The notes under the pieces were generated by a model. It saw nothing but the letters and a program-made list of their open reading frames with translations, searched no databases and was not told the origin of the DNA. Of a stretch of 64,000 nucleotides of DNA, positions 1 through 64,000 are shown piece after piece. This DNA is from Nitrospira sp. (GTDB lineage: Bacteria > Nitrospirota > Thermodesulfovibrionia > Thermodesulfovibrionales > Dissulfurispiraceae): the NCBI GenBank assembly GCA_002634385.1, contig NSJL01000011.1, positions 62,001 to 126,000 on the forward strand. Reading direction: 5' to 3'. The position numbers and the translations under genes were made by a program. Positions within the stretch are counted from its first letter, which is position 1, and every line of letters begins with the position of its first letter.

Positions 1-565
1 GGGGAATGTTCTTCTCCGAGAAGCGCCGGGTCCAATCGTCGTCGGAAGCGATGAAAACGGGCATGCAGTTGACGAAGGCTACGCCCGCATCGAGGCACGC
101 TTTCGCATAATACCGCGTAGCCTCTTCGGAGCCGACCGGGAGATAATTGATGAGCATATCGGCATTGCTGTCCCGTAACACCTGGGCGGCATCGCAGGTT
201 TTTTCATCGGCGGGGATGAACCGCCTCTCGTCGGGATAACCGGCCATATGCGCGGCAACTCCATCGAGAATCTCGCCCATCCGGACCCGTACCGGGTAGT
301 CGGGAAGGTCGGGATAGAAAACCTTCGTGCAGTTCGGCCGTGCGAACACGGCCTCCTTCAGCGGCTTGTTCACTTTGCGCACGTCGATATCGAAGGCGGC
401 GACCACTTCGATATCCCCGGGGGTATATTCCCCGAGGCGGTAGTGCATGAGGCCAAGGGACGCATCGGCACAGCTTTCCTCTATGGACTTGTAGTATTCG
501 ATTCCCTGTATTAAAGAACTGGCGCAGTTACCTACTCCGGCGATTGCAATGCGTATCGTACCCAT
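1..565 (-). CDS. ino1: myo-inositol-1-phosphate synthase, 3'-truncated by window edge
   Basis: Converts glucose-6-phosphate to L-myo-inositol-1-phosphate with bound NAD, the entry step to inositol lipids and inositol solutes in the cytoplasm. Reading left from an ATG at 565, the frame stays open to base 1 and gives about 188 residues. The N-terminus has the Rossmann start IRIAIAGVGNCASSLIQG followed by a Tyr-Tyr-Lys stretch, typical of the short actinobacterial/archaeal form of the enzyme. Later segments (NCMPVFIASD near residue 170) also fit. The start is set by an AAGGAG 12 bases upstream of the ATG. The first bases overlap the tail of a broken hsp20 reading frame. The C-terminal catalytic half lies outside the window. 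Confidence 0.9.
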   Translation of the reverse strand, partial: MGTIRIAIAGVGNCASSLIQGIEYYKSIEESCADASLGLMHYRLGEYTPGDIEVVAAFDIDVRKVNKPLKEAVFARPNCTKVFYPDLPDYPVRVRMGEILDGVAAHMAGYPDERRFIPADEKTCDAAQVLRDSNADMLINYLPVGSEEATRYYAKACLDAGVAFVNCMPVFIASDDDWTRRFSEKNIP

Positions 566-741
566 AGTGTGTCCGGTCTCCTTACCTGTTTATCTCGATT
601 TGCTGCAGTCTCGTAAATATCCGACGCCGGTATCCATGCCCCGGACTCACCTTCTACCGCACCCGGAGGGACCCGCTCGAAAAACGTGTGCAGCCGTTCC
701 CGCAGCAGGAAGATCTCCTTTAACGGATCCCGCTCCTCCAT
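532..741 (-). pseudogene. N-terminal remnant of a small heat shock protein (Hsp20)
   Basis: A 69-codon frame starts at ATG 741 with a good ribosome site (GGGGAGGG, 4 bases away). Residues 1-47 look like the N-terminal arm of bacterial Hsp20, ending in WIPASDIYETA, which normally leads straight into the alpha-crystallin domain. Here the similarity stops at about base 601. The remaining residues (NRDKQVRRPD onward) are read from the leader and first codons of ino1. The crystallin domain is missing, so the product cannot be a working chaperone. A deletion or recombination that joined an hsp20 promoter and 5' end to ino1 is the simplest explanation. A short leader peptide coupling translation into ino1 is possible. 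Confidence 0.6.
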
Positions 742-1026
742 CGAACCCTCCCCTTTCATACCTACTGTATGCGGGAGATGAGGACGCAGGGAAAACAGCC
801 CGCTCACTCAGGGTGATTCACCACCTCCCGCCGTTGATCAGACAAACAGAAACGATGCCGACGCAAAGGGGCTCACAGAGCAGGTACAAGGCAGGATCTC
901 TCTCCGTGCCCCCGGGGTAGTTGCATACGTCAGGATGAAAATCGCAAATAGAATTTATAAATGAATATACGTCATTATGTCAAGAGAACGCAGAACCATA
1001 AGAGAAAGAAAAACAATTTATTATAA

Positions 1027-1054
1027 ATTTTACCTTATTTTCGAGCAATGTCAA
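1027..1054 (-). promoter_or_regulatory. sigma70-type promoter for the hsp20 remnant/ino1
   Basis: On the minus strand TTGACA (1054-1049) is separated by 16 bases from TAAAAT (1032-1027), a near-consensus vegetative promoter just downstream of recO. The stretch 742-1101 between recO and the hsp20 remnant contains no gene. It is AT-rich at 940-1045 and leaves a leader of nearly 300 bases before the remnant's ATG. I see no CIRCE element (inverted TTAGCACTC) there. Confidence 0.55.
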
Positions 1055-1101
1055 TGCCTTGGCCGGCCGTACCGCCGCCAATCCCCTCCCGGGGAAGGCC
1101 T

Positions 1102-1875
1102 TCAGGAGGGAATGCTTTCCAGGTACTTCCGGGAGGAAACGCGGAAGGGGCCCAAAGCATACCGGATGTGGGAGTCGATGACGTCCCCCACCTCGGACAG
1201 GAGGGATTCCGGGGCGCTGATCCTGTCGACCACCGCCGAGTTCCACTGGAGGAGACTTCGATAAAACCTGAGGGCACCTCCGGAGAGGCTCATGGATGCA
1301 TCCCCCTCCCTTTTGCAACGGGAGCAAACGACAGCCCCATGGGGCAGGCAGAAGGCATGCCGACGGTCCGCCACCGCGGAGTCATTCTGCAGCATCGCGT
1401 CCCCACAGGTGCCGCACACGTCGAGTTTGGGGGAATAGCCGGCCATCTGCAGGAACTTTATCTTGTAGTAAAGATAAAGAAGGGCATTGCCGCCGGTTCC
1501 CTCGATCTTCGACAGGGTGGTGAGGAGCAGCATGAAGATTTCGGGATGAGGGTCGCGCTCGGCCAGAAAACTGAGGTTCAGCTCCAGTATTTCCGAAAGG
1601 GAAAGAAATGTCCTGAAGTCCTCGCGCAGAGCTTGAAAAGGCCGTATGATATCGGACTGGGTCAGCCGCGGAAGGGCGCTTTCCTCTTTACCGAGAAAGG
1701 AAATCCGGGAATAGGTCAGGGGCTCGAGGCTGCTTCCGAAGCGGCTCTTCACCTTCCGCGGGCTCTTTGCGAAGACCTTGAGCAGTCCGTACTCGGGCGT
1801 AAGATAGGTAACGATAAGATCGGCCTCTCCGAAAACAGTGCTCCTGAGGACAATTCCCTTAGTTCTCTTCAGCAT
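1102..1875 (-). CDS. recO: DNA repair protein RecO
   Basis: RecO anneals complementary strands and loads RecA with RecF/RecR during gap repair. The predicted 257-residue protein begins MLKRTKGIVLRS, the usual start of the N-terminal OB fold. It has an alpha-helical middle and a Cys-rich segment (C154xxC157, C184xxC187, plus C176) like the zinc site of many RecO proteins. The frame is open further upstream, but the conserved N-terminus supports the ATG at 1875. It follows the bifunctional nuclease gene after 90 bases and is probably the end of the era operon. Confidence 0.9.
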   Translation of the reverse strand: MLKRTKGIVLRSTVFGEADLIVTYLTPEYGLLKVFAKSPRKVKSRFGSSLEPLTYSRISFLGKEESALPRLTQSDIIRPFQALREDFRTFLSLSEILELNLSFLAERDPHPEIFMLLLTTLSKIEGTGGNALLYLYYKIKFLQMAGYSPKLDVCGTCGDAMLQNDSAVADRRHAFCLPHGAVVCSRCKREGDASMSLSGGALRFYRSLLQWNSAVVDRISAPESLLSEVGDVIDSHIRYALGPFRVSSRKYLESIPS

Positions 1876-1965
1876 CCCTTCTGCCGGCGGTCGCCTGAAA
1901 GCGGTCCTTCCCGCAGGCACTCTGCCCCCGAAAGGGGCCGGAGGGAGATGCCCAACGGGTACTCA

Positions 1966-2418
1966 TTACATTATATTGCCGAAATCCTCGGGCCTGAGGT
2001 TTTTGAGCCACTCTTCGAGCTCATCCGCCCGCCGTACTTCAAGGACATCCTCTTCCACAAAAATGGGAGCCTGGACCCTGAGGGCCACGGCAACGGCATC
2101 GGAGGGTCTTGAGTCGATGGAGACCTCTCTCTTTCCGTCACCCGCCTTGATAAGGGCATAGTAGGTGTTGTCGACGATCTCGGTGATGACGATCCGGCTG
2201 ACTTTGACATCCAGCCCGTCGAATACGTTCTTGATAAGATCATGGGTAAGCGGCCTCGGCGTTACCACCTTGCCCAGGGCAAGAGCGATGGCGTCCGCCT
2301 CCGGTTTGCCGATCCATATCGGCAGCGTCCTGTTTCCGTCCACCTGCTGCAGGAGCAGGATATACATACCGCTTCTCGGGTCGAACAGAAGACCCTCCAC
2401 CTTCATCTGAATGAGCAT
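1966..2418 (-). CDS. bifunctional nuclease family protein (BFN/DUF151)
   Basis: A 150-residue protein with the BFN fold: LFDPRSGMYILLLQQ, then LPIWIGKPEADAIALAL, then a C-terminal IDSRPSDAVAVALR signature, the hallmark of PF02577. Plant members have DNase/RNase activity. The bacterial role is poorly defined. The gene abuts era with no spacer (the era stop TAA at 2421-2419 is directly followed by ATG 2418-2416), so translation is probably coupled. Length matches the family. Confidence 0.88.
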   Translation of the reverse strand: MLIQMKVEGLLFDPRSGMYILLLQQVDGNRTLPIWIGKPEADAIALALGKVVTPRPLTHDLIKNVFDGLDVKVSRIVITEIVDNTYYALIKAGDGKREVSIDSRPSDAVAVALRVQAPIFVEEDVLEVRRADELEEWLKNLRPEDFGNIM

Positions 2419-3297
2419 TTATTTGAACCCCAATTCCCGTAATACATTGTCTCTGCTGCGCCAGTCCTTCTTCACCTTTACCCACAACTCGAGGAAAACC
2501 TTCGTACCGAGCAGGTCCTCTATTTCACGGCGGGCGCTCGTCCCCACTGCCTTCAGGCGTGCTCCCTCTTTTCCTATTATAATACCCTTTTGCCCCTCTC
2601 TTTCAACATAAATATTCGCCTGAATCAGGACAGTTCCCTCCTCCCTTTCGGTCCACCCCACCACCTCCGTTGCCACCGAATGCGGCACTTCCTCCTCTGT
2701 CTGCTGCATGAGTTTCTCCCGGATAATCTCGGCGACCATGAACCTCTCCATCTGGTCGGTGACGATATCGTCGGGATAGTATTTCGGGCCTTCGGGAAGG
2801 CTTCGGATAATGGCGGCCAGGAGTGCTTCCACCCCGTCTCCGTTCAGGGCGGAAACCGGGATGATCTCCTTGAAGGGATACAGCTTGCCGTAAGCGTCGA
2901 TAACGGGAAGCAATTCGGGCTTTTTCACCGTATCGATCTTATTGATCACCAGGAATACGGGCGTCTCCCGGGCCTTCAGCATTTCGATGATATGCAGGTC
3001 CCCCCGGCCCGGAGGGGAGGGCTCCACCAGCAGGAGGACGATATCCACTTCCTTGAGGGATGCCTGGGCCTCCCGCACCATCCACTCCCCCAGCTTGTGC
3101 TGCGGCTTATGGATTCCCGGGGTATCGACAAAAACAATCTGCGCCTCGGGCAGCGTCTTCACCCCCACCAGCCTGTTGCGGGTAGTCTGGGGCTTCGGGG
3201 TAACGATCGCCACCTTTTCCCCGAGAATGCTGTTGAGCAGGGTAGATTTTCCGACATTGGGCCTGCCGGTCAGTGAGACATATCCGGAACGAAACAT
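2419..3297 (-). CDS. era: GTPase Era
   Basis: Essential GTPase that binds 16S rRNA and helps mature the 30S subunit at the inner membrane. The protein has 292 residues, normal for Era. Visible motifs are G1 GRPNVGKS (11-18), G3 DTPG (58-61) and G4 NKID (119-122), with a C-terminal KH domain carrying GKEGARLK near residue 250. The start ATG at 3297 gives the usual short N-terminus before the P-loop. It is the upstream partner of the nuclease gene, and recO lies next, an era-recO neighbourhood common in bacteria. Confidence 0.96.
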   Translation of the reverse strand: MFRSGYVSLTGRPNVGKSTLLNSILGEKVAIVTPKPQTTRNRLVGVKTLPEAQIVFVDTPGIHKPQHKLGEWMVREAQASLKEVDIVLLLVEPSPPGRGDLHIIEMLKARETPVFLVINKIDTVKKPELLPVIDAYGKLYPFKEIIPVSALNGDGVEALLAAIIRSLPEGPKYYPDDIVTDQMERFMVAEIIREKLMQQTEEEVPHSVATEVVGWTEREEGTVLIQANIYVEREGQKGIIIGKEGARLKAVGTSARREIEDLLGTKVFLELWVKVKKDWRSRDNVLRELGFK

Positions 3298-3383
3298 ACT
3301 ATTCCCTATTCCCCCTTTCGAGGAACAGCCCCCTCTCCCATACCGGGAACCCGGGGGTCCGTTCTCCGGGAACTCCGAGTTTT

Positions 3384-4574
3384 CTACTGTAAAGCGGTGA
3401 GCGCTTCCCGGATCCTGTCGAGTCCCTTCCGTATATTCTCCATGGAAGTGGCGTACGAGATCCTTATATAATTATCATCGCCGAAGGCATCGCCATGGAC
3501 AAGGGCTACCTTCGCATCTTCCAGCAGATACAGGGCCAGATCCAGCGAGGACTGAATGGAGCGCGTCCCCGCCTTTTTCCCATAGAGCCGCGAGACGTTC
3601 GGGAAAGCGTAGAAGGCCCCGGTGGGATTCAGACAGCAGACCTCCTTCAGCGCGTTCAAACCGTCGACGAGGAACTTCCGCCGCTTATCGAACTCCGTAC
3701 GCATCAGCGACACAAAATCCTCCGGTCCGGTGAGGGCTGCCACCGCCGCCTTCTGGGCGATGGAGGCAGGGTTGGAGGTAGATTGACTCTGGATGTTGGT
3801 CATGGCCTTGATAATCTCCTTCGGCCCCGCCGCATATCCGATTCTCCACCCGGTCATGGCATGGGATTTCGAGAGGCCGTTCACTACAAGGGTCCTCTCC
3901 TTTATCTCTCTGCCCAGCGAGGCGATACTGACATGCTCCGTTCCGTCATAGACGAGCTTCTCATAAATTTCATCGGAGATTACGTACATATCGTGCTTCA
4001 AGACGATCCCGGCAATGGCCTCAAGGTCTCTCCTGTTGTACGCCAGCCCTGTGGGGTTCGACGGAGAGTTGAGGATCAGCACCTTCGTTTTTTTTGTGAC
4101 GGCCTCCGCAAGGGCTTCAGGGCGTACGACAAATCCGTCCTTCTCGTATGTCTTTATGTATACAGGCGTTGCATCGTTCAGAAGCGCCTGGTCCGGGTAG
4201 GATACCCAGTAGGGAGACGGAATGAGGATTTCGTCACCGGGACCGAAAAGAGCCTGGGCTATGTTGTACAGGCTGTGCTTCGCCCCGCAGGAGACGATAA
4301 TCTCGTCCTTCGCGTATTCCAGGCCGTTGTCCCTTCTGAACTTGTCGGCCACGGCGTCCTTCAGCTCATCGATTCCGCCTACCGGCGTGTATTTTGTAAA
4401 TCCGTCCTGTATTGCCCTGATCGCAGCCTCCTTCACATAGTCCGGCGTATCGAAATCGGGCTCACCGACACCGAAATTCACCACATCAACCCCCTGGGCC
4501 TTCATGGCCTTCGCCTTCGCATCCACGGCAAGGGTCGGTGATGGCTTGATCTTTGCAGCTCTCTCGGAAAGCAT
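3384..4574 (-). CDS. aspC: pyridoxal-phosphate aminotransferase, class I (aspartate aminotransferase type)
   Basis: Transfers the amino group between aspartate (or another amino acid) and 2-oxoglutarate. The 396-residue protein has the fold-type I landmarks: NSPSNPTG around 169-176, SDEIYE with the pyridine-binding Asp at about 201, the Schiff-base lysine in NGLSKSHAMTGWRIGYA (K236), and the substrate carboxylate arginine in YIRISYA near 371. These match the Thermus-type (I-gamma) aspartate aminotransferases. Substrate cannot be fixed from sequence, so a prephenate or aromatic amino-acid role remains possible. The gap to era is 86 bases. Confidence 0.88.
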   Translation of the reverse strand: MLSERAAKIKPSPTLAVDAKAKAMKAQGVDVVNFGVGEPDFDTPDYVKEAAIRAIQDGFTKYTPVGGIDELKDAVADKFRRDNGLEYAKDEIIVSCGAKHSLYNIAQALFGPGDEILIPSPYWVSYPDQALLNDATPVYIKTYEKDGFVVRPEALAEAVTKKTKVLILNSPSNPTGLAYNRRDLEAIAGIVLKHDMYVISDEIYEKLVYDGTEHVSIASLGREIKERTLVVNGLSKSHAMTGWRIGYAAGPKEIIKAMTNIQSQSTSNPASIAQKAAVAALTGPEDFVSLMRTEFDKRRKFLVDGLNALKEVCCLNPTGAFYAFPNVSRLYGKKAGTRSIQSSLDLALYLLEDAKVALVHGDAFGDDNYIRISYATSMENIRKGLDRIREALTALQ

Positions 4575-4644
4575 ATGCGGGTCCTCCTCTACGGGTACAC
4601 AGTCTGAAGCAGCGTGGAACGCCTGCCCGGATACAAGTATTCCA

Positions 4645-5106
4645 TTATACCTTATTTTTCGCTTTCAGTTCTCGGACCCGTGTGAGGGTATCGCGGTAGT
4701 TCTCATTGGCAGGGCTCAATTCCAGCGCCTTGAGCGCAAGGGACTCGGCCTCGTCGAGATTGTCTCCCTTCGTATAGTAAAGCCAGGCAAGATTGTTGTA
4801 AGCATCGCTCAACCCGGGCTCCGCCGTGAACGCTTTCCGGTAGCACTCCTCCGCCTCGCCCATCCTGTTCATCCGGAAATGGATATTGCCCATGTAGAGA
4901 TATGCCGCCGGAAGCCTCTTCGCCGCCTTTTTGTATTCCGCGAGGGCGTTCCCCGTTTCGCCCTTCCTCTCATACGCAACCCCCAGATTGATATGTTCTT
5001 CCGGGGACAGGGGATCATCGAGGATGATGATCCGCGGCAACGCGCAGGAGGAGAGGAAAGCGAAGAGTACGACACAGCATATCCCCTTTCCGTATGGCAG
5101 CCTCAT
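4645..5106 (-). CDS. TPR-repeat lipoprotein
   Basis: A 153-residue protein with a signal sequence ending in a lipobox (LSSCA, Cys about 21), so it is likely anchored in a membrane facing the periplasm. The rest is at least three tetratricopeptide repeats (INLGVAYERKGETGNALAEY; YMGNIHFRMNRMGEAEECY; NNLAWLYYTKGDNLDEAES), a protein-binding scaffold. It sits 24 bases downstream of the C39-peptidase lipoprotein gene. This C39-plus-TPR pairing resembles the PA2778-type peptidase systems, in which both parts occur in one protein. Confidence 0.8.
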   Translation of the reverse strand: MRLPYGKGICCVVLFAFLSSCALPRIIILDDPLSPEEHINLGVAYERKGETGNALAEYKKAAKRLPAAYLYMGNIHFRMNRMGEAEECYRKAFTAEPGLSDAYNNLAWLYYTKGDNLDEAESLALKALELSPANENYRDTLTRVRELKAKNKV

Positions 5107-5130
5107 TCCCTCCCCCTTCCTCCTGTGGTC

Positions 5131-5685
5131 TCACTGCCCGGCATGTATCCCCTCCTTCGGCCGTACCAGCAGTGTCCAGAATTTTGTTTTTTCCCATTTT
5201 TTCAAAAGAGTGTCCTTTCTGATAAAGATTCCCTCCTCCCGGCCCGAGTTGGCGTATACCCCCCCTTCATCAAAGCCGACAATTACCATGAAATGGGGAG
5301 ATTCATACATCAGCAGACCGTAATCCACAAGAACGACCATAGGATATCCCTCCCGCACTTTCCCCGTGAGGTCTTCCCATCCGCCGGAGTATTGGAGGGC
5401 ATGGAGCCCCGTCCTGTTCGCGTACAGGAGCATATCGATCCCGAGGGTACCCCGTGCCGTCCTGCTGTAGATATCCCGGGCAATGTCCTCCGGAGATACT
5501 TTGATTCCCCAATAGTTCAATACCCCCGCCAGGGACGCGGGACCGCACTGGTAGTCCTCCTGCGGGTAAAACGGTACCGTGCTGATGCGTACCGCCGACG
5601 TATCGCGGCGAGGGGAGGATACCGCACACGATACTGTCAGGAAAAGGATAAGAAGGAAAAGACACCGTTTTGTCAGGGCCGTCAT
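5131..5685 (-). CDS. C39-like cysteine peptidase lipoprotein (PA2778-like)
   Basis: A 184-residue exported protein: signal peptide ending in a lipobox (LTVSCA), then a papain-like C39 domain. The catalytic Cys lies in YQCGPASLAGVLNYWG (about residue 47), the His in SPHFMVIVGF (about 131) and an Asx in VYANSG. Proteins of this type are thought to process or degrade peptides in the envelope. The substrate is unknown. The gene begins a two-gene unit with the TPR lipoprotein downstream. The 254 bases upstream separate it from alr. Confidence 0.8.
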   Translation of the reverse strand: MTALTKRCLFLLILFLTVSCAVSSPRRDTSAVRISTVPFYPQEDYQCGPASLAGVLNYWGIKVSPEDIARDIYSRTARGTLGIDMLLYANRTGLHALQYSGGWEDLTGKVREGYPMVVLVDYGLLMYESPHFMVIVGFDEGGVYANSGREEGIFIRKDTLLKKWEKTKFWTLLVRPKEGIHAGQ

Positions 5686-5939
5686 TTCTCTCCGTAGTGT
5701 GCTCTATCAGGGAAGAGGCGATGCAAATCTATTACAATTGTATCCCATCATCCGGCCTTCGGCAAGAAGGAAGTTTTCTGGGGCGTGACGAAAAGGAGTG
5801 GCACAAAAAAGCTCTCAGAGGGTATGGGGTCCCTCTCACCCGAAAGGGAAGCGCATTATGGAGGAGACGCAGAAATCTCTTGTAAGAGCGATGACTCTTT
5901 GCTGACTTACCTGCGAGGGTGAAAGAATGCCGGAGGATG

Positions 5940-7067
5940 CTACTTATAGACTCTTCTCGCCTTGCTTCCCAACGCTATCAGCACTTCATAGGGAATGGTA
6001 TCCGCCCTCATCGCAAGCTCGGCGGCATCCACGGACATTTCCCCCTGCTTTCCCACGATCACGACCTCATCGTCCTCCTCCGCCTCCTGGATCTCCGTCA
6101 CGTCGACCATGGTGAGATCCATACAGACACGGCCCACAACGGGCACCCTCTTCCCCCTGACAAGGACCTCGGCATTATTGGAAAATTTCCTGTTGAAGCC
6201 GTCCGCATAGCCTGCCGCAATAACAGCAATGCGGCTCTCCCTTTGCGTAACGAAAGTCCTGCAGTAACTGACAGGCATCCCCGCCGGCACTTTCCGTATC
6301 GCAACGATGCGCGTCCTCACCGTCATGACGGGTTGAAGAGAGGCAACAGCCCGGAACACGCCTTTGTCCCGTTCGCACTCCGGGGCAAGGGGCGAATAAC
6401 CGTAGAGCATCAGCCCGGGTCTTACCGCATCGAGATGGGATTCAGGGAGGGCCATGATCGCGGCGCTGTTTGCCATATGGAAGAGCGGCACTTCCACCCC
6501 TGCGGCGGACAGCTCGCTCTGCAACGCCCGGAATTTATTGATCTGCTTCTGGGAAAAGGAAACATCGGCCAGGTCCGCCTCGGAGAAATGGCTCATCACT
6601 CCGGCAATATGGATCCCCCCTAAACGGGAGATATCCTCGATCGACCGGGCGGCGGCGCCCTCCAGTCCGAGCCGCCCCATTCCCGTATCCACCTTGATAT
6701 GTACGGAGATTTGCCTGTTGGCCCTCTCCGCCTCTTTCGAGAGAATGAAAGCAACCTCCCTGCTGCTGACGACGGGGATAAGGTTATGGGCAAGCACATC
6801 GTCACTCTCGGGGCGGGAATCGAAAAGGACGAGCAGCGGAACGGCAATTCCTGCCTGACGCAAAGCCCTCGCTTCGTCCGTAAAAGCGACGGCCAGACAG
6901 TCTGCACCGTCTTTCACCAGCCTGCGGGATACCTCCACCGCCCCGTGCCCATAGGCATCCGCCTTTACGACGGCAATAACGGAACAGTCGCGTGCAAGCC
7001 CCCTTACGACACGGAGATTGGCGGAGAGGGCGCGCAAGTCGATTTCAGCGATCGTTCCTCTGTTCAT
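5940..7067 (-). CDS. alr: alanine racemase
   Basis: Interconverts L- and D-alanine for peptidoglycan, using PLP. From ATG 7067 the product is 375 residues. The N-terminal TIM barrel carries the PLP lysine in VVKADAYGHGA (K35), followed by HIKVDTGMGRLG and RPGLMLYGYSP. The C-terminal domain has the catalytic tyrosine region IAAGYADGFNR and VGRVCMDLTMVDV. An upstream in-frame ATG at 7091 would add eight residues, but MNRGTIAEIDL is the usual family start. tatA lies 95 bases upstream. Confidence 0.95.
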   Translation of the reverse strand: MNRGTIAEIDLRALSANLRVVRGLARDCSVIAVVKADAYGHGAVEVSRRLVKDGADCLAVAFTDEARALRQAGIAVPLLVLFDSRPESDDVLAHNLIPVVSSREVAFILSKEAERANRQISVHIKVDTGMGRLGLEGAAARSIEDISRLGGIHIAGVMSHFSEADLADVSFSQKQINKFRALQSELSAAGVEVPLFHMANSAAIMALPESHLDAVRPGLMLYGYSPLAPECERDKGVFRAVASLQPVMTVRTRIVAIRKVPAGMPVSYCRTFVTQRESRIAVIAAGYADGFNRKFSNNAEVLVRGKRVPVVGRVCMDLTMVDVTEIQEAEEDDEVVIVGKQGEMSVDAAELAMRADTIPYEVLIALGSKARRVYK

Positions 7068-7162
7068 AAGCGGCCGGCACGGAAGAAACACAAACCGGGA
7101 AGAGAAGCTAAAAAGAAGACAGAGAGAAGCATCATTACCTTTTTCCCCCTGTCTCCCCTTCT

Positions 7163-7378
7163 CTACTTCTCACCTTTTACCGGCTCTTCCTTTTTCTCTT
7201 CCGTCGTTGTCTTATTGGTGGGGGTCACATCTATTTCATCGGGCTCATTAGTGGCCTTCTTGAAATTCTTGATCGCCTTTCCCATCCCGCTGGCAAGCTC
7301 CGGCAACCTCTTGGCACCGAACAGGATAACGACGATGACCAGAACGATTACTAACTCCTGCATTCCAAGACCGAACAT
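7163..7378 (-). CDS. tatA: Sec-independent translocase subunit TatA/E
   Basis: Forms the pore-like assemblies of the Tat pathway, which exports folded proteins with a twin-arginine signal. The 71-residue protein has the family layout: a short N-terminus, one membrane helix ([14 protein letters not shown], 8-21), the hinge [10 protein letters not shown], an amphipathic helix [10 protein letters not shown], and an acidic/lysine-rich tail. Clear ribosome site GGGAGGT before ATG 7378. No tatC is in the window. The mobA gene directly upstream fits, since molybdoenzymes are common Tat substrates. Confidence 0.92.
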
Positions 7379-7397
7379 ACAACACCTCCCTCATGGC

Positions 7398-8057
7398 TCA
7401 TGGCACTTCATACAATGGCTTACGGTTCTTCTCTATTGTACTATGAATCGCAAGCGGGAAACTATCCGATACCCTCTGAAAATCTTCCGGGGTATTTATA
7501 TTGATGAACGACCGGCCGTCCGGGTCCGTCTCCCGGAGCAGAGCCTCCCCGATGAAATGGGTGGCAGCCTCCTCGAAAAAACGCTTCATTGATGTCCTGT
7601 CGCTCAAAACGCCCTCTTCAAGGAGGGGAAGGACCGTCTTCGCATACACTCCCAGCAGGGGCTGCGGCGTACCGTCATACACCGGAATCGTGATATCGAT
7701 CCTCCCCGATGCGGACGCCCGCCGGTGCTCCTCGCAGAGGAGGGCGACAACTTCAGCCCGCAAAAACGGCATATCGCAGGCGGAGATGAAGACCGCATCT
7801 CCCCCGGCGTTCAGCAGGCAGGAGTGGATCCCCGACATGGGTCCCCGGGAGGGTAGCACATCGCCGATCAAAGGCACTCCGAGGAAGAAGTAGTGCTCCG
7901 GCATGTTGGTGCTGACAAACACCTCCCGGAAAAGTCCTCGCAACAGGTCGGTATTCCTTTTGATAAGGGGAACGCCTTCGAGCTCGATAAACCCTTTAAG
8001 GATAGGGAACCTCCGGTTCTCTCCCCCCGCCAGAATCACCCCGGTAATTCCCTGCAT
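7398..8057 (-). CDS. mobA: molybdenum cofactor guanylyltransferase (MobA-like)
   Basis: Attaches GMP to molybdopterin to form the guanine dinucleotide cofactor of DMSO-reductase-family enzymes. The 219-residue protein opens with the nucleotidyltransferase P-loop GVILAGGENRRFP, followed by KGFIELEGVPLIKR, the metal-site FISACDMPFL around 100, and a C-terminal FININTPEDF segment typical of MobA. ATG 8057 is chosen over 8084 because GAGAGGAAAG lies directly ahead of it. It follows the AmmeMemoRadiSam B gene by 27 bases. Confidence 0.85.
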   Translation of the reverse strand: MQGITGVILAGGENRRFPILKGFIELEGVPLIKRNTDLLRGLFREVFVSTNMPEHYFFLGVPLIGDVLPSRGPMSGIHSCLLNAGGDAVFISACDMPFLRAEVVALLCEEHRRASASGRIDITIPVYDGTPQPLLGVYAKTVLPLLEEGVLSDRTSMKRFFEEAATHFIGEALLRETDPDGRSFININTPEDFQRVSDSFPLAIHSTIEKNRKPLYEVP

Positions 8058-8084
8058 CGCCGTCTTTCCTCTCACCGGGCGCAT

Positions 8085-8888
8085 TTACGTGACAACCACT
8101 CCGGCATAGCCGACGACGCGGGTGTAATCGCCGCTGGTCTCTCCCGAGGTGGCATACCGTACCAGTTTCGCTCCCGATGCACCAAGGGCCAGAGCGGCAT
8201 AGAGCATGACCGTCACGGGGACCACTCCGCACATGGAGATCCGCTCCCGCCGCACCGTCGTATACAGCCTCTCCGGGTCGAGGGCGAGTATCTCCTGCAG
8301 GGCAAGGCCGTCCAGCCTCTTTGCCGTGTCGTGGGAGACATAATGGCTCATATCGGAACTGGCCACGATCACCACCTCATAGTCCGCTTCCTCTATAGCC
8401 GCAGCAATCCCCCTTCCCATTTCCTCGCATTCCTTCAACGAAGCGCCCATCAGGAGCAGGGGAGCGATCTTCGCCTCCCCTGAAAAATGGGCGATGAAAG
8501 GCAACTGCACCTCAAGGGAATGCTCGTACACGTGCGCCTGGACATCGGCGGTGAGAGAGGGCACCTTCTGCAGGAGGCTCCCGGCAAGACTCTCGTCAAG
8601 GGAAAGAGTCGCGGAGGGAATCTCCCATTCCCCCGAGACCATGAGGGAAGCGGGAGCGCCGAGACCCGTATGGTTCGGGCCCAGGAGAAGGAAGGTTCCG
8701 GGTTGCTGAAGGGAGGAGTAAACGGCTCCGGCCACCGCCCCCGAATACATCAGGCCCGCATGGGGGGATATGATGCCGATCGCCTTTTCCCTTACGGCAG
8801 CGGGCACGGCATACTGCTCCACCTGGCTCTTCAGGCGCGCCGCATCCCCGTAATAAAACTGTCCCGCTACCGCCGGACGTCTTTTCAC
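8085..8888 (-). CDS. AmmeMemoRadiSam system protein B (MEMO1 family)
   Basis: A 267-residue MEMO-fold protein related to non-heme iron dioxygenases. It starts RRPAVAGQFYYG and carries GIISPHAGLMYSG (about 42-54), LLGPNHTG, and VIVASSDMSHYVS, the three His-bearing segments of PF01875. In bacteria it often travels with an AMMECR1 protein and a radical SAM protein, neither of which is adjacent here. Its reaction is not established. The start codon is GTG (8888-8886), overlapping the dnaB stop as GTGA, so translation is probably coupled. Confidence 0.85.
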   Translation of the reverse strand: MKRRPAVAGQFYYGDAARLKSQVEQYAVPAAVREKAIGIISPHAGLMYSGAVAGAVYSSLQQPGTFLLLGPNHTGLGAPASLMVSGEWEIPSATLSLDESLAGSLLQKVPSLTADVQAHVYEHSLEVQLPFIAHFSGEAKIAPLLLMGASLKECEEMGRGIAAAIEEADYEVVIVASSDMSHYVSHDTAKRLDGLALQEILALDPERLYTTVRRERISMCGVVPVTVMLYAALALGASGAKLVRYATSGETSGDYTRVVGYAGVVVT

Positions 8889-10267
8889 TCGCCCTCCCCG
8901 TATACTTCCTCTTCCGTTTCATAGGACATATTGCTGAAGTCCACAAACCGGGTCTTGTCAGAAAGGAAGGTCAGGTGCACCGAACCGGTGGGCCCGTTCC
9001 TCTGTTTCGCTATGATTATTTCCGCCTTGCCTTTGTTATTTTGATTGTTTTTATTGTAGATTTCGTCCCGGTACAGGAAAATGATCACATCCGCATCCTG
9101 CTCGATGGCTCCCGATTCCCTCAGGTCGGCAAGGGTAGGTTTCCTGTCTCCCCTCTGTTCCACGGCCCTGTTCAGCTGGCTCAGGGCAATCACCGGAACG
9201 CTCAACTCCTTTGCCAAGGCCTTCAGCGAGCGGGATATTTCCGAGATCTCCTGCTCTCTTCGCTCGAAGGTCCCCCTGCTCCGCATAAGCTGAAGGTAGT
9301 CGACCACCACCAGGCTCAGCCCCCGGTGCTCCCTTTTCAGTCTCCGGGCCTTTGCGCGCATCTCGAGGACGGAAACGCCGGAGGAATCATCGATATAGAT
9401 CGGGGATGCCGCAAGGTTGCCCGCCGCAGCGGTGAGCTTCGGCCAGTCCTGCTTGCTGAGGAACCCCTTTCGTACCCGGGAGGCATCCACCATGCCCTCC
9501 GAGCAGAGCATTCTCATGGCCAACTGCTCTTTGGACATTTCAAGGCTGAAGATGGCCACCGGCTCTTTCATCTCCACCCCTACGTGTTGGGCGATGTTCA
9601 GCGCAAAGGCGGTCTTCCCCATACCCGGCCTCCCACCGATGATGATGAGGTCTCCAGGCTGGAAACCGGCCGTCATCTCGTCCAGGTCCTTGAAGCCCGT
9701 GGGGGCTCCGGTAATCGTCTCTTTCTTGTCGTACAACTGTTCGATCATCCTGATGGAATCCTTGACAATGGATTTCATGTCGCTGAAGGACACCTTCGTC
9801 CGTTTATCCGCTATGTCGAAAACCATCTTCTCCGCATAATCCACCATTTCATCCGCGTCGAGGCTGTCCTCGTACACCTTGGCCGTTATATGCGTGGCAG
9901 TCTGTATCAGCGCTCTCAACAGGGCCTTCTCCCTGATGATCTTCGAATGGTACCGGATGTTCGCGGAAGTGGGGACGCTGTTGGCAAGGGCGGTCAGGTA
10001 GGCGATCCCGCCCACGCTTTCAAGCTCACTGTTCTTCTTGAGGTGATCAGTCAGGGTAATGATATCGATGGGCTCGTTCCTGTCGAAAAGGTCGAGCATG
10101 GCGTTATAGAGGCGACGGTGGGAATCTTTGTAAAAATCATCGGGGGAAAGCACCTCGAGGACCTTGGGAAGGGCCTCGTTATCGAAGATGATGGAACCGA
10201 GCACCGATTGTTCCGCTTCGATGTTCTGGGGAGGCAATTTATCGATGGCAACATCGGACAGCTTCAT
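8885..10267 (-). CDS. dnaB: replicative DNA helicase DnaB
   Basis: Hexameric helicase that unwinds the fork and contacts primase. The 460-residue protein has the helical N-terminal domain (NIEAEQSVLGSIIFDNEAL at 15-33), a linker, and the RecA-like domain with Walker A GGRPGMGKTAF (about 205-215), Walker B VVVDYLQLM, and the ESGAIEQDADVI motif. Length and motif order are normal and no intein is visible. It lies 108 bases downstream of rplI, the usual order, although rpsF, ssb and rpsR are not next to them. Confidence 0.97.
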   Translation of the reverse strand: MKLSDVAIDKLPPQNIEAEQSVLGSIIFDNEALPKVLEVLSPDDFYKDSHRRLYNAMLDLFDRNEPIDIITLTDHLKKNSELESVGGIAYLTALANSVPTSANIRYHSKIIREKALLRALIQTATHITAKVYEDSLDADEMVDYAEKMVFDIADKRTKVSFSDMKSIVKDSIRMIEQLYDKKETITGAPTGFKDLDEMTAGFQPGDLIIIGGRPGMGKTAFALNIAQHVGVEMKEPVAIFSLEMSKEQLAMRMLCSEGMVDASRVRKGFLSKQDWPKLTAAAGNLAASPIYIDDSSGVSVLEMRAKARRLKREHRGLSLVVVDYLQLMRSRGTFERREQEISEISRSLKALAKELSVPVIALSQLNRAVEQRGDRKPTLADLRESGAIEQDADVIIFLYRDEIYNKNNQNNKGKAEIIIAKQRNGPTGSVHLTFLSDKTRFVDFSNMSYETEEEVYGEGE

Positions 10268-10375
10268 GGGTCATTACCTCCGCGCTTCATAAGTAAGAAA
10301 GAGGACAGGATCCGGGAGGGAAATCCGGAGAAAAGAGCCCATGCCCGAATCCTGAATCCCCTCTCCTGCCGTATC

Positions 10376-10819
10376 CTACTCTGCTATCACCTGGACGGAG
10401 AGCTGGGCGGAAACTTCGGGATGGATCTTCACCGGGACGGTATAGCTTCCGAGCCGCTTGATGGGCTCCTCCAGCATGATGCGCTTCCTGTCGATCTCAA
10501 CCCCCTCGTTTTTCAGGGCTTCGGCAATGTCCATCGCGGTGACGGCGCCGAACAGTTTCTCTTCTTCTCCCGCCTTCGCCTTTATGGTGACAGCCGTGGC
10601 CGCGATCTTCGCCGCCAGCTCTTCGGCACCGGTCTTCGCCTTTCTGACCATCTCCTGGATCTTTCTCTTCTCGTGCTCCAACGTCCTTATATTCTTAGGG
10701 TTCGCCTCGATGGCAAGCCCTTTCGGGATCAGAAAATTCCGCGCATATCCATCCTTTACCGTGACCATATCCCCGATCTGGCCCACGTCCTTGACATCAT
10801 CCTTGAGAATCACCTTCAT
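10376..10819 (-). CDS. rplI: 50S ribosomal protein L9
   Basis: Primary 23S rRNA-binding protein at the base of the L1 stalk. From ATG 10819 the product is 147 residues, the standard length. It starts MKVILKDDVKDVGQIGD and continues VKDGYARNFLIPKGLA, the N-domain signature, then a long helix and the C-domain. The start is fixed by AAAGGAG in front of the ATG. The frame is open further upstream but that part is not conserved. Confidence 0.97.
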   Translation of the reverse strand: MKVILKDDVKDVGQIGDMVTVKDGYARNFLIPKGLAIEANPKNIRTLEHEKRKIQEMVRKAKTGAEELAAKIAATAVTIKAKAGEEEKLFGAVTAMDIAEALKNEGVEIDRKRIMLEEPIKRLGSYTVPVKIHPEVSAQLSVQVIAE

Positions 10820-10910
10820 ATGAAAATCTCCTTTCGCTTCGATTTCGATGGTAGACAATAGTATAACCAATTATGACAAAAAATGGTAACTTCCCTTGAG
10901 GAGCAACAGG

Positions 10911-11774
10911 TTAGTCTTCTGCCCCCCGTCCCCCGCTGAACCACCGCTGCCGCACCGCTTCGTACAGGCATACGGTGGCGGACATCGCCACATTCAGGCT
11001 CTCTGCTTTCCCGATAATCGGTATTTTCACCAGTCCCTTCGCCCTCTCCCGCAGCTCCCTGCCCGGCCCATGCGCTTCGTTACCGAAAGCAACGGCTACC
11101 GGACGGGCGAAATCGAAAGCATACACCGGCACCTCGGCGCGGACATCCGCTACGGCCAGCATGATACCGGACACTTCGAAATAATCGGCAAGAGCATCGG
11201 GAGAGGAATAGGCGATGGGGAGGGAGAAAAGGCTTCCGGCCGTCGCCCGTACCGTTTTCGGCATGAAAACATCGCAGGAACCGGGCAGAATAACCACTCC
11301 ATCCGCCCCTGCCGCATCGGCAACCCTGATGATGGTACCGAGGTTCCCCGGATCCTGGATGCCATCGCAGACGACGAGGAAGGGAACATCCCTGAAAGCA
11401 ATATCCCCGAGAGCAGTCACGGGATACGATACGATAGCAACAATTCCCTGCGGGGTCTCGGTACCCGCAATCCGGGAAAGGAGCGGTTCCGGTATTTCAA
11501 GAAGGAACACCTCCCTCTCCCCGCGCCCGGAGCTCCCTGCATCGCCCTTCTGCGCAACCCGCCCCAAAAGCTGCCGTCCCTCCTCTCTTCCCCGGAAGGC
11601 TTCAGTGAAGAACACCCTTTTGATTCCGGTATATGGGGAGGAAATGGCCATGTCCATGAGATGAGGCCCTTCGACCAGGAAAGCCGCGTTCCGGTACTTT
11701 CCCCTCTTTTCCCGTATTCTGAGGGCCTCTCGTATCATCGGATTCGAGGGACTGGTGATTTTCAGCGTTCTCAC
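10911..11774 (-). CDS. TrmH/SpoU-family RNA 2'-O-methyltransferase
   Basis: Methylates ribose in rRNA or tRNA with SAM through the trefoil-knot fold. The 287-residue protein has the N-terminal substrate-binding part (LKITSPSNPMIREALRI), then motif 1 CDGIQDPGNLGTIIRVADA (about 135-153), motif 2 VAFGNEAHGPGREL and motif 3 IPIIGKAESLNVAMSA near the C-terminus. This is RlmB/TsnR-like and the exact target base is unknown. The start is GTG 11774, overlapping the stop of the M50 protease gene (GTGA). Confidence 0.88.
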   Translation of the reverse strand: MRTLKITSPSNPMIREALRIREKRGKYRNAAFLVEGPHLMDMAISSPYTGIKRVFFTEAFRGREEGRQLLGRVAQKGDAGSSGRGEREVFLLEIPEPLLSRIAGTETPQGIVAIVSYPVTALGDIAFRDVPFLVVCDGIQDPGNLGTIIRVADAAGADGVVILPGSCDVFMPKTVRATAGSLFSLPIAYSSPDALADYFEVSGIMLAVADVRAEVPVYAFDFARPVAVAFGNEAHGPGRELRERAKGLVKIPIIGKAESLNVAMSATVCLYEAVRQRWFSGGRGAED

Positions 11775-12625
11775 AGTTGTATCTTGAACGGGGCAGGAAT
11801 AAAGGTGACGATGAAGATGAGCAGCGCCAGGAAGCCGACAACCCTCCTCCGGGGATCGAGGGGGACTTCCCGGTAGAGAACCGGCGGGTGTTTGATCCCG
11901 AGAACCGGCATGAGAACCGCCCACAGCAGCCATCCCTCCCATCCGCTGCCCCCCACAACCGCGGAGATCCCGAGCAACGCAAGGACTCCGACAAGGGCTA
12001 TGGAGAGATACCGGTGCTTTTCCCCAAGAATCGCATAGGCAATATGCCCGCCGTCCAGTTGTCCGATGGGAATGAGGTTCAGCGCGGTGACGAAAAGCCC
12101 GATCCACCCGGCAAAGGCGACGGGATGGAGAAGAATATCCGCGTCGACAGGGGGCGTCCCCACGATTACCCGTGACAGGGCGGTGAAGAGAAGGGAATCC
12201 CCAAGGCTCAGCGCCCCCTCCCCTTTCGTCAGCGGCACCACTTCGGACATGCTGAGGCCCACTGCAGAGGCAATGACCGATATAATGAACCCTGCAACCG
12301 GCCCCGACGCACCGATATCGACAAGGGCGTTCCTCGTCATGATAGGTGACTTCATTTTGATAAAGGCACCGAAGGTGCCGATAAGGGAAGGGGCAGGAAT
12401 GAAGTAGGGGAGTGTCGCATAGGTATGATGCCTTTTCGAAGCGATGTAGTGGGATACTTCATGGAAAAGGAGAATCGTCATCAGGGTACCGGCAAAGGGG
12501 AGCCCCTCCGGCAGCCTTCCGGGCTCCCGGAAGATATTGATGCCCTTCTGGAGTGCCCCGGCAGCCAGGGTGGTTGCGAAGGTAGCAAGAAACAAAACGA
12601 TATGGAGTACGGGAACCCTCTTCAT
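11771..12625 (-). CDS. site-2-protease-like M50 membrane metallopeptidase
   Basis: Integral-membrane zinc protease of the S2P/SpoIVFB type that cleaves within or near membrane segments. It has 284 residues, with membrane helices throughout. The zinc motif HEVSH is at 55-59 (LLFHEVSHYIASK), and the third ligand motif LNLIPIGQLDGGH is around 185. The substrate is unknown. A TAATG overlap with rimO allows an alternative start at 12652. ATG 12625 is preferred because AAAGGA precedes it at normal spacing. Length and motif order resemble bacterial/plant EGY1-like S2P. Confidence 0.85.
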   Translation of the reverse strand: MKRVPVLHIVLFLATFATTLAAGALQKGINIFREPGRLPEGLPFAGTLMTILLFHEVSHYIASKRHHTYATLPYFIPAPSLIGTFGAFIKMKSPIMTRNALVDIGASGPVAGFIISVIASAVGLSMSEVVPLTKGEGALSLGDSLLFTALSRVIVGTPPVDADILLHPVAFAGWIGLFVTALNLIPIGQLDGGHIAYAILGEKHRYLSIALVGVLALLGISAVVGGSGWEGWLLWAVLMPVLGIKHPPVLYREVPLDPRRRVVGFLALLIFIVTFIPAPFKIQL

Positions 12626-12651
12626 CAGCGGTTTTCCTTTGGATACATGCA

Positions 12652-14031
12652 TTAGTACGCTACGGGTCCGACGATCTTCCCCTTCACATCATAGTCGTAC
12701 GCGTCCACCACTTCCACCATAACGATGTCGCCTGCCTGCAACGGTCCGGACAGGGACCCCGCCTCGGGCATTCCGTCCTTCTCGACAATGACCGCTCCGT
12801 CGATCTCCGGGGCGTGGGAATAGAAACGGGCGATCACCACATCGGCATCCACTTCGTCTATGATGGCGGGAAGGCGCTTTCCTACGAACTCCCTGTTTCG
12901 TTCCAGGGAAATGAGGGCCTGCCTTCCCATGATCTCGTCGTACCTTCTCTCCTTCACTCTCTCCGGCACCTGCCCTTTCAGCATCGCCGAAGGGGTGCCC
13001 TCTTCCCTGGAGAATTTGAAGACGCCGAGCCTGTCGAATCGCACTTCCTCGATAAAGTCCACCAAGCCGTGGAAGTCCTCTTCCGTCTCCGAGGGGAAGC
13101 CGACAATGAAAGTGGTCCGCAGGATAATGGAAGGAATGCGGCGCCTGATGTTCCTCAGCAGCCTGAGGTACTCCTTCCGCGTCCCCCGTCTCCCCATGAG
13201 ACGGAGAATCCTGTCTTCGGAATGCTGCAGGGGGATATCGATATACTTCTGAATCTTGTCCTCTGCGGCAATGACTTCCAGCAATTCGTCAGTGATCTCG
13301 GTGGGATAGAGGTACAGGAGTCTGATGAAGAAATCCCCCGGCAGGGCTACCATCTCCCGCAGCAGCGCCGCAAGAGTAGAACCGGCGGTTTCCTTGCCGT
13401 AGCTGGTGATGTCCTGGGCCACCAGGATCAGCTCCCTTACTCCGCTCCGGATGAGGTCTTCGGCCTCCCTCAGGACCTCTTCGCGGGGAACGCTCCTGAA
13501 CCTCCCCCTGATGGACGGAATGACACAGAAGGTGCACTTCTTATCACACCCTTCGGCGACCTTGAGATAGGCGTAGGAGGTCATGAGACCCGGCTCCGCA
13601 GCGGACACCATTGCGTACGCCGCCGTCTTTCCACCCTTCTTCGCCCCTGCTTCCGCTCCTTTCCGTGTCTTCAGGCCCTTGCAATACTCAACAATTCTCT
13701 CTTCTTCGGAGACGCCCCAGAGCCCGTCGATCTCGGGGATCTCCTGCACCAGTTCGGCCCCGTATCTCTTGGCAAGACACCCGAAAACGAGAAGGCTCTT
13801 CGTACCGCCGCCCTCCTGCTTTTTTTTGATTTCCGCAAGTCTGAGGATTTCGTCGACGGACTCTTCCTTCGCGTCCCTGACAAACCCGCAGGTATTCACG
13901 AGGAGGATATCCGCCTCCCCGCTTTCCTCCACCGGGATGAAACCCTCCGCCGCAAACCGTCTCGCCAGGTGGCCGGAGTCGACGGTATTCTTGGGACAGC
14001 CGAGGGTCGTTATATGTATCTTCACTGTCAT
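12652..14031 (-). CDS. rimO: ribosomal protein S12 methylthiotransferase RimO
   Basis: Radical SAM enzyme that methylthiolates an aspartate of ribosomal protein S12. The 459-residue protein has the N-terminal MTTase domain (HITTLGCPKNTVDS, 5-18; VNTCGFVRDAKEES), the radical SAM CxxxCxxC in VAEGCDKKCTFCVIPSIRG, and a C-terminal TRAM domain ending in VEVVDAYDYDVKGKI. SxGCPKN-type N-termini distinguish RimO from MiaB. The start is ATG 14031. The frame is open upstream but not conserved. Its stop overlaps the next gene. Confidence 0.95.
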   Translation of the reverse strand: MTVKIHITTLGCPKNTVDSGHLARRFAAEGFIPVEESGEADILLVNTCGFVRDAKEESVDEILRLAEIKKKQEGGGTKSLLVFGCLAKRYGAELVQEIPEIDGLWGVSEEERIVEYCKGLKTRKGAEAGAKKGGKTAAYAMVSAAEPGLMTSYAYLKVAEGCDKKCTFCVIPSIRGRFRSVPREEVLREAEDLIRSGVRELILVAQDITSYGKETAGSTLAALLREMVALPGDFFIRLLYLYPTEITDELLEVIAAEDKIQKYIDIPLQHSEDRILRLMGRRGTRKEYLRLLRNIRRRIPSIILRTTFIVGFPSETEEDFHGLVDFIEEVRFDRLGVFKFSREEGTPSAMLKGQVPERVKERRYDEIMGRQALISLERNREFVGKRLPAIIDEVDADVVIARFYSHAPEIDGAVIVEKDGMPEAGSLSGPLQAGDIVMVEVVDAYDYDVKGKIVGPVAY

Positions 14032-14090
14032 GCTCTCCGCTTCGATAAATATATGCTCTATACCGATTCGATATTGTACCACGAATGCCC

Positions 14091-14534
14091 TTACGGTGCC
14101 TCTTTGCGGCTCCTGCTTTTCATGATGGCGTGGTGGATTACCACATAGCCGAGCGCTGCGGACAGGATCCCCACGAAGGTGGTGCCGAAAAGAAAGGGCC
14201 AGAGGAGGTGCTTCATCTCTTTCAGGAAATAGGAAAAGGTAATCCCGTCCCAGTCGATAGCGGGGATGATCTCCTCCACTCCGAGCATTTTCGCCCCCAG
14301 CCACGTAGAAAAGGTATAGAGGGGGACGATGGTCCAGGGATTGGTGATGTAGACGCCGAGTATGGTGACGAATTTGTTCAGCCTGAATATCAAGGCTGCC
14401 GCTATGCCAAGGACCGTATGCAGCCCCAGCAGGGGGGACATTCCGAGAAAGACACCCACGGCAAAGGAGAGGGCGACTTTCCGGGGGGAGTCCTGGATGC
14501 TGACAACCTCCCGCAATTTGTCACGCAGCGCCAA
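14091..14534 (-). CDS. DUF2062 membrane protein
   Basis: A 147-residue protein with about three membrane helices and the DUF2062 pattern: SPRKVALSFAVGVFLGMSPLLGLHT (split here around residues 16-40), then ITNPWTIVPLYTFSTWLG. Function is unknown. Members are common in proteobacteria and sometimes fused to glycosyltransferases. The start overlaps the end of thiL by 14 bases, which places it in the galU-lon-thiL-rimO operon. Confidence 0.82.
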   Translation of the reverse strand: MALRDKLREVVSIQDSPRKVALSFAVGVFLGMSPLLGLHTVLGIAAALIFRLNKFVTILGVYITNPWTIVPLYTFSTWLGAKMLGVEEIIPAIDWDGITFSYFLKEMKHLLWPFLFGTTFVGILSAALGYVVIHHAIMKSRSRKEAP

Positions 14535-15585
14535 AGTGCTGATATCCCTCCCCTCTCAAAGGCATTTCCCTGCCGTCCCTGTCCACCACGACTCTTTCCC
14601 CCCCGGTGACCTCTCCGATACAAAAGGCGCCGGGAACGGAATCGGCGGGCGCGGTGAAGAGAAGCTCGTAATCCTCGCCACCGGAGGTGGCAGGGACAAG
14701 GGGGTCGAGTCCCATGATCTCCGCGGCATAGCGGAGCGCATCCGAAAGGGGAACCCGGTCCAGGTACACCCGCGCCCCTACCCCGCTCTCATCGCACAGC
14801 CGGCTCAGGTCGATAAAAAGACCGTCACTCACATCGATCATCGCCGAGGCGTAGGGCAGCAGGGGCCGCGGGTCACGCGCCACCGGCATCAGGTGCCGGG
14901 CGAGCAGCGGCTTTGTTCTCTTCCATGAAACGATCGTTGCAGAAGAATGAACAATCATCTCGAGATCCCTCCGTCCGTTGTCCCCCTCCCCGGTAGCGGC
15001 AAATCTCTCCCGCCGCACGGCCTCCCTCGATTGCGGAGTGAGACTTTTCAGGATCTCCAGCCCGCACGCGGAATCGCCGGTGGGCTGCGTTATATAGATC
15101 CTGTCCCCCACAGACGCTCCTCCCCTTGTAATGACCCTGTCCCCCTCTCCCAGAACCGTAGCGGAAAGGACCGTATCGTTCAACGCGGCGGTCAGATCCC
15201 CACCCAGCAGCTCCACCCGGTAGAGCTCCATTGCGGAAGCGATCCCCTCGTAGAGCTCCCAGAAAAAGGCCTCATCGACATCTTTCTTCATAGAGATATT
15301 CAGGAAGAGATAGCGGGCGCTCCCCCCCATGGCCATGATATCGCTGACATTGACGGAAACCAGCTTGAACCCCAGGTGAAAGGGAGAGGAAAAGGCCAGA
15401 TCAAAATGGATTCCCTCGTTCATCATATCGGTGGTGACGAGGACTTTCTTTCCTTTGGGATCGATGACAGCGGCATCATCACCGATGCCGATGACGACAC
15501 CGCTGTCCGGAGCATCGGGTGCGGGGCTAAACCTTCTTCTTATTTCCTTTAGAAGGTGCAGCTCTCCTCGGTTTCGGAGTTGCAT
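14521..15585 (-). CDS. thiL: thiamine-monophosphate kinase
   Basis: Phosphorylates thiamine monophosphate to the active diphosphate with ATP. The protein is 354 residues from ATG 15585. Motifs are GIGDDAAVI (about 33-41), [25 protein letters not shown] and [12 protein letters not shown], all characteristic of the AIR-synthase-like fold of ThiL. Start choice is uncertain: ATG 15585 sits right behind AAGGGGGG, and a GTG at 15612 is in frame. Either start lies inside the 3' end of lon, an overlap of 58-86 bases, unusually long for this operon. Confidence 0.92.
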
Positions 15586-18091
15586 TCCCCCCCTTTGCAC
15601 CCGCTCCTGCACGCGGGCTCGTATCGGTCTTCTTCCCTGCTGCGGGTTTCGCCATCGATACCGCCCTCGCAGCCGGTGACTTGGGACTCTTCTTCCCGGG
15701 TACCTGAACGAGTTCCCGGCCGGTCTCCCGGGCGACCTTTCTTACGGCCAGAGCGGTTTTCAATACCTCATCCATGGTATCCACCGCGATAAAGTGCATT
15801 CCCGCTTTTACGTATTGGGGGAGGTCATTCAGGTCTTTCTCGTTCCTCCGGGGAATGATCACCGTCTTGACTCCCATCCTCTTCGCGGCAAGGGTCTTCT
15901 CCTTGAGACCGCCGATGGGGAGCACCCTTCCCCGCAGGGTAACCTCTCCCGTCATGGCCACATCCTTCCTCACCGGCCTCCCGGTGAGAGCGGAAGCGAT
16001 GGCGGTGGCCATGGTGATGCCGGCAGACGGGCCGTCCTTCGGAATAGCCCCGGCAGGCACATGGATGTGCAGGTCGGAATGAGAGAACGTATCATCGCTT
16101 ATTCCCAGTTCATGAGACCTCGACCGGACATAGCTCAGGGCAGCCTGGGCGGATTCCTTCATCACATCCCCCAATTGGCCGGTAAGGGTCAGGCTCCCTT
16201 TGCCCTTCATGACGGTCGCCTCGATGTAGATGACATCCCCCCCCGCTTCTGTCCACGCGAGGCCGGTGGCGACACCCACTTCGTTCTTTTTCATTTCCTC
16301 CTCGGGGAGGAATTTCGGGACGCCGATGAACGTGTGCAGGTTCTTCGCGGTGATGGAAAATTTATTCCCCTTCTCCTCCGCCACCTGCTTTGCCACCTTT
16401 CTGCACAGGTTGGCGATCTCCCGCTCCAGGTTTCTCACCCCCGCCTCCCGGGTATAATGCGAGATGACCTGCCGGATGGCGGAATCGTCGATGGAGAGGA
16501 TCTTCGAGGTAATCCCATGCTCCTCCAATTGTTTCGGAACCAGGTACTTCCTGGCAATCTGAAGTTTCTCCTCCTCCGTATATCCGGAAAGATAGAGGAT
16601 CTCCATCCTGTCCTTTAACGGCCCCGGGATCGGGTCCGCAAGGTTCCCCGTGGTAATGAACATCACGTGGGAAAGGTCAAAGGGCACTGCCAGGTAATGG
16701 TCCATGAAAGCGTTGTTCTGCTCGGGATCCAGCACCTCGAGGAGTGCGGAGGACGGGTCCCCCCTGAAATCCATGCCCAGCTTGTCGATCTCGTCCAGCA
16801 TGAATACGGGATTGTTAGTGCCCGCCTGCTTGATCCCCTGGATTATCCTTCCGGGAAGAGCCCCCACATACGTCCTCCGGTGGCCCCGTATCTCCGCCTC
16901 GTCGCGCACGCCCCCCAGGGACATCCGGACGAACTCCCTTCCCAGGGTCCGCGCGATGGAGCGGCCAAGGGATGTCTTGCCCACCCCGGGAGGTCCGATG
17001 AAGCAGAGAATGGGCCCCTTCATCTTCTCCTTGAGCTTCCTCACACTGAGATACTCCAGGATCCTCTCCTTCACCTTCTCGAGATCATAGTGGTCTTCGT
17101 TCAATACTTTTTCAGCTTTCTTGATATCCAATGAATCCTTGGTGCTCTTTGCCCAGGGGATCTCAATGAGCCATTCGAGATAGGTCCTGATAGTCCCGGC
17201 CTCGGCGCTGTCGGGATGCATCTTCTCGAGGCGTTTCAGTTGTTTTTCCGCCTCTTTCATGACCTTTTCCGGCATCTTCGCTTCTTCTATCTTCTTCCTG
17301 AACTCCCTGATCTCCTCGGCACGCTCGTCGATGTCCCCCAGTTCTCTCTGGATCGCCTTGAGCTGCTCCCTGAGGAAATATTCACGCTGGGTCTTGTCGA
17401 TCTCGCCCCGGGCATCCGTCTGTATCTTCTGCTGAATGGTAAGGAGCTGCACCTCCCTGGTGAGGATCTCTCCCACTCTTTTCAGTCTTTCCACAGGATC
17501 CGCCATTTCGAGGATCTCCTGGGCCTGTTCCGTCTTCAGCCCCAGGTTGGCAGTGATAAGGTCCGCTAGCCTTCCGGGCTCCTCGATGTTCTCGATAACC
17601 ACCATCACATCGGGCAGAATGGTCTTTCCGAGAGAGACCACTTTGTCCATCTGCTCCTTGACGCTCCTCACCAGCGCCTCGATTTCGAGGGACGGCTCGA
17701 CGGGCCTCTCCTCGCTCAGCTTCGCGATCTCCGCCATGAAGAATGGCTCCTGCTGGGTATATTTCACCACCTTCGCTTTGCTGAGACCCTGAACGAGAAT
17801 CTTGACCCTGCCGTCAGGGAGCTTGAGCATCCTCATAATCATGCATACGGTGCCCATGGTATAGAGATCGTCCGGCTTGGGAGACTCCACGTTCAGGTCC
17901 TTCTGGGCGAGGAGCAGGACCATCCTGTTCGTATTGAGAGAATGATCGATCGCCTTTATGGATATATCCCTCCCCACGAAAAGGGGAAGTATCATGTACG
18001 GGAAAATCACGATATCCCTTACGGGCAAAACCGGTACGGTATCAGGGATCTCTATCGCTTTTTCGTCTTCTTTATTTTCACTATCAGCCAT
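15527..18091 (-). CDS. lon: ATP-dependent Lon protease with basic C-terminal tail
   Basis: Degrades misfolded and regulatory proteins in the cytoplasm. It has 854 residues: N-terminal substrate-binding domain ([19 protein letters not shown], 19-37), coiled-coil, AAA+ domain with Walker [10 protein letters not shown], and a protease domain with the catalytic Ser in [11 protein letters not shown] and the Lys in [12 protein letters not shown]. The last 50 or so residues form a Lys/Ala/Pro-rich extension ([11 protein letters not shown] to GNKKKV) beyond the usual end, resembling histone H1 tails. Its ATG overlaps the hsp20 stop by 8 bases. thiL starts within the tail-coding part. Confidence 0.96.
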
Positions 18092-18527
18092 TTTCGGTTC
18101 CTCCCTGCCTGCAGCGGGAGACCTCCTCCCCTTGTTCGGGGGCGTCTCCCTGTCTTTCCCTTCTCTCTACTTTAATGGTAATCAGTTTCTCTTTCAGTTT
18201 CGGAAATCGTATCGTTACGACCCCGTTTGCATAGTCCGCCTTCCCCTCCCGGAGGTTCACCGGGACCGGTATTCTGAGCACACGCCTGAAGTTCTTCAAC
18301 TCTCTTTCCATGCAAAGATATCTGATCCGTTCCTCCTCTCCGGAGCAGGTCCTCTTTCCCTCAATGATCAACAGATCCTCATACACCTGTATCGATATCT
18401 CCCCGGGATCCACTCCCGGGAGATCGACTTCGCAGACAAGGGAGTCATCCTCCTCATACAAGTCCACCAGGGGCCATACCGAAGACCCGACCTGGTAGAA
18501 AAAGAGACCCCGTACTGCGCTCCTCAT
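18084..18527 (-). CDS. small heat shock protein Hsp20
   Basis: ATP-independent holdase that binds unfolding proteins. It is 147 residues with a short N-terminal arm, the alpha-crystallin domain from [22 protein letters not shown] (split around 17-38) through [14 protein letters not shown] to [13 protein letters not shown], and a C-terminal tail. The usual I-x-I anchor appears as ITIKV. Start ATG 18527 overlaps the galU stop (ATGA). Its end overlaps the lon start, so chaperone and protease are translationally linked. It is intact, unlike the remnant at 532-741. Confidence 0.9.
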
Positions 18528-19396
18528 GCTGTCTGCTTCACCCGATCGAGAAGATATTTCCTGAAATCGTCCGCAAGCTCATCGTTCTTGAGGGCGAAAT
18601 CCACCGTCGCCTTCAAGTACCCCAGTTTGTCTCCCGCATCATACCGGGTGCCTTTGATAAGATAGCCGTAGATCACCCGCCTGTTGAGCAATTCCCTCAG
18701 GGCGTCGGTGAGCTGTATCTCTCCTCCCGCTCCCGGCTGCTGCTTCTCAAGGATATCGAAGATATCGGGCGTAAGAATATACCTTCCGATAATCGCCAGA
18801 TTGGAAGGAGCCTCTTCCGGCCGCGGCTTCTCAATGAGATCCTTGATCCGGTAAATACCCCCATCCATGACTCCATCGATCACGCCGTACCGGGAGACCT
18901 CGGAAGTGGGGACTTCCTCAAGGGCAATGACGGGACACTTCAGTTCCTCGTAAACTTTTATCATATCTTTCAGCAGGACACAGCCCGGATCCACTACATC
19001 GTCGCTCAGGATAACGGCGAAGGGTTCATCCTTGACAAAGGGCTGGGCACAGAGGATCGCATGCCCGAGGCCGAGGGCAACCCTTTGCCGGATATAGGCA
19101 AAATTGATATGACTTAATTTGTTGATTTCATCGAGAAGCTTTTTCTTCCCCGAGTTCCGCAGCTTCTCCTCCAACTCGAACGCGGAGTCGAAATGGTCCT
19201 CGATGGCTCTCTTGTTCTTTCCCGTGATAACGACGAATTCCTCTATGCCGCAGGAAATAGCCTCTTCGACAGCGTACTGGATGAGCGGCTTGTCGACGAT
19301 GGGCATCATCTCCTTGGGTGATGCCTTGGTGGCGGGCAAAAATCGTGTGCCGAGTCCCGCTGCAGGAAAAATAGCCTTTTTTATGGTCCTTTTCAT
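18524..19396 (-). CDS. galU: UTP-glucose-1-phosphate uridylyltransferase
   Basis: Makes UDP-glucose from UTP and glucose-1-phosphate, for lipopolysaccharide, osmolytes and sugar conversions. The 290-residue protein begins MKRTIKKAIFPAAGLGTRFLP with the nucleotide loop, then KEMMPIVDKPLIQYAVEEA, FAVILSDDVVDP and GGEIQLTDALREL, all diagnostic. ATG 19396 is the start. The frame continues upstream only by running through the tRNA-Leu gene. It is the first protein gene of the leftward operon galU-hsp20-lon-thiL. Confidence 0.96.
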   Translation of the reverse strand: MKRTIKKAIFPAAGLGTRFLPATKASPKEMMPIVDKPLIQYAVEEAISCGIEEFVVITGKNKRAIEDHFDSAFELEEKLRNSGKKKLLDEINKLSHINFAYIRQRVALGLGHAILCAQPFVKDEPFAVILSDDVVDPGCVLLKDMIKVYEELKCPVIALEEVPTSEVSRYGVIDGVMDGGIYRIKDLIEKPRPEEAPSNLAIIGRYILTPDIFDILEKQQPGAGGEIQLTDALRELLNRRVIYGYLIKGTRYDAGDKLGYLKATVDFALKNDELADDFRKYLLDRVKQTA

Positions 19397-19428
19397 TGCG
19401 TATCCTCCCGACTCTGTGCTAATGATAA

Positions 19429-19513
19429 TGCCGGAGACGAGGCTCGAACTCGTACGAAACCAGGTTTCGAGGGATTTTAAGTCCCTTGCGTCTGCCAATT
19501 CCGCCACTCCGGC
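19429..19513 (-). tRNA. tRNA-Leu (UAA anticodon)
   Basis: The minus-strand cloverleaf starts GCCGGAG and closes with CTCCGGC plus discriminator A. The anticodon stem GGGAC-TTAAAAT-CCC presents TAA. The long variable arm (TCGAAACCTGGTTTCG) is the class II form expected of tRNA-Leu, and the T-arm reads GAGTTCGAGCCTC. CCA is not encoded after the discriminator. galU follows 32 bases downstream on the same strand. Confidence 0.95.
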
Positions 19514-19831
19514 TTCGGCTTGCAGAGCACCCTATCCTCTTTGCAGAAAAAAACGCACGCTACATAAATAAGATACTAAAAAACAAAGGAAAGTGCAACT
19601 TTAACCCCAAGGGAGTTCTCATGAAAGAGGCCGCGAAGGTACTGAAAGAGCGAGAGTATATAGTAGAAGCTTTTTCGAGTAAAAGTCAAATACGGGACTC
19701 CTGACGCGGAGCGCAGGGACCAGGGAAAGCGGAATCAGAAATAGTACGCCAGAGGGAGACTCCTATCCTAACAGGGAAGGGAATGGTATAATCGAAGAAG
19801 AGATTATAGACGTTTGGAGGGCACCGCGCGC
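19514..19831. other. intergenic region between tRNA-Leu and tldD
   Basis: No gene is visible in these 318 bases. The left part is AT-rich and should hold the leftward tRNA-Leu/galU promoter. On the plus strand TATAAT at 19787-19792 is a good -10 box for tldD, about 20 bases before the GGAGG ribosome site (19816-19820). I do not see a clear -35 box. Confidence 0.45.
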
Positions 19832-21217
19832 ATGATATCCAATGAAATTCTCAGGAGGGCGCTGCAAACCGCTCTTTCCCGCGGGGGAGAGTATGCGGAT
19901 ATTTTTATAGAAAACAGGAAGACCACTTCCGTCCAGGTAGAGGACAACCGGGTGGAGAAGGTCCTTGAGGGTACCATTTCCGGGGTAGGGGTACGGCTCA
20001 TCCTCGGGGGGAAAACCGCATATGCGTACAGCAACGACCTGTCGGAAAGCAGCATCCTGGAGCTCGCTGCAACAGTCGGCAAGGCATCCCCGGGTCCTTT
20101 CCGGGAAGCTGTCGTCGGCATGCAGAAGCGGTACCCCGAAGTCACTTTCTCCATTCAACAGCCTCCCGGTACCGTTTCCACAAGCGATAAAGTCGCCCAG
20201 GTCCGGAAGGGAAATGAGACGGCGAGAAAATACGACGGCAGGATCAGGCAATCCTCAGTTATCTACCGGGATTCCCTACAGAAAGTAAAGATCGCCACCT
20301 CGGAGGGCTTTATCGCTGAGGAAGAAAGGGTATACACTATGGGGATGGTACAGGTGGTTGCGGCGGAAGGAAGTACCATCCAGACGGGGTATGAATCCGT
20401 TGGGGGTCTTGTGGGATATGAGCTGTTCGATGAGACTCCCCTCGACGTTCTCGCGGTGAAAGCCGCCCGGAGGGCGCTCATGATGCTGGATGCACGGAAG
20501 GCACCCGGTGGAAGAATGCCGGTGATCATCTCTTCAGAAGCGGGGGGAACCATGATCCACGAGGCGATCGGGCACGGCCTCGAAGCGGATCTGGCACAAC
20601 AGAGACTATCCGTCTATTCCGGAAAAGTCGGCAGCAGAGTTGCCTCTCCGGTCATCACGGTAGTTGACGATGCCACCCTTCCGAACAAGAGGGGCTCTTT
20701 CCTCTTCGATGACGAAGGGACACCCTCAAAGAGGAATATCCTTGTAAAAGAGGGTGTTCTCACGGGATACCTGTACGATAACTACACCGCACTGGTGGAC
20801 GGCGTCCCGTCCACGGGGAATGGAAGGAGGGAGTCCTATGGGCACAAGCCCATTCCCCGGATGACCAATACGCTTATCGCTCCCGGCACCATGGAACCTA
20901 ACGAAGTCATCCGGTCGGTACATGCGGGACTGCTGGTAAAAAAAATGGGAGGAGGCCAGGTAAACACCGTTACCGGCGACTTCGTTTTCGATGTGCAGGA
21001 AGGATACGTTATAGAGAACGGCGCCATCGGAGAGCCGGTACGGGGTGCTACCCTTACCGGAAATGGTCCGGAGGTGCTGCTTTCCATCGATATGGTCGCC
21101 TCCGATCTGGGTTTCTCCATCGGGACCTGTGGCAAAGACGGACAGGGGGTACCCGTGTCCGACGGTATGCCCACCCTGCGGATCCCGGAGATGGTAGTGG
21201 GAGGGGAAGTCAAGTAG
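19832..21217 (+). CDS. tldD: TldD-type metalloprotease
   Basis: TldD with its partner TldE (PmbA) forms a zinc protease that trims unfolded peptides and some modified-peptide precursors. The 461-residue protein has the N-terminal nucleoside-binding-like part and the zinc motif HEAIGHGLEAD (HExxxH) near residue 245. The C-terminal domain contains GNGRRESYGHKPIPRMTN and the final DGMPTLRIPEMVVGGE. ATG 19832 is used, though a TTG at 19814 is in frame. No tldE/pmbA is adjacent. Confidence 0.92.
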   Translation: MISNEILRRALQTALSRGGEYADIFIENRKTTSVQVEDNRVEKVLEGTISGVGVRLILGGKTAYAYSNDLSESSILELAATVGKASPGPFREAVVGMQKRYPEVTFSIQQPPGTVSTSDKVAQVRKGNETARKYDGRIRQSSVIYRDSLQKVKIATSEGFIAEEERVYTMGMVQVVAAEGSTIQTGYESVGGLVGYELFDETPLDVLAVKAARRALMMLDARKAPGGRMPVIISSEAGGTMIHEAIGHGLEADLAQQRLSVYSGKVGSRVASPVITVVDDATLPNKRGSFLFDDEGTPSKRNILVKEGVLTGYLYDNYTALVDGVPSTGNGRRESYGHKPIPRMTNTLIAPGTMEPNEVIRSVHAGLLVKKMGGGQVNTVTGDFVFDVQEGYVIENGAIGEPVRGATLTGNGPEVLLSIDMVASDLGFSIGTCGKDGQGVPVSDGMPTLRIPEMVVGGEVK

Positions 21218-21415
21218 CACACAGCTGATCGCCTCAGGGGGTCTCTCTTCCGATCAGCCATGCGCTGTACCACAAACCGTTTACGGACGAGCCTATCAGG
21301 ATGTGTGGCAAATAATACACAACATCGAAATTAATCAACACCCCCCGTTCTCCTACCCCTTGTTTTCCCCTGTTTTTCCAGTGGCATGTTATTTGCTAAC
21401 AAATCTAATTCTAGA

Positions 21416-22300
21416 ATGAGACTGCAAAGAACAATCAAAAAGGAAATTGCTTTTCACGGTATCGGCCTGCATACCGGCAAGCAGACTGCGGTACGGATCA
21501 AGCCGGCACCCCGGGATACGGGAGTGGTATTCTACCGTATTGATAAGGGAGCAATCATAAAAGCGAATGTTCACTCCGTTATTGATACGGCTTTTGCCAC
21601 AACCATCGGGTATGAGGGAGTAAAGATCAGGACGGTGGAACACCTCCTCGCTGCTGCAGCGGGGCTGGGCATCGATAACCTCCATATAGAAGTGGACGGC
21701 CCCGAAATCCCGATCCTCGACGGAAGCTCCATGGAGCTCACCGGAATGCTCCTCGAAGCCGGAATCGCCAAGCAGGGGAAGAGGATGCCCCATATCATCA
21801 TCACCAAGCCGGTGTCCTATGAGGATTCCCATGCGCGTGTCGTTGCCCTCCCCTATGAGGGGACACGCATTTCCTTCTCCATCAGTTTCAGCCACCACCT
21901 GCTGGGGCACCAGGAACTGACACTCGACATCAATGAAAAGAGCTTCGTGAAGGAAATCGCCCCTGCCCGGACCTTCGGCTTTCTCCGTGACGTAGAGATG
22001 CTGCGGGCAAACGGTCTTGCCCAGGGCGGTTCATTGGAGAACGCAATCGTGGTAGGCGATGAGGGGATTCTGAACACCAGCGGGCTCAGGTTCACCGACG
22101 AGTTCGTACGGCACAAGGTACTCGACACCATCGGAGATATGTCTCTGATCGGTTTTCCCATACAGGGGCATATTCTCCTGGAAAAAGCGGGACACACGGC
22201 AAATCTCAAGTTCCTGAAAAAACTCCTCCTCTCTCCCGACTGCTATCGCATCCACTCCGAAGCTGACCATTTGAACCATCAGGCTTTAAACTACCGGTAA
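21416..22300 (+). CDS. lpxC: UDP-3-O-acyl-N-acetylglucosamine deacetylase
   Basis: Catalyses the committed step of lipid A synthesis, so the cell builds a lipopolysaccharide outer membrane. The 294-residue protein has FHGIGLHTGK near the N-terminus. The zinc ligands are H76 (TVEHLLAAAAG), H233 and D237 (VRHKVLDTIGD), and the catalytic H260 lies in KAGHTANLKF. PILDGSSM is also typical. ATG 21416 gives the usual start (QRTIKKE). An in-frame ATG at 21386 would add ten residues. Neither start has a strong ribosome site. Confidence 0.95.
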   Translation: MRLQRTIKKEIAFHGIGLHTGKQTAVRIKPAPRDTGVVFYRIDKGAIIKANVHSVIDTAFATTIGYEGVKIRTVEHLLAAAAGLGIDNLHIEVDGPEIPILDGSSMELTGMLLEAGIAKQGKRMPHIIITKPVSYEDSHARVVALPYEGTRISFSISFSHHLLGHQELTLDINEKSFVKEIAPARTFGFLRDVEMLRANGLAQGGSLENAIVVGDEGILNTSGLRFTDEFVRHKVLDTIGDMSLIGFPIQGHILLEKAGHTANLKFLKKLLLSPDCYRIHSEADHLNHQALNYR

Positions 22301-22368
22301 AAAAAAGGGGAATACCCAAATTTCCGTAGCGTCGCGTCGGCACTACAAAATGCTTTTTGGGTATTCCC
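22299..22368 (-). terminator. intrinsic terminator for the Lys/Ala-rich mini-gene
   Basis: A perfect 13-base inverted repeat, GGGAATACCCAAA at 22308-22320 with its complement at 22356-22368, encloses a 35-base GC-rich loop that can itself fold. On the minus strand the stem is followed by eight T (22306-22299), so it terminates leftward transcripts. The plus strand lacks a T run, so lpxC read-through may not stop here. The T run overlaps the lpxC stop codon. Confidence 0.75.
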
Positions 22369-22401
22369 TGATAGTATCGTTCCTTACTCGCCCGCTCTCT
22401 C

Positions 22402-22479
22402 TTATTTCTTCTTTGCAGTCTTCTTTGCAGGAGCCTTCGCAGCAGCCTTCTTTGCAGGAGCCTTTTTTGTTGCAGCCAT
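22402..22479 (-). CDS. 25-residue lysine/alanine-rich histone H1-like peptide
   Basis: A complete tiny gene: ATG 22479, stop TAA 22402, with GGGGGTGA at proper distance upstream and an intrinsic terminator downstream. The product is almost entirely Ala, Lys and Pro (MAATKKAPAKKAAAKAPAKK plus a TAKKK end), built from two AAxKAPAKK-type repeats like the tails of bacterial histone H1 homologues (HC1, AlgP). A nucleic-acid-compacting or charge-bridging role is an inference. Low sequence complexity means homology cannot be claimed. It is transcribed convergently to lpxC, downstream of the winged-helix gene by 65 bases. Confidence 0.6.
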   Translation of the reverse strand: MAATKKAPAKKAAAKAPAKKTAKKK

Positions 22480-22544
22480 TCTGTTCACCCCCTTTCCGTC
22501 CCGAATACCCTTGGTACACAAGGGGCTCCGGGAGTCATTTGTTT

Positions 22545-23090
22545 TTAAGCCCTTCCCAACAATGTAATCCTCTTTTCCAAAAGGATGCGTTTTATGCTGG
22601 AGTCCTTTTTCTTCTTCTGTTTGTATTCGGATTCCTCGATCACCGTGCAATTTATCTTCTTAGCGAATCTCTTCTCGATTTCCTGCAACCCCATAAGGAG
22701 GGCAGGGGTGGACGGTCCTATTACAAACAAGTCGACCAGTGAAGGATCTTCTCCCTCCGCGTACGGTCCGTAGATGAAGGCGATCTTGATACCGTTCGCC
22801 CGGAGGAGGCTCTTTAGGGCGCCGGGAAGTCCGAGGGACTTGGCAATAAGGTCTTTCAGCTCCGAAAAGAGGGGCGAATTGTTGTTGGCCTGAAAATATT
22901 TCAGATTCGCAACTTTCTCGCTGTAGATGAGTCCCATTTCTTCCAGCCTGTCAAGCTCCCTTTTCACTCCCGAAGGGTTTTTCCTCAGGAGTTTTGCAAT
23001 CTCCCGCACATAAAATTTCTCGTCCGGGCTGTTGAGAAGCAGCGCCAGGACATCCGCTCGTATCGCTGATGAAAATAGACTTTTAAGCAT
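22545..23090 (-). CDS. winged-helix regulator fused to a decayed nucleotidyltransferase domain
   Basis: A 181-residue protein. Residues 1-75 form a winged helix-turn-helix (FYVREIAKLLRKNPSGVKRELDRLEEMG). Residues 95-181 resemble the small Pol-beta nucleotidyltransferase fold, but the catalytic GS..D-x-D is changed: IYGPYAEGEDPSLVDLFVIG has GP instead of GS, and only one Asp of the usual D-I-D pair. It is probably non-catalytic and may sense a ligand or partner. The basic C-terminus has a run of lysines. The upstream region holds several inverted repeats, suggesting autoregulation. Confidence 0.7.
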   Translation of the reverse strand: MLKSLFSSAIRADVLALLLNSPDEKFYVREIAKLLRKNPSGVKRELDRLEEMGLIYSEKVANLKYFQANNNSPLFSELKDLIAKSLGLPGALKSLLRANGIKIAFIYGPYAEGEDPSLVDLFVIGPSTPALLMGLQEIEKRFAKKINCTVIEESEYKQKKKKDSSIKRILLEKRITLLGRA

Positions 23091-23116
23091 TCATACTCCT
23101 CTAACTCTTACTATAA

Positions 23117-23216
23117 ACAATCATTCAGTGATTGTCAACAATTAAATCATTATTTTGAACAAAAGTTGCTTAAAAAGGAACATTCACTTTTTGACAACGA
23201 TTGTTCCAAAATAATG
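23117..23216. promoter_or_regulatory. inverted-repeat operator region upstream of the winged-helix gene
   Basis: ACAATCA (23117-23123) and TGATTGT (23129-23135) form a 7-base palindrome with a 5-base centre. Further out, CATTATTTTGAACAA (23148-23162) pairs with its near-perfect complement at 23201-23216, which has one extra base. Another ACAA/TTGT pair occurs at 23194-23204. The block is much more AT-rich than its surroundings and lies just before the start of the winged-helix gene on the minus strand. Binding by that protein is an inference. Confidence 0.5.
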
Positions 23217-23351
23217 AACTATTCAGCCGAAGGAGAAAACAAGCGGCGGAGCGGCTTTTTCGGGACACGTTCCCTCATGCTGAAACGCCACCGGACAGGG
23301 AGGGGGGGAAGATGCAGCCGGGTCTTGCGCCGAGAGCGCGTCGGGACTCCG

Positions 23352-23957
23352 TTACCGCAACGGAATGTCAACAGCGCCTTTCCTCAGGAGGGCGATCTTC
23401 TCCCCTGCAACATCGACAATAGTAGAAGGGATATTGCCCGGCGACTCCCCGCCATCGATGATGCAGTCGAGAGAATCACCGAAATAATCGAGGATCATTT
23501 CCAGACTGCGCGCAGGGGGGTGGGCGGAAATGTTGGCGCTCGTTGCCGTGATGGGAAAGTCAGCCTTGAGGGCAAGACGCAGTGCGAAGGACTCTCCCGG
23601 TATGCGTACGGCCACACGTCCTCCGGAGACGAGAGGAGCGGGAAGCACTGACCGGGCGGAAAAGAGAAGGGTAAGGGGGCCGGGCCAGAAGGTACGCATC
23701 AGTTCTTCCGCTTGAGCACTGACCGAATCCGTCAGAAGAGGCAGAAGCTCCCTCCTTCCGATAATCAGCGGCATGGCCTTCTCCGCCGGCCGCCTCTTCA
23801 CTTCGTAGATCCTCTCAATGGCGGACAGGATATCATACTTCGCACCGAGGCCGTAAAAGGTTTCGGTGGGATAGGCAATGATGCCGCCGCCCTGCAGGGT
23901 GGCTACCGCCTCCCGCAGCGCCGTCTCGAGGGTCTCCCGGGCCAGTGTTATGGTCAT
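23352..23957 (-). CDS. tsaC: threonylcarbamoyl-AMP synthase (TsaC/YrdC/Sua5)
   Basis: Makes threonylcarbamoyl-AMP from threonine, bicarbonate and ATP, the first step of the universal t6A37 tRNA modification. The 201-residue protein has the YrdC signature GIIAYPTETFYGLGAKYD (about 28-45), then KRRPAEKAMPLI, FWPGPLTLLF, VAVRIPG and TATSANIS near 140. This is the short form without the Sua5 C-terminal domain. ATG 23957 is preceded by AAAGG. Positions 23981-24016 just upstream carry a fragment resembling the SpoIIE gene. Confidence 0.93.
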   Translation of the reverse strand: MTITLARETLETALREAVATLQGGGIIAYPTETFYGLGAKYDILSAIERIYEVKRRPAEKAMPLIIGRRELLPLLTDSVSAQAEELMRTFWPGPLTLLFSARSVLPAPLVSGGRVAVRIPGESFALRLALKADFPITATSANISAHPPARSLEMILDYFGDSLDCIIDGGESPGNIPSTIVDVAGEKIALLRKGAVDIPLR

Positions 23958-23980
23958 CCTTTATTATACTCCGAACGGTG

Positions 23981-24016
23981 GCAGTCTGGCAGAGCACTGG
24001 GGGCATGGAGAAGAGG
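23981..24016. repeat. 36-base copy of part of the SpoIIE-type gene
   Basis: This segment matches 27654-27689, inside the receiver-SpoIIE gene, at 34 of 36 positions (shared core CTGGCAGAGCAC, then GGGGGCATGGAGAAGAG). Outside it the two sites do not align well. It lies directly upstream of tsaC in noncoding DNA, so it is probably a scrap of a second phosphatase gene or a small gene-conversion scar. Confidence 0.55.
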
Positions 24017-24252
24017 GAGGTGCATCAAAAAGTGACATCAAAAAGTGGTGGTATTGAAAAAAAGGAGGCATATCCTTATAATAGAGTCGTTGTGGATGTA
24101 AAAAGAAACAGGGGACGTACCCGGCATGTTCCACCGGCAGTGATTCCACCGGCATATCCGACTCTTCCACTCCATCCTGCAGTTCGTTCTTTTTACCTTC
24201 CCTATTGTAAGAAATGAGCATTCGCAGCGCTCTTTGATAGCCAGAAAAAGCA

Positions 24253-24345
24253 GCTTTTCCGAAAGGGTAAACCCTGGGTAACCAGGGGGCACAAAGCTAC
24301 GGGTCCTCGCCATGAAGCGAAGGACAGCCGGGTTGCCGAAGAAGC
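24253..24345 (+). promoter_or_regulatory. cyclic-di-GMP-I (GEMM) riboswitch aptamer
   Basis: The plus strand matches the GEMM-I consensus in order: P1 5' strand GCTTTTCCG (24253-24261), AAGGGTAAACC (24263 on), a hairpin CCTGGGTAACCAGG, GCACAAAGCTACGGG, a second hairpin TCCTCGC..GCGAAGGA, then ACAGCCGGGTTGCCGA and the P1 3' strand CGAAGAAGC (24337-24345). The base equivalent to Vc2 G20 is G, which favours c-di-GMP over cGAMP. An intrinsic terminator follows 30 bases later, and the next gene is the caspase-like protease. Whether the ligand raises or lowers expression cannot be told by eye. Confidence 0.9.
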
Positions 24346-24375
24346 AGGAAGACTCTTCCGTCCAGGATGATGTTG

Positions 24376-24409
24376 AAAGCCTGTTTCCCCAAGGAAACAG
24401 GCTTTTTTT
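24376..24409 (+). terminator. riboswitch expression-platform terminator
   Basis: A strong hairpin with a 13-base stem, AAAGCCTGTTTCC (24376-24388) against GGAAACAGGCTTT (24393-24405), has a 4-base CCAA loop and a run of seven T. It sits between the GEMM aptamer and the caspase-like gene, about 97 bases ahead of its start, so it is placed to make transcription of that gene ligand-dependent. A small GGAAG-ACT-CTTCC hairpin lies between aptamer and terminator. Confidence 0.85.
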
Positions 24410-24505
24410 GTCATCAAAGGCAGTCGCGGTTTCCAGACGCGCATGCCCGAAACGGCAGCCCGCCGCAGCGGGAAGCTCAACGGGCGGAAGGGAGGATTAA
24501 AAACA

Positions 24506-25531
24506 GTGAAACGTTTTAAGGCGGCACACAGCAGTTTCGTTCACCGTTCGTCAAACGAGGGGATGCCGGCCGCTCCTTTCCGGAGCGTCCGCAGGGCTTT
24601 TCTTTTACTGGCACTCCTTATCCATTCGTTATTCCTTTCACCTTCGGGCGTCCTCGCCCAGCATCCTGCAATCAATGCAGCCGCTCCTGAGACAGTCGGT
24701 AAGGAGATCAACGCCATCGCCGGGCTTTCCGACGGGAAGGTCTCTTCCGGATCACGCCTTTTTATCCTTGCGGTGGGTATCAATGAATACAAGAACCCGA
24801 AAATGAGACTGCGGTTCGGAAGGTCCGATGCAGAAGCCTTCGTCCAGACAGTGGAGCAGCACGGGAAGAAGATTTTTCACCAGATCGAAAAACTGACGAT
24901 CTACGATTCGCACGCCGTGCGAAGCACCATCGAGGACGCCTTCGGCAGGATCAGCAGCGAGGTAAGGCCTGAGGATGTCTTTGTTTTTTACTATGCGGGA
25001 CACGGGGTAATGAGCAGGGGAGACGCCGCAAAGAAAGCGGAGTTCTATATGGCACTTTCCGATGTCACCCGTTTGAGCGGGGACCACGGAATGCTCGAGG
25101 AAAAAGGGTTGTCCGCACGGCTTCTCAGAGAACTGAGCTCGAAGGTAAAAGCCCGGAAGCAGCTTTTGGTGCTGGATGCCTGCCATTCCGGCGGGGCGCT
25201 GGACAACTTCTCCCTTGGAGCAAGCACGGAGGGGAAGGCGGTTCATCAAATGACAAAGGGTCTCGATATCACCGTCCTGGCGGCGGCCGGCGCTTCCCAA
25301 TCGGCAACGGAATTCCGGCAGCTCGGCCATGGCGTATTCACCTTTGCCCTGATGAAAGGGCTGGCGGGCGAGGCCGACAGCGGACTCTCTTCCGACGGCA
25401 CCATTACCGTAAAAGAGCTGGTAGCCTATTTAAATACGAAAGTTCCCGAGATTACCCGGCAGTATAAGGGGGCGGCACAGAATCCCAACAGCTTTGCGCG
25501 GGGAGAGGACTTCCCCCTGAGTGCCCGGTAG
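24506..25531 (+). CDS. secreted caspase-like (C14, metacaspase-type) cysteine protease
   Basis: A 341-residue exported protease. The GTG start at 24506 follows GGGAGG; an ATG at 24563 is also in frame. Arg-Arg at 29-30 is followed by a hydrophobic segment (31-50) and a likely signal cleavage after LAQ. The p20-like caspase domain runs from FILAVGINEYKNP (about 86-98) with the catalytic His in YYAGHG (H166) and Cys in LDACHSGG (C226), then VLAAAGASQSATEF and GHGVFTFALMKGL. The C-terminus contains a DGTITVKELVAYLN segment. No extra repeat domain is visible. It probably acts in the periplasm or outside. Its expression should respond to c-di-GMP through the upstream riboswitch. Confidence 0.88.
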   Translation: MKRFKAAHSSFVHRSSNEGMPAAPFRSVRRAFLLLALLIHSLFLSPSGVLAQHPAINAAAPETVGKEINAIAGLSDGKVSSGSRLFILAVGINEYKNPKMRLRFGRSDAEAFVQTVEQHGKKIFHQIEKLTIYDSHAVRSTIEDAFGRISSEVRPEDVFVFYYAGHGVMSRGDAAKKAEFYMALSDVTRLSGDHGMLEEKGLSARLLRELSSKVKARKQLLVLDACHSGGALDNFSLGASTEGKAVHQMTKGLDITVLAAAGASQSATEFRQLGHGVFTFALMKGLAGEADSGLSSDGTITVKELVAYLNTKVPEITRQYKGAAQNPNSFARGEDFPLSAR

Positions 25532-25541
25532 GAAGTACCTG

Positions 25542-25562
25542 TGCGGCGTCGTACCGCATTTT
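25542..25562 (+). terminator. weak candidate terminator after the caspase-like gene
   Basis: TGCGG (25542-25546) can pair with CCGCA (25554-25558) and is followed by TTTTC. The stem is only five bases. It lies in the 70-base gap between the convergent protease and isoaspartyl-peptidase genes. Confidence 0.3.
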
Positions 25563-25601
25563 CATAGCGGCAGGAGGCGGTTTTTCGTATTCTCTGCGGA
25601 G

Positions 25602-26477
25602 TTATTCGACCCTTTCAAAGGCCTCCCGGACCACTATTCCCCTTTCGTCTGCGTACCCTGAAGCCATGTATGCCGTTGTGTGCGCCAGAATGAATTGTCC
25701 CCCGGCGTTGACAGCGATGATTCCCGCTTCTCCTCCCCTTTCCCGTATCCTTCGCAGCGACAACTCTGCCGCGTGCGAGGGAGAGACCGTCTTCATATTC
25801 ATGCATATCTCTTTTCCAAGGGCAAGTCTCAGGATCGTCTCCCCCTTCCCCGTGCAGGAGACGGCACCCGCCGCATTATCCGCATAGATTCCCGCTCCTA
25901 TGACCGGGGAGTCGCCGACCCTCCCTGGAAGCATCGCCTCGACTCCTCCCGTGGACGCCCCCGCAGCCAGAGTACCCTCCCCATCGACGGCAACTGCCCC
26001 TACCGTTGAAAAGAACCGTTCATAGAGGGCTGCGGCGGTCCCCTCCCCTCTTGCCCGGGCAAGCTTCTGCAGGACACTCTGCCCCGGCTCAGGCAGGGGA
26101 GCCAGTCCGTTCGCTTCCGCGATCCTTTTTGCACCGGTATTCGTAAGCATCACATGGGGGAGGTCCATGACGAGCCGCGCAGCCCTGACCGGGTTCCGTA
26201 TCCCCTCGAGCCCGATCACCGAGCCCGCATTCAGATGCCGCCCTTCCATCAGGGATGCATCGAGCCTCCTGACGCCGTCCATTTGAAGGTTTCCCCCTGC
26301 ACCCGCATTGAAAAAACCCGAATCCTCAAGGAAGGAAATGGCAGCTACCACGGCATCAAGGGCAGTTCCCCCGCTTCGGAGCACCTCGTATCCGCTGGAA
26401 AGGCATGCTGAGAGGGTCTCCAACGCTTTCGCACCGGGCGCCCTGTCCCCCGCTCCTCCGTGAACAAGCAAAAGCAT
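25602..26477 (-). CDS. isoaspartyl peptidase / plant-type L-asparaginase (Ntn hydrolase)
   Basis: Hydrolyses isoaspartyl dipeptides and asparagine after self-cleavage. From ATG 26477 the product is 291 residues. It starts MLLLVHGGAG, has GFFNAGAGGNLQMDG, and the autocleavage site before the nucleophile Thr in FFSTVGAVAVDGEGTLAAGASTGG (split around 156-179), followed by GDSPVIGAGIYADN. The canonical GTVG is STVG here, still with the Thr. An in-frame ATG at 26501 is possible. It is convergent with the caspase-like gene and 103 bases downstream of a STAS gene. Confidence 0.88.
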   Translation of the reverse strand: MLLLVHGGAGDRAPGAKALETLSACLSSGYEVLRSGGTALDAVVAAISFLEDSGFFNAGAGGNLQMDGVRRLDASLMEGRHLNAGSVIGLEGIRNPVRAARLVMDLPHVMLTNTGAKRIAEANGLAPLPEPGQSVLQKLARARGEGTAAALYERFFSTVGAVAVDGEGTLAAGASTGGVEAMLPGRVGDSPVIGAGIYADNAAGAVSCTGKGETILRLALGKEICMNMKTVSPSHAAELSLRRIRERGGEAGIIAVNAGGQFILAHTTAYMASGYADERGIVVREAFERVE

Positions 26478-26580
26478 TCTCCCCTCCCCCTTCTCCGTCA
26501 CAACAGTTCCGGGATATCCGGACGTATGGTCCGCCCGCCGCCTTTGCCGGAGTATACGCCCGGCAAGGACCCGGCAAGCC

Positions 26581-26874
26581 TTATATTTTCTTTACGTCGA
26601 AAACGGTGAGCAGGTTCAGAACATCCAGCAGATTGAGCAGCCTCTCGTCCCCCACCAGCATCGACACCTTCACCTTGTCCCCGTAAATAAGCTTCAGGAA
26701 AAACCCGATGACGGAAGAGGTCATGGAGAGGGAGTCGGGAATCCTGATCACCAGGGAATTCCTCCCGCCGCTTACCAGTTCCTTCACGGTGTTCTTGATC
26801 TGCTGATAGTCTTCTATGCTTTTGATATGACCGGATATGGTCACTTCCGATGCCCCGCTGATTTCCACTTCCAT
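26581..26874 (-). CDS. STAS-domain protein (anti-sigma-factor antagonist type)
   Basis: A 97-residue protein with STAS-like architecture: alternating strands and helices, TISGHIKSIEDYQQIKNTVKEL, then the segment IPDSLSMTSSVIGFFLKLI where the phosphoaccepting Ser/Thr of SpoIIAA-type proteins lies, and KVKVSMLVGDERLLNLLDVL. It starts four bases after the stop of the receiver-SpoIIE-HATPase gene, so the two are probably co-transcribed as a partner-switching pair in which the phosphatase and kinase domains act on this protein. No sigma factor is nearby. Confidence 0.7.
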   Translation of the reverse strand: MEVEISGASEVTISGHIKSIEDYQQIKNTVKELVSGGRNSLVIRIPDSLSMTSSVIGFFLKLIYGDKVKVSMLVGDERLLNLLDVLNLLTVFDVKKI

Positions 26875-26878
26875 ATGG

Positions 26879-28579
26879 CTACTCCTTTACGATTTTCTTC
26901 AGCACCGTTACCTCATTGCCTTTTTTATTATAGAACAACTCATCGCTAAGGCACCGCGCGATCCGTATGCCCCGGCCGTTCAGACGATGGGAGTCAAAGT
27001 CCGTCTCCTGTAACAGGAGGGTATCAAAGCCCGGCCCCTCATCGGCAACGGAGAGGAGCAGCAGCTCCTCTCCGTCCTGTTCTGCCAGGGAAAGAGTAAT
27101 CGTTATTCTCTTGCTGGTTTCCCTCTCCGTTTTCAGGAGATAGCCTTCATAATTGCCCTCCCGTACCAGACTGTTCTTCAGGTCGAGGTCGATATTCAGA
27201 TTGCCATGCTCGTATGCGTTCATCAGCACCTCCGTAAGAGAATTGACAAAGGCGCCCTTTAAGTCCTCGCCTGCGTCCACCGTCGACAGAAGACCCTCCA
27301 CCGCGGCGGTGGCCTTTGTCAGCTCCTCGAGTCGTGACTCGGCAACAAAGACCTTTTTCCATATCAGGGTATAATCAAGTTTCCTTAAAAAGATGAAGGT
27401 GACATCGTCATCAGGTTTTTCAACTTTACGCGCAAACCGGGAAGAGAGGTCGTCTTTGAAGGGAGAGAGGGTGAAATCACTCTCCAGGCAGTCCTGATAG
27501 AGGGCATCCCTGCTCCTGAAGCTTTCGCTCAGTCCATCGGTATGTACGAGGATCTTGCGGAAAGTGGAGATGTCGTGCCGTTCGATGGCCGCTTCGTCCA
27601 GGAACCTGACCAGGGGCACATTATTGCTCTTTATGCGCACCACCCCGCCGTCCGCAGCCTGGCAGAGCACCGGGGGCATGGAGAAGAGAGCTGCCTCCAT
27701 CGTCTCGCTGACCAGGTCGAGATACAAAAAAGAGGCGCTGACGATCTCGTCTTCGAGGAGCTCCCGCTTGATAAATTTCGTGTACCCCCGGATGAACCTC
27801 CCGAACTCGAAATCTCCTGTCTCCTTCATTTCATTGATAAGATAGTTGGCAAAGGAGGTGGAGAGAATCGAAGTGACAGAGGCGGAAAGTCCCTTTCCCA
27901 TGGCATCGGCGAGAAAAAGAACTATCTTTCCCTCCCCTACCTCCCGGACGGAGTAGCTGTCACCGCTCAGGATGTCGAGGGGTTTGTAATAGATACTGAT
28001 GACCCACTCCCCCCTTCTCCCCGCCGTGTCCACCACGTCGATTTTCCTGAGAAACAGGTCATTCCGTATGATGTTCAGCTCCTTCTTGAAGGCCCGCTCC
28101 TGTTGTGCGAAATGGTACTTTTCACGATATTTTAAAAGCTCCAGTTCCTGTTCCTGGGACTTGCGGGCGAGATTTTCGATGAGGGCACGCTGAACGGCGA
28201 TCTCAATGGCACCGAGGAGGTTATTGAAGCTGATGGGTTTCGCGGCAAACTGGGTGACACCGAGGTTGATGGCTTTGATCAGGAATTCCGTATCCATATA
28301 CGCAGTAATAAGGATAATCGGTACCTTGATATCGGTTCTCCGTATCTCCTCGATAAGGTCCAGACCGTTCATCCGGGGCATCAGGTTGTCCGTCAGGACA
28401 ATATCCACCGCGTTCTGCCTGAACTTCTCCAGGCCCTCCCTTCCGTCTTCGGCCAGGATAACCCGCTTAAAGAGGGGAGTAAGCATCTTCTCCATGATCC
28501 TGCGGGTTATTTCTTCATCCTCCGCATACAGGACGGTCAGGTCCCGGGTAAGTTCGGCCAATTGTCTTGCCTGCGTCAT
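26879..28579 (-). CDS. receiver - SpoIIE phosphatase - HATPase (partner-switching regulator)
   Basis: A 566-residue soluble protein. Residues 13-130 are a response-regulator receiver with acidic pocket (AEDEE), phospho-Asp 64 (VLTDNLMPRMNG) and Lys in FAAKPIS. Residues 140-180 form a coiled coil. Residues 190-400 are a SpoIIE/PP2C phosphatase (GDSYSVREVGEGKIVLFLAD with metal Asp, DAMGKGLSA, ILVHTDGLSES, DDDVTFIF). Residues 420-566 are an RsbW-type HATPase (SLTEVLMNAYEHG, VADEGPGFD, GRGIRIAR). One protein could thus both phosphorylate and dephosphorylate a STAS partner under control of phosphotransfer. The adjacent STAS gene is the obvious partner. It is divergent from the chemotaxis operon. 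Confidence 0.88.
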   Translation of the reverse strand: MTQARQLAELTRDLTVLYAEDEEITRRIMEKMLTPLFKRVILAEDGREGLEKFRQNAVDIVLTDNLMPRMNGLDLIEEIRRTDIKVPIILITAYMDTEFLIKAINLGVTQFAAKPISFNNLLGAIEIAVQRALIENLARKSQEQELELLKYREKYHFAQQERAFKKELNIIRNDLFLRKIDVVDTAGRRGEWVISIYYKPLDILSGDSYSVREVGEGKIVLFLADAMGKGLSASVTSILSTSFANYLINEMKETGDFEFGRFIRGYTKFIKRELLEDEIVSASFLYLDLVSETMEAALFSMPPVLCQAADGGVVRIKSNNVPLVRFLDEAAIERHDISTFRKILVHTDGLSESFRSRDALYQDCLESDFTLSPFKDDLSSRFARKVEKPDDDVTFIFLRKLDYTLIWKKVFVAESRLEELTKATAAVEGLLSTVDAGEDLKGAFVNSLTEVLMNAYEHGNLNIDLDLKNSLVREGNYEGYLLKTERETSKRITITLSLAEQDGEELLLLSVADEGPGFDTLLLQETDFDSHRLNGRGIRIARCLSDELFYNKKGNEVTVLKKIVKE

Positions 28580-28884
28580 GCGACATTATAGCAGAACAGC
28601 GGCGAGCGGTTGAACAGAACGGCAGGAAAAGATATGCGAGACCGGAAGGCGGACATTTCTCCCGGCAGGTGGTATAATCATCCGGAGCCGCACCCCGTGC
28701 ATTCGCTCCTCCCGTCCCCGGACCGTCGACGGAAAGGGGGCCGGGATTCTCCGCACCGGAAGCGGACTCGAAAAAGGAAAGAAAGAGGAATGCCCGGGCG
28801 AATAAGGGAGATTCGATCGCCATCAGCAACAATAGCGAGAGGACGGGGGAAGCGATGAGCAGAGAGGAGAAAGGGGAACAGAAA

Positions 28885-29772
28885 ATGGATACACTGAGCG
28901 ATATTACGCTCCTTGATGAGGTCAGGAAGAGGTTCGAAGCGCATCGGAAAGCACTCTACGACCTGAGAATGGTCACCCGGAAGCTGGAAGATGTCAACGA
29001 AAAGCTGCAGCAATCGGAGGCGTTAAAAAGCAATTTTCTTTCTAATATCCGGAATGAGATCAATAATCCGCTAGCATCTCTCCTCGTGCTCTCCCGGGAG
29101 CTCACCTATGGGAACTGCGAGACCGTTCAGGCCATCGGGAACACCCTCTATTCCGAGCTGTTCACTCTCGATTTTCAATTGAAAAACATCATCACCGCAG
29201 CGGAAATCGAAGCGGGAGAGACAGAGCTCGGCATCTCCCGTGTCGATATCGATACCCTGATGCGTCGCACCGTCGACTCCTTCGAGCACAGGGTTCAGGA
29301 GAAGAAGGTGACCGTTGCCTATGACTACCTTCCCGGACCGGACGACGGGAGCTTCTTCTGGACTGACCCCTCTAAATTCCAGACCATTTTTTCGAACCTC
29401 CTTGCCAATGCCATTGAATACAGCTACGAGGGCGGGCAGGTCGGCATAAAGGCATGGAGAAGCGATAAGCATTTGAACGTCATCGTGGAGGATTTCGGAG
29501 TGGGGCTCGACGAAGAGGAGGTCTCGGTTATCTTCGACAGGTTCCGGCAGCTCGATACCGGGTTATCGAGGCGACACAAGGGCCATGGACTGGGACTCAG
29601 CGTTACGAGTGCACTGGTGGATCTCCTTTACGGAACCGTTTCCGTCGTATGCAAAAGGGGGGAGGGCTGCATATTTACCCTCTTCCTGCCCGCTGCCGCT
29701 CCTCCCGCGGAAACGGGGACCACCTCGGCGGACGGGAACGAGTTCTTTTTCGAGGAAGGGGAGCGTTTCTGA
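28885..29772 (+). CDS. histidine-kinase-like protein lacking the phosphoacceptor histidine
   Basis: A 295-residue soluble protein. After a coiled coil (10-48) comes a helix matching the HisKA H-box, but it reads FLSNIRNEINNPLAS (51-65), with Asn 57 where the His should be. The ATPase domain looks intact: N-box FSNLLANAIEYSYEGG, G1 VEDFGVGLDEEEV, FDRFRQLDTG and GHGLGLSV. It may bind ATP and act as an allosteric or trans-phosphorylating partner rather than an autokinase. The start is ATG 28885 (AAGGGG 8 bases ahead). ATG 28855 is in frame. It is first in the chemotaxis operon, 5 bases before cheD. Confidence 0.85.
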   Translation: MDTLSDITLLDEVRKRFEAHRKALYDLRMVTRKLEDVNEKLQQSEALKSNFLSNIRNEINNPLASLLVLSRELTYGNCETVQAIGNTLYSELFTLDFQLKNIITAAEIEAGETELGISRVDIDTLMRRTVDSFEHRVQEKKVTVAYDYLPGPDDGSFFWTDPSKFQTIFSNLLANAIEYSYEGGQVGIKAWRSDKHLNVIVEDFGVGLDEEEVSVIFDRFRQLDTGLSRRHKGHGLGLSVTSALVDLLYGTVSVVCKRGEGCIFTLFLPAAAPPAETGTTSADGNEFFFEEGERF

Positions 29773-29777
29773 CATCG

Positions 29778-30278
29778 ATGCTGCCAGACACCTCAGAGAC
29801 CAGAAAAGAACACTACCTGTACCCGGGCATGCTCTTCGCCTCTCCGCAGCCGCATACCGTCACCACCGTCCTGGGTTCGTGCATATCGGTCTGCCTGTGG
29901 GACCCCGTTCTGCGGGTGGGAGGGATCAATCACTATATGCTCGCCCTGTGGAACGGCGAGGGATTGCCCTCCCCGAAATACGGGAACATTGCCATCCCGA
30001 AACTCATCGAAAAAATGCTCGCCATGGGGTCGCGCAAGGAAAATCTGCAGGCGAAAGTCTTCGGGGGCGCCGCCGTGATACAGGCCTCGAACGGACTGAT
30101 GAATGTAGGGGAACGCAACATCATCCTGGCGGAAGACATGCTCCAGGAAGAACAAATCCCTGTGGTAGGCATCGATGTGGGCGGGCACCTCGGACGCAAG
30201 CTGTTGTTCCATACGGAGTCGGGAGAGGTCTTCCTCAAGAAACTCAAGGGAGCACGACTCGGACCCCAGGGCGTGTAG
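29778..30278 (+). CDS. cheD: chemoreceptor glutamine deamidase CheD
   Basis: Deamidates glutamines of methyl-accepting receptors, and can modulate CheA activity. The product is 166 residues from ATG 29778, which follows GAGGAAGGGGAG. It contains the catalytic Cys in VTTVLGSCISVCLWD (about 33-47), the His in GGINHYMLAL, then AKVFGGAAV and GERNIILAEDML with VVGIDVGGHLGRKLLFHTESG near the end, all family motifs. No cheC is present in the window. Confidence 0.93.
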   Translation: MLPDTSETRKEHYLYPGMLFASPQPHTVTTVLGSCISVCLWDPVLRVGGINHYMLALWNGEGLPSPKYGNIAIPKLIEKMLAMGSRKENLQAKVFGGAAVIQASNGLMNVGERNIILAEDMLQEEQIPVVGIDVGGHLGRKLLFHTESGEVFLKKLKGARLGPQGV

Positions 30279-30715
30279 GCAGCCACAGGCGACCCCCGTG
30301 CCCCTTACCGTCTGACCCAGAAAGCCGGGGCCCCCTATGCACACGGATACGGTGATAAACCGGATATAAAACACTCTTGTATTCTTCTGTAGGTAATATG
30401 CTTATTCCTGTGTGAGGAATATGCCGCTTGTTTCTCCTCAACCCGGTAGGATACAATTCAGCGCACTGCCGCTCAACGGAGCCTGCGGGAGAGGGGCGCG
30501 CTCAAGAGAACGGGAAAGGGGAACAGGGCAAGAGAATTTCTTATTCTGAACCGCCCCCTGAGAGCATACGTATGAGTGAAAGCTTTTTTTCTTCCGCTAT
30601 GTACAATTGACTTCCGGGACTCCTATGAAATAGTGTTCTATCTCTTGGAGATATTTTTCAGACCTATCATCCTCCTCATTGGGAGACTGGAAACCGTGCA
30701 GAACAGGAATATCTC
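30279..30715. other. 437-base gap between cheD and the first receptor gene
   Basis: No open frame with a family match and no recognised RNA is seen. TTGACT (30608-30613) with an A/T-rich stretch 17-18 bases downstream could be a weak promoter for the receptor gene, but no good -10 follows. A GC-rich tract at 30460-30560 has local hairpin potential. It lacks the conserved GEMM motifs found at 24.3 kb. Confidence 0.4.
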
Positions 30716-32051
30716 ATGATAAAGGAAGGCAAAGAACATTCGAACGACCTGCTTTTTCTGTACCTGCCCCGTTATAAACGCATCTTTCCCCTCTACACAG
30801 CCCTGGCAGCGTTCCTCACCTGGATCACAATGACGCTTTTCCATGACTCTACGCATCAGTTTCTTATCCGGTTACTCGGGCCGTCCTTCAGCGATGCCTG
30901 CTATGCAGCGTTATGGGTGGCGTTCATGTCTCTTGTTTTTCTTATGGTTACCATCAAGTGGTCGGGAAAGCCCCTTGCCGCGATTGCGGAACGGGAAAAG
31001 GAGATCATGGAGACGTACCTGTCCGACGACGGACAGTTCAAAAGACGCCTCCATAAACTGTCCTCGTATTTCGGCTCACAGCAGGAAATGAACACGCTCA
31101 TCGGGAAGCACCTGGAAGATGTGGTGCGGGAGACCGATGAAGCGGCTCACCGGATCATCGAACAGGCGCAAGGGGTGGATCATGACCTCTCTGACGGAAA
31201 CTCTTGCCGCCCTGCGCAGCAGGAGCGAGGAGCTTGCGCGTCATTCTCATGGAACGCTGGAGGAGAACGAGCAGGCCATCTCCATTCTCCGGCAGTATAT
31301 CGACAAGCGCATGGTCGATCTGGACAAGGACTTCAAGATCGTTCACGACCTGACCGAGAGAGCGGGCTCCATGACAAAACTGGTGGAACTGCTCAAGGAT
31401 ATCAGTGATAAAACGAACCTCCTTGCCCTGAACGCGGCCATCGAGGCGGCCCGGGCCGGGGAGCAGGGGCGGGGTTTTGCCGTGGTTGCCGATGAGGTGA
31501 GGAAACTCTCCCATCAATCCGAACAGGCCGCGAACCAGATCGGGGAAGCAATTATCGCCATGGCTACGGGAGTGAAAACGAGTTTCGCCGATAAGCTGAA
31601 TCAGTTGACCCACAAGAAGGAAACGGAGCTTCTCGAGTTCCTCGAATCCCAGCTTACTGCCCTGCAATGGAGCTATAAGCAGCTGGATAAACTCAATGGA
31701 AGTATTCTTGAACAGGTGGAAATCAGTTCCGGTGAGGTATCGCGGCAGGTCCTGGAGTTGCTGGCAAACATACAGTTCCAGGACATCACCCGCCAGCAGA
31801 TCGAACACGTTTCCCGGACGCTGCACCACACGAGTGATTATATCCGGCAGCTTTCGGACTGCATCCAAAGGCCGGAATGCTGCGGTCCCCACTGTACCAT
31901 CCCCGATTTCAGCATCGATGATGTCTTTACGTTCTATGTTATGGAAAAACAGCGCTATATTCACCATGAAGTGAGCGGCATCCATGGCGGGGACGCAGCG
32001 GAAAAGGGGAAAAAAGGCACCTCCGGGGGAGGAGGGGTAGAGTTTTTCTGA
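30716..32051 (+). pseudogene. methyl-accepting chemotaxis protein gene split by a frameshift
   Basis: Two frames together make one receptor. Frame A (from ATG 30716) encodes two membrane helices (LYTALAAFLTWITMTLF and ALWVAFMSLVFLMVTI, about residues 22-38 and 63-79) with little periplasmic loop, then a cytoplasmic helix up to [11 protein letters not shown]. It runs out of frame near 31170-31180 and stops at 31408. Frame B continues the receptor from [11 protein letters not shown] at 31182. A net one-base shift is needed to join them. It could be a real mutation or a sequencing error. Gene order (cheD upstream, cheY 38 bases downstream) supports a former or conditional receptor. Confidence 0.8.
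31182..32051 (+). CDS. cytoplasmic signalling half of the split receptor, with its own start
   Basis: ATG 31182 is preceded by AAGGGG at 7-base spacing, so this 289-residue piece could be made as a soluble receptor. It holds the conserved hairpin tip [23 protein letters not shown] (about 70-92), [18 protein letters not shown] and a C-terminal helical region with [17 protein letters not shown], followed by a short Cys-bearing segment and a Gly-rich end. Such a domain normally binds CheA and CheW. Whether it is expressed alone is unknown. Confidence 0.6.
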
Positions 32052-32088
32052 GACGTAAGGGAAAGATGCATCAGGGAGGAAAAGAAAC

Positions 32089-32457
32089 ATGGCAAAAACG
32101 ATACTGGTGATCGACGACTCCGCTTCTGTGCGGCAGGTGGTCGGAATTACCCTCAAGAAGGCGGGATACGAGGTGATCGAGGCCTCCGATGGGAAAGACG
32201 CCCTCGGCAAGCTGACCGGGCAGAAGATTCATTTGATGATCTGTGACGTCAATATGCCGAATATGGACGGGATCTCTTTTCTCAAAGCGGTGAAACAGCA
32301 GGCGAACTATCGCTTCACCCCTATTATCATGCTCACCACCGAATCACAGGAAGCCAAGAAACAGGAAGGCAGGGCCGCGGGCGCAAAGGCGTGGGTCGTC
32401 AAGCCCTTCAAGCCCGAACAGATGCTCGAAGCTGTGGCGAAACTGATCCTGCCCTAA
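32089..32457 (+). CDS. cheY: CheY-type response regulator
   Basis: A 122-residue stand-alone receiver with acidic residues D9-D10 (LVIDDSA), phospho-Asp 53 (MICDVNMPNMDG), the switch Thr in MLTTES and Lys 105 (VVKPFKPEQ). It would take phosphate from CheA and act on the motor or another output. GGGAGG precedes the ATG. It lies 38 bases after the split receptor. Confidence 0.93.
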   Translation: MAKTILVIDDSASVRQVVGITLKKAGYEVIEASDGKDALGKLTGQKIHLMICDVNMPNMDGISFLKAVKQQANYRFTPIIMLTTESQEAKKQEGRAAGAKAWVVKPFKPEQMLEAVAKLILP

Positions 32458-32548
32458 CCCGCGCTTTACCACCGGAGAAGAGCGGCAGGCGGGCAATCCC
32501 GGAAGAGGCTGCCCCTCAGGTTCCCGGATTTGGAAAGGAGGTATCTTC

Positions 32549-32845
32549 ATGGCAGCTGGTACGGAAAAACGGGACGGTGCCCGTATGGTATGCATAGAGA
32601 ATGACATGACAATTCTCAATGCCGCCGCACTGAAGAAGCTCTTACTCGACAGCCTGGATAGCGTTCCCGGGCTCCTTCTCGATCTTTCCCGGGTAGGAGA
32701 AATGGATACTTCGGGATTCCAGTTGCTGGTCCTCATCAAAAGAGAGGCGCAGGTAACGGGAAAGGGCTTCAGAATCGCATCCGTCAGTCCGGCAGTGGAA
32801 GCGGTGCTGGACCTGTACGCAATGAAAGATTTTTTCGGCCTATAA
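32549..32845 (+). CDS. STAS-domain protein in the chemotaxis operon
   Basis: A 98-residue SpoIIAA-like protein: MTILNAAALKKLLLDSL, then LLLDLSRVGEMDTSGFQLLVLIKREA with the phosphorylatable Ser in DTSG (about residue 53), and KGFRIASVSPAVEAVLDLYAM. Strong ribosome site AAAGGAGG. Placement between cheY and cheA (10 bases before the cheA start) suggests a role in the same pathway, perhaps as a target of a partner-switching kinase such as the SpoIIE/HATPase protein 4 kb away. This link is an inference. Confidence 0.85.
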   Translation: MAAGTEKRDGARMVCIENDMTILNAAALKKLLLDSLDSVPGLLLDLSRVGEMDTSGFQLLVLIKREAQVTGKGFRIASVSPAVEAVLDLYAMKDFFGL

Positions 32846-32855
32846 GGAGTTGCCC

Positions 32856-35075
32856 ATGGATTTGGAGCAGGATGGTATCAGACAGACGTTTATCATAGAG
32901 TCCCGTGAACTGCTTCAGGATATGGAGAATGCTCTGCTCAGCCTGGAAGCATCCCCCCGCGACAGCGACGCAATCAACGCCCTCTTCCGTGCTGCCCACA
33001 CTATAAAGGGCTCCGCAGGTATTGTCGGGATAGACGCTGTGGAAAGGTTCACCCATGGAGTCGAAAGCCTGTTGGAACGGGTGCGCCAGGGAGAGGTTTC
33101 CGTCACCGGCGATCTGATCGAGCTCCTTTTGAAGTGCCGCGACCACATTGTCTGCCTGGTGGATGGTGCCGCCTCCGGTGACCCCGCCGGGGGGAACCGT
33201 GAGGCATACAGTGCGGGAGAGGGTCTCTCCGCACAGGTGCAGGCGTACCTGAAGCGGGAGGCGGTGCACCTTTCAGAGACCACAGGGACACAGGCCGCAG
33301 CTCCGGAGGAGCACCCCGGAAGAGACAATGCAGGAGCCGCTCCCGGGGATGACACTGCCGCCTGCAACCCGGGAACCTCCCAGAACTGGCATATCTCCCT
33401 GCGGTTCGGACCCAACGTTCTCCGCGACGGAATGGACCCCCTCTCCTTCATCACCTATCTTTCCCGTCTCGGAGAAATCGTCTGCCTTACCACTCTCATC
33501 GAGGGGATTCCCCCTACAGCGGAAATGGACCCCGAAAGCTGTTACCTTGGCTTTGAAATTGACTTCAAAAGCGATTTCGACAAGAAGGCGATCGAGGACG
33601 TATTCGAATTCGTACAGGAGGAGTGCACCATCAGCATACTCCCTCCCCACAGCAAGACCGGGGAATACATCCGCCTTATACAAGACCTGCCCGAAGACCC
33701 GATGCTGCTGGGAGAGCTGCTCATCAAAGGCGGAGCCCTGACGAGATCGGAACTGGAGGAGGCACTCCGGGTGCAATCCATCGCGGAAGAGCGGGGAGCG
33801 GAACAGAAACCGCATATCGGAGAAATCCTGGTGCAGGAAGGAGTCGTCCACCAGCCGGTGGTCGATGCGGCTGTCGAGAAGCAGAAGAAATCGTTGGAAC
33901 ATAAGGCGCAGGAGGGGCAGACCATCCGTATCGATACGGGTAAGCTGGATCATCTCATCAATCTCGTGGGAGAGCTGGTCATCGCCGGGGCCAATATCAA
34001 TCAGCAGGCACAAAGGCTCCACGATGCGGATCTGAGCGAGTCCGCATCGGTCATATCCCGGCTCATCGAGGAGATCAGGGACAGGGCCATGAAAGTACGC
34101 ATGGTGCCCATCGGGGATACCTTCAACCGCTTTCACCGGGTAATACGCGATATCAACCGGGAGTCAGGGAAAGATATCGAATTGGTGATAAGCGGCGGCG
34201 ATACGGAGCTCGATAAAAACGTTGTGGAGAGGATCGGAGACCCCCTCATGCACCTGGTGCGGAACTCCGCGGATCACGGCATCGAAAAGCCGGAAGTCCG
34301 CTCTGCGAGGGGAAAATCCCCGAAGGGGACCATCCGGTTGAATGCCTATCATGACGCGGGAAGCATCGTCATCGAGGTAAGCGATGATGGAAACGGGCTG
34401 AACAGGGAGAAGATCCTGAGGAAGGCCGTCGAGAGGGGGATTGCAGCACCCAACCAGAACCTTTCCGACAGGGAGGTGTTCCGGTTCATCTTCGAAGCGG
34501 GGTTCTCCACCGCGGACCAGGTGACCAGGCTGTCCGGGCGCGGAGTAGGGATGGATGTGGTCAGAAAGAATATCGAGGCACTCCGGGGGTCCGTTGAGGT
34601 GGAGAGCAGAGAGGCGGCGGGGACCGCGGTCCTGATCAGACTTCCCCTCACTCTCGCGATCATCGACGGGTTCCTCGTAAGGGTGGGCACCTCCTTCTAT
34701 GTCGTTCCCCTCGATATGGTAGTGGAGTGCATGGAGCTTGCGGAGACGGACCGCAGGGCATCGAGCAGGCGCCATTACATCAACCTCAGGGGAGAGGTGC
34801 TTTCCTACGTGCGGCTCAGGGAGATCTTCCATGAAAAAGCTGCGGTTTCGCGTTATGAGAATATCGTTGTCGTTCAGTATGCCGGCCGTAAAACGGGGCT
34901 TGTAGTGGACACCCTTCACGGCGAAGTGCAGGCAGTCATCAAGTCGCTGGGAAAGCTGTACCGGGAAGTGGAGGGAATATCGGGCGCCACCATTTTGGGG
35001 GATGGGACGGTCGCCCTCATCATCGATGTACCGCATCTCGTCAAATCGGTGGAAAGGGAGGAGATGAAGGTTTAA
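32856..35075 (+). CDS. cheA: chemotaxis histidine kinase CheA
   Basis: Central kinase of the array. It is 739 residues from ATG 32856 (AAGGAG six bases ahead). The Hpt domain has phospho-His 48 (FRAAHTIKGSAG). Around 180-265 lies a domain of the ISLRFGPNVLRDGMDP type found in long CheA proteins. A dimerisation helix (IRIDTGKLDHLINLVGELVI) precedes the ATPase with N-box LVRNSADHGIEKP (about 466), VSDDGNGL (508) and GRGVGMDVV (561). The CheW-like domain starts near 600. All catalytic boxes are intact. It would phosphorylate the CheY and CheB encoded nearby. Confidence 0.96.
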   Translation: MDLEQDGIRQTFIIESRELLQDMENALLSLEASPRDSDAINALFRAAHTIKGSAGIVGIDAVERFTHGVESLLERVRQGEVSVTGDLIELLLKCRDHIVCLVDGAASGDPAGGNREAYSAGEGLSAQVQAYLKREAVHLSETTGTQAAAPEEHPGRDNAGAAPGDDTAACNPGTSQNWHISLRFGPNVLRDGMDPLSFITYLSRLGEIVCLTTLIEGIPPTAEMDPESCYLGFEIDFKSDFDKKAIEDVFEFVQEECTISILPPHSKTGEYIRLIQDLPEDPMLLGELLIKGGALTRSELEEALRVQSIAEERGAEQKPHIGEILVQEGVVHQPVVDAAVEKQKKSLEHKAQEGQTIRIDTGKLDHLINLVGELVIAGANINQQAQRLHDADLSESASVISRLIEEIRDRAMKVRMVPIGDTFNRFHRVIRDINRESGKDIELVISGGDTELDKNVVERIGDPLMHLVRNSADHGIEKPEVRSARGKSPKGTIRLNAYHDAGSIVIEVSDDGNGLNREKILRKAVERGIAAPNQNLSDREVFRFIFEAGFSTADQVTRLSGRGVGMDVVRKNIEALRGSVEVESREAAGTAVLIRLPLTLAIIDGFLVRVGTSFYVVPLDMVVECMELAETDRRASSRRHYINLRGEVLSYVRLREIFHEKAAVSRYENIVVVQYAGRKTGLVVDTLHGEVQAVIKSLGKLYREVEGISGATILGDGTVALIIDVPHLVKSVEREEMKV

Positions 35076-35139
35076 AAAGGGGGTTTCCTAAGGGGGAATA
35101 CAAAACCGCCTTTACAGGACAAAAACCAAGGAGGGCTCT

Positions 35140-35292
35140 ATGCAGTGGTATTGCAATCTTAGTAGCAGCACCAGACTCGTCTCGGGATTTCTTCTTGCAG
35201 CGCTCATCGGTATCGGCAACGCAGCCACGATCGGCATGAGGGACGGGAAACCTCATGAAATCAACACAGCCCCGGCAGGCAGGGAGGGATAA
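35140..35292 (+). pseudogene. N-terminal stub of a chemoreceptor
   Basis: A 50-codon frame with an excellent ribosome site (AAGGAGGG) starts MQWYCNLSSSTRLVSGFLLA, the usual N-terminus and first membrane helix of methyl-accepting proteins (compare MKxxxxLSxxTKLxxGFxxx). It ends abruptly in unrelated residues and a TAA at 35290-35292, one base before the ATG of the intact receptor. The periplasmic and signalling parts are missing. It is either a decayed receptor or now a short leader peptide translated just ahead of the next gene. Confidence 0.6.
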
Positions 35293-35293
35293 G

Positions 35294-37048
35294 ATGCTGA
35301 ATAATATGAAGATCGGTGTGAGATTGTACCTGCTGGCAGGTATTATGGCTGCTCTCCTCATTATTATAGGAATACTGGGGCTCAGGGGCATGAAGCAGAC
35401 GGATAGCGGTCTGGAAACCGTCTATAACGACAGGTTGGTCCCCACGGGACAGCTTGCGGAGATCAATGAGCTGATGCTGGAAAACATACAACAGTTGCTC
35501 CTCGCCCAGTTTCACGATCCGAAACTCGAGGTGAGCAAAGTGCACGAGGCGGATCACCCCATCACCATGCATCTTGATAAAGTCGAAGCGAATATCGGAA
35601 GAATCTCCAAGGTGTGGGAGCAATACATGGCCACCACTCTGACGCCGGAAGAGAAGAAACTGGCGGAGAAGTACCTTGAAGACAGGATGAAATTCATCCA
35701 TGACGGCATAAAGCCGGCCGTTGCCTTGTTAAAAGACAAGAGCTTCAGTGAAGCCAATCTCCACACGGTGAAATCCATCGTACCGCTGTTCAATAATGCA
35801 AAAGGAGGCTCCGAGAGTCTCCTGAAGCTCCAGATAGACGTCGCGAAGCAGGAGAAGGACCAGGCCGATGCCGCCTACTCCCTGACGCGGAATATCGTTG
35901 TCGGCAGCATCGTCGGGGGTCTGTTGCTATCGGGTATCATTGCACTGTGGATAATCCGGAGCGTCACTGTCCCCTTGAACGAAGGAGTCCGGGTTATGAA
36001 TAAACTTGCGGCGGGGGATCTGACGGCATCCATAGACGTGACGAGCAGAGATGAGACGGGGCAGTTGCTCCTGGCCATGCGGAACATGGTAGGGAAGCTG
36101 AAGGAAGTAGTTTCGGAGGTGGCGGGGGCATCGGGGAACGTGGCGTCGGGGAGCCAGCAGCTGAGCAGCAGCTCCCAGCAGATGAGCCAGGGGGCGACGG
36201 AGCAGGCGGCCTCTATCGAAGAGGTGTCCTCCTCCATGGAGCAGATGTCGGCGAACATCCGGCAGAGTGCGGACAATGCGCAGCAGACCGAGAAGATCGC
36301 CCTGAAGTCGGCGGCAGACGCAAAGGAGGGGGGAGAGGCAGTGCGAGAGACCGTGACGGCGATGAAGGAGATAGCGGACAAGATCTCGATCATCGAGGAG
36401 ATAGCACGGCAGACGAACCTTCTGGCTCTGAATGCAGCAATTGAGGCGGCGAGGGCGGGGGAGCACGGCAAGGGGTTTGCGGTGGTAGCCTCTGAGGTGA
36501 GGAAACTGGCGGAGCGGAGCCAGACGGCGGCAGGGGAGATCAGCCAGCTGTCCTCAAGCAGTGTGCAGGTGGCCGAGAGGGCGGGGGAGATGCTGGCAAA
36601 GCTGGTCCCCGACATTCAGAAGACGGCGGAACTGGTGCAGGAGATCTCGGCAGCGAGCCGGGAGCAGGATGCGGGGGCGGAGCAGATCAACAAGGCGATC
36701 CAGCAGCTGGACCAGGTGGTGCAGCAGAACGCCTCTGCCTCCGAGGAGATGGCCTCCACGGCAGAGGAGCTCTCCAGCCAGGCAGAACAGCTGCAGGGCT
36801 CCATCGGGTTCTTCAACGTGGGAGACAGGGGGGAGGGCATCGGCGTGCCGGCCCGGAAGGTCCTGCCTGCGAGAACGCGAAAGACCATGCCTGTGGCCTC
36901 CGGGAGGCCGGCTCTTGCGCATGCCGCCCGGGGCGCTGGGGCAAAGGAGCCGTCTCCTGCACGGGAAAGGAGGCCCTCCGGAGTGGCCCTTGATCTGGGC
37001 GGGGCCGGTGTCGGAGACGAGCACGACGGCGAATTCGAGAGGTATTAG
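35294..37048 (+). CDS. methyl-accepting chemotaxis protein
   Basis: The only intact receptor of the cluster, 584 residues from ATG 35294 (GGGAGGG ahead). TM1 is at about 9-28. The periplasmic four-helix-bundle sensor at 29-195 resembles 4HB_MCP ([20 protein letters not shown]). TM2 is about 198-220 and HAMP follows ([24 protein letters not shown]). The signalling domain carries the tip [23 protein letters not shown] flexible basic/Pro-rich linker of about 60 residues ends in [10 protein letters not shown], a tail resembling the aromatic-acidic C-terminal tethers that recruit CheR/CheB. The same tail motif ends the pseudogene at 38010. Confidence 0.93.
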
Positions 37049-37079
37049 GAAGGCGGTTGTTGCAGAAAAGGAGGACACA

Positions 37080-37586
37080 ATGAGCGGAGCGGAAACCATG
37101 GAAGCGACACAGTACCTGACGTTCAAGCTTGAAGAGGAGGTCTTCGCCCTGGATATCGCGAAGGTCCGGGAGGTGCTGGACTTTACCACTATCACCAAGG
37201 TGCCCCGCACTCCCGATTTCATGCGGGGGGTGATCAACCTGAGGGGCAGCGTGGTGCCGGTGGTGGACATGCGTCTGAAGTTCGGCATGACAAGGACGGA
37301 GAAGACGGTCAACACCTGTATCATCATCGTGGAGATCTCTTTGGAGGGGGATACGACTGTTCTGGGAGCCCTTGCCGACTCCGTGCAGGAGGTCATCGAG
37401 CTGGAACCGGGACAGATCGAGCCTCCCCCGCGGATCGGAACACGCCTGAAGACCGAATTCATCAAGGGAATGGGGAAAAGAGAGGATACCTTCATCATCA
37501 TCCTGGATATTGACAAGGTATTCTCCGCCGATGAGCTCTCCGTAGTTCAAGGCATGGGGGAAGACATACCTGCTGCAGAAGAGTAA
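37080..37586 (+). CDS. cheW: chemotaxis coupling protein CheW
   Basis: Adaptor that joins receptors to CheA. The 168-residue protein starts at ATG 37080 after AAAGGAGG. It has QYLTFKLEEEVFALDIAKVREVL (about 10-32), then VPRTPDFMRGVINLRGSVVPVVDMRLKFG and the final FIIILDIDKVFS, all typical. It begins 31 bases after the receptor. The frame is open upstream in the receptor region, but those codons are antisense-like noise. Confidence 0.95.
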   Translation: MSGAETMEATQYLTFKLEEEVFALDIAKVREVLDFTTITKVPRTPDFMRGVINLRGSVVPVVDMRLKFGMTRTEKTVNTCIIIVEISLEGDTTVLGALADSVQEVIELEPGQIEPPPRIGTRLKTEFIKGMGKREDTFIIILDIDKVFSADELSVVQGMGEDIPAAEE

Positions 37587-37636
37587 CCGTTACGGGGGAA
37601 GGAGAAGCGGGGGCGCACACAAGGGGGATAGCAATA

Positions 37637-38010
37637 TTGAAAAACATGAAGGTTGGAATGAAACTGGGGTTGGGGTTCGGCGTCGTGCTTGTTTTTATGA
37701 TCATCCTTATTTTTGTCGCTATCAGTAACATGGGTGCTATACAGGAGAACCTCGAGCGCATTGTAAAGGTCAACAATGTACGCAGCACCCTTGCCGACAA
37801 CATGGCGGATTTGGAAGAAACAATCAACCCCGGCCGGTACAGGCCCCGGTCATGAAGGCCGCCCGTATTGCACACATGAAGAAGGACTGGATCCCGGCTC
37901 TTGTCCCGGACCAGCCCGGGATCGGCCGGGATGACGGCGGTAGCGGGGTCTTCCTGGATAGGGGTGAGGGCAAGAGAGACGCCGTGGATGCCGAGTTTGA
38001 GAGATTCTGA
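37637..38010 (+). pseudogene. chemoreceptor with internal deletion (N-terminal helix joined to C-terminal tail)
   Basis: The frame starting TTG 37637 (or ATG 37646) encodes MKNMKVGMKLGLGFGVVLVF, a receptor N-terminus and first membrane helix, followed by MGAIQENLERIVKVNN. It breaks around 37820-37830 and stops at 37855. In another frame the DNA continues with KAARIAHMKKDW, GGSGVFLDRGEGKRDAVDAEFERF and TGA 38008-38010, a receptor C-terminal tail like that of the intact neighbour (GVALDLGG...DGEFERY). Roughly 1.4 kb of sensor, HAMP and signalling domain appears to be lost. It lies between cheW and cheR. Confidence 0.75.
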
Positions 38011-38075
38011 AAAGGAGGACACGGGGGTGCGGGCTGAAAACAGGACGTCTCCCCTGACCGTGCCTTATTCACATT

Positions 38076-40039
<1,964 letters not shown>

Positions 40040-40147
40040 CAGTGCTCTTCCCGGGATATGCGGGATGATCTCCGTGAAGCCTGTTGCTTTCCGCACCCTT
40101 TTCGTTTTTTAATAGAGCATCCCGCCCCGGAGAGGAACACGCGGAAA

Positions 40148-42955
40148 ATGAGCCGAAAAAAAAACGGAACCCTGCTTCTTGTCGATGATGAGCGGTTCAT
40201 CCTCGAGTCGGCCGCTTCACTGCTGCGCGATCATGGCTATACCGTTATTGCTTCCGACACTTCCTCAGATGCCCTGCACCACCTTCAGAGCGAAAAGATA
40301 GATGTCGTGATGACGGACGTCAGAATGCCCCGCATCTCGGGGATTGAGCTCCTCGAAAGGATACACCTTCTCTATCCGGATGTTCCGGTCATCCTTATGA
40401 CGGGCCATGCCGAAATCGATATAACCGTTGAGGCGCTCAGGAAGGGGGCCTTCGATCTGCTCCGCAAGCCATACAGCCCCGCGCAGATGTTGCACTCCAT
40501 AGAGAAGGCGATGCGCTATGCCGCCCTCCAGCAACAGGAGAGGGACTATACCCGGATGCTCGAGGATTCGGTGAAACGGGCGCTTCAGGAAAGCGAGGAG
40601 CGCTACAGCAGTCTTTTCAGAAACAACCATGCCCCGATGCTTTTCATCGATCCGGAGCAGGGGAATATCATCGACGCCAATCCCGCGGCCAGCTCTTTCT
40701 ACGGCTATTCTATCGACGAACTGACATCGATGCGGCTCACCCGGATCAGCACCCTGACGGAGGACGAGATTTCCCGGGAGATGCGAAGGGCAGTAATTGA
40801 AAACCGCCCCCACTTTCCCTCTCACTCCCGTCACCGGGTCGCGGGGGGAGAGATACGGGACGTGGAGGTCGCCAGCGGTCCCATACGGATAAAAGGCAGA
40901 CAATACCTCTATGCCATCATCCATGACATCACTGACCGAAAACGCGCCGAGCTTGCCCTGAAACGCTCCCACGAGTTTTCAAAGACCGTCCTGAACAGCA
41001 TGAGCGATGCCATCTCCATCATCGATGTCAACAGTTTCAGGATCGTTGGGGTAAACAACGTCTTCCTGGAAGAGGTGGGAAAAGAGGAGCACAGCGTCCT
41101 GTTGAGAAAATGCTATGAGATCACCCACCGTCGTACCGAACCCTGTTCCGCCCCTGAGCTCCTCTGTCCCCTTTCAGAGACCGTACGAACGGGCAGGCAC
41201 GCGGTCTCCGAACATGTCCACTACGGGAAAGACGGGAAGAAATTCCATGTAGAGGTCTCCACTTCCCCCATACGTGACTCCGAGGGGAAAGTGATCCAGG
41301 TAGTCCACGTAGCGAGGAACATCACGGAACGGAAAGCCTATGAGGAGGCCCTCCGCAGCGCAAAAGAGGAAGCAGAGGGAGCGAACAGGGCGAAAACCGA
41401 GTTTCTGGCGAACGTCAGCCACGAAATCAGGACCCCCCTGAACGGGATCATCGGATTGACAGAGCTTGCCCTCGATACGGAATTGACGCGTGAACAGAGA
41501 GAGTTCCTCGAGATGGTAAAACAGTCCTCCCACTCCCTTCTCGATGTGATAAACAGTATCCTGGACCTGTCGAAGATCGAGGCGGGCAAGATGTGTCTCG
41601 AGAGGACAGAATTCGAACTTCCTTCGATAGTTCAATCGGTTATTTCATCCCTGGGGGTCCATGCGAAGCAAAAGGGCATCGATGTACGCACCGTTATCCT
41701 GCCTTCCGTGCCTCTCCTCCTGCAGGGAGATCCGAAGCGTCTCCGTCAGATCCTTATCAACCTGGTGTGGAATGCCGTAAAATTCACCCGGGAGGGAGAA
41801 ATCCGCATTGGAGTCGATGTCGAAAAAGGGAACTCCCCCCCTTCCCCCGCCAGACTGCTCTTTTCAATAAGGGATTCCGGGATCGGCATACCCGGCGACA
41901 AGCTCGAAAGCATTTTCGATAGCTTTACCCAGGGAGACAGCTCCATCACCAGGAAATACGGCGGCGCCGGCCTTGGTCTCGCCATATCCCGCCAGCTCGT
42001 CCATCTGATGAAAGGAAAGATATGGGTGGAAAGCAGGATGGGAGAGGGAAGCACCTTTTTCTTTACCGCTGAATTCGACAGGGTGAATACCGGGAACGGC
42101 ACGGGCGTTTCCCCCGGTATGGCGGAGCCTTTTGAAAAAGACAGGGAAGAGGGTCCTCTTCCGGGAGCCTCCCGGGAAGGGGAAAAAGTGTCTGCCAGAG
42201 TGCTCCTCGCCGAAGATAACGCGGTCAACCAGAAGCTGGTGGCTTCCCTTCTGGAGAGAAGGGGATACTCCGTCACTATCGCCGGCACGGGCAGGGAGGT
42301 GATAGAGATCCTGGAAAAACAGCATTTCGACCTTATCCTCATGGACATACAGATGCCGGAAATGGACGGCATCGAGGCCGCACGCCTGATCAGGAGTGCG
42401 GTTTCGCCCGTCATCAACCCCCGTATTCCCATCATCGCCATGACTGCCCATGCCACTTCGGGATACCGGGATCAATGTCTTGAAGCAGGAATGGACGCTT
42501 ACATCGCAAAACCCATTAACATAAAAGAGGTTTACAGGATCATCGAACGCTTCCTCAGCTTCCCTCCCTCAAAGAGCGCTTTCCCTCCGTATACGAAAGA
42601 GGGGAGCTCAGAGAGGGAGGAGCCCGGCGTCCTTAATACCCCGGCCGCGTTGGAGCGCCTGAACGGAGACCGGGAGCTGCTCGAAGAGGTGCGGCATACC
42701 TTCCGGGAAAGCACTCCCCGCCAGATGAGGGAACTGCTGAATGCGTGGGAGGCGGACGATACCTCCCTCGTGGAACGCCTGTCCCACTCCCTCAAAGGAG
42801 CTGCGGGAAATATCGGCGCCGACCTCTTGCGGGAGGAGGCCTCCCTCATGGAGAAGGCAATGAAGCGGAATGACAGGGAGGAGACACGGAAAAGCCTTGA
42901 AAAGGTATTCCGGGAATGGAAGCGGGTGGTTGACGCCCTCCCGGGAAGACAGTAG
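40148..42955 (+). CDS. hybrid histidine kinase: receiver-PAS-PAS-HisKA-HATPase-receiver-Hpt
   Basis: A 935-residue soluble multistep phosphorelay protein. An N-terminal receiver (phospho-Asp 57, VVMTDVRMPRISG) is followed by two PAS domains (about 155-275 and 280-400), HisKA with His 425 (FLANVSHEIRTPLNG), HATPase (LVWNAVKFTREG, RDSGIGIPGD, GGAGLGLAIS), a second receiver with Asp about 733 (ILMDIQMPEMDG) and an Hpt domain with His about 880 (LSHSLKGAAGNIG). It can relay phosphate internally. The start is ATG 40148 after GGAGAGG. It is 108 bases after cheB and may be co-transcribed. No membrane segment is seen, so it senses a cytoplasmic signal. Confidence 0.92.
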   Translation: MSRKKNGTLLLVDDERFILESAASLLRDHGYTVIASDTSSDALHHLQSEKIDVVMTDVRMPRISGIELLERIHLLYPDVPVILMTGHAEIDITVEALRKGAFDLLRKPYSPAQMLHSIEKAMRYAALQQQERDYTRMLEDSVKRALQESEERYSSLFRNNHAPMLFIDPEQGNIIDANPAASSFYGYSIDELTSMRLTRISTLTEDEISREMRRAVIENRPHFPSHSRHRVAGGEIRDVEVASGPIRIKGRQYLYAIIHDITDRKRAELALKRSHEFSKTVLNSMSDAISIIDVNSFRIVGVNNVFLEEVGKEEHSVLLRKCYEITHRRTEPCSAPELLCPLSETVRTGRHAVSEHVHYGKDGKKFHVEVSTSPIRDSEGKVIQVVHVARNITERKAYEEALRSAKEEAEGANRAKTEFLANVSHEIRTPLNGIIGLTELALDTELTREQREFLEMVKQSSHSLLDVINSILDLSKIEAGKMCLERTEFELPSIVQSVISSLGVHAKQKGIDVRTVILPSVPLLLQGDPKRLRQILINLVWNAVKFTREGEIRIGVDVEKGNSPPSPARLLFSIRDSGIGIPGDKLESIFDSFTQGDSSITRKYGGAGLGLAISRQLVHLMKGKIWVESRMGEGSTFFFTAEFDRVNTGNGTGVSPGMAEPFEKDREEGPLPGASREGEKVSARVLLAEDNAVNQKLVASLLERRGYSVTIAGTGREVIEILEKQHFDLILMDIQMPEMDGIEAARLIRSAVSPVINPRIPIIAMTAHATSGYRDQCLEAGMDAYIAKPINIKEVYRIIERFLSFPPSKSAFPPYTKEGSSEREEPGVLNTPAALERLNGDRELLEEVRHTFRESTPRQMRELLNAWEADDTSLVERLSHSLKGAAGNIGADLLREEASLMEKAMKRNDREETRKSLEKVFREWKRVVDALPGRQ

Positions 42956-42969
42956 CCGGATCCGGAGAC

Positions 42970-43638
42970 CTACTCCCCCTCAGCCGCAATCTTCCTTAGC
43001 GCCGCGACTGCCTCCTCCCTGATAAAGGACTCGGGGTCGTTCTCCGCAACCTGCTGCAAGGAGGGCAGTGCCTCGGGGCTCCCCAGTCTTCCCAAAGCCC
43101 GTACTGCGGCGAGTCTGAGGGCAAAGCTCTTTTCCTGCAGAACGGTGAGGAGAAAGGGAACAGCTTTCGGATTCCCGATCTCCCCCAGTGCCTGAGCCGC
43201 CCTTTCCCTTACATAGAGATTACGGTCCTCAAGGGCATCGATGAGGGCGTTCACTACCCGGGGACTCTTGCTGAACTGTCCCAGGGCGGCAGCAGCATTC
43301 CACTTCATGGCAGGGCAATACTCGTTAAGTGCCCCCATCAGAGCGTCCTCTGCATGGGGATCTCCTATCTCGCCCAGCAGTCGCATGGCCCTGATGCGAA
43401 TCCTCCAGTCCTCCTCCTGATCGTTCAGGACCGAGATCAGGGCCTTCACCGCGTCTCCGCCACCAATCCGGGCGATCTTTTCCATCGCCCCGGTCCGGAG
43501 GGAGGGATCGGGACTTCCGAGGACCGATTGCAGCGCGTCAAAGCTCTCCGCCCATGCCCCGTTCCCACTCGTTCCTCCTGCCAGCACGGCAAGCAGGAGA
43601 AAAAGTCCGGCCCACCCCTTACAGATGTTCGATGTCAT
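42970..43638 (-). CDS. exported HEAT-repeat protein
   Basis: About 222 residues. An N-terminal signal peptide (GWAGLFLLLAVLAGG, cleaved near AWA-ES) is followed by at least five HEAT/PBS-lyase-type repeats of 31 residues (for example AVKALISVLNDQEEDWRIRI, RVVNALIDALEDRNLYVRER, AVPFLLTVLQEKSFALRLA). Such solenoids bind proteins. No enzyme site is visible. Its ATG lies 20 bases inside the end of the membrane-channel gene, so the two genes are co-translated. AGGAG is in front of ATG 43638. The partner is unknown. Confidence 0.82.
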   Translation of the reverse strand: MTSNICKGWAGLFLLLAVLAGGTSGNGAWAESFDALQSVLGSPDPSLRTGAMEKIARIGGGDAVKALISVLNDQEEDWRIRIRAMRLLGEIGDPHAEDALMGALNEYCPAMKWNAAAALGQFSKSPRVVNALIDALEDRNLYVRERAAQALGEIGNPKAVPFLLTVLQEKSFALRLAAVRALGRLGSPEALPSLQQVAENDPESFIREEAVAALRKIAAEGE

Positions 43639-44317
43639 CATCCTTCTCCTTTCCGAACACCCTCTTTTCAAGGTATGATTTTGCGATATCCTTCCCTCCC
43701 AGGCCAAAAGCAAGGGAGAGGCCGAGGACGATGCCTCCGAAAAGCAATGCAAAGGCGATGGTTACGGTATCCTTCCCGATCCCCAACTGCTCGAGGGCTA
43801 CGGAAAAAGAGAAGACGAATACGAAAAGCCGCACCAGTCTCCCGATGGTACCCGCTGTTCTCAATCCCGCATTCACCGAGGCGATCAGCGCCGCCCTCTC
43901 CAGGAAATTGCTGAAGAGATACCCGAAAAGAATTATAAGAAAAGCGACAAAGATATTCGGCAAATAAAGGAAAAACTTCTCAATGAGCATTTCGATCGCC
44001 GGCACACGGAGACTGTTCAGGGCAATGATCGCAAAGGAGAAGCTCACCAGGCAGCCGACAAACTGTGCCAGGATAACGGAAAAAGGCTCCCGGATCCCCC
44101 CCTTCATGATGATCCTGTTTACCCCTGACCTCTCGGAGAAGTTGTCCAGCCGCATAAACCGGAACAACCGTGCAAGAAGATATCGTGTGGCCCAGGCGGC
44201 AAGCAGCCCGATCAGCAGAATGAAAAGGGCGGAGAAGAGATTGGGAAGAAACTGGACAATCCTTTCCCCAAAGGCCCGTATCGGCTCAATCAACAGTTTT
44301 TCGATTATATCCCTCAT
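43619..44317 (-). CDS. mechanosensitive-channel-like membrane protein (conserved TM helix family)
   Basis: A 232-residue protein with four to five membrane helices. It contains two copies of the MscS-associated TM-helix motif (LPNLFSALFILLIGLLAAW and LPNIFVAFLIILFGYLFSN). A glycine-rich helix LFGGIVLGLSLAFGLGGKDIA near 200 resembles the MscS pore helix region. The large cytoplasmic MscS beta domain is absent. It might act as a small osmotic channel, which would suit its position after the solute-synthesis genes, but channel function is an inference. GGAGG precedes the ATG. Confidence 0.72.
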   Translation of the reverse strand: MRDIIEKLLIEPIRAFGERIVQFLPNLFSALFILLIGLLAAWATRYLLARLFRFMRLDNFSERSGVNRIIMKGGIREPFSVILAQFVGCLVSFSFAIIALNSLRVPAIEMLIEKFFLYLPNIFVAFLIILFGYLFSNFLERAALIASVNAGLRTAGTIGRLVRLFVFVFSFSVALEQLGIGKDTVTIAFALLFGGIVLGLSLAFGLGGKDIAKSYLEKRVFGKEKDDDIEHL

Positions 44318-44472
44318 CAGTGCCTCCTGTTACCGGCGGGAAACATATCCGTACCTGACGGGTGAGGAAGTACCCTCCGTATTCCCCGCGTACACGCCTG
44401 TTCCCGTCACCACTGCATGACGTCTTCCTCTTTCGCGCCCGCTTATTGTCCTCCCAGCTCTTTTGTTTCTCT

Positions 44473-45726
44473 TCATTCCCACTCCCCGATGAGAAAAGCT
44501 TTCTTGGCTTCAAAAACGGAACACAGCCTTTCGATCCTCACCTCCACTTCCGCCATATCGCTTTCCCGTGTCTCAAGAACAAAGGATGCGGTCTTCCCGA
44601 TGTAAAGGGGAGTGAGAGACTTGAGGAGATGCTCCTTATTGATCACCTTCCGGTGTGCGGCAAGGGCGAAACGGTAAATAATATCCACCCACACTTCATC
44701 AGGGATGTGGAACTCCTCACGGGGGGCACTTACGGCCAGGGAGAGGAAGCGTAGTGTTTCCTCATGCAGGACATCCTTCCATATGCCCATCAACTCACCT
44801 ACTCCGAGTCTGAACTTATCCATCATCCTTTCCAGATTCACCGCTACCGGCTCAAGGCCCACCGCATATTGAAATCCGAAAGTCGGCACCGGCTCCGATG
44901 AGAGAATCCCTTTCCATACATCGGCGTACTCCTCCATCAGGTCAAAGGTCGCCCCCACCACCTGGTACAGCATTGCACTGAGGTCGGAGCCGGGATCCTT
45001 CGGATCATGGATCTTCGCTCCCAGGAAGGCCTGGCATACTCTGAACCGGTTGGCAACGGCGGTAGTGGTCATCCAGATATCGATGCCGTACCGCGCCACA
45101 TCCGTCTCCCACACATCCTTGGTCAGATAGTAGCGCGCAATCCTCCCCGAAAGGCCGAAATCCCCGCCTATGGGCTGGCGTATCCGCTTCCCGTACAGGG
45201 CACTGGTGAGGGGATACACGATACTGTTCGTAATGGTGCCGTCGTACTTGTGCCGGTGGTAAAGGGGGGCGACATAATCGAAGCCCCCTTCCAGCACCGG
45301 CTTCAGCAAAAGCTCGATCCATTCGGGGGTGATGCTCCTCAAGTCCGAATCCATCACCGCACACGCCCCCGCCCGGAGAGAGGCGGCTATCTCAAAAATC
45401 GTCCTGAATGCACTTCCTTTTCCCGGAATGCCATGGTACGGAGTGGAGATCTTCATAACAGGCTCGACCCGATGGAACAGAAGAATGGAATCCTCGATAG
45501 TGGTGCGATGGACCACATCGATGGTGCCGTCCGTTGAGCCGCCGTCGGAGTTGACGAGAACCGCCTTCCTGTCGGGAAAGTACTTTGCAAGGCCTATCTG
45601 CACCGCACGTATCACGTGTCCGATAGTACGTGCGTTGTTATAGCTCGGGATGCCGATGACAATATCACACCTCCGTATCTGTGAAATACGTTCCTGTATC
45701 TCCTTCCTGAGCGTAACGCTTTTCAT
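44473..45726 (-). CDS. GT-A glycosyltransferase, possible glucosylglycerate-synthase type
   Basis: A 417-residue cytoplasmic glycosyltransferase. VIGIPSYNNARTIGHVIRAV (about 22-41), NSDGGSTDGT and the metal motif AVMDSDLRS (about 123-131) define a GT-A fold. Later, GGDFGLSGRIARYYL and a helical C-terminal half resemble glucosyl/mannosylglycerate synthase relatives. The neighbouring GpgS-like gene and phosphatase suggest a solute role. A direct glucosylglycerate synthase (no phosphate intermediate) is one candidate. The exact donor and acceptor are unknown. It is 40 bases downstream of glgC. Confidence 0.7.
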   Translation of the reverse strand: MKSVTLRKEIQERISQIRRCDIVIGIPSYNNARTIGHVIRAVQIGLAKYFPDRKAVLVNSDGGSTDGTIDVVHRTTIEDSILLFHRVEPVMKISTPYHGIPGKGSAFRTIFEIAASLRAGACAVMDSDLRSITPEWIELLLKPVLEGGFDYVAPLYHRHKYDGTITNSIVYPLTSALYGKRIRQPIGGDFGLSGRIARYYLTKDVWETDVARYGIDIWMTTTAVANRFRVCQAFLGAKIHDPKDPGSDLSAMLYQVVGATFDLMEEYADVWKGILSSEPVPTFGFQYAVGLEPVAVNLERMMDKFRLGVGELMGIWKDVLHEETLRFLSLAVSAPREEFHIPDEVWVDIIYRFALAAHRKVINKEHLLKSLTPLYIGKTASFVLETRESDMAEVEVRIERLCSVFEAKKAFLIGEWE

Positions 45727-45766
45727 AAAAAAGTACGCTTTTGTCTCCTCTCCCCCGTCATCCTCC

Positions 45767-46993
45767 CTACCTTTTCGGCTGTTTTACCATCATTCCGCCC
45801 TTCGGGACCACGGCGATTCCCGAGGAGTCGATATGGCACTGGAAATGGTTCTTTTCCAGGTTGAAGCCCAGTTCCTCGTTTTCCCTGATAACATTCAGCT
45901 TATCCACGATCACCCTCCTGAGCCGGCTGCCCTTCCGTATCACCACGTCATCCATGATAATGCAGTCCTCTATGCTGACGTTGCTCTCGATCACTACCCC
46001 GCTGCGGATGACGGAGTTGCGGATCTTTGCCTTATGGATAATGACCCCGTCCGAGATGATACTCTTCCTGATATCGCCGTTCATGATGCTCGTTGCAGGT
46101 CCCTCGTAGACAGAGGGATGAATGGGCCAGGACCTGTTGTGCACCTGAAAGACGGGAGACTCCCCCAGCATATCCATGTGCGCGTCGTAAAAGGCCTTGA
46201 TGGTACCCACATCTCTCCAGTACCCCGTTTCCTCGTGGGGCATCGTACCGGAGATGCAATTCGTGGAGAAGTCGTACGCGAAGACCTTTCCCGTCTCCAC
46301 CAGGTCGGGAATGACATGGGCCCCGAAATCATGCTGTTTCTTCCGCTGCGCCTTCGCCAGGGAATCCAGCAGTACCTCCCGGTTGAAGATATAGTTCCCC
46401 ATTGAAACATAGGCCCGCTGCGGGTCGCCCGGCAGGGGAGTGGGATTTTTCGGTTTCTCCTGGAATCCCACAATCCGCTTTTCTCCATCAGAGATAATCA
46501 CCCCGAAGGAAGAGGCCTGGGACAGGGGAACAGGGCGGGCGGCCACGCTTACATAGGCGTCTCTTTCGAGGTGAAAATCCACCATCTGCCTGATATCCAT
46601 GCGGTAAATATGATCGGCGCCGAACACAACGACGAGATGGGGGTTGTGCTCCCGTATCAGGTTGATGTTCTGGAATACCGCATCGGCGGTACCCTGGAAC
46701 CACTCGGGCCCCATGCGCATCTGGGGCGGCACCACGGTCACAAAATGGCTCCCGATGACCGGGGAGAGCACCCAGTTCTGGCGAACATGTTCGATGAGGG
46801 ACTGGGACTTGTACTGCACCAGGAGATAGATGGAGTAAATGCGGGAATTGATGAGATTGCTCAGCACGAAATCGGCAATTCTGTATCGTCCGCCGAAGGG
46901 AACCGAGGGCTTCGAACGGAATGCAGTAAGGGGGAAGAGCCTTTCTCCCTTTCCCCCTGCCAACACGAAAGCGAGTATGGACGGATGCGCCAT
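45767..46993 (-). CDS. glgC: glucose-1-phosphate adenylyltransferase
   Basis: Makes ADP-glucose. The 408-residue protein has the nucleotide loop FVLAGGKGERLFPLT (about 9-23), RIADFVLSNLINSRI, the substrate segment VVFGADHIYRMD, GIIS-like VIISDGEKRIVGFQEKP, and a C-terminal left-handed beta-helix with hexapeptide repeats (NSVIRSGVVIESNVSIEDC). Its ATG overlaps the treY stop as TAATG with AAGGAG in front. In this operon the ADP-glucose could feed TreT and GpgS as well as glycogen. No glgA is visible here. Confidence 0.93.
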   Translation of the reverse strand: MAHPSILAFVLAGGKGERLFPLTAFRSKPSVPFGGRYRIADFVLSNLINSRIYSIYLLVQYKSQSLIEHVRQNWVLSPVIGSHFVTVVPPQMRMGPEWFQGTADAVFQNINLIREHNPHLVVVFGADHIYRMDIRQMVDFHLERDAYVSVAARPVPLSQASSFGVIISDGEKRIVGFQEKPKNPTPLPGDPQRAYVSMGNYIFNREVLLDSLAKAQRKKQHDFGAHVIPDLVETGKVFAYDFSTNCISGTMPHEETGYWRDVGTIKAFYDAHMDMLGESPVFQVHNRSWPIHPSVYEGPATSIMNGDIRKSIISDGVIIHKAKIRNSVIRSGVVIESNVSIEDCIIMDDVVIRKGSRLRRVIVDKLNVIRENEELGFNLEKNHFQCHIDSSGIAVVPKGGMMVKQPKR

Positions 46994-49974
46994 TATATGC
47001 TCCTTTCCATAAGGGCAGCGGGGAAATGGCTGAACACTTCATGGAGGTACAGGAAGGGCATCCCTCCTTCCCCCCGTACCGGAACCGTCTCCCCGGTGAA
47101 TATATTACGGTAGCGCTGTCCCTCACTCCCGGAGGGCAGCGCAATGAATGAATCATCCCATACCTCCCTGCCCAGGGGCAGGTCTTCCGGCCCCCGCATA
47201 AGCCGGGTAAAGAAACGGGGTGCCGCAACCAGCACGGCGGACTCTTCCCACCTCCTCATAAATGCGCATACATGGTACGTCCTCCGCCCTCCCGCCTCCA
47301 GGGCGGTATAGTCTCCTTCTTCGAAGAGGTTCCTGGCGTCCCTGCGGTAGTTCAACGCCTTGTACATCAGAAACAGCTTCACCTTTCCGTCCCTTTTCGT
47401 ACGGAGCAACTCCCCCGCGAGATCCGCAAGAGACCCTTCGCTTTCGCGTCTCCTGATTTCCGAGAGAGCGGCAATTCTTGTAGTATACTCCACCGGCCTC
47501 CGGTTGTCCGGGTCCACGAGGCTGAGATCCCACATATCGGTTCCCTGGTAAAAGTCGGGGACACCCGGGGAAGTAATCTTAAGGAGAACCTGGGAGAGGG
47601 AATTCAGCATACCGTATTCCGCAATTCCCTCCTGGAACTCCAGGAAGTCACGGAGAAAGTGATTATCCGGGGAATTCCTCATAACCTCCCCGACAAAAGA
47701 GAGGAATGCCTCCTCATAGGCCGTGTTCTGGTTTATCCAGCTCGTAGTGACTTTGGCCTCCCGCAGCGCTTTGATCATATATTCCTTGATCCTGCCCTTG
47801 AAATTCTCATAGTCCGCCCCGCCGGACAGGGTGAGCGGCCACGCTCCCAGAAGGGTCTGGTAAAAGAGGTATTCCTCATTAGGCTCGGGAACCGCCCGGC
47901 CCTCTACATGCGCTTTTTCCCTCTTATTGAAGCGCTTCCACTTTACCAGCCGGCTCCTCCACTCATCGGGGATTTCCGAAAGCACGTTGATCCTCGCCCG
48001 TATGTCCTCACTCCGCTTTGCATCATGGGTGGAAGTCGCAACCAGGGCATGGGGCCAGAACTTACTTCTTTCGATGTTCTGGCCGTGAAAGGTCTCCAGG
48101 GGTGTGCCGAACCTGTCGGGGCTCCCTCCCACCTCGTTGAGGGAGACGAGGCGGTTGTATACATAAAAGGCGGTATCCTCCAGCCCCTTTGCCATAACAG
48201 GACCGGTGATCTGCTGAAATTTCATCACGAAGCTCAGCCAGTCCCTTTTCAGCAGGGCATCGGCATCGGGAGGATACTTGAGCAGGAGGACGTCCCGGAG
48301 GAAGTCATAGATGAATGCGCTGGTGGCGGGGTTCTTTCTTTTCGCCTTTGCAATGGAAAGCTCTATATACTTGCGGTCCGTATCGTTCACCCCGGAGCCG
48401 TTGCTGTAGGTCCGGTACACGGGGAAAAACGCGATGACTTCCACAATGGCCGCGGTGAGGCTGTTGAGCGTGAAATCCCGCGTATGCCTGTCCCTGCCCG
48501 CAAGGGAGCTGAGGTAATGGCCGAGAGTGTTGACTTCGCTCGCCATAGCTACCTGCATGATCAGCTTTTTCTTTTCGTAGACCACATCCTGAAAAGCCGT
48601 CCTGATCTTGGTAAATTTCGCATAGATATCGTCCATCGTCTTTCCATTCGCCGTATCGACGAAGATGCCGTTGACCGAATTCATGAAAACGTACCCCGTC
48701 GTGCTGAAAATGGGCCAGTCCTCCGGCATCCTCTCGCCTTTGGTCAGGATCTTTTCCCCGACAATATAGAACGGCTTGAAACGGGGATTCCCCTCGACTT
48801 TCTCCCTGTATCTCCGCAGGACCTCCGGTTCATCCTCGGACTCCGCGTTTTCGGCAAAGGGATCCTCGGCGAGCAGGCTCAGGAAGCATCCTCTCTGCAG
48901 GCGGCGGAAATAGTCCGCGGGATCGAGGAGACCGTCGGGATGATCGACCCGGAGGCCGGTCACCTTCCCCTCCCGTATGAGCGAAAAGACAAAGGCATGC
49001 GTCTCCCTGAAGGTAAGGGGGTTCTCCATTCTGATTGCGGCAATCTGGTTTATATCGAAGAACCTCCGGTAATTGATCTCGTCCATGGCGACACGCCAGT
49101 GCGACAGGCGGTAGGGCTGCTCGGCGAGGAGGGCATCCAGCAGGTCGAAACTCTTCGGTTCTCCCCGCACTCCGTTGAACAGGCGCACATTTTCCTCAAT
49201 GAACTCCCGGACCTTCCTGCTTTCCGTACAAAGACTCCAAAGACGCTTTTTTATGATCTCCTTCTCCCGGTATCGCTCCTCCACCTTTTCGTTTTCCAGT
49301 TCCGTAAAATGGGGGAGATGGCCGAGCGCGGTGAGGATGCTCAGGAACTCGACAAAGTGGGGGTCCTCCTCGGGGAGCCTTTTTTTGAGTTCCTCAATGC
49401 GGTATTCGAGCACCATGCCATAGGATTTCGGGGCAAGGGGAAACCGGTGCTCGAAATAGAGCACAAAGAACCTCCCTGTCTCAAAAACCAGTTTCAGATC
49501 CTGTCTTTCCAGGACTTTTCCGTACTGGTCCCCGAGAAACGGCAGCAGCATCTTGTTCCTGAGCTCTTTTTTGACAGGATTCCAGTCCACATCGAAGAAG
49601 CCCGCGAAAAGAGAGCCGGGCCCGTTTTCCAGAACGTCCCCCCACCAGACGTTCTGCTCGCTGGTAATACACATGTGATTCGGTACAATATCGAGCACCT
49701 GTCCCATTCCATACCGTTGCAAGAGGCGAACCATCTCTTCATAGTCGTCCATACTTCCGATTTCGGGATTCAGCTCCCTCGGATCGACGATATCGTATCC
49801 GTGCAGGCTTCCGGGCTGCGCCTTGAAATAGGGAGATGCATAGACATCACTTATTCCAAGATCATGGAGGTAGGGGATAATCCCGACGGCATCCCTGAAA
49901 GTGAATCGGTAGTTAAACTGGAGCCGGTAGGTGGAAAGCGGTATCCTGGCCCCCTCATGATCCTGCTTCTCGAT
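46993..49974 (-). CDS. treY: malto-oligosyltrehalose synthase TreY, start codon abnormal
   Basis: Converts the reducing end of maltodextrins to a trehalosyl unit. About 990 residues; GH13 regions are visible: STYRLQFNYRFTFRDAVGIIPYL at the N-terminus (split around 12-34), YDIVDPRELNPEIG, VLDIVPNHM, GLRVDHPDGLLDP, and VPDFYQGTDMWDLSLVDPDNRRPV near the end. The conserved N-terminus has no ATG, GTG or TTG in frame before codon 75 (ATG 49752). The in-frame stop is at 49989-49987. ATC 49974 sits 6 bases after GGGAGG. Alternatively one missing G in the five-G run at 49954-49950 hides an ATG at 49958. No treZ is present. Confidence 0.88.
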   Translation of the reverse strand: MEKQDHEGARIPLSTYRLQFNYRFTFRDAVGIIPYLHDLGISDVYASPYFKAQPGSLHGYDIVDPRELNPEIGSMDDYEEMVRLLQRYGMGQVLDIVPNHMCITSEQNVWWGDVLENGPGSLFAGFFDVDWNPVKKELRNKMLLPFLGDQYGKVLERQDLKLVFETGRFFVLYFEHRFPLAPKSYGMVLEYRIEELKKRLPEEDPHFVEFLSILTALGHLPHFTELENEKVEERYREKEIIKKRLWSLCTESRKVREFIEENVRLFNGVRGEPKSFDLLDALLAEQPYRLSHWRVAMDEINYRRFFDINQIAAIRMENPLTFRETHAFVFSLIREGKVTGLRVDHPDGLLDPADYFRRLQRGCFLSLLAEDPFAENAESEDEPEVLRRYREKVEGNPRFKPFYIVGEKILTKGERMPEDWPIFSTTGYVFMNSVNGIFVDTANGKTMDDIYAKFTKIRTAFQDVVYEKKKLIMQVAMASEVNTLGHYLSSLAGRDRHTRDFTLNSLTAAIVEVIAFFPVYRTYSNGSGVNDTDRKYIELSIAKAKRKNPATSAFIYDFLRDVLLLKYPPDADALLKRDWLSFVMKFQQITGPVMAKGLEDTAFYVYNRLVSLNEVGGSPDRFGTPLETFHGQNIERSKFWPHALVATSTHDAKRSEDIRARINVLSEIPDEWRSRLVKWKRFNKREKAHVEGRAVPEPNEEYLFYQTLLGAWPLTLSGGADYENFKGRIKEYMIKALREAKVTTSWINQNTAYEEAFLSFVGEVMRNSPDNHFLRDFLEFQEGIAEYGMLNSLSQVLLKITSPGVPDFYQGTDMWDLSLVDPDNRRPVEYTTRIAALSEIRRRESEGSLADLAGELLRTKRDGKVKLFLMYKALNYRRDARNLFEEGDYTALEAGGRRTYHVCAFMRRWEESAVLVAAPRFFTRLMRGPEDLPLGREVWDDSFIALPSGSEGQRYRNIFTGETVPVRGEGGMPFLYLHEVFSHFPAALMERSI

Positions 49975-50034
49975 GGCGCACCTCCCTCATTCCGGCTCCT
50001 CTTGTAACCGAATGTCCGCCCCGGCACCGGTACT

Positions 50035-51249
50035 CTAAAGCAATTCGATGATATCTTTTCCTCCCTGTTCCAGCGTATACCATACCGACAGGTAATCCTT
50101 CGTCTGTCGCGTAATGAGGAAGTTCGCCCGCACATGCTCCCGCCCCCTCTCTCCCATTCGCCTCACCATATCGGGGTTGTTGAGGAACTGGCGTATCCTG
50201 AACGCGGCTCCTTCCACCGAATGCACGAGAAACCCGGTGATTCCGTGCACGATCTGGAGAGGGATTCCCCCCACCGCTCCCCCGATGATCGGTTTGCCCT
50301 TCCACATCACCTCCGAGACGGTGAGTCCGAACCCTTCTTTCAGCGATTTCTGCAGCACTACGGTGGCAGACCGCTGCAGGGCGTTGATTTCCTTATCGCT
50401 GAAAGGGGGCAGCAGGAGAATGTAGATATCGGGATCGTCGGCGACGTACTGTTTCACCTCGTTCAGGACAATCTCCCCTTCAGGATCATCCGTCGCCGGA
50501 CTTCCGGCAAGGACGAGAATGCAGTCGTTGTATTTCTTCACGATACGGTATGCTTCAATGACGCCGATGGGGTCCTTGAACCGGTCGAAGCGCGACACCT
50601 GCAGCACCATGGGCCTGTCCGGGGGGATTTGGAACCTGTTCAACACCTCCTCCATTTCCTCCCGGGTCAGCTCCCTGTTTTTTTCGCTCAACGGATCGAT
50701 GGAGGGTGCGATAATGAACTCATCGTGTCCCATGGCCTTTGTAAACTTGGCTACCGAGAAGACGGAGGCATCGTATTTTTTGCAGTGCCTCATAAGGGGC
50801 TCGAACACGTCCTGCGCGGGATTCGATACATCGATATGACATCGCCAGATCCATTTCCCCCCTTTTCTGAACTCGATGAGCGGCGCAGGCTGCGGGTCAT
50901 GGATAACAACCGCGTCCGCATCGAGATTGAGTCTTCCGGCGTTCCCCCTGTTTATCTCAAAATGGTGCTGCCACATCTCTTCCGCTATATACTCCGGATT
51001 GCCCTGAAGGGCGTTGTGCACTTTTTTCGTCATATCGAAGAAACCTGCATCCCCTTCGATCACCTCCCACCGCGCGTCGATCCCGAGATCCTGCATCAGG
51101 GGGAGCATCCTCTGCAGGATCTCGGCCACCCCTCCCCCGGCACGGGTGGAGTTAACATGAAGAAAGGACCGGCCATGCAGCTTTTCTCCGAGCTTTTGCA
51201 AAAGCGTTAGATCCGCTTTGGGCGCTATGCCTGCATACTGGGCTATCAT
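50035..51249 (-). CDS. treT: trehalose synthase TreT (glycosyltransferring, GT4)
   Basis: Forms trehalose reversibly from NDP-glucose (ADP- or UDP-) and glucose. The 404-residue protein contains GRSFLHVNSTRAGGGVAEIL (about 26-45), IHDPQPAPLIEF, WRCHIDVSNP, the GT-B Rossmann part MVLQVSRFDRFKDPIGVI, LVLAGSPATDDPEG, and the donor site SLKEGFGLTVSEVMWKGKP (split around 315-333). These match TreT of hyperthermophiles. It is 60 bases upstream of treY and 67 bases downstream of the DUF5752 gene. GlgC-made ADP-glucose is a plausible donor. Confidence 0.9.
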   Translation of the reverse strand: MIAQYAGIAPKADLTLLQKLGEKLHGRSFLHVNSTRAGGGVAEILQRMLPLMQDLGIDARWEVIEGDAGFFDMTKKVHNALQGNPEYIAEEMWQHHFEINRGNAGRLNLDADAVVIHDPQPAPLIEFRKGGKWIWRCHIDVSNPAQDVFEPLMRHCKKYDASVFSVAKFTKAMGHDEFIIAPSIDPLSEKNRELTREEMEEVLNRFQIPPDRPMVLQVSRFDRFKDPIGVIEAYRIVKKYNDCILVLAGSPATDDPEGEIVLNEVKQYVADDPDIYILLLPPFSDKEINALQRSATVVLQKSLKEGFGLTVSEVMWKGKPIIGGAVGGIPLQIVHGITGFLVHSVEGAAFRIRQFLNNPDMVRRMGERGREHVRANFLITRQTKDYLSVWYTLEQGGKDIIELL

Positions 51250-51316
51250 CGTTTTCTCTCCTTTGCCTGTTGCGCTTCTCCTCAGGGTTGCGGAAAACCC
51301 TCCCGGTACGGTTGCC

Positions 51317-52003
51317 TTACGACATTATGCCTTCCACCTGACCTCCGTACATGTCCCTCCGCACCTCTTCCTCGATGAGGGCAATAATGCGCTCCCTGAT
51401 CCCTTCTATGGTATGCATGAAGAGGTCAAAAGAACGCATCCTCTCGGCAAGCTCCCTTTTCCCGAGGGCGCTTTCGAACCACCGGGAAAAATCATCGGTC
51501 TCTCCGCCCAGGCGGACCCTCGCCTCATAGAAGTGGTAGTACAGGGAGCTGGCATCGATATACTTCACCCCGATGAGAAATTCGGCAAGGTTCCGGGCTG
51601 TTATTCCGGCAGGATAGATGAAAGTCACTGTCTGGTTGAAGAAGAACTCATCCCCCGGCAGCACCTCCCTCGGTTCCGGAAACCTCTCAAGATAGACATC
51701 GATGACCGCAACGAGGGCGGTCCTCAACTCGGATATGTTTTTGAACGCATAGGGATCGATATTGGAAAGCTGCTCGGAGAGAGCCCGCTCTTCGAGGGTA
51801 ACTCCGGTCCACTGGGCAAAATCATTCGTGTATTCGAGGATATGCCCTTTCAGAAAATACTGGTATACGTGATGAAAAAGGGACTCGTCTTTTATGGTGG
51901 AGATATGATCCCGCAACTGCTCCAGGGTACCTGCTTTCTTCCCGGTAGACTTGAGGATACTGGAGTATTGCCTGAATTCGAATGGCTGCACTGCTTTTTC
52001 CAT
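51317..52003 (-). CDS. DUF5752-family protein
   Basis: A 228-residue, mostly helical soluble protein without signal peptide or membrane segment. It begins with FEFRQYSSILKSTGKKAGTL and contains a His-rich helix (ESLFHHVYQYFLKGH), WTGVTLEERALSEQLSNID, and FNQTVTFIYPAGITARNLAEFL. I recognise it as the uncharacterised family often placed beside TreT-type glycosyltransferases. No catalytic motif can be named. The repeated His residues could bind a metal. It sits between gpgS (73 bases) and treT in the solute operon. Confidence 0.65.
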   Translation of the reverse strand: MEKAVQPFEFRQYSSILKSTGKKAGTLEQLRDHISTIKDESLFHHVYQYFLKGHILEYTNDFAQWTGVTLEERALSEQLSNIDPYAFKNISELRTALVAVIDVYLERFPEPREVLPGDEFFFNQTVTFIYPAGITARNLAEFLIGVKYIDASSLYYHFYEARVRLGGETDDFSRWFESALGKRELAERMRSFDLFMHTIEGIRERIIALIEEEVRRDMYGGQVEGIMS

Positions 52004-52076
52004 AACGCCTCCTTAGGGAAGTTTCCTGGGTTTCCGCCGGAATCCGCATTGTTCCGCCCCGGAACACGGGGAAATC

Positions 52077-53285
52077 CTATTCGTTATCTCTCTCCACCGC
52101 CTCGCGCAGCCGGAGCAGGATATCGGGAATCGCCGACATCACCCTGTCCCAGCTCGAGATCAGGGGCAATCCCAGGGGGTCCTCCATAATCATCTCGGAG
52201 GCCCTCCTGATCCCGCTGATAAAGGTCTCCACTCCAAGACTTTCCTCGTTCCTGTCGAATACAAGGCTGTTGATCGCCGCATCGTCCTCGTAGCGTTTCA
52301 ACATCTCCTGCGCGGTGATCGAATAGGTTGCCACCAGGGTATTGAAGAAGCCATCGGAAAAAATGATTCCTTCCGAGGCAAGATTCCTGAAAATGGATTT
52401 ACAGATATCCACGCACATTTTATGCAATCCCTTCGTCGCGTCATCCGGGGAAAGCTCCTGGTGCTTGTGCTCGTAATTGTCGGCAATATCCACCTGGCAT
52501 ACCCTCCGCAGGGAGGTATTCCGGTAGACCTCCGCAAGCACCCCCATCTCGAGGCCCCAATCGCCGGGTATCTTGTTCATCCGTGCAAGGTGAACGTCCA
52601 TGGAGAACTCCCCGGCAAGGGGGTACCGGAAACTATCGAAAAAGACCAGCAAAGGCTGATATCCCAGTAGTATCTGGAGGGTCCGGATGAGGGGGGTGAC
52701 AAGCAGCCGCGTCACCCTCCCGTGGAGCCTGTCCGTCACCCTGCTGTAAAAGCCTTTACAGAAATCGTAATCAAGATTCGGATTGGTGACCGGATAGCAG
52801 AGACGTGCGAGCATGTCCCTCTTGTAGGTTATGATATCGCAGTCATGCAGCGCAACTGCATGGAACTCCTGCTGGGAAATTACATACCCGAAGGCCATCC
52901 ATGCGGCCCTTCCCTTGCCCTGCTCTCCGGTAACAAGGTCTTCCGCTTCGATCGCCCTGTAAAGCGTTTCGATCCGCGGCCCGGTATTCCAGATAACCCT
53001 GGTCTTTTGGGGGAGAACGGAGAAAAAGTCCTTCGCCTTCTTAAACTCCTCTTCCGATGCAGGACCGAGTGCAACCACCACCTCCCCGATGTACAGGGCC
53101 CCCTTCAGCTGCTCCCGTATGCCTTGCAGCGCCGGCCCCTCTATTTCGCTATAGAGGGACGGGAGCACAAGGGCGATAGGTCTCCCCCGGCAGTACCAGG
53201 TCAGCTCCTCTTCGAGCCTCTCGCGGTTGTTCTTCCCGAGCCGGTGAAAAGTGGCGACCGCCCCCGTCTGGTAAAAGTCCGACAT
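52077..53285 (-). CDS. gpgS: glucosyl-3-phosphoglycerate synthase-like glycosyltransferase (GT81)
   Basis: Transfers glucose from an NDP-glucose to 3-phosphoglycerate, the first step of glucosylglycerate synthesis. It is 402 residues from ATG 53285 (GGGAGG ahead). Visible are IALVLPSLYSEIEGPALQGI (about 37-56), GKGRAAWMAFGYV, the metal motif ALHDCDIITY (about 153), YPLAGEFSMDVHLARM and WGLEMGVLAEVYRN, as in GpgS/MpgS-type enzymes. The divergent phosphatase gene at 56.3 kb supplies the second step. Mannosyl rather than glucosyl transfer is possible. Confidence 0.8.
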   Translation of the reverse strand: MSDFYQTGAVATFHRLGKNNRERLEEELTWYCRGRPIALVLPSLYSEIEGPALQGIREQLKGALYIGEVVVALGPASEEEFKKAKDFFSVLPQKTRVIWNTGPRIETLYRAIEAEDLVTGEQGKGRAAWMAFGYVISQQEFHAVALHDCDIITYKRDMLARLCYPVTNPNLDYDFCKGFYSRVTDRLHGRVTRLLVTPLIRTLQILLGYQPLLVFFDSFRYPLAGEFSMDVHLARMNKIPGDWGLEMGVLAEVYRNTSLRRVCQVDIADNYEHKHQELSPDDATKGLHKMCVDICKSIFRNLASEGIIFSDGFFNTLVATYSITAQEMLKRYEDDAAINSLVFDRNEESLGVETFISGIRRASEMIMEDPLGLPLISSWDRVMSAIPDILLRLREAVERDNE

Positions 53286-53401
53286 ACCGCCTCCCAACGG
53301 CCACACGTCCTTATGCGTTCGACGTCCGGTGAAATCGCGCTGTCGTGGCAGCCAGGCATCCCCCCAGGAGGACTCGGGTGCACCCCTGCTATTACCCCTC
53401 C

Positions 53402-54796
53402 TCAGCAGGCATAGGGGTGGGGAACAAGAGACATATCCTCTATATAGGCCCTGGCCCTTACCAGCGCACTCCTTACCGCCCAATGGCCGTAAAGACCTAT
53501 TGCCGCATAATGGAAGTCGAACTTTGCGCAATGCCTGAGAATATATTTCCATGAATAGAACCTGCCCATTGCCTTGAGGGTCTCGAACTGGAGCGCCTCC
53601 AGGCTCATCAGGGCCGGTCTGAAGACCACGTGGTGAACGTCGTACTTGCTCCAGTCGGTATGCAGGAGCCTCCCCTCCCTTTCCATCTCGATGAATACCG
53701 GCGTACCCGGAAGGGGAGTGAGAATCATGAATTGTATGGTATCGATGGAGAGGCTCCGCGCAAAATCCTCGGTGGAGCGCACGGTATCCACCGAATCCGT
53801 ATCGGCGCCGAGCACGAACATTCCATGGATATGCATCCCATGCTCCTTTACCCTGCGGATACAGTGGATAATCTCTCCGAGGCTTTGTTTCTTTTCGTAC
53901 AGCTTCAGGGTTTCAGGATTCACCGATTCAAAACCGATGTACAGTGTATGGCAGCCCGAATCGGCCATCAGACGCAGCAGTTCGTCGTCACGGGCTATAT
54001 CCGTTCTGACCTGGGCGGACCAGTTCGTCTTTATGCCGTCCCGTATCATGCCCCGCAGAATCGCTTTCGCCCTGTCCCTGTTTGCCGTGAAATTATCGTC
54101 CACAAAGAAGAGAGTGGCCCGGGATACGGAAGCGGCATGACGGATCTCGCCGAGGGCGGACTCCACCGACCTGAAGCGGTACCTTCTTCCGAACAACTGG
54201 ATGACCGAACAGAACTTGCAGTTGAAAGGGCACCCCCGCGATGTGGATATCGGATACGTATTGGCAGGCTTCCAGCCCCAGACCAGGGAAAAGTCGGGGG
54301 TGGGAAGGGAATCCATCGCATCGAGAAGCGGACGGGGAGGTGTATGCACGATACCGCCTGATCCGTCTCTGAAGGAGACACCCGGCAGGGAATGGAGCTG
54401 CGGCTTTCCGGAACGGAGGGAATCTATCAGTTCGGGGAGCGTTTCGTCCCCCTCTCCCCGCACCACATAATCGGCATGGGAAAGGGCCTCTTCCGGCATG
54501 AAGGTCGGATGCGCCCCCCCCATGACGACAACACTGCCGCGGCTCCTCAGACTGTCCGCAAGCTCATAGGCCCTGACCGCTGTCGAGGTGATGGTGGAGA
54601 TGCAGACCAGATCGGAGTTCTCCACAAAAGTCCAGTCGGGCTCCGCCACATTCTCGATAAAAACCCTGACCGTAAGCCCTTTGTTCCTCAGGATAGTGGA
54701 AAGCAAAACGGAACCGAGCCGTGGAATAGGGAACTTACTGAAAATGTGCGCACCCGGAGATTTCACCTCCAGAAACGAGACTGTCTCCACTCGCAT
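53402..54796 (-). CDS. B12-binding-domain radical SAM protein
   Basis: A 464-residue enzyme of unknown reaction. Residues 1-140 form a cobalamin-binding Rossmann domain (VCISTITSTAVRAYELADSL, VVMGGAHPTFMPEEAL), though the usual DxHxxG histidine is not evident. The radical SAM core has STSRGCPFNCKFCSV (CxxxCxxC, about 195-209), FFVDDNFTANRDRAK, LYIGFESVNPETL and ILTPLPGTPVFIEME, as in hopanoid- or lipid-modifying relatives. It heads the leftward solute operon, 116 bases before gpgS. A -10 box only six bases before the ATG suggests a leaderless mRNA. Confidence 0.82.
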   Translation of the reverse strand: MRVETVSFLEVKSPGAHIFSKFPIPRLGSVLLSTILRNKGLTVRVFIENVAEPDWTFVENSDLVCISTITSTAVRAYELADSLRSRGSVVVMGGAHPTFMPEEALSHADYVVRGEGDETLPELIDSLRSGKPQLHSLPGVSFRDGSGGIVHTPPRPLLDAMDSLPTPDFSLVWGWKPANTYPISTSRGCPFNCKFCSVIQLFGRRYRFRSVESALGEIRHAASVSRATLFFVDDNFTANRDRAKAILRGMIRDGIKTNWSAQVRTDIARDDELLRLMADSGCHTLYIGFESVNPETLKLYEKKQSLGEIIHCIRRVKEHGMHIHGMFVLGADTDSVDTVRSTEDFARSLSIDTIQFMILTPLPGTPVFIEMEREGRLLHTDWSKYDVHHVVFRPALMSLEALQFETLKAMGRFYSWKYILRHCAKFDFHYAAIGLYGHWAVRSALVRARAYIEDMSLVPHPYAC

Positions 54797-54868
54797 ATTC
54801 AAAGTATAGCAAAACAAAAAAAATGTGCAACCCGCGTCGGACCCGGGAATTTTCAGTATAATTAAAGC
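54797..54868. promoter_or_regulatory. divergent promoter pair between the radical SAM and glycerate kinase genes
   Basis: Leftward: TTGCAC (54830-54825), 16 bases, TATACT (54808-54803), then six bases to ATG 54796. Rightward: TATAAT (54857-54862), six bases, then ATG 54869, without a clear -35. Neither ATG has a ribosome site, and both expected transcription starts fall at or within a base or two of the ATG, as for leaderless messages. The whole divergent region is only 72 bases, so the two sides of the solute cluster could be co-regulated. Confidence 0.55.
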
Positions 54869-56182
54869 ATGGAAACCTCTCCCTTCAAAGAGATGGCGAA
54901 AGAGATCTATGCTGCGGCAGTAAAAGCGGTGGACCCCTACGGATCCGTCATGCGCCATATGGAAAGCATTCGTTCCACCTTCCGTGAGGGACAGTACGAG
55001 AGGCTCTTCACCGTAAGTTTCGGCAAGGCGGCCTGCCCGATGGCAAGGGCTCTGGAGGACCATCTGGGGGAAATGATTACTGCGGGGATCGTCCTTACCA
55101 AATACGGCCACTGCGCTCCCTTCCACCGGCATACGGGGATACGGGTCTTCGAGGCAGGCCATCCTGTGCCCGATGAGAGCGGGGTGCGGGGAACCGGGGA
55201 GATTATTTTCCTCCTGAAAGACTCGACCGAAAGAGATATGGTCGTATTCGCGATATCCGGGGGCGGCTCTGCCCTGTGTGTCGCCCCCTATGACGGCATC
55301 ACTCTGCAGGATAAGCAGTCCCTTACGAACCTGCTCCTCCGCTCTGGTGCTGACATTCATGAAATCAATGCGGTACGAAAGCATATTTCAAAGGTAAAGG
55401 GGGGCCGATTGGCGGAAATCGCCGCCCCTTCGCACTGCATAGCCCTCATCCTTTCAGACGTGATCGGCGATCGCCTGGACGTCATTGCCTCCGGTCCCAC
55501 CGCACCCGATCCGACAACATACCACGATGCCCTGGCGGTTCTCGACAAGTACCTGCTCCTCGAAAAGACTCCCCAGACCATACTGGAAGTCATTTACCGG
55601 GGAGTGGCGGGGCTCTGGCCCGAGACCCCCAAACCGGGCGGCAAGACTTTCGAAAGGGTGGAGAACATCATTGTCGGGAGCAACAGGGCCGCGCTGGAAA
55701 CGGCCCGATCGAAAACGGAATCCATGGGGCTCCATGCGGAGGTCGTCTCCTCAGAGCTCACCGGCGAGGCCGCGGAGGCGGGACGATGGCTTGCGCGGAG
55801 AGCCCTGGAGACACAGAATTCCCGGGCACCCTTTCTCCCGCTCTGCCTCATCTCCGGAGGAGAGACCACGGTAACCCTCCGGGGAAACGGGACAGGGGGG
55901 AGAAACATGGAACTCGCCCTCGCCTTTGCCCTGGAAGTGGAAGGGGAGGCCGGAATCACGCTCCTGTCCGCGGGAACGGACGGAACCGACGGTCCCACCG
56001 ATGCGGCAGGCGCCCTGGTCGACGGAGAGACCGTGGGAAAGGCGCGCGAAAAAGGTCTCTCTCCCGAGGCCTTCCTGAAGAATAACGACTCCTATCACTT
56101 CTTCAAGAAGACGGACGAGCTCTTCATCACCGGTCCCACCGGAACCAACGTGATGGATATGCAGATAATCATAGTTGAATAG
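54869..56182 (+). CDS. glycerate 2-kinase (GckA/MOFRL family)
   Basis: Phosphorylates D-glycerate, by family at the 2-position. It has 437 residues. The N-terminal DUF4147 domain has VSFGKAACPMARALEDHL, DMVVFAISGGGSALCVAPYDG and NAVRKHISKVKGGRLAE. The C-terminal MOFRL domain has LISGGETTVTLRGNGTGGRNMELAL and LLSAGTDGTDGPTDAAGALVD. In this cluster it could recycle glycerate from glucosylglycerate breakdown or feed phosphoglycerate metabolism. It opens the rightward unit with the phosphatase gene 83 bases downstream. Confidence 0.92.
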   Translation: METSPFKEMAKEIYAAAVKAVDPYGSVMRHMESIRSTFREGQYERLFTVSFGKAACPMARALEDHLGEMITAGIVLTKYGHCAPFHRHTGIRVFEAGHPVPDESGVRGTGEIIFLLKDSTERDMVVFAISGGGSALCVAPYDGITLQDKQSLTNLLLRSGADIHEINAVRKHISKVKGGRLAEIAAPSHCIALILSDVIGDRLDVIASGPTAPDPTTYHDALAVLDKYLLLEKTPQTILEVIYRGVAGLWPETPKPGGKTFERVENIIVGSNRAALETARSKTESMGLHAEVVSSELTGEAAEAGRWLARRALETQNSRAPFLPLCLISGGETTVTLRGNGTGGRNMELALAFALEVEGEAGITLLSAGTDGTDGPTDAAGALVDGETVGKAREKGLSPEAFLKNNDSYHFFKKTDELFITGPTGTNVMDMQIIIVE

Positions 56183-56265
56183 ACAGGAGGAATGAATCCG
56201 CGGGGGGCGTACCGTGAGCTCGATTGCCGCTTCCGGACATGCGCCGTTCCTGAGATCCTTTTGCA

Positions 56266-57093
56266 ATGAAACTGATCATCTTCACCGACCTCGACGGTAC
56301 GCTGCTGGACGATGCAACCTATTCTTATGAGAAGACGCTCCCCGCATTGGAGCTCCTGAAACGAGAGGGGATTCCCGTAATCTTCTGTTCAAGCAAGACG
56401 AAGGCTGAGATAGAGTACTATCGGATCAAGCTCTCCAACACCCATCCCTTCGTCGTGGAAAACGGGGGAGGCATCTTCATTCCCCGCGGTTATTTCAGCT
56501 TCCCCGTATCCTGCCCTCCCCATACCGGGGAAGAGCACGGCAGCTATTACCGGATCGCGACAGGCACTCCCTATTCCTTCCTGAGGGAGGCGATTTTGGA
56601 ATTGCAGAGAGAAGGCTACTGCATACGGGGGTTCGGCGACATGTCATCGGAAGAACTCGCGGAACTGACCGGTCTGGATATCGATACCGCACGGAAGGCG
56701 AAGGAGAGGGATTTCGATGAGCCCTTCCTCTTCAGGGGAGAAAAGGAGCAGGAAGGGGCACTTCTTGCCTTCGTCGCGGCAAAAGGCCTCCATCTTACCA
56801 GGGGCGGCAGATTTTTTCATCTGACCGGGGAGAATGATAAAGGGAAAGCGGTATCCTGCCTGATCGGGCTCTACCGCAAGCAAGGGGGGGGAGCGCCGGT
56901 CATAACGGCAGCACTGGGGGACGGGCCCAACGACATCCCCATGCTCCGGCAGGTGGACTACCCCATTGTCGTACGGCGTCCCGGGGGAGGGGACGAACTC
57001 CGCATATGCCTTCCGCACCTTATCAGGGCGGAAGGCACCGGTCCGGAAGGCTGGAGCGAAGCGGTGCTGCGGCTTCTGGAGCGCCTTTCCTGA
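56266..57093 (+). CDS. mpgP: mannosyl/glucosyl-3-phosphoglycerate phosphatase (HAD-IIB)
   Basis: Removes the phosphate from the product of GpgS/MpgS to give glucosyl- or mannosylglycerate. The 275-residue protein has HAD motif I IFTDLDGTLLDD (nucleophile D8, acid D10), FCSSKTKAEIEYYR, VVENGGGIFIPRGYF (about 64-78), RFFHLTGENDKGKAV with the motif III Lys, and motif IV LGDGPNDIPMLRQVDYPIVV. These are family-specific. The pairing with the GpgS-like gene across the divergent promoter supports glucosylglycerate synthesis. Confidence 0.88.
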   Translation: MKLIIFTDLDGTLLDDATYSYEKTLPALELLKREGIPVIFCSSKTKAEIEYYRIKLSNTHPFVVENGGGIFIPRGYFSFPVSCPPHTGEEHGSYYRIATGTPYSFLREAILELQREGYCIRGFGDMSSEELAELTGLDIDTARKAKERDFDEPFLFRGEKEQEGALLAFVAAKGLHLTRGGRFFHLTGENDKGKAVSCLIGLYRKQGGGAPVITAALGDGPNDIPMLRQVDYPIVVRRPGGGDELRICLPHLIRAEGTGPEGWSEAVLRLLERLS

Positions 57094-57144
57094 TACACCG
57101 GGGGGAGAGGGATTTCCCTTGCGCCCCGCAGAAAAGGAGGTGCG

Positions 57145-57618
57145 TCACTGCTGCATGCTCTCCAGTATCTCCTTTACCCTCTGATTCACCAGCTTTCCCT
57201 CCGCCTTTCCTTTCACGTGTGGCATCAGCTCTTTCATGAGCTTTCCCATCTCCTTCGGAGAGGAGACCCCGGTCCTCTGGATAGCCGCCCGGATCAGGGA
57301 GTCCAGGTCCCCGGCACTCAACTGCTCCGGCAGATAGCGCCGGATAATCTCCACCTCCTTCTTTTCCTTATCCGCCAGATCTGCCCTTCCGGCATCGGCA
57401 TACTGCTCCGCAGAGTCTTTCCGCTGTTTCACCATGGAAGAAAGCACACCGATGATGTCCTCCTCAGTAAGCCCTCCCCCGCCGCCGCGTTTCGAAATCT
57501 CCGCATTCTTCACTGCCGCCTTGATCATCCTGAGCACGGAGACGGTCAACTCCTTTCCCTCCTCCTTACTCTTCATCGTCTCTGCAAGATCGCTGTTGAT
57601 CCTTTCCATGAGCTCCAT
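57145..57618 (-). CDS. yqeY: GatB/YqeY-domain protein
   Basis: A 157-residue protein equivalent to the tRNA-binding tail domain of GatB. It begins INSDLAETMKSKEEGKELTVSVLR (split around 7-30) and has EKKEVEIIRRYLPEQLS and MGKLMKELMPHVKGKAEGKLVN near the end. A role in tRNA-dependent amidation quality control is proposed for the family but not shown. A start at ATG 57618 or 57609 is possible. It is convergent with the phosphatase gene. Confidence 0.9.
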   Translation of the reverse strand: MELMERINSDLAETMKSKEEGKELTVSVLRMIKAAVKNAEISKRGGGGGLTEEDIIGVLSSMVKQRKDSAEQYADAGRADLADKEKKEVEIIRRYLPEQLSAGDLDSLIRAAIQRTGVSSPKEMGKLMKELMPHVKGKAEGKLVNQRVKEILESMQQ

Positions 57619-57934
57619 AGCCGCTCTCTCTCCTCCTTGTCCTTTTACTACGGACTGTCTCCCGTATCATTTCTATCGATAGAATAGGTATATAGAGCTA
57701 TTATAGGGGGTATCCGCAAGGCATTTCTACTACGGCCGGGGAATGGTCTCCCGTACTGTGTTGCCAGGAGAGGGGGCATATTTCTCCTCTCTCCGCTCCC
57801 GGAAAGTATCCGCCCGGTTACGAACGATATACCGGAATAGGGTAGAATACCTCTTTGCATGGGCAGGCGAAAGCGACCTCCCTTCCTGAAACACCGAATT
57901 GCTGCCAAGGAGCACAACAAGGAGGGCTGTTTTA
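57619..57934. other. divergent intergenic region with a 14-base palindrome
   Basis: No gene is seen between yqeY (left) and the sensor kinase (right). The perfect palindrome TTCTATCGATAGAA at 57671-57684, next to an AT-rich stretch (GGTATATAGAGCTATTATAGG), could be an operator overlapping a promoter. The sensor kinase has a strong ribosome site (AAGGAGG at 57919) before its GTG. Confidence 0.4.
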
Positions 57935-59449
57935 GTGAAAAACAGCTTTATATTCAAAATATTCCTGGTCTTCGTCGCAGCAGTGCTCCTCATATTTTCC
58001 GTTTTTACGGCCATTCTCGCCTACCGGCAGTACCATGCATTGCGGGAAAACCTTCTGAAGACAGGCGAGTCCGTGGCCGAGCTGCTTGCATACAGCGTCC
58101 GCACCGGTGTCTTCGCTGAGAACAAGGGCATACTGAAAAACGTCATCCATGGAGCAATGCTCCAGAAAGACGTACTGTCGGTAATCATTGCCGATGCGCA
58201 GGGGAAGGTGCTGATGGCCTCAAGAAGAGTGCAGAATAACCGGTATGTTGTCGAAACGGAAGCGACCGGGATTCCCCCGATACCCTACCCATTACCCGGC
58301 CACCGCGGTATAGAGATACGGGAGGTGCATGCCACCGTCGAATTCACGAAGCCGGTTCTCATCGAGGCGATGGACCAATACGAAATCTCACTCTACTTTG
58401 ACAACGATAGCCCGGAGAGATCCTATGTGATCGCAGGCTTTATCAAGATCATCCTCGACAAGACGGTCGTTTATTCTGAAATATACTCGATTCTGATCCG
58501 GAACGCCATTATCCTTCTCTTCATCATTCTTGCCGGAACCGGCGCCGTCTTCGTCTTTTTGCGAAGGATCACCATGCCCCTCTCCCGCCTCACCGGAAGC
58601 GTCGTGCATTTGGGCGAGGGGGAACCCTTCGTCTATGACGTCCCTCCCGCCGATGACGAGATCGGAAAGCTTGCGAAAGCGCTCATGAGCATGTACGAGA
58701 ACCTTTGCAGCCGGGAAAGGGAGAAAAGCACGCTTCAGGAGGAGAACGTGCGCACCCTTGAGAGAATGGTGAGCGAGGAGAGGAGACATAACATCGAAAA
58801 AGAGACGATGCTCAAGGACCTACATGACGGTCTCGGGGGGATCATCACCGGGATCAAACTCCTCAGCGAAATAGCCCTGGAGCTCCTTTCCCGGATACAG
58901 CTCCCCTCCCGTGCGCCATGCGGGGGACAGGAGAAAAACAACCCCGCCCTTTTTGCCCATCTCGCGAAAGTGCTCACCACCCTATTGGAAAGGGCGGAAG
59001 AGGGGAGGTCCGAGATCAAGGGGTTCATGCAGAGTCTGGACGGGAGGGACTGGGGATCCCTGATCGCCGAGATGCGGCTTTACGGTCAACAGGTCCTCGA
59101 GCCGCACCACATCTCCTTTACTCTGACACACGATATCTCCGTTCCCGACCGCACACTGAGCAGCAGCCTGTTTCTCACCCTTTTCAAGATCTTCAGGGAG
59201 GCCCTGACGAATGTTACCAAGCACGCACAGGCGGTGAATGTATTCGTCTCTTTCTCCGTCAGCCCCGAAAAACTGATCCTTGCCCTGCGGGATGACGGTA
59301 TAGGATTGAAAGAGCCAACCGGAAGGGGTAGGGGGATTCCCAATATGAAGAGCAGAGGCGAGAGCGTAGGAGGCACCGTATCGGTATATACCGACAAGGG
59401 AACGGTGGTAAGGCTCGAAATACGGGCGCCCTTCGATCCGTATTTGTAG
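57935..59449 (+). CDS. NarX/DesK-type membrane sensor histidine kinase
   Basis: A 504-residue kinase. TM1 is at about 5-27, a periplasmic sensor at 28-180 (STGESVAELLAYSVR-like start, here KTGESVAELLAYSVRTG), TM2 at about 186-208, HAMP at 210-260, then HisKA_3 with His 297 (LKDLHDGLGGIITGIKLL) and a short HATPase (FREALTNVTKHAQA, LRDDGIGLKEPTG, GIPNMKSRGESVGG). The start is GTG 57935 after AAGGAGG. Kinases of this class pair with NarL-type regulators, but none is adjacent. The convergent gene encodes only a decayed receiver. Confidence 0.88.
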   Translation: MKNSFIFKIFLVFVAAVLLIFSVFTAILAYRQYHALRENLLKTGESVAELLAYSVRTGVFAENKGILKNVIHGAMLQKDVLSVIIADAQGKVLMASRRVQNNRYVVETEATGIPPIPYPLPGHRGIEIREVHATVEFTKPVLIEAMDQYEISLYFDNDSPERSYVIAGFIKIILDKTVVYSEIYSILIRNAIILLFIILAGTGAVFVFLRRITMPLSRLTGSVVHLGEGEPFVYDVPPADDEIGKLAKALMSMYENLCSREREKSTLQEENVRTLERMVSEERRHNIEKETMLKDLHDGLGGIITGIKLLSEIALELLSRIQLPSRAPCGGQEKNNPALFAHLAKVLTTLLERAEEGRSEIKGFMQSLDGRDWGSLIAEMRLYGQQVLEPHHISFTLTHDISVPDRTLSSSLFLTLFKIFREALTNVTKHAQAVNVFVSFSVSPEKLILALRDDGIGLKEPTGRGRGIPNMKSRGESVGGTVSVYTDKGTVVRLEIRAPFDPYL

Positions 59450-59464
59450 TCCCCTTTCTCTTCT

Positions 59465-59866
59465 TTACTTTACCGATTGAAAACCGCAGAGCACCAGCGT
59501 CTTCTCTATCAGATCGTTCTGCGTAAAAGGTCTCATCAGCACCGCCCTCACCGCCTTCGTTTGTATCAACTCCACCAGGTCCTCCTTTTTCATTTCGGAC
59601 GACCCGATGAGCATTACTTTCAGCGCGGGGTATTCACTTCTGACCTCTTTGATAAACGGGGCGGCGGGCTCATGGGAGAGCACCGTGTCGATGATAAGGT
59701 GAAAGGGGGTTTTCGGGGAGCGGGCGAGACGCGAACGTATCTGTCGCAGCGCATCGCAATAAAAGACTTCGAATATTTCACGTGCTTTCCTCTCGTTACT
59801 GAAAAAATCGCGCACTACCGGGTCGATATCCCTCCGCACGCACACGATGATATGCTTTTTCTCCAT
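59465..59866 (-). CDS. degenerate receiver-domain protein
   Basis: A 133-residue protein with the alternating pattern of a receiver: HIIVCVRRDIDPVVRDFF, the aspartate-bearing strand HLIIDTVLSHEP (Asp about 61), KVMLIGSSE, and VLMRPFTQNDL. The invariant Lys of KPF is Arg, and the acidic pair near the N-terminus is RRDID. Phosphorylation may therefore be impaired. It is convergent with the sensor kinase (15-base gap). It is a plausible but unproved partner of that kinase, possibly a phosphate-independent scaffold. Confidence 0.6.
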   Translation of the reverse strand: MEKKHIIVCVRRDIDPVVRDFFSNERKAREIFEVFYCDALRQIRSRLARSPKTPFHLIIDTVLSHEPAAPFIKEVRSEYPALKVMLIGSSEMKKEDLVELIQTKAVRAVLMRPFTQNDLIEKTLVLCGFQSVK

Positions 59867-60062
59867 TTCAGCACCTTCTCAATCAGAGGACAGAGGAGCC
59901 GTCTTCTCCGAAACGGCGAGAAAAGCCCCCGGCATCGGGCTTCCGGGATCGTCTTTCGCCAAAACCTCTTCGTTTCGAAGGGGTCTCCGGGACATGCCCC
60001 TGCTACTGTACCCTCTCGGAACGGGGCATGTCAAGGAAGCGCCGAAACTGCCCCTGCGGGGA

Positions 60063-62369
60063 TCACGGATGATCAGGAGTCATTTCGTGCAAAATCTTTC
60101 CGAGGGCCTCCACCACTTTCGGATCGTACAGGGTTCCCGCACCCCGCCTCAACTCCTCAAACGCCTCCTCGCGGGCAAGGCGCTTCCGGTAGGGCCTCTC
60201 CTCGGTCATGGCAGAGAAGGCATCCGCCACGGCAAGGACCCGTGCCAGGAAGGGGATCTCTTCTCCTTTCAGCCCGTCGGGATATCCGTCTCCGTTGTAC
60301 TGTTCATGATGGTGTACAATGGCCCTCTTCACCTCCTCGGAAAACTCGATGCCTTGGAGCAGTTCCACGGTGGTATAGGGATGGACCTTGAGAGTACGCT
60401 CTTCGGGGGGAACGAGCTTCTCCTTTTCGAGCACGTTCCTGTCGACGAGCATCAGGCCGACATCATAAATCAGGGAGAGGTACATCGCCAACCTTTTCTC
60501 TTCCTCCCCCCCTCCCGCTCTCTCCGTCAGACGGAGCATAAGGTCGGAAATACGCCGGTTTTTCTTGTAGTACCTCCTCTCCGCAGCAAGGAGCCTCTCG
60601 AAGGAGTCCAGGAAAAGCCGGTAGTCGCTCCCGTTGTACTCATCCCGATAGATCCGTTCGATACAATAAGAGATCCTTTCACTCACCACCGATGCGATAC
60701 GAAGATCTTTTTCGGAGAGGGGCGTCCCGTCCCTTTTGTTGTTCAGATTCACGACGCCGATCACCGTGTCACCCCTCTTCAAGGGAAGGGAGAGGAGGGA
60801 TTTGGTCGTATAATGGGGGGGATTCCGTCGGCTGAAAAGGGGATCCCTCTCTATATCGTCGATGAGGAGAGGCTTCCCCTCGAGGGCTACCCAGCCCGCT
60901 ATTCTGTCCCCGAACTTTACCCTGGCCCTCTTGACTACCTCATCGTCCAGTCCCCTGGCGCTTTTTATCACAAGCTCGCCGGTAAGCTCGTCCACCAGCA
61001 TCAGGGAGCAGACGTCGAGATCCAGCAGCTCGGCAATGAATTCCAGGAACATTCCCATGGCGATATCGATAATCACCTCCCGCTTTTGGCGAGCGCTCTT
61101 CGGAATGAGGAGGCTGAGCCGGAAAGAGGAATCCAGGTCCTCCGCACGGAGGCTCCAGCGATGTATCTCCGCCACTTTCCGGGCAAGATACAGCCTTATT
61201 CTCTCCTCTGCTTTTTCGGCATGAAAGAGGGTCTTTTCCGTAAAGGAATTCGAAAGGATCTTTACGATATCCGGGATCCTCCGCGGAAAAGTAATTGAGA
61301 CCGTAATGAATTCATCCTCCTGCGCCGCTATCCGGAGGGTATCCCCCCTTTCACAATAACGGCCAAGGACTTCAAGCACCGTAGAGAAAAACTGCACAAT
61401 ACGCACTCTGTCCCCCACCACTGCCGACATACTGTCAGGGATATCCCTTTCCAGATGCAGCCCCCTTTTTGCAAAAAAACTCTTCACCGGTCTCGATTCC
61501 GCCACTTCATCGAGAAGAGGGGCGAGGGAAAGTACGGATTTCTTAATGATGCGCATTTCATCCTCGAATCTGAGGAAGTCGAGCAAATCCTCCACGATAA
61601 AGATGAGCTTCCCCGTTTCATCGGAGATGATCGTATGGAACTCTTTCTGTTCCTCGCGTTTCAATTCCTCCGAATGGAGAAGATAATAGATTGAGCCCTT
61701 GATGGAGTTGAGGGGAGTGCGCAGATCGTGCGAAACCCGGGTGAGGAACTCGGTTTTCGCCGTATCGGTTTCGATAAGCCGGGCGTTTATGTCCTCCAGT
61801 TCCGCCGCCTTTGTCCTCAACCGGTGCAGGAGAGAGGCGTTTTCGAGGGATATGGCGGCCTGGTTTGCGATAATCTTTATCAGAGAGAATTCGTCCTCGG
61901 TAAAAGGCGTACCCTCTCTCTTGTCATTGATATTGAGCACACCCAGGAGTGTATCCCTGCTGATGACAGGACAGGAAATAAAAGAGCGCGTTTTATAACG
62001 GCCGTCCCTCTTCAACCCCTGGAAACGGGTATCCTTCTCGATGGCTTCCACAAGGACGGGGGTGCGGCTTTCCGCCACTCTCCCCGCAATGCCCTCGCCC
62101 CGCTTCACTCTGTACGATTTGATAAGCCTGATGTCAATACCCCGGGCAGCAAGAATATACAACTCATCCTGTTCATTGAGCAGCATAAGAGACCCCTTTT
62201 CGGCACCGGTGTAGTTTATGGCCAGGTCGAGCATAAGGTGGGCAATAGCGCTGATATTGTCGGTGACGACAAGGGCGTTGGAAATCTCCTGCAGAATGGA
62301 GAATTTCTTTTCAAAGAGCTCGAGGTTATTTTTAAGGGCGTTTGTATCAAGCATGCTGAATAAATGCAC
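60063..62369 (-). CDS. GAF - HisKA-like - GAF - degenerate HD-GYP signalling protein
   Basis: A 768-residue soluble sensor. The first GAF domain spans about 30-180. A HisKA helix with His 214 (FLTRVSHDLRTPLNS) follows, then a region at 270-410 in the place of HATPase that lacks clear N and G boxes. A second GAF is at about 425-575. A C-terminal HD-GYP domain has HHHE at 684-689 and DGYPDGLKG at 694-702, but the HD pair is Tyr635-Asp636 (IYDVGLMLVD). HD-GYP enzymes degrade c-di-GMP. The lost metal His suggests a binding or inactive role. The c-di-GMP riboswitch at 24.3 kb shows the nucleotide is used in this cell. Confidence 0.82.
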   Translation of the reverse strand: MHLFSMLDTNALKNNLELFEKKFSILQEISNALVVTDNISAIAHLMLDLAINYTGAEKGSLMLLNEQDELYILAARGIDIRLIKSYRVKRGEGIAGRVAESRTPVLVEAIEKDTRFQGLKRDGRYKTRSFISCPVISRDTLLGVLNINDKREGTPFTEDEFSLIKIIANQAAISLENASLLHRLRTKAAELEDINARLIETDTAKTEFLTRVSHDLRTPLNSIKGSIYYLLHSEELKREEQKEFHTIISDETGKLIFIVEDLLDFLRFEDEMRIIKKSVLSLAPLLDEVAESRPVKSFFAKRGLHLERDIPDSMSAVVGDRVRIVQFFSTVLEVLGRYCERGDTLRIAAQEDEFITVSITFPRRIPDIVKILSNSFTEKTLFHAEKAEERIRLYLARKVAEIHRWSLRAEDLDSSFRLSLLIPKSARQKREVIIDIAMGMFLEFIAELLDLDVCSLMLVDELTGELVIKSARGLDDEVVKRARVKFGDRIAGWVALEGKPLLIDDIERDPLFSRRNPPHYTTKSLLSLPLKRGDTVIGVVNLNNKRDGTPLSEKDLRIASVVSERISYCIERIYRDEYNGSDYRLFLDSFERLLAAERRYYKKNRRISDLMLRLTERAGGGEEEKRLAMYLSLIYDVGLMLVDRNVLEKEKLVPPEERTLKVHPYTTVELLQGIEFSEEVKRAIVHHHEQYNGDGYPDGLKGEEIPFLARVLAVADAFSAMTEERPYRKRLAREEAFEELRRGAGTLYDPKVVEALGKILHEMTPDHP

Positions 62370-62751
62370 TTCGTCGCAAAAGCGGTTTCATGTACAGCCA
62401 TCAGGCATTAAGCAATAAATGTGCCTAAAAAGGCATCCAGATTTTATATAATAAGTTCAAAGACATAGAAGAAATAAGAGAACGGGCCGTTGTAATTCTT
62501 TACAATATAGTGAAGTGAGGAGAGAGCCGCACCTCTCGCGGCTGAATATGCGAGAGAAAAAAGCCCGGAGATTCCGTTTGCCTCTTCCATTCCGGCAGCA
62601 AGGGGAAAGGGAGGCGGGTAAAACAGGAAATTGTCAAGTATTTCAAAGTCCTATATTGCAGAAATGTGAGGAAGGGGCAGACGCGAAGATGCTCTCTCAG
62701 CCCGGAATACTCCTGCACTGAAAAAAAACTCGACACTCCTGTCGGAGATCT
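62370..62751. other. 382-base gap with two short inverted repeats
   Basis: No convincing gene. TGCCT-AAAA-AGGCA at 62422-62435 and TTGTAA-TTCT-TTACAA at about 62490-62505 are small palindromes flanking an AT-rich segment (TTTTATATAATAAG), so promoters for the leftward GAF/HD-GYP gene probably lie here. The right part, 62520-62751, is plain with no feature I can name. Confidence 0.35.
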
Positions 62752-63009
62752 TTACAGAGCGGGCCGCTTGTCTTCCTCACTGCTGATCAGTATATGCCCG
62801 TCTTTCCGGGGAAAGAATTTTATATTTAATCCCTCGATAAAAAAACTCACCTTATTTCTTATCCCCTCCTTCAACAGCGTATCCATTTCGAGGTACGCAA
62901 CACGGTACCCGGTATCGAAGCCGCTGTCAATGCCGGCAAGCCACCCTGCAAGAAGACAAGAGAGTCCGTAGAGAAGTGAAAAAATACCCAGGCAGATCTT
63001 TTTTCTCAT
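62752..63009 (-). CDS. small single-span membrane or exported protein, function unknown
   Basis: An 85-residue frame with an excellent ribosome site (GGAGGAGG before ATG 63009). The N-terminus is Arg-Lys-Lys followed by ICLGIFSLLYGLSCLLAGWLAG, a membrane anchor or signal sequence. The rest (GFDTGYRVAYLEMDTLLKEG, FFIEGLNIKFFPRKDG) looks like a small folded domain ending in charged residues. I do not recognise the family. Confidence 0.55.
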   Translation of the reverse strand: MRKKICLGIFSLLYGLSCLLAGWLAGIDSGFDTGYRVAYLEMDTLLKEGIRNKVSFFIEGLNIKFFPRKDGHILISSEEDKRPAL

Positions 63010-63086
63010 ACCTCCTCCTTCGAAAATCTCTGAATACGGGATGGGTGTCCTTCTTCTTCCAGGCCACAGCAGCCCCTCTGTATCCC

Positions 63087-63206
63087 TCAGTGTTGGAAAG
63101 ATTTCCCGTATTTTTTTGCCAGATACTTCAGCAGGCGCAGTCGCTCCCGCAGCGGGAGCTTCATATATAAGGGGGATTCCATCAGTATCGAAACCAGTCT
63201 CTTCAT
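63087..63206 (-). CDS. 39-residue basic small protein
   Basis: ATG 63206 follows GGAGG at five bases. The product MKRLVSILMESPLYMKLPLR plus a basic helix (ERLRLLKYLAKKYGKSFQH) looks like an amphipathic positively charged peptide. It lies 77 bases upstream of the 85-residue membrane protein gene on the same strand. The longer frame from 63314 has no good start. I cannot assign a function. Confidence 0.45.
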   Translation of the reverse strand: MKRLVSILMESPLYMKLPLRERLRLLKYLAKKYGKSFQH

Positions 63207-63443
63207 GGGAGCCTCCGTCCTTTTCGTTGCCGTTTCAGGGGAGATGACCGGTACCATTCCAGATAGCGTTCCTGCAGCCGGGGTATTCAGAGGCAATAGC
63301 AAGTCATATGCCAATTCGCTCCCTACTGAAATAAAAGGACATTTGAAGAAAGATCACGATGAGCGTAAAGGAAACCGACACCTGGTGTTTTCCTTTCCGA
63401 CATCTGCATAGGCATTCTCGACATAGGGGCTAAGGGAGGACAC

Positions 63444-63722
63444 TAGGGTGTGTTTGCAAACTGTTTTCGTAGCGAGACCGAGCGAAGAGTATCTGGACAA
63501 GGCGTCCCAGAACCCCGGAAAAAAACAGGGGTCCCCGAAGAATCGAAGATTCTTTGGGGCAGCAACAGCTCCCGGAGGCGTAGCAGAGCTACGTTGAGGA
63601 CGATGTGCCCGGGACAACGATGATCCGGGGTCCCCGAAAGATCAGAGATCTTTTGGGGTGGAACGAAGATCCGGGGACTCTGCAGCCGGTCGCAGCAGAA
63701 GATAGTTTGCAGACACACCCTA
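63444..63722. repeat. 279-base MITE-like inverted-repeat element with TA ends
   Basis: TAGGGTGTGTTTGCAAACT (63444-63462) recurs inverted at 63704-63722 with one mismatch, and weaker complementarity continues inward. Both ends carry TA, as expected for a TA target duplication of IS630/Tc1-type movement. Inside are two similar hairpins, CCCCGAAGAATC/GATTCTTTGGGG (63533-63559) and CCCCGAAAGATC/GATCTTTTGGGG (63632-63658). There is no transposase frame. The flanks 63207-63443 and 63723-63938 hold no gene; 63367-63396 has an AAAGGAAA/TTTCCTTT hairpin. Confidence 0.7.
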
Positions 63723-63938
63723 CTGTCGGGGATGCAAAGAGAGCCCGGGAAATGTTATTATAGGGAGCTTTTAGGATTTCAGGCATCTGTCTTTACATAG
63801 AATTTTCAGATACCATAGGCAGAGATCGTACTCCCTTCTAGTCAATGGAAACAGAGTAGTGGCACCGTTGCAGACACCTTTTCCAAAAAGCAGTTCCCGA
63901 AAGCAGATTTCCCGGCAAATCCGCAAAGCAGGCCAGCG

Positions 63939-64000
63939 ATGAAATGGAGCATCTTTTCCCGGCTCGTAACCGGATATCTCGCTATTTTTGTACTCGTTTT
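63939..64000 (+). CDS. start of a membrane protein, probably a sensor kinase, cut by the window edge
   Basis: ATG 63939 opens MKWSIFSRLVTGYLAIFVLV and runs off the end. A short basic N-terminus followed directly by a membrane helix with a GYLAIF motif is the common start of periplasmic-sensing histidine kinases in this kind of genome. Only 20 residues are visible, so the class is a guess. Confidence 0.4.
   Translation, partial: MKWSIFSRLVTGYLAIFVLV

Follow-up and report, generated by a model that had tools for sequence, protein, structure and literature searches.

A c-di-GMP-I riboswitch preceding a putatively exported caspase-like protease gene is predicted to act as an OFF switch

The ligand of the class I c-di-GMP aptamer Vc2 is contacted by G20, A47 and C92 (PMC4744006), and an A at position 20 goes with cGAMP (PMC6274999). 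Cd1 is an OFF switch in which terminator and aptamer coexist and an antiterminator competes with both (PMC9262584), and the functional class I c-di-GMP riboswitches of C. difficile have been reported as OFF (PMC11477304, PMC6366702). One of them precedes the gene of the secreted metalloprotease PPEP-1 (ZmpI), which sheds adhesins at low c-di-GMP (PMC11477304, PMC6366702). The functions of bacterial caspase homologues are largely obscure. No C14 protease was found among the reported c-di-GMP-I targets, and the combination of a metacaspase or caspase with a c-di-GMP riboswitch was not found in the open-access literature searched (subscription literature was outside the scope). Here we analyse such a combination in a window of 64,000 nucleotides, meaning the whole stretch of DNA under study, which spans positions 62001-126000 of contig 64 in a Nitrospirota genome of 4.3 Mb and 77 contigs. 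A transcription-terminating c-di-GMP-I riboswitch probably controls an exported caspase-like C14 protease in this locus and acts as an OFF switch. The new element is the predicted sign: OFF, with the protease made at low c-di-GMP. The conserved switch would thus offer an expression condition, low c-di-GMP, for a bacterial caspase homologue. The features are collected in Table 1; the coordinates given in an earlier note on this DNA are correct within a few bases.

Table 1. Features of the riboswitch-caspase locus (window coordinates) and related leaders of the same family
Feature	Position	Strand	Basis
sigma-70-type promoter TTGAAA-17-TATAAT, probable transcript start	24054..24082	+	11/12 consensus matches
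conserved TTTGATAG/TTTGACAG box, candidate anti-aptamer strand	24233..24240	+	kept in six leaders
c-di-GMP-I (GEMM-I) riboswitch aptamer	24257..24341	+	Rfam covariance models; orthologous copies
GAAGCAGG, P1-extension 3′ strand, putative antiterminator strand	24341..24348	+	8-bp pairing with 24380-24387 before the terminator 3′ arm is made
intrinsic terminator hairpin, 14 bp, then T run	24375..24406	+	hairpin and T run also present in every orthologue
putative Sec signal peptide, residues 1-51, cleavage after VLA	24506..24658	+	sequence and comparison with three orthologues
mature caspase-like (Peptidase_C14) protease, His166/Cys226	24659..25531	+	profile, alignment, structure model
GEMM-I leaders before other hydrolases, same family	L061:143-1438, L073:2108-3073, L059:2-1435, L065:298-927		

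The aptamer is recognised by two related Rfam models at the same site. With cmscan, RF03167 (c-di-GMP-I-GGC) reaches 67 bits (gathering 59, E 1.2e-13) and RF01051 (c-di-GMP-I) is higher in bits, with 69.5 (gathering 35). The GEMM-I aptamer of the earlier note is borne out by these covariance models, and an Rfam scan of the entire window returns only two RNAs, this aptamer and a tRNA elsewhere. The pocket positions were assigned from the RF03167 alignment as the base 5′ of the G-C pair opening P2 (24266), the base 3′ of that pair (24293) and the base 3′ of P3 (24336). They are G, A and C, respectively, and the equivalents of G20, A47 and C92 in Vc2 numbering are intact. The G at position 20 argues against cGAMP as the ligand, and the choice of c-di-GMP over cGAMP, made earlier from this discriminating base, is supported by all three positions. 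The P2 loop is GUAA, of the GNRA type, and GCAA, GUGA and GUGA in three orthologues. P1 is short, and two bulged A residues make its helix imperfect. The RF03167 consensus has a G at the A47-equivalent position, where the window has A. From the name and the consensus we read this G as the defining trait of the GGC variant; no explanation of the variant's defining base was found in the literature searched. The high RF03167 score comes from the remainder of the model. The A at this position rules out the 'GGC' label as a sign of another ligand, so the pocket is canonical and the expected ligand is unchanged. By all features checked the aptamer belongs to the c-di-GMP-I class, and it would bind c-di-GMP. 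The second messenger is probably made in the host, since 48 GGDEF matches in its genome exceed the Pfam cut-off.

Only one strong sigma-70-type promoter is present in the intergenic region, 174 nt upstream of the aptamer. Its TATAAT is kept in all four orthologous leaders and its TTGAAA in three, with TTGCAA in the remaining one; the distance from the promoter to the CCGAAA of the aptamer is ~196-207 nt across the four. No promoter-like site that could bypass the switch was found on the + strand between the terminator and the start codon at 24506, nor after the terminator in the four orthologous leaders. The transcribed leader ahead of the aptamer (24083-24256, ~170 nt) keeps its length and not its sequence in four genomes, and RNAalifold gives 0 conserved pairs for it. 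A conserved leader peptide was rejected as well: a 41-codon frame from 24094, open in the window, continues in a same-genus relative and is without counterpart in the other two leaders. All four caspase leaders contain the TTTGATAG/TTTGACAG box, and two leaders of ABC exporters have it as TTTGACAG or CGTGACAG. It is complementary to the 3′ end of the aptamer with one mismatch and may be an anti-aptamer strand; the duplex energies for that role are not convincing in the informative leaders, those other than the window's own. The box is not a -35 element, as the -10 slot 16-18 nt further on is TTCCGA within the aptamer. The terminator reported earlier was confirmed as a 14-bp stem at 24375-24406 followed by a T run.

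Conservation was followed through 231 genomes of the class. At the orthologue threshold of at least 60% identity there are exactly four orthologues of the protease, in three genera of one family (31 genomes), and the next best match has ~37% identity. A GEMM-I aptamer stands directly 5′ of the caspase gene in all four, and promoter, aptamer and terminator keep the same order and spacing. The loss of the leader in relatives, named earlier as an outcome that would speak against the switch, did not occur. Pairwise identity is 77-87% in the aptamer and 82-91% in the P1 3′/antiterminator strand, against 35-67% in the pre-aptamer leader and 27-69% in the linker, the flanking leader dropping to 27-45% in most pairs; the contrast with the diverged flanks implies selection. 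A survey of homologous caspases for the same leader, as proposed in the earlier note, gave it for the four orthologues and for no other locus covered: caspases of 30-46% identity elsewhere are without such an aptamer at the loci scanned, no aptamer was found in five scanned Bacteroidota caspase loci (homologues of 41-44% identity), and none of the matches listed for the 231 class genomes is another riboswitch-caspase pair. The gene order TldD, LpxC, helix-turn-helix protein, Sua5 and riboswitch-caspase is complete in the window and in genome G158. TldD and LpxC lie near the caspase gene in all four orthologues, and asparaginase comes next in the window and in genome G081. Elsewhere in the window, at 26581-28579, a fusion of response regulator, SpoIIE phosphatase and HATPase adjoins a small protein without Pfam match, possibly its antagonist partner.

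The protease starts at a GTG codon (24506) preceded by a GGGAGG Shine-Dalgarno sequence and matches Peptidase_C14 (Pfam PF00656, E 3.3e-14). Numbered from this GTG, the dyad is His166 and Cys226, the exact residues that had been named before, and it is invariant in 30 of 30 homologues. An AlphaFold2 model (pLDDT 86, pTM 0.84) has the caspase/metacaspase fold, with a Foldseek probability of 1.00 to 3bij, 9n3e and 7qp0; the best PDB matches are GSU0716 of Geobacter (3bij) and Arabidopsis metacaspase 9, and identity to solved structures is ~18%. Proteolytic activity would be expected. The N-terminus of the window protein has a hydrophobic segment ending in VLA|Q, and the N-termini of all four orthologues run from basic residues through a hydrophobic core to an A-x-A-like site (VLA|Q, AFA|R, TFA|Q, VLA|Q). 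By visual reading, in agreement with the export proposed earlier, they are putative Sec signals. In the G081 orthologue WD40 repeats lie between the signal and the caspase domain. The GKEINAIAG of the window protein matches the end of the last WD40 blade there (GREIDAIAG), and the window form thus resembles a shortened WD40-caspase. The EACC1-associated caspase family (NCBIfam NF047832) is matched below its curated cut-off (86 vs 140 bits). The nearest named homologue, with 79% identity over the full protein, is from the metagenome-assembled 'Nitrospirales bacterium SJ299', which places the host in the Nitrospirota.

The predicted sign, on which the earlier note was silent, comes from the anatomy of the leader. 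The terminator hairpin and the aptamer do not overlap, so bound aptamer and terminator can coexist, and P1 and the antiterminator use one strand. Because GAAGCAGG can pair with CCUGUUUC, a P1 stabilised by ligand should favour termination. The P1 3′ strand is GAAGCAGG in the window, GAAACAG, GAAGCAG and GAGCAG in the orthologues, and GAGACAG and GAACAGG in the two ABC-exporter leaders; the terminator 5′ arm is CCUGUUUC (24380-24387 in the window) or CCUGCUUC. Pairing between the two is possible in all six leaders, over 4-8 bp. These six leaders (four caspase, two ABC-exporter) were folded as the transcript that exists before the 3′ arm of the terminator. Five of them give ~6-8 expected antiterminator pairs; in the exception, the G161 leader, the antiterminator is weak and not formed in the model. 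When aptamer and P1 are forced, the expected pairs drop to 0.55, 0.07 and 0.53 in three leaders. With P1 forced, 4.5 of 7.2 remain in the window's own leader and 4.7 in the ABC-exporter leader of G081, where forced P1 flips the full-length RNA from antiterminator to terminator. Compared with shuffles the antiterminator duplex is modest in single leaders (p 0.015 to 0.12) and reaches 4e-4 combined, the leaders being related. At equilibrium the terminator is present in both states of the full-length window RNA, and any switching would therefore need to take place during transcription. Forcing the aptamer costs 5-16 kcal/mol in a model that ignores tertiary contacts and the ligand. The OFF-switch layout, as read from the sequence, is strong in five of six leaders and weak in G161; this evidence is real but not decisive.

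Taking the parts, their order, their conservation and the mutually exclusive pairings as they stand in the sequence, we infer ligand binding, sign, export and proteolytic activity along the following lines. The transcript would begin near 24090. In the absence of ligand, GAAGCAGG (24341-24348) would pair with CCUGUUUC of the terminator 5′ arm; with this antiterminator formed, RNA polymerase would read through and the protease would be made and exported by Sec. Binding of c-di-GMP would stabilise P1 (UUUUCCG/CGAAGAA...) and keep the GAAGCAGG strand in the aptamer. With that strand held there, the terminator would form and no protease would be made.

The same riboswitch and ligand could also work in the opposite sense, with c-di-GMP blocking termination and the protease produced when cells are sessile and c-di-GMP is high. 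A relative with the same aptamer fold, the cGAMP riboswitch pilM, is ON, an ON layout occurs within the family (in G156:C95a the P1 3′ strand also serves as the terminator 5′ arm), and the free window RNA, modelled at equilibrium, has the terminator. An ON switch is nevertheless rather unlikely here, as the hairpin stays clear of the aptamer and the P1-shared strand competes with the terminator and not vice versa. Less likely still is an aptamer for another cyclic dinucleotide, either cGAMP, whose riboswitches are closely related to the c-di-GMP-I class, or an unknown ligand of the Rfam 'GGC' class, whose model is the best clan member by E-value; G at 20, A at 47, C at 92 and the bit scores of the two models (69.5 for RF01051 vs 67) speak against it. 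Imperfect P1 pairing and the weak antiterminator in one relative would fit a real aptamer whose control of the caspase gene has been lost by decay or bypass. We give little credence to this, since all elements are retained in four genomes despite diverged flanks, and two of the four have closely similar leaders 5′ of ABC exporters.

Bacterial caspase homologues are known in defence and death systems, and a PADLOC 'caspase' profile matches part of the length of the protein. A programmed-death or anti-phage effector whose riboswitch couples cell death to c-di-GMP is still very improbable, because the N-termini of all four orthologues are of export type, the gene forms a single-gene unit without defence partner at the locus, and its conserved neighbours are housekeeping genes (TldD, LpxC, Sua5, asparaginase). 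A defence island was ruled out, with no defence partners nearby, and the self-lysis role suggested in the earlier note finds no support. Under the preferred reading, the OFF switch, the protease would act beyond the cytoplasm, and the conserved switch suggests that it serves to remodel the surface or to aid dispersal rather than to kill the cell. By analogy with PPEP-1, the most likely role, tentatively put forward, would be to trim proteins of the surface or envelope as c-di-GMP declines.

Several further GEMM-I-like matches are found in the window's genome. An MsbA-like ABC exporter follows a riboswitch leader with aptamer, TTTGACAG-like box and terminator both in the window's genome (L014:3263-3347, G000:C34) and in G081 (L063:1501-1587, G081:C1); a perfect 22-nt palindrome, GGGTGTGTTTGCAAACACACCC, lies just 5′ of the former. 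In the window's genome a GEMM-I aptamer also stands directly 5′ of multihaem c-type cytochrome genes (L016:3728-3830, G000:C60). Its P1 5′ strand CAAUCCUCC is fully complementary to the Shine-Dalgarno sequence GGAGGAUUG, so a translational ON switch is predicted for the cytochromes, opposite to the caspase. Across the family, GEMM-I leaders precede an S8 subtilase, a C10 peptidase (second frame downstream), a GH18 protein and Fn3/Ig surface proteins, and an SLT transglycosylase frame lies 573 nt 3′ of another. Two tandem GEMM-I aptamers occur in L076 and L062 (G156:C95:3807-4070), the first followed by a terminator in ON layout. The family targets would fit a c-di-GMP surface-remodelling regulon. 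A regulon of opposite signs may be envisaged, as a tentative idea that we hold to be possible rather than probable: a fall of c-di-GMP would release the exported caspase homologue (and the ABC exporter) and turn the multihaem cytochromes off, and the caspase would be a surface-remodelling protease of lifestyle change, not a death or defence effector.

In comparison with known systems, both the riboswitch class and the protease family are known, and their combination is unusual. The aptamer resembles the RF01051/RF03167 class in its scores above gathering, its G20/A47/C92 pocket, its GNRA P2 loop and the intrinsic terminator that follows; nothing categorical separates it, and its peculiarity is a short P1 from which two A residues bulge. 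As in Cd1 (PMC9262584, PMC6366702), aptamer and terminator are compatible and the P1 3′ strand doubles as the antiterminator strand; Cd1 differs in its target, flagellar genes, and the sign in the window is predicted. The protein shares with bacterial metacaspase and orthocaspase homologues (PMC3501461), with 3bij and with metacaspase 9 the caspase fold, the His/Cys dyad and WD40-linked relatives, and differs by its low identity to the solved structures. The nearest functional precedent is PPEP-1/ZmpI, a secreted protease with a class I c-di-GMP riboswitch and expression at low c-di-GMP, as predicted for the window's protease. The earlier note set its exported protease against GEMM targets that are mostly motility, matrix, pilus and cytochrome genes; PPEP-1 is a precedent for an exported protease under a c-di-GMP riboswitch. 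As a Pro-Pro zinc metalloprotease PPEP-1 has adhesins as its known substrates, whereas the window protein is a putative cysteine protease of the caspase fold. The latter would represent a second, unrelated protease family under a c-di-GMP riboswitch, and its control would therefore follow a logic convergent with that of C. difficile PPEP-1.

Follow-up and report, generated by a model that had tools for sequence, protein, structure and literature searches.

The caspase-like gene described here lies in the window, the 64,000-nucleotide stretch of DNA that was analyzed, which is part of a 4.3-Mb draft genome (G000). It is the single gene of a plus-strand transcription unit that is placed between two minus-strand genes, one for a threonylcarbamoyl-AMP synthase and the other for an isoaspartyl-peptidase/asparaginase (Table 1). 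The unit begins with a promoter, followed by a spacer of ~170 bases, a c-di-GMP-I (GEMM-I) riboswitch aptamer, an intrinsic terminator, a ribosome-binding site and the GTG-started gene for the protease. The caspase gene stands alone, as no toxin, sensor or partner genes were found at the locus. Judged by its relatives, the genome comes from a lineage related to Nitrospirota; the closest named record is a 'Nitrospirales bacterium' MAG, whose protein is 79% identical. The promoter region contains a block, TTATAATA, that is invariant in all four orthologous leaders. A second promoter at the conserved TTTGAYAGC was considered and rejected, as it has no -10 element at the proper distance.

Table 1. 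Features of the caspase transcription unit and its flanking genes (positions are those of the window)
Feature	Position	Strand	Remarks
Threonylcarbamoyl-AMP synthase gene	23352-23957	minus	Flanks the caspase unit
Promoter TTGAAA-17-TATAAT	24054-24082	+	Upstream of the aptamer; 11/12 match to consensus
Conserved GCTCTTTGATAGC element	24229-24241	+	13 bases, resembles rRNA boxA; just 5' of the aptamer
GEMM-I (c-di-GMP-I) riboswitch aptamer	24257-24341	+	Matches RF03167 and RF01051; pocket letters G-A-C
Putative antiterminator strand A (GAAGCAGG)	24341-24348	+	Borders the 3' closing strand of P1, with slight overlap
Intrinsic terminator	24375-24409	+	14-pair stem (24375-24406), then T-run; 5' arm (24380-24387) can also pair with strand A
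Ribosome-binding site GGGAGG	24490-24495	+	Direct reading; kept in G033
Exported (probable) caspase-like (Peptidase_C14) protease gene	24506-25531	+	PF00656; 341 aa, GTG start, His166/Cys226
Probable signal peptide	24506-24658	+	Hydrophobic helix 27-43, by inspection; cleavage between VLA and Q after residue 51
Isoaspartyl-peptidase/asparaginase gene	25602-26501	minus	Flanks the caspase unit on the other side

The initial annotation of this DNA had described a GEMM-I aptamer followed by a terminator, and both were recovered. A cmscan of the window matched RF03167 on the plus strand with 67 bits against a cut-off of 59 (E 1.2e-13), and RF01051 (c-di-GMP-I) matched at the same place with 69.5 bits against a cut-off of 35. 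In the whole genome seven c-di-GMP-I aptamers score above the cut-off, and the one described here, which is among them, is nearly invariant among the leaders of the caspase orthologues. The terminator, which is a strong one, is present in all of these leaders. The last letters of the aptamer together with a CAG that follows them make up a strand, strand A, that can base-pair with the terminator's 5' arm. The CAG is kept in the four caspase leaders and in three related leaders of an ABC exporter (see below), and the rest of the linker varies between species. When strand A and the terminator 5' arm were aligned over these seven leaders, 45 of the 49 cells paired, and this number was 17-34 when the two strands were slid against each other. 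The variable pair of strand A in the caspase leaders is G-U, A-U, G-U or G-C. When the RNA was cut before the 3' arm of the terminator, the predicted fold contained the alternative pairing in the window, G030, G027 and two of the ABC-exporter leaders, but it did not favor this pairing in G033 and the third ABC-exporter leader; these folding predictions take no account of the ligand, of tertiary contacts or of kinetics. The alternative pairing involves few bases and is weak in any single leader, with 5 to 92 of 500 shuffles as good, and the case for the antiterminator therefore rests on its conservation.

The layout of these strands also points to the direction of the switch, which the initial annotation had not addressed. 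In the Cd1 switch of Clostridioides difficile, a class I aptamer is combined with an antiterminator made from aptamer-closing and terminator strands, and the ligand promotes termination (PMC9262584). The window leader likewise has an intrinsic terminator and a competing antiterminator built with the strand that closes the aptamer, with a short overlap with P1, and the arms of its terminator have no overlap with the aptamer. Since the layout is that of Cd1, the caspase leader is predicted to be an OFF switch, so that the protease would be made when c-di-GMP is low. Cd1 differs in that it controls flagellar genes and is found in another phylum, and the sequence of its expression platform is not the same. 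An ON switch could also be suggested, in which termination is blocked at high c-di-GMP; the caspase would then be at work in sessile cells, where it might, for instance, help the matrix to mature or lyse cells within biofilms. Highly similar GEMM aptamers serve as ON or OFF switches (PMC9262584), and the MFE fold of the full window leader has strand A paired and the terminator open. However, the pilM ON switch has a different layout in which aptamer and terminator are mutually exclusive (PMC9262584), whereas here the aptamer and both terminator arms occupy separate stretches of the RNA, so that the liganded aptamer and the terminator can coexist. In addition, the terminator has a single competitor, and this is formed with the strand next to P1. 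An ON switch thus seems rather unlikely, and the OFF direction is used in what follows.

The product of the gene had been annotated as an exported C14 protease with His166 and Cys226 intact, and the present analysis agrees, with export as a probable feature. The protein matches PF00656 (Peptidase_C14) with 53.3 bits against a cut-off of 21.4, and both members of the dyad (numbered with the GTG at 24506 as the first codon) are the same in every orthologue. The GTG start with its GGGAGG is kept in G033, where no upstream ATG exists. An ATG at 24443 was therefore rejected as the start, since it is absent in G033 and the ribosome-binding site belongs to the GTG. The N-terminal hydrophobic helix (residues 27-43) is present in the structure model and ends in the VLA-Q cleavage site, and the orthologues from G030 and G027 have clear signal sequences by inspection. 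These features suggest that the caspase is probably exported, and its orthologues look exported too. The orthologue from G030 (L107:6578-8020) contains WD40 repeats between the signal sequence and the caspase domain. The structure model is confident only in its core, residues ~84-227, and with this model the best Foldseek matches were the Geobacter caspase-like protein GSU0716 (E 1e-9), followed by plant and yeast metacaspases and MALT1 (about 1e-7). A sequence-profile search of solved structures with the caspase gave no match, but the fold search did. The protein shares the p20 caspase fold, the His-Cys dyad and a DACHSG-type motif with bacterial caspase homologues (orthocaspases and bacterial metacaspases), and it differs from them in being probably exported and under a c-di-GMP-type riboswitch.

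What would an exported caspase do when c-di-GMP falls? PPEP-1 (ZmpI) of C. difficile is an earlier example of a secreted protease controlled by a class I c-di-GMP riboswitch. The zmpI mRNA carries such a riboswitch, through which c-di-GMP regulates negatively, and its product releases adhesins (PMC6366702). PPEP-1 is different in that it is a zinc metalloprotease without a caspase fold and its substrates are known. A second comparison is the LapD-LapG system of Pseudomonas fluorescens. LapG is an exported cysteine protease that is held in check by high c-di-GMP through LapD, and at low c-di-GMP it releases adhesins (PMC3032545). In this system control is exerted by a protein receptor and not by RNA, and LapG belongs to Peptidase_C93. 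A LapG (Peptidase_C93) gene was sought in the four caspase-bearing genomes and was not found. Because PPEP-1 and LapG, both exported proteases restrained by c-di-GMP, release adhesins, the release of surface proteins at low c-di-GMP is our best guess for the role of the caspase, and we consider it likelier than self-lysis. The initial annotation had tied the switch to proteolysis or self-lysis at the cell surface. Control of an exported caspase by a c-di-GMP-type riboswitch finds good support in the strong score, the conservation in four species of three genera and the pocket letters of the aptamer, but nothing was found that favors self-lysis over surface-protein processing. The caspase could be a self-killing effector that is released at low c-di-GMP and brings about regulated lysis, as bacterial caspase homologues have been proposed in reviews to take part in cell death and the fold matches metacaspases and MALT1. 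The protein looks exported, however, its locus has no toxin, sensor or partner genes, and the best-documented exported proteases under c-di-GMP control, PPEP-1 and LapG, release adhesins. A role in self-killing is thus unlikely.

Another point to consider is the ligand. The best-scoring Rfam label of the aptamer is RF03167, the c-di-GMP-I-GGC variant, and it might be supposed from this label that the ligand has changed, or that the aptamer responds to a different cyclic dinucleotide, for example cGAMP. The covariance alignment gives the pocket letters as G10, A37 and C75 in RF03167 model numbering. At position 37, which was taken as the middle G of GGC by reading of the RF03167 consensus, that consensus has G, whereas A stands there in the window and in every orthologue, which is the letter that ordinary c-di-GMP-I RNAs have; the aptamer does not have the letter that defines the GGC variant, and the altered ligand suggested by the label was rejected for this reason. 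Sensors of cGAMP have A at position 10, whereas the aptamer has G, and its RF01051 score is likewise far over the cut-off. The pair next to the pocket is C-G in the consensus and U-A here, with both sides changed, as is expected of a working fold. We take G-A-C to be the ordinary c-di-GMP-I set, with the Rfam numbering mapped onto the published Vc2 structure. Because the pocket reads G-A-C, the expected ligand is c-di-GMP and a different one is quite improbable.

The linkage between the switch and the caspase gene is conserved. Among 176 genomes of the order there are three further clear orthologues of the caspase, which are 80, 63 and 62% identical over the matched part and 80, 55 and 57% identical over the full alignment. 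The next caspases in the order-wide search are at most 37% identical and are mostly long multidomain frames. No further close orthologue was found in 230 genomes of the class or in 396 genomes sampled from the phylum. The initial annotation had named loss of the leader in all relatives and a promoter that bypasses the terminator before 24506 as findings that would speak against it, and both were looked for. In each of the three further orthologues the aptamer immediately precedes the gene, in the same orientation (G033:C70:22471, G030:C11:107385 and G027:C31:44993). No promoter-like site was found between the terminator and the caspase gene, and the sole plus-strand site is the one 5' of the aptamer. 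With the window's own genome included, aptamer, terminator and gene order are common to all four close orthologues, which come from three genera, and the order tldD/pmbA, lpxC, synthase, aptamer, caspase is the same in all four species. These orthologues are not independent, because all of them belong to one family.

The aptamer was absent from all 36 more distant caspase loci that were scanned (16 + 20), and it was absent within 5 kb of Bacteroidota homologues that are 42-44% identical. No other aptamer adjoining a caspase was present among the matches listed in the order-wide searches. In other family members, 20 loci with the synthase gene were scanned and none had an aptamer. Because the aptamer is absent both at distant caspases and at synthase loci without the caspase, gain and loss seem to have affected switch and caspase together. 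Judged from these comparisons, the link between the aptamer and the caspase is not accidental. A nearly identical aptamer is present on contig C34 of this genome, so leaders of this type can be copied, and the caspase leader might be a relic or passenger that does not regulate the gene. This is highly improbable, as aptamer and terminator are kept in four species though spacer and linker have diverged, and no other promoter precedes the caspase gene.

The spacer contains one further conserved element. Although the spacer has otherwise diverged, the four caspase leaders all retain the boxA-like GCTCTTTGATAGC, and the ABC-exporter leader of G000 retains part of it. The rrn leaders of family members have TTCTTTGAAA or GCTCTTTGAAAA, although this comparison is thin because 16S genes with leaders were found in just two family members. 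The motif TCTTTGACAG occurs 14 times in the genome and its reversed control 9 times, so the motif alone is not significant. It could be that the element recruits Nus factors to the transcription complex ahead of the riboswitch terminator.

Variations in the genes that accompany c-di-GMP-I aptamers were observed among these genomes. A second riboswitch of this class in the window's genome (L109:5263-5347, on C34) precedes a gene for an MsbA-like ABC exporter. The caspase and exporter aptamers of this genome differ at 3 of 86 positions, and 12 of 86 differ when the caspase leaders are compared between the two species of the genus. Recent copying, or concerted evolution by gene conversion, is the likely reason. 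The exporter, with orthologues that are 73% identical, has the same type of leader in G000, G030 (L147) and G027 (L192), and exporter and leader were found in exactly the three more complete caspase-bearing genomes. Two 161-bp aptamer-terminator units of the GEMM-I type, 97% identical to each other (L111:4677-4756, minus strand, and L112:4276-4355, plus strand), have promoter-like sequence upstream and no gene directly downstream, and one of them faces the 3' end of an apparent EAL gene. These units are candidate stand-alone small RNAs that bind c-di-GMP. A tandem pair of c-di-GMP-I aptamers, the first with its own terminator-like hairpin, was observed at L148 (G023 C95). Aptamers of the same class at L146 (G028 C57) and L152 (G022 C59) lie 5' of genes for short HU/IHF-like DNA-binding proteins.

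The reading that we prefer, with a probability of roughly 0.7, is that the leader is an OFF-type transcriptional c-di-GMP-I riboswitch that controls one gene, for an exported caspase-fold cysteine protease that probably cuts surface or periplasmic proteins as cells leave the sessile state. Transcription would start near 24090. At low c-di-GMP, strand A would pair with the 5' arm of the terminator, the terminator would not form and the protease would be made. At high c-di-GMP, the ligand would lock the aptamer and its closing helix and strand A would be held, which leaves the terminator free to form and to end transcription.

The RNA itself is a class I riboswitch of the ordinary kind, and its expression platform is of a known type; it is the class of its target that is new. 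No relevant paper on a c-di-GMP riboswitch together with a caspase or metacaspase was found in the literature searched, which covers a minority of subscription papers. A possible, if tentative, extension is that the caspase-fold protease replaces LapG or PPEP-1 in this bacterial family. An RNA switch and not a protein receptor would then free synthesis of the protease when c-di-GMP falls, and the protease would cut surface adhesins or, less likely, lyse the cell. If true, this would be the first direct control of a caspase homologue by a second-messenger RNA. Bacterial caspase homologues are common and few of the signals that activate them are known; the conserved RNA switch would name the upstream signal and predict its direction. 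The logic seen with LapG and PPEP-1, in which low c-di-GMP releases an exported protease, would also be extended to a third, unrelated protease fold.
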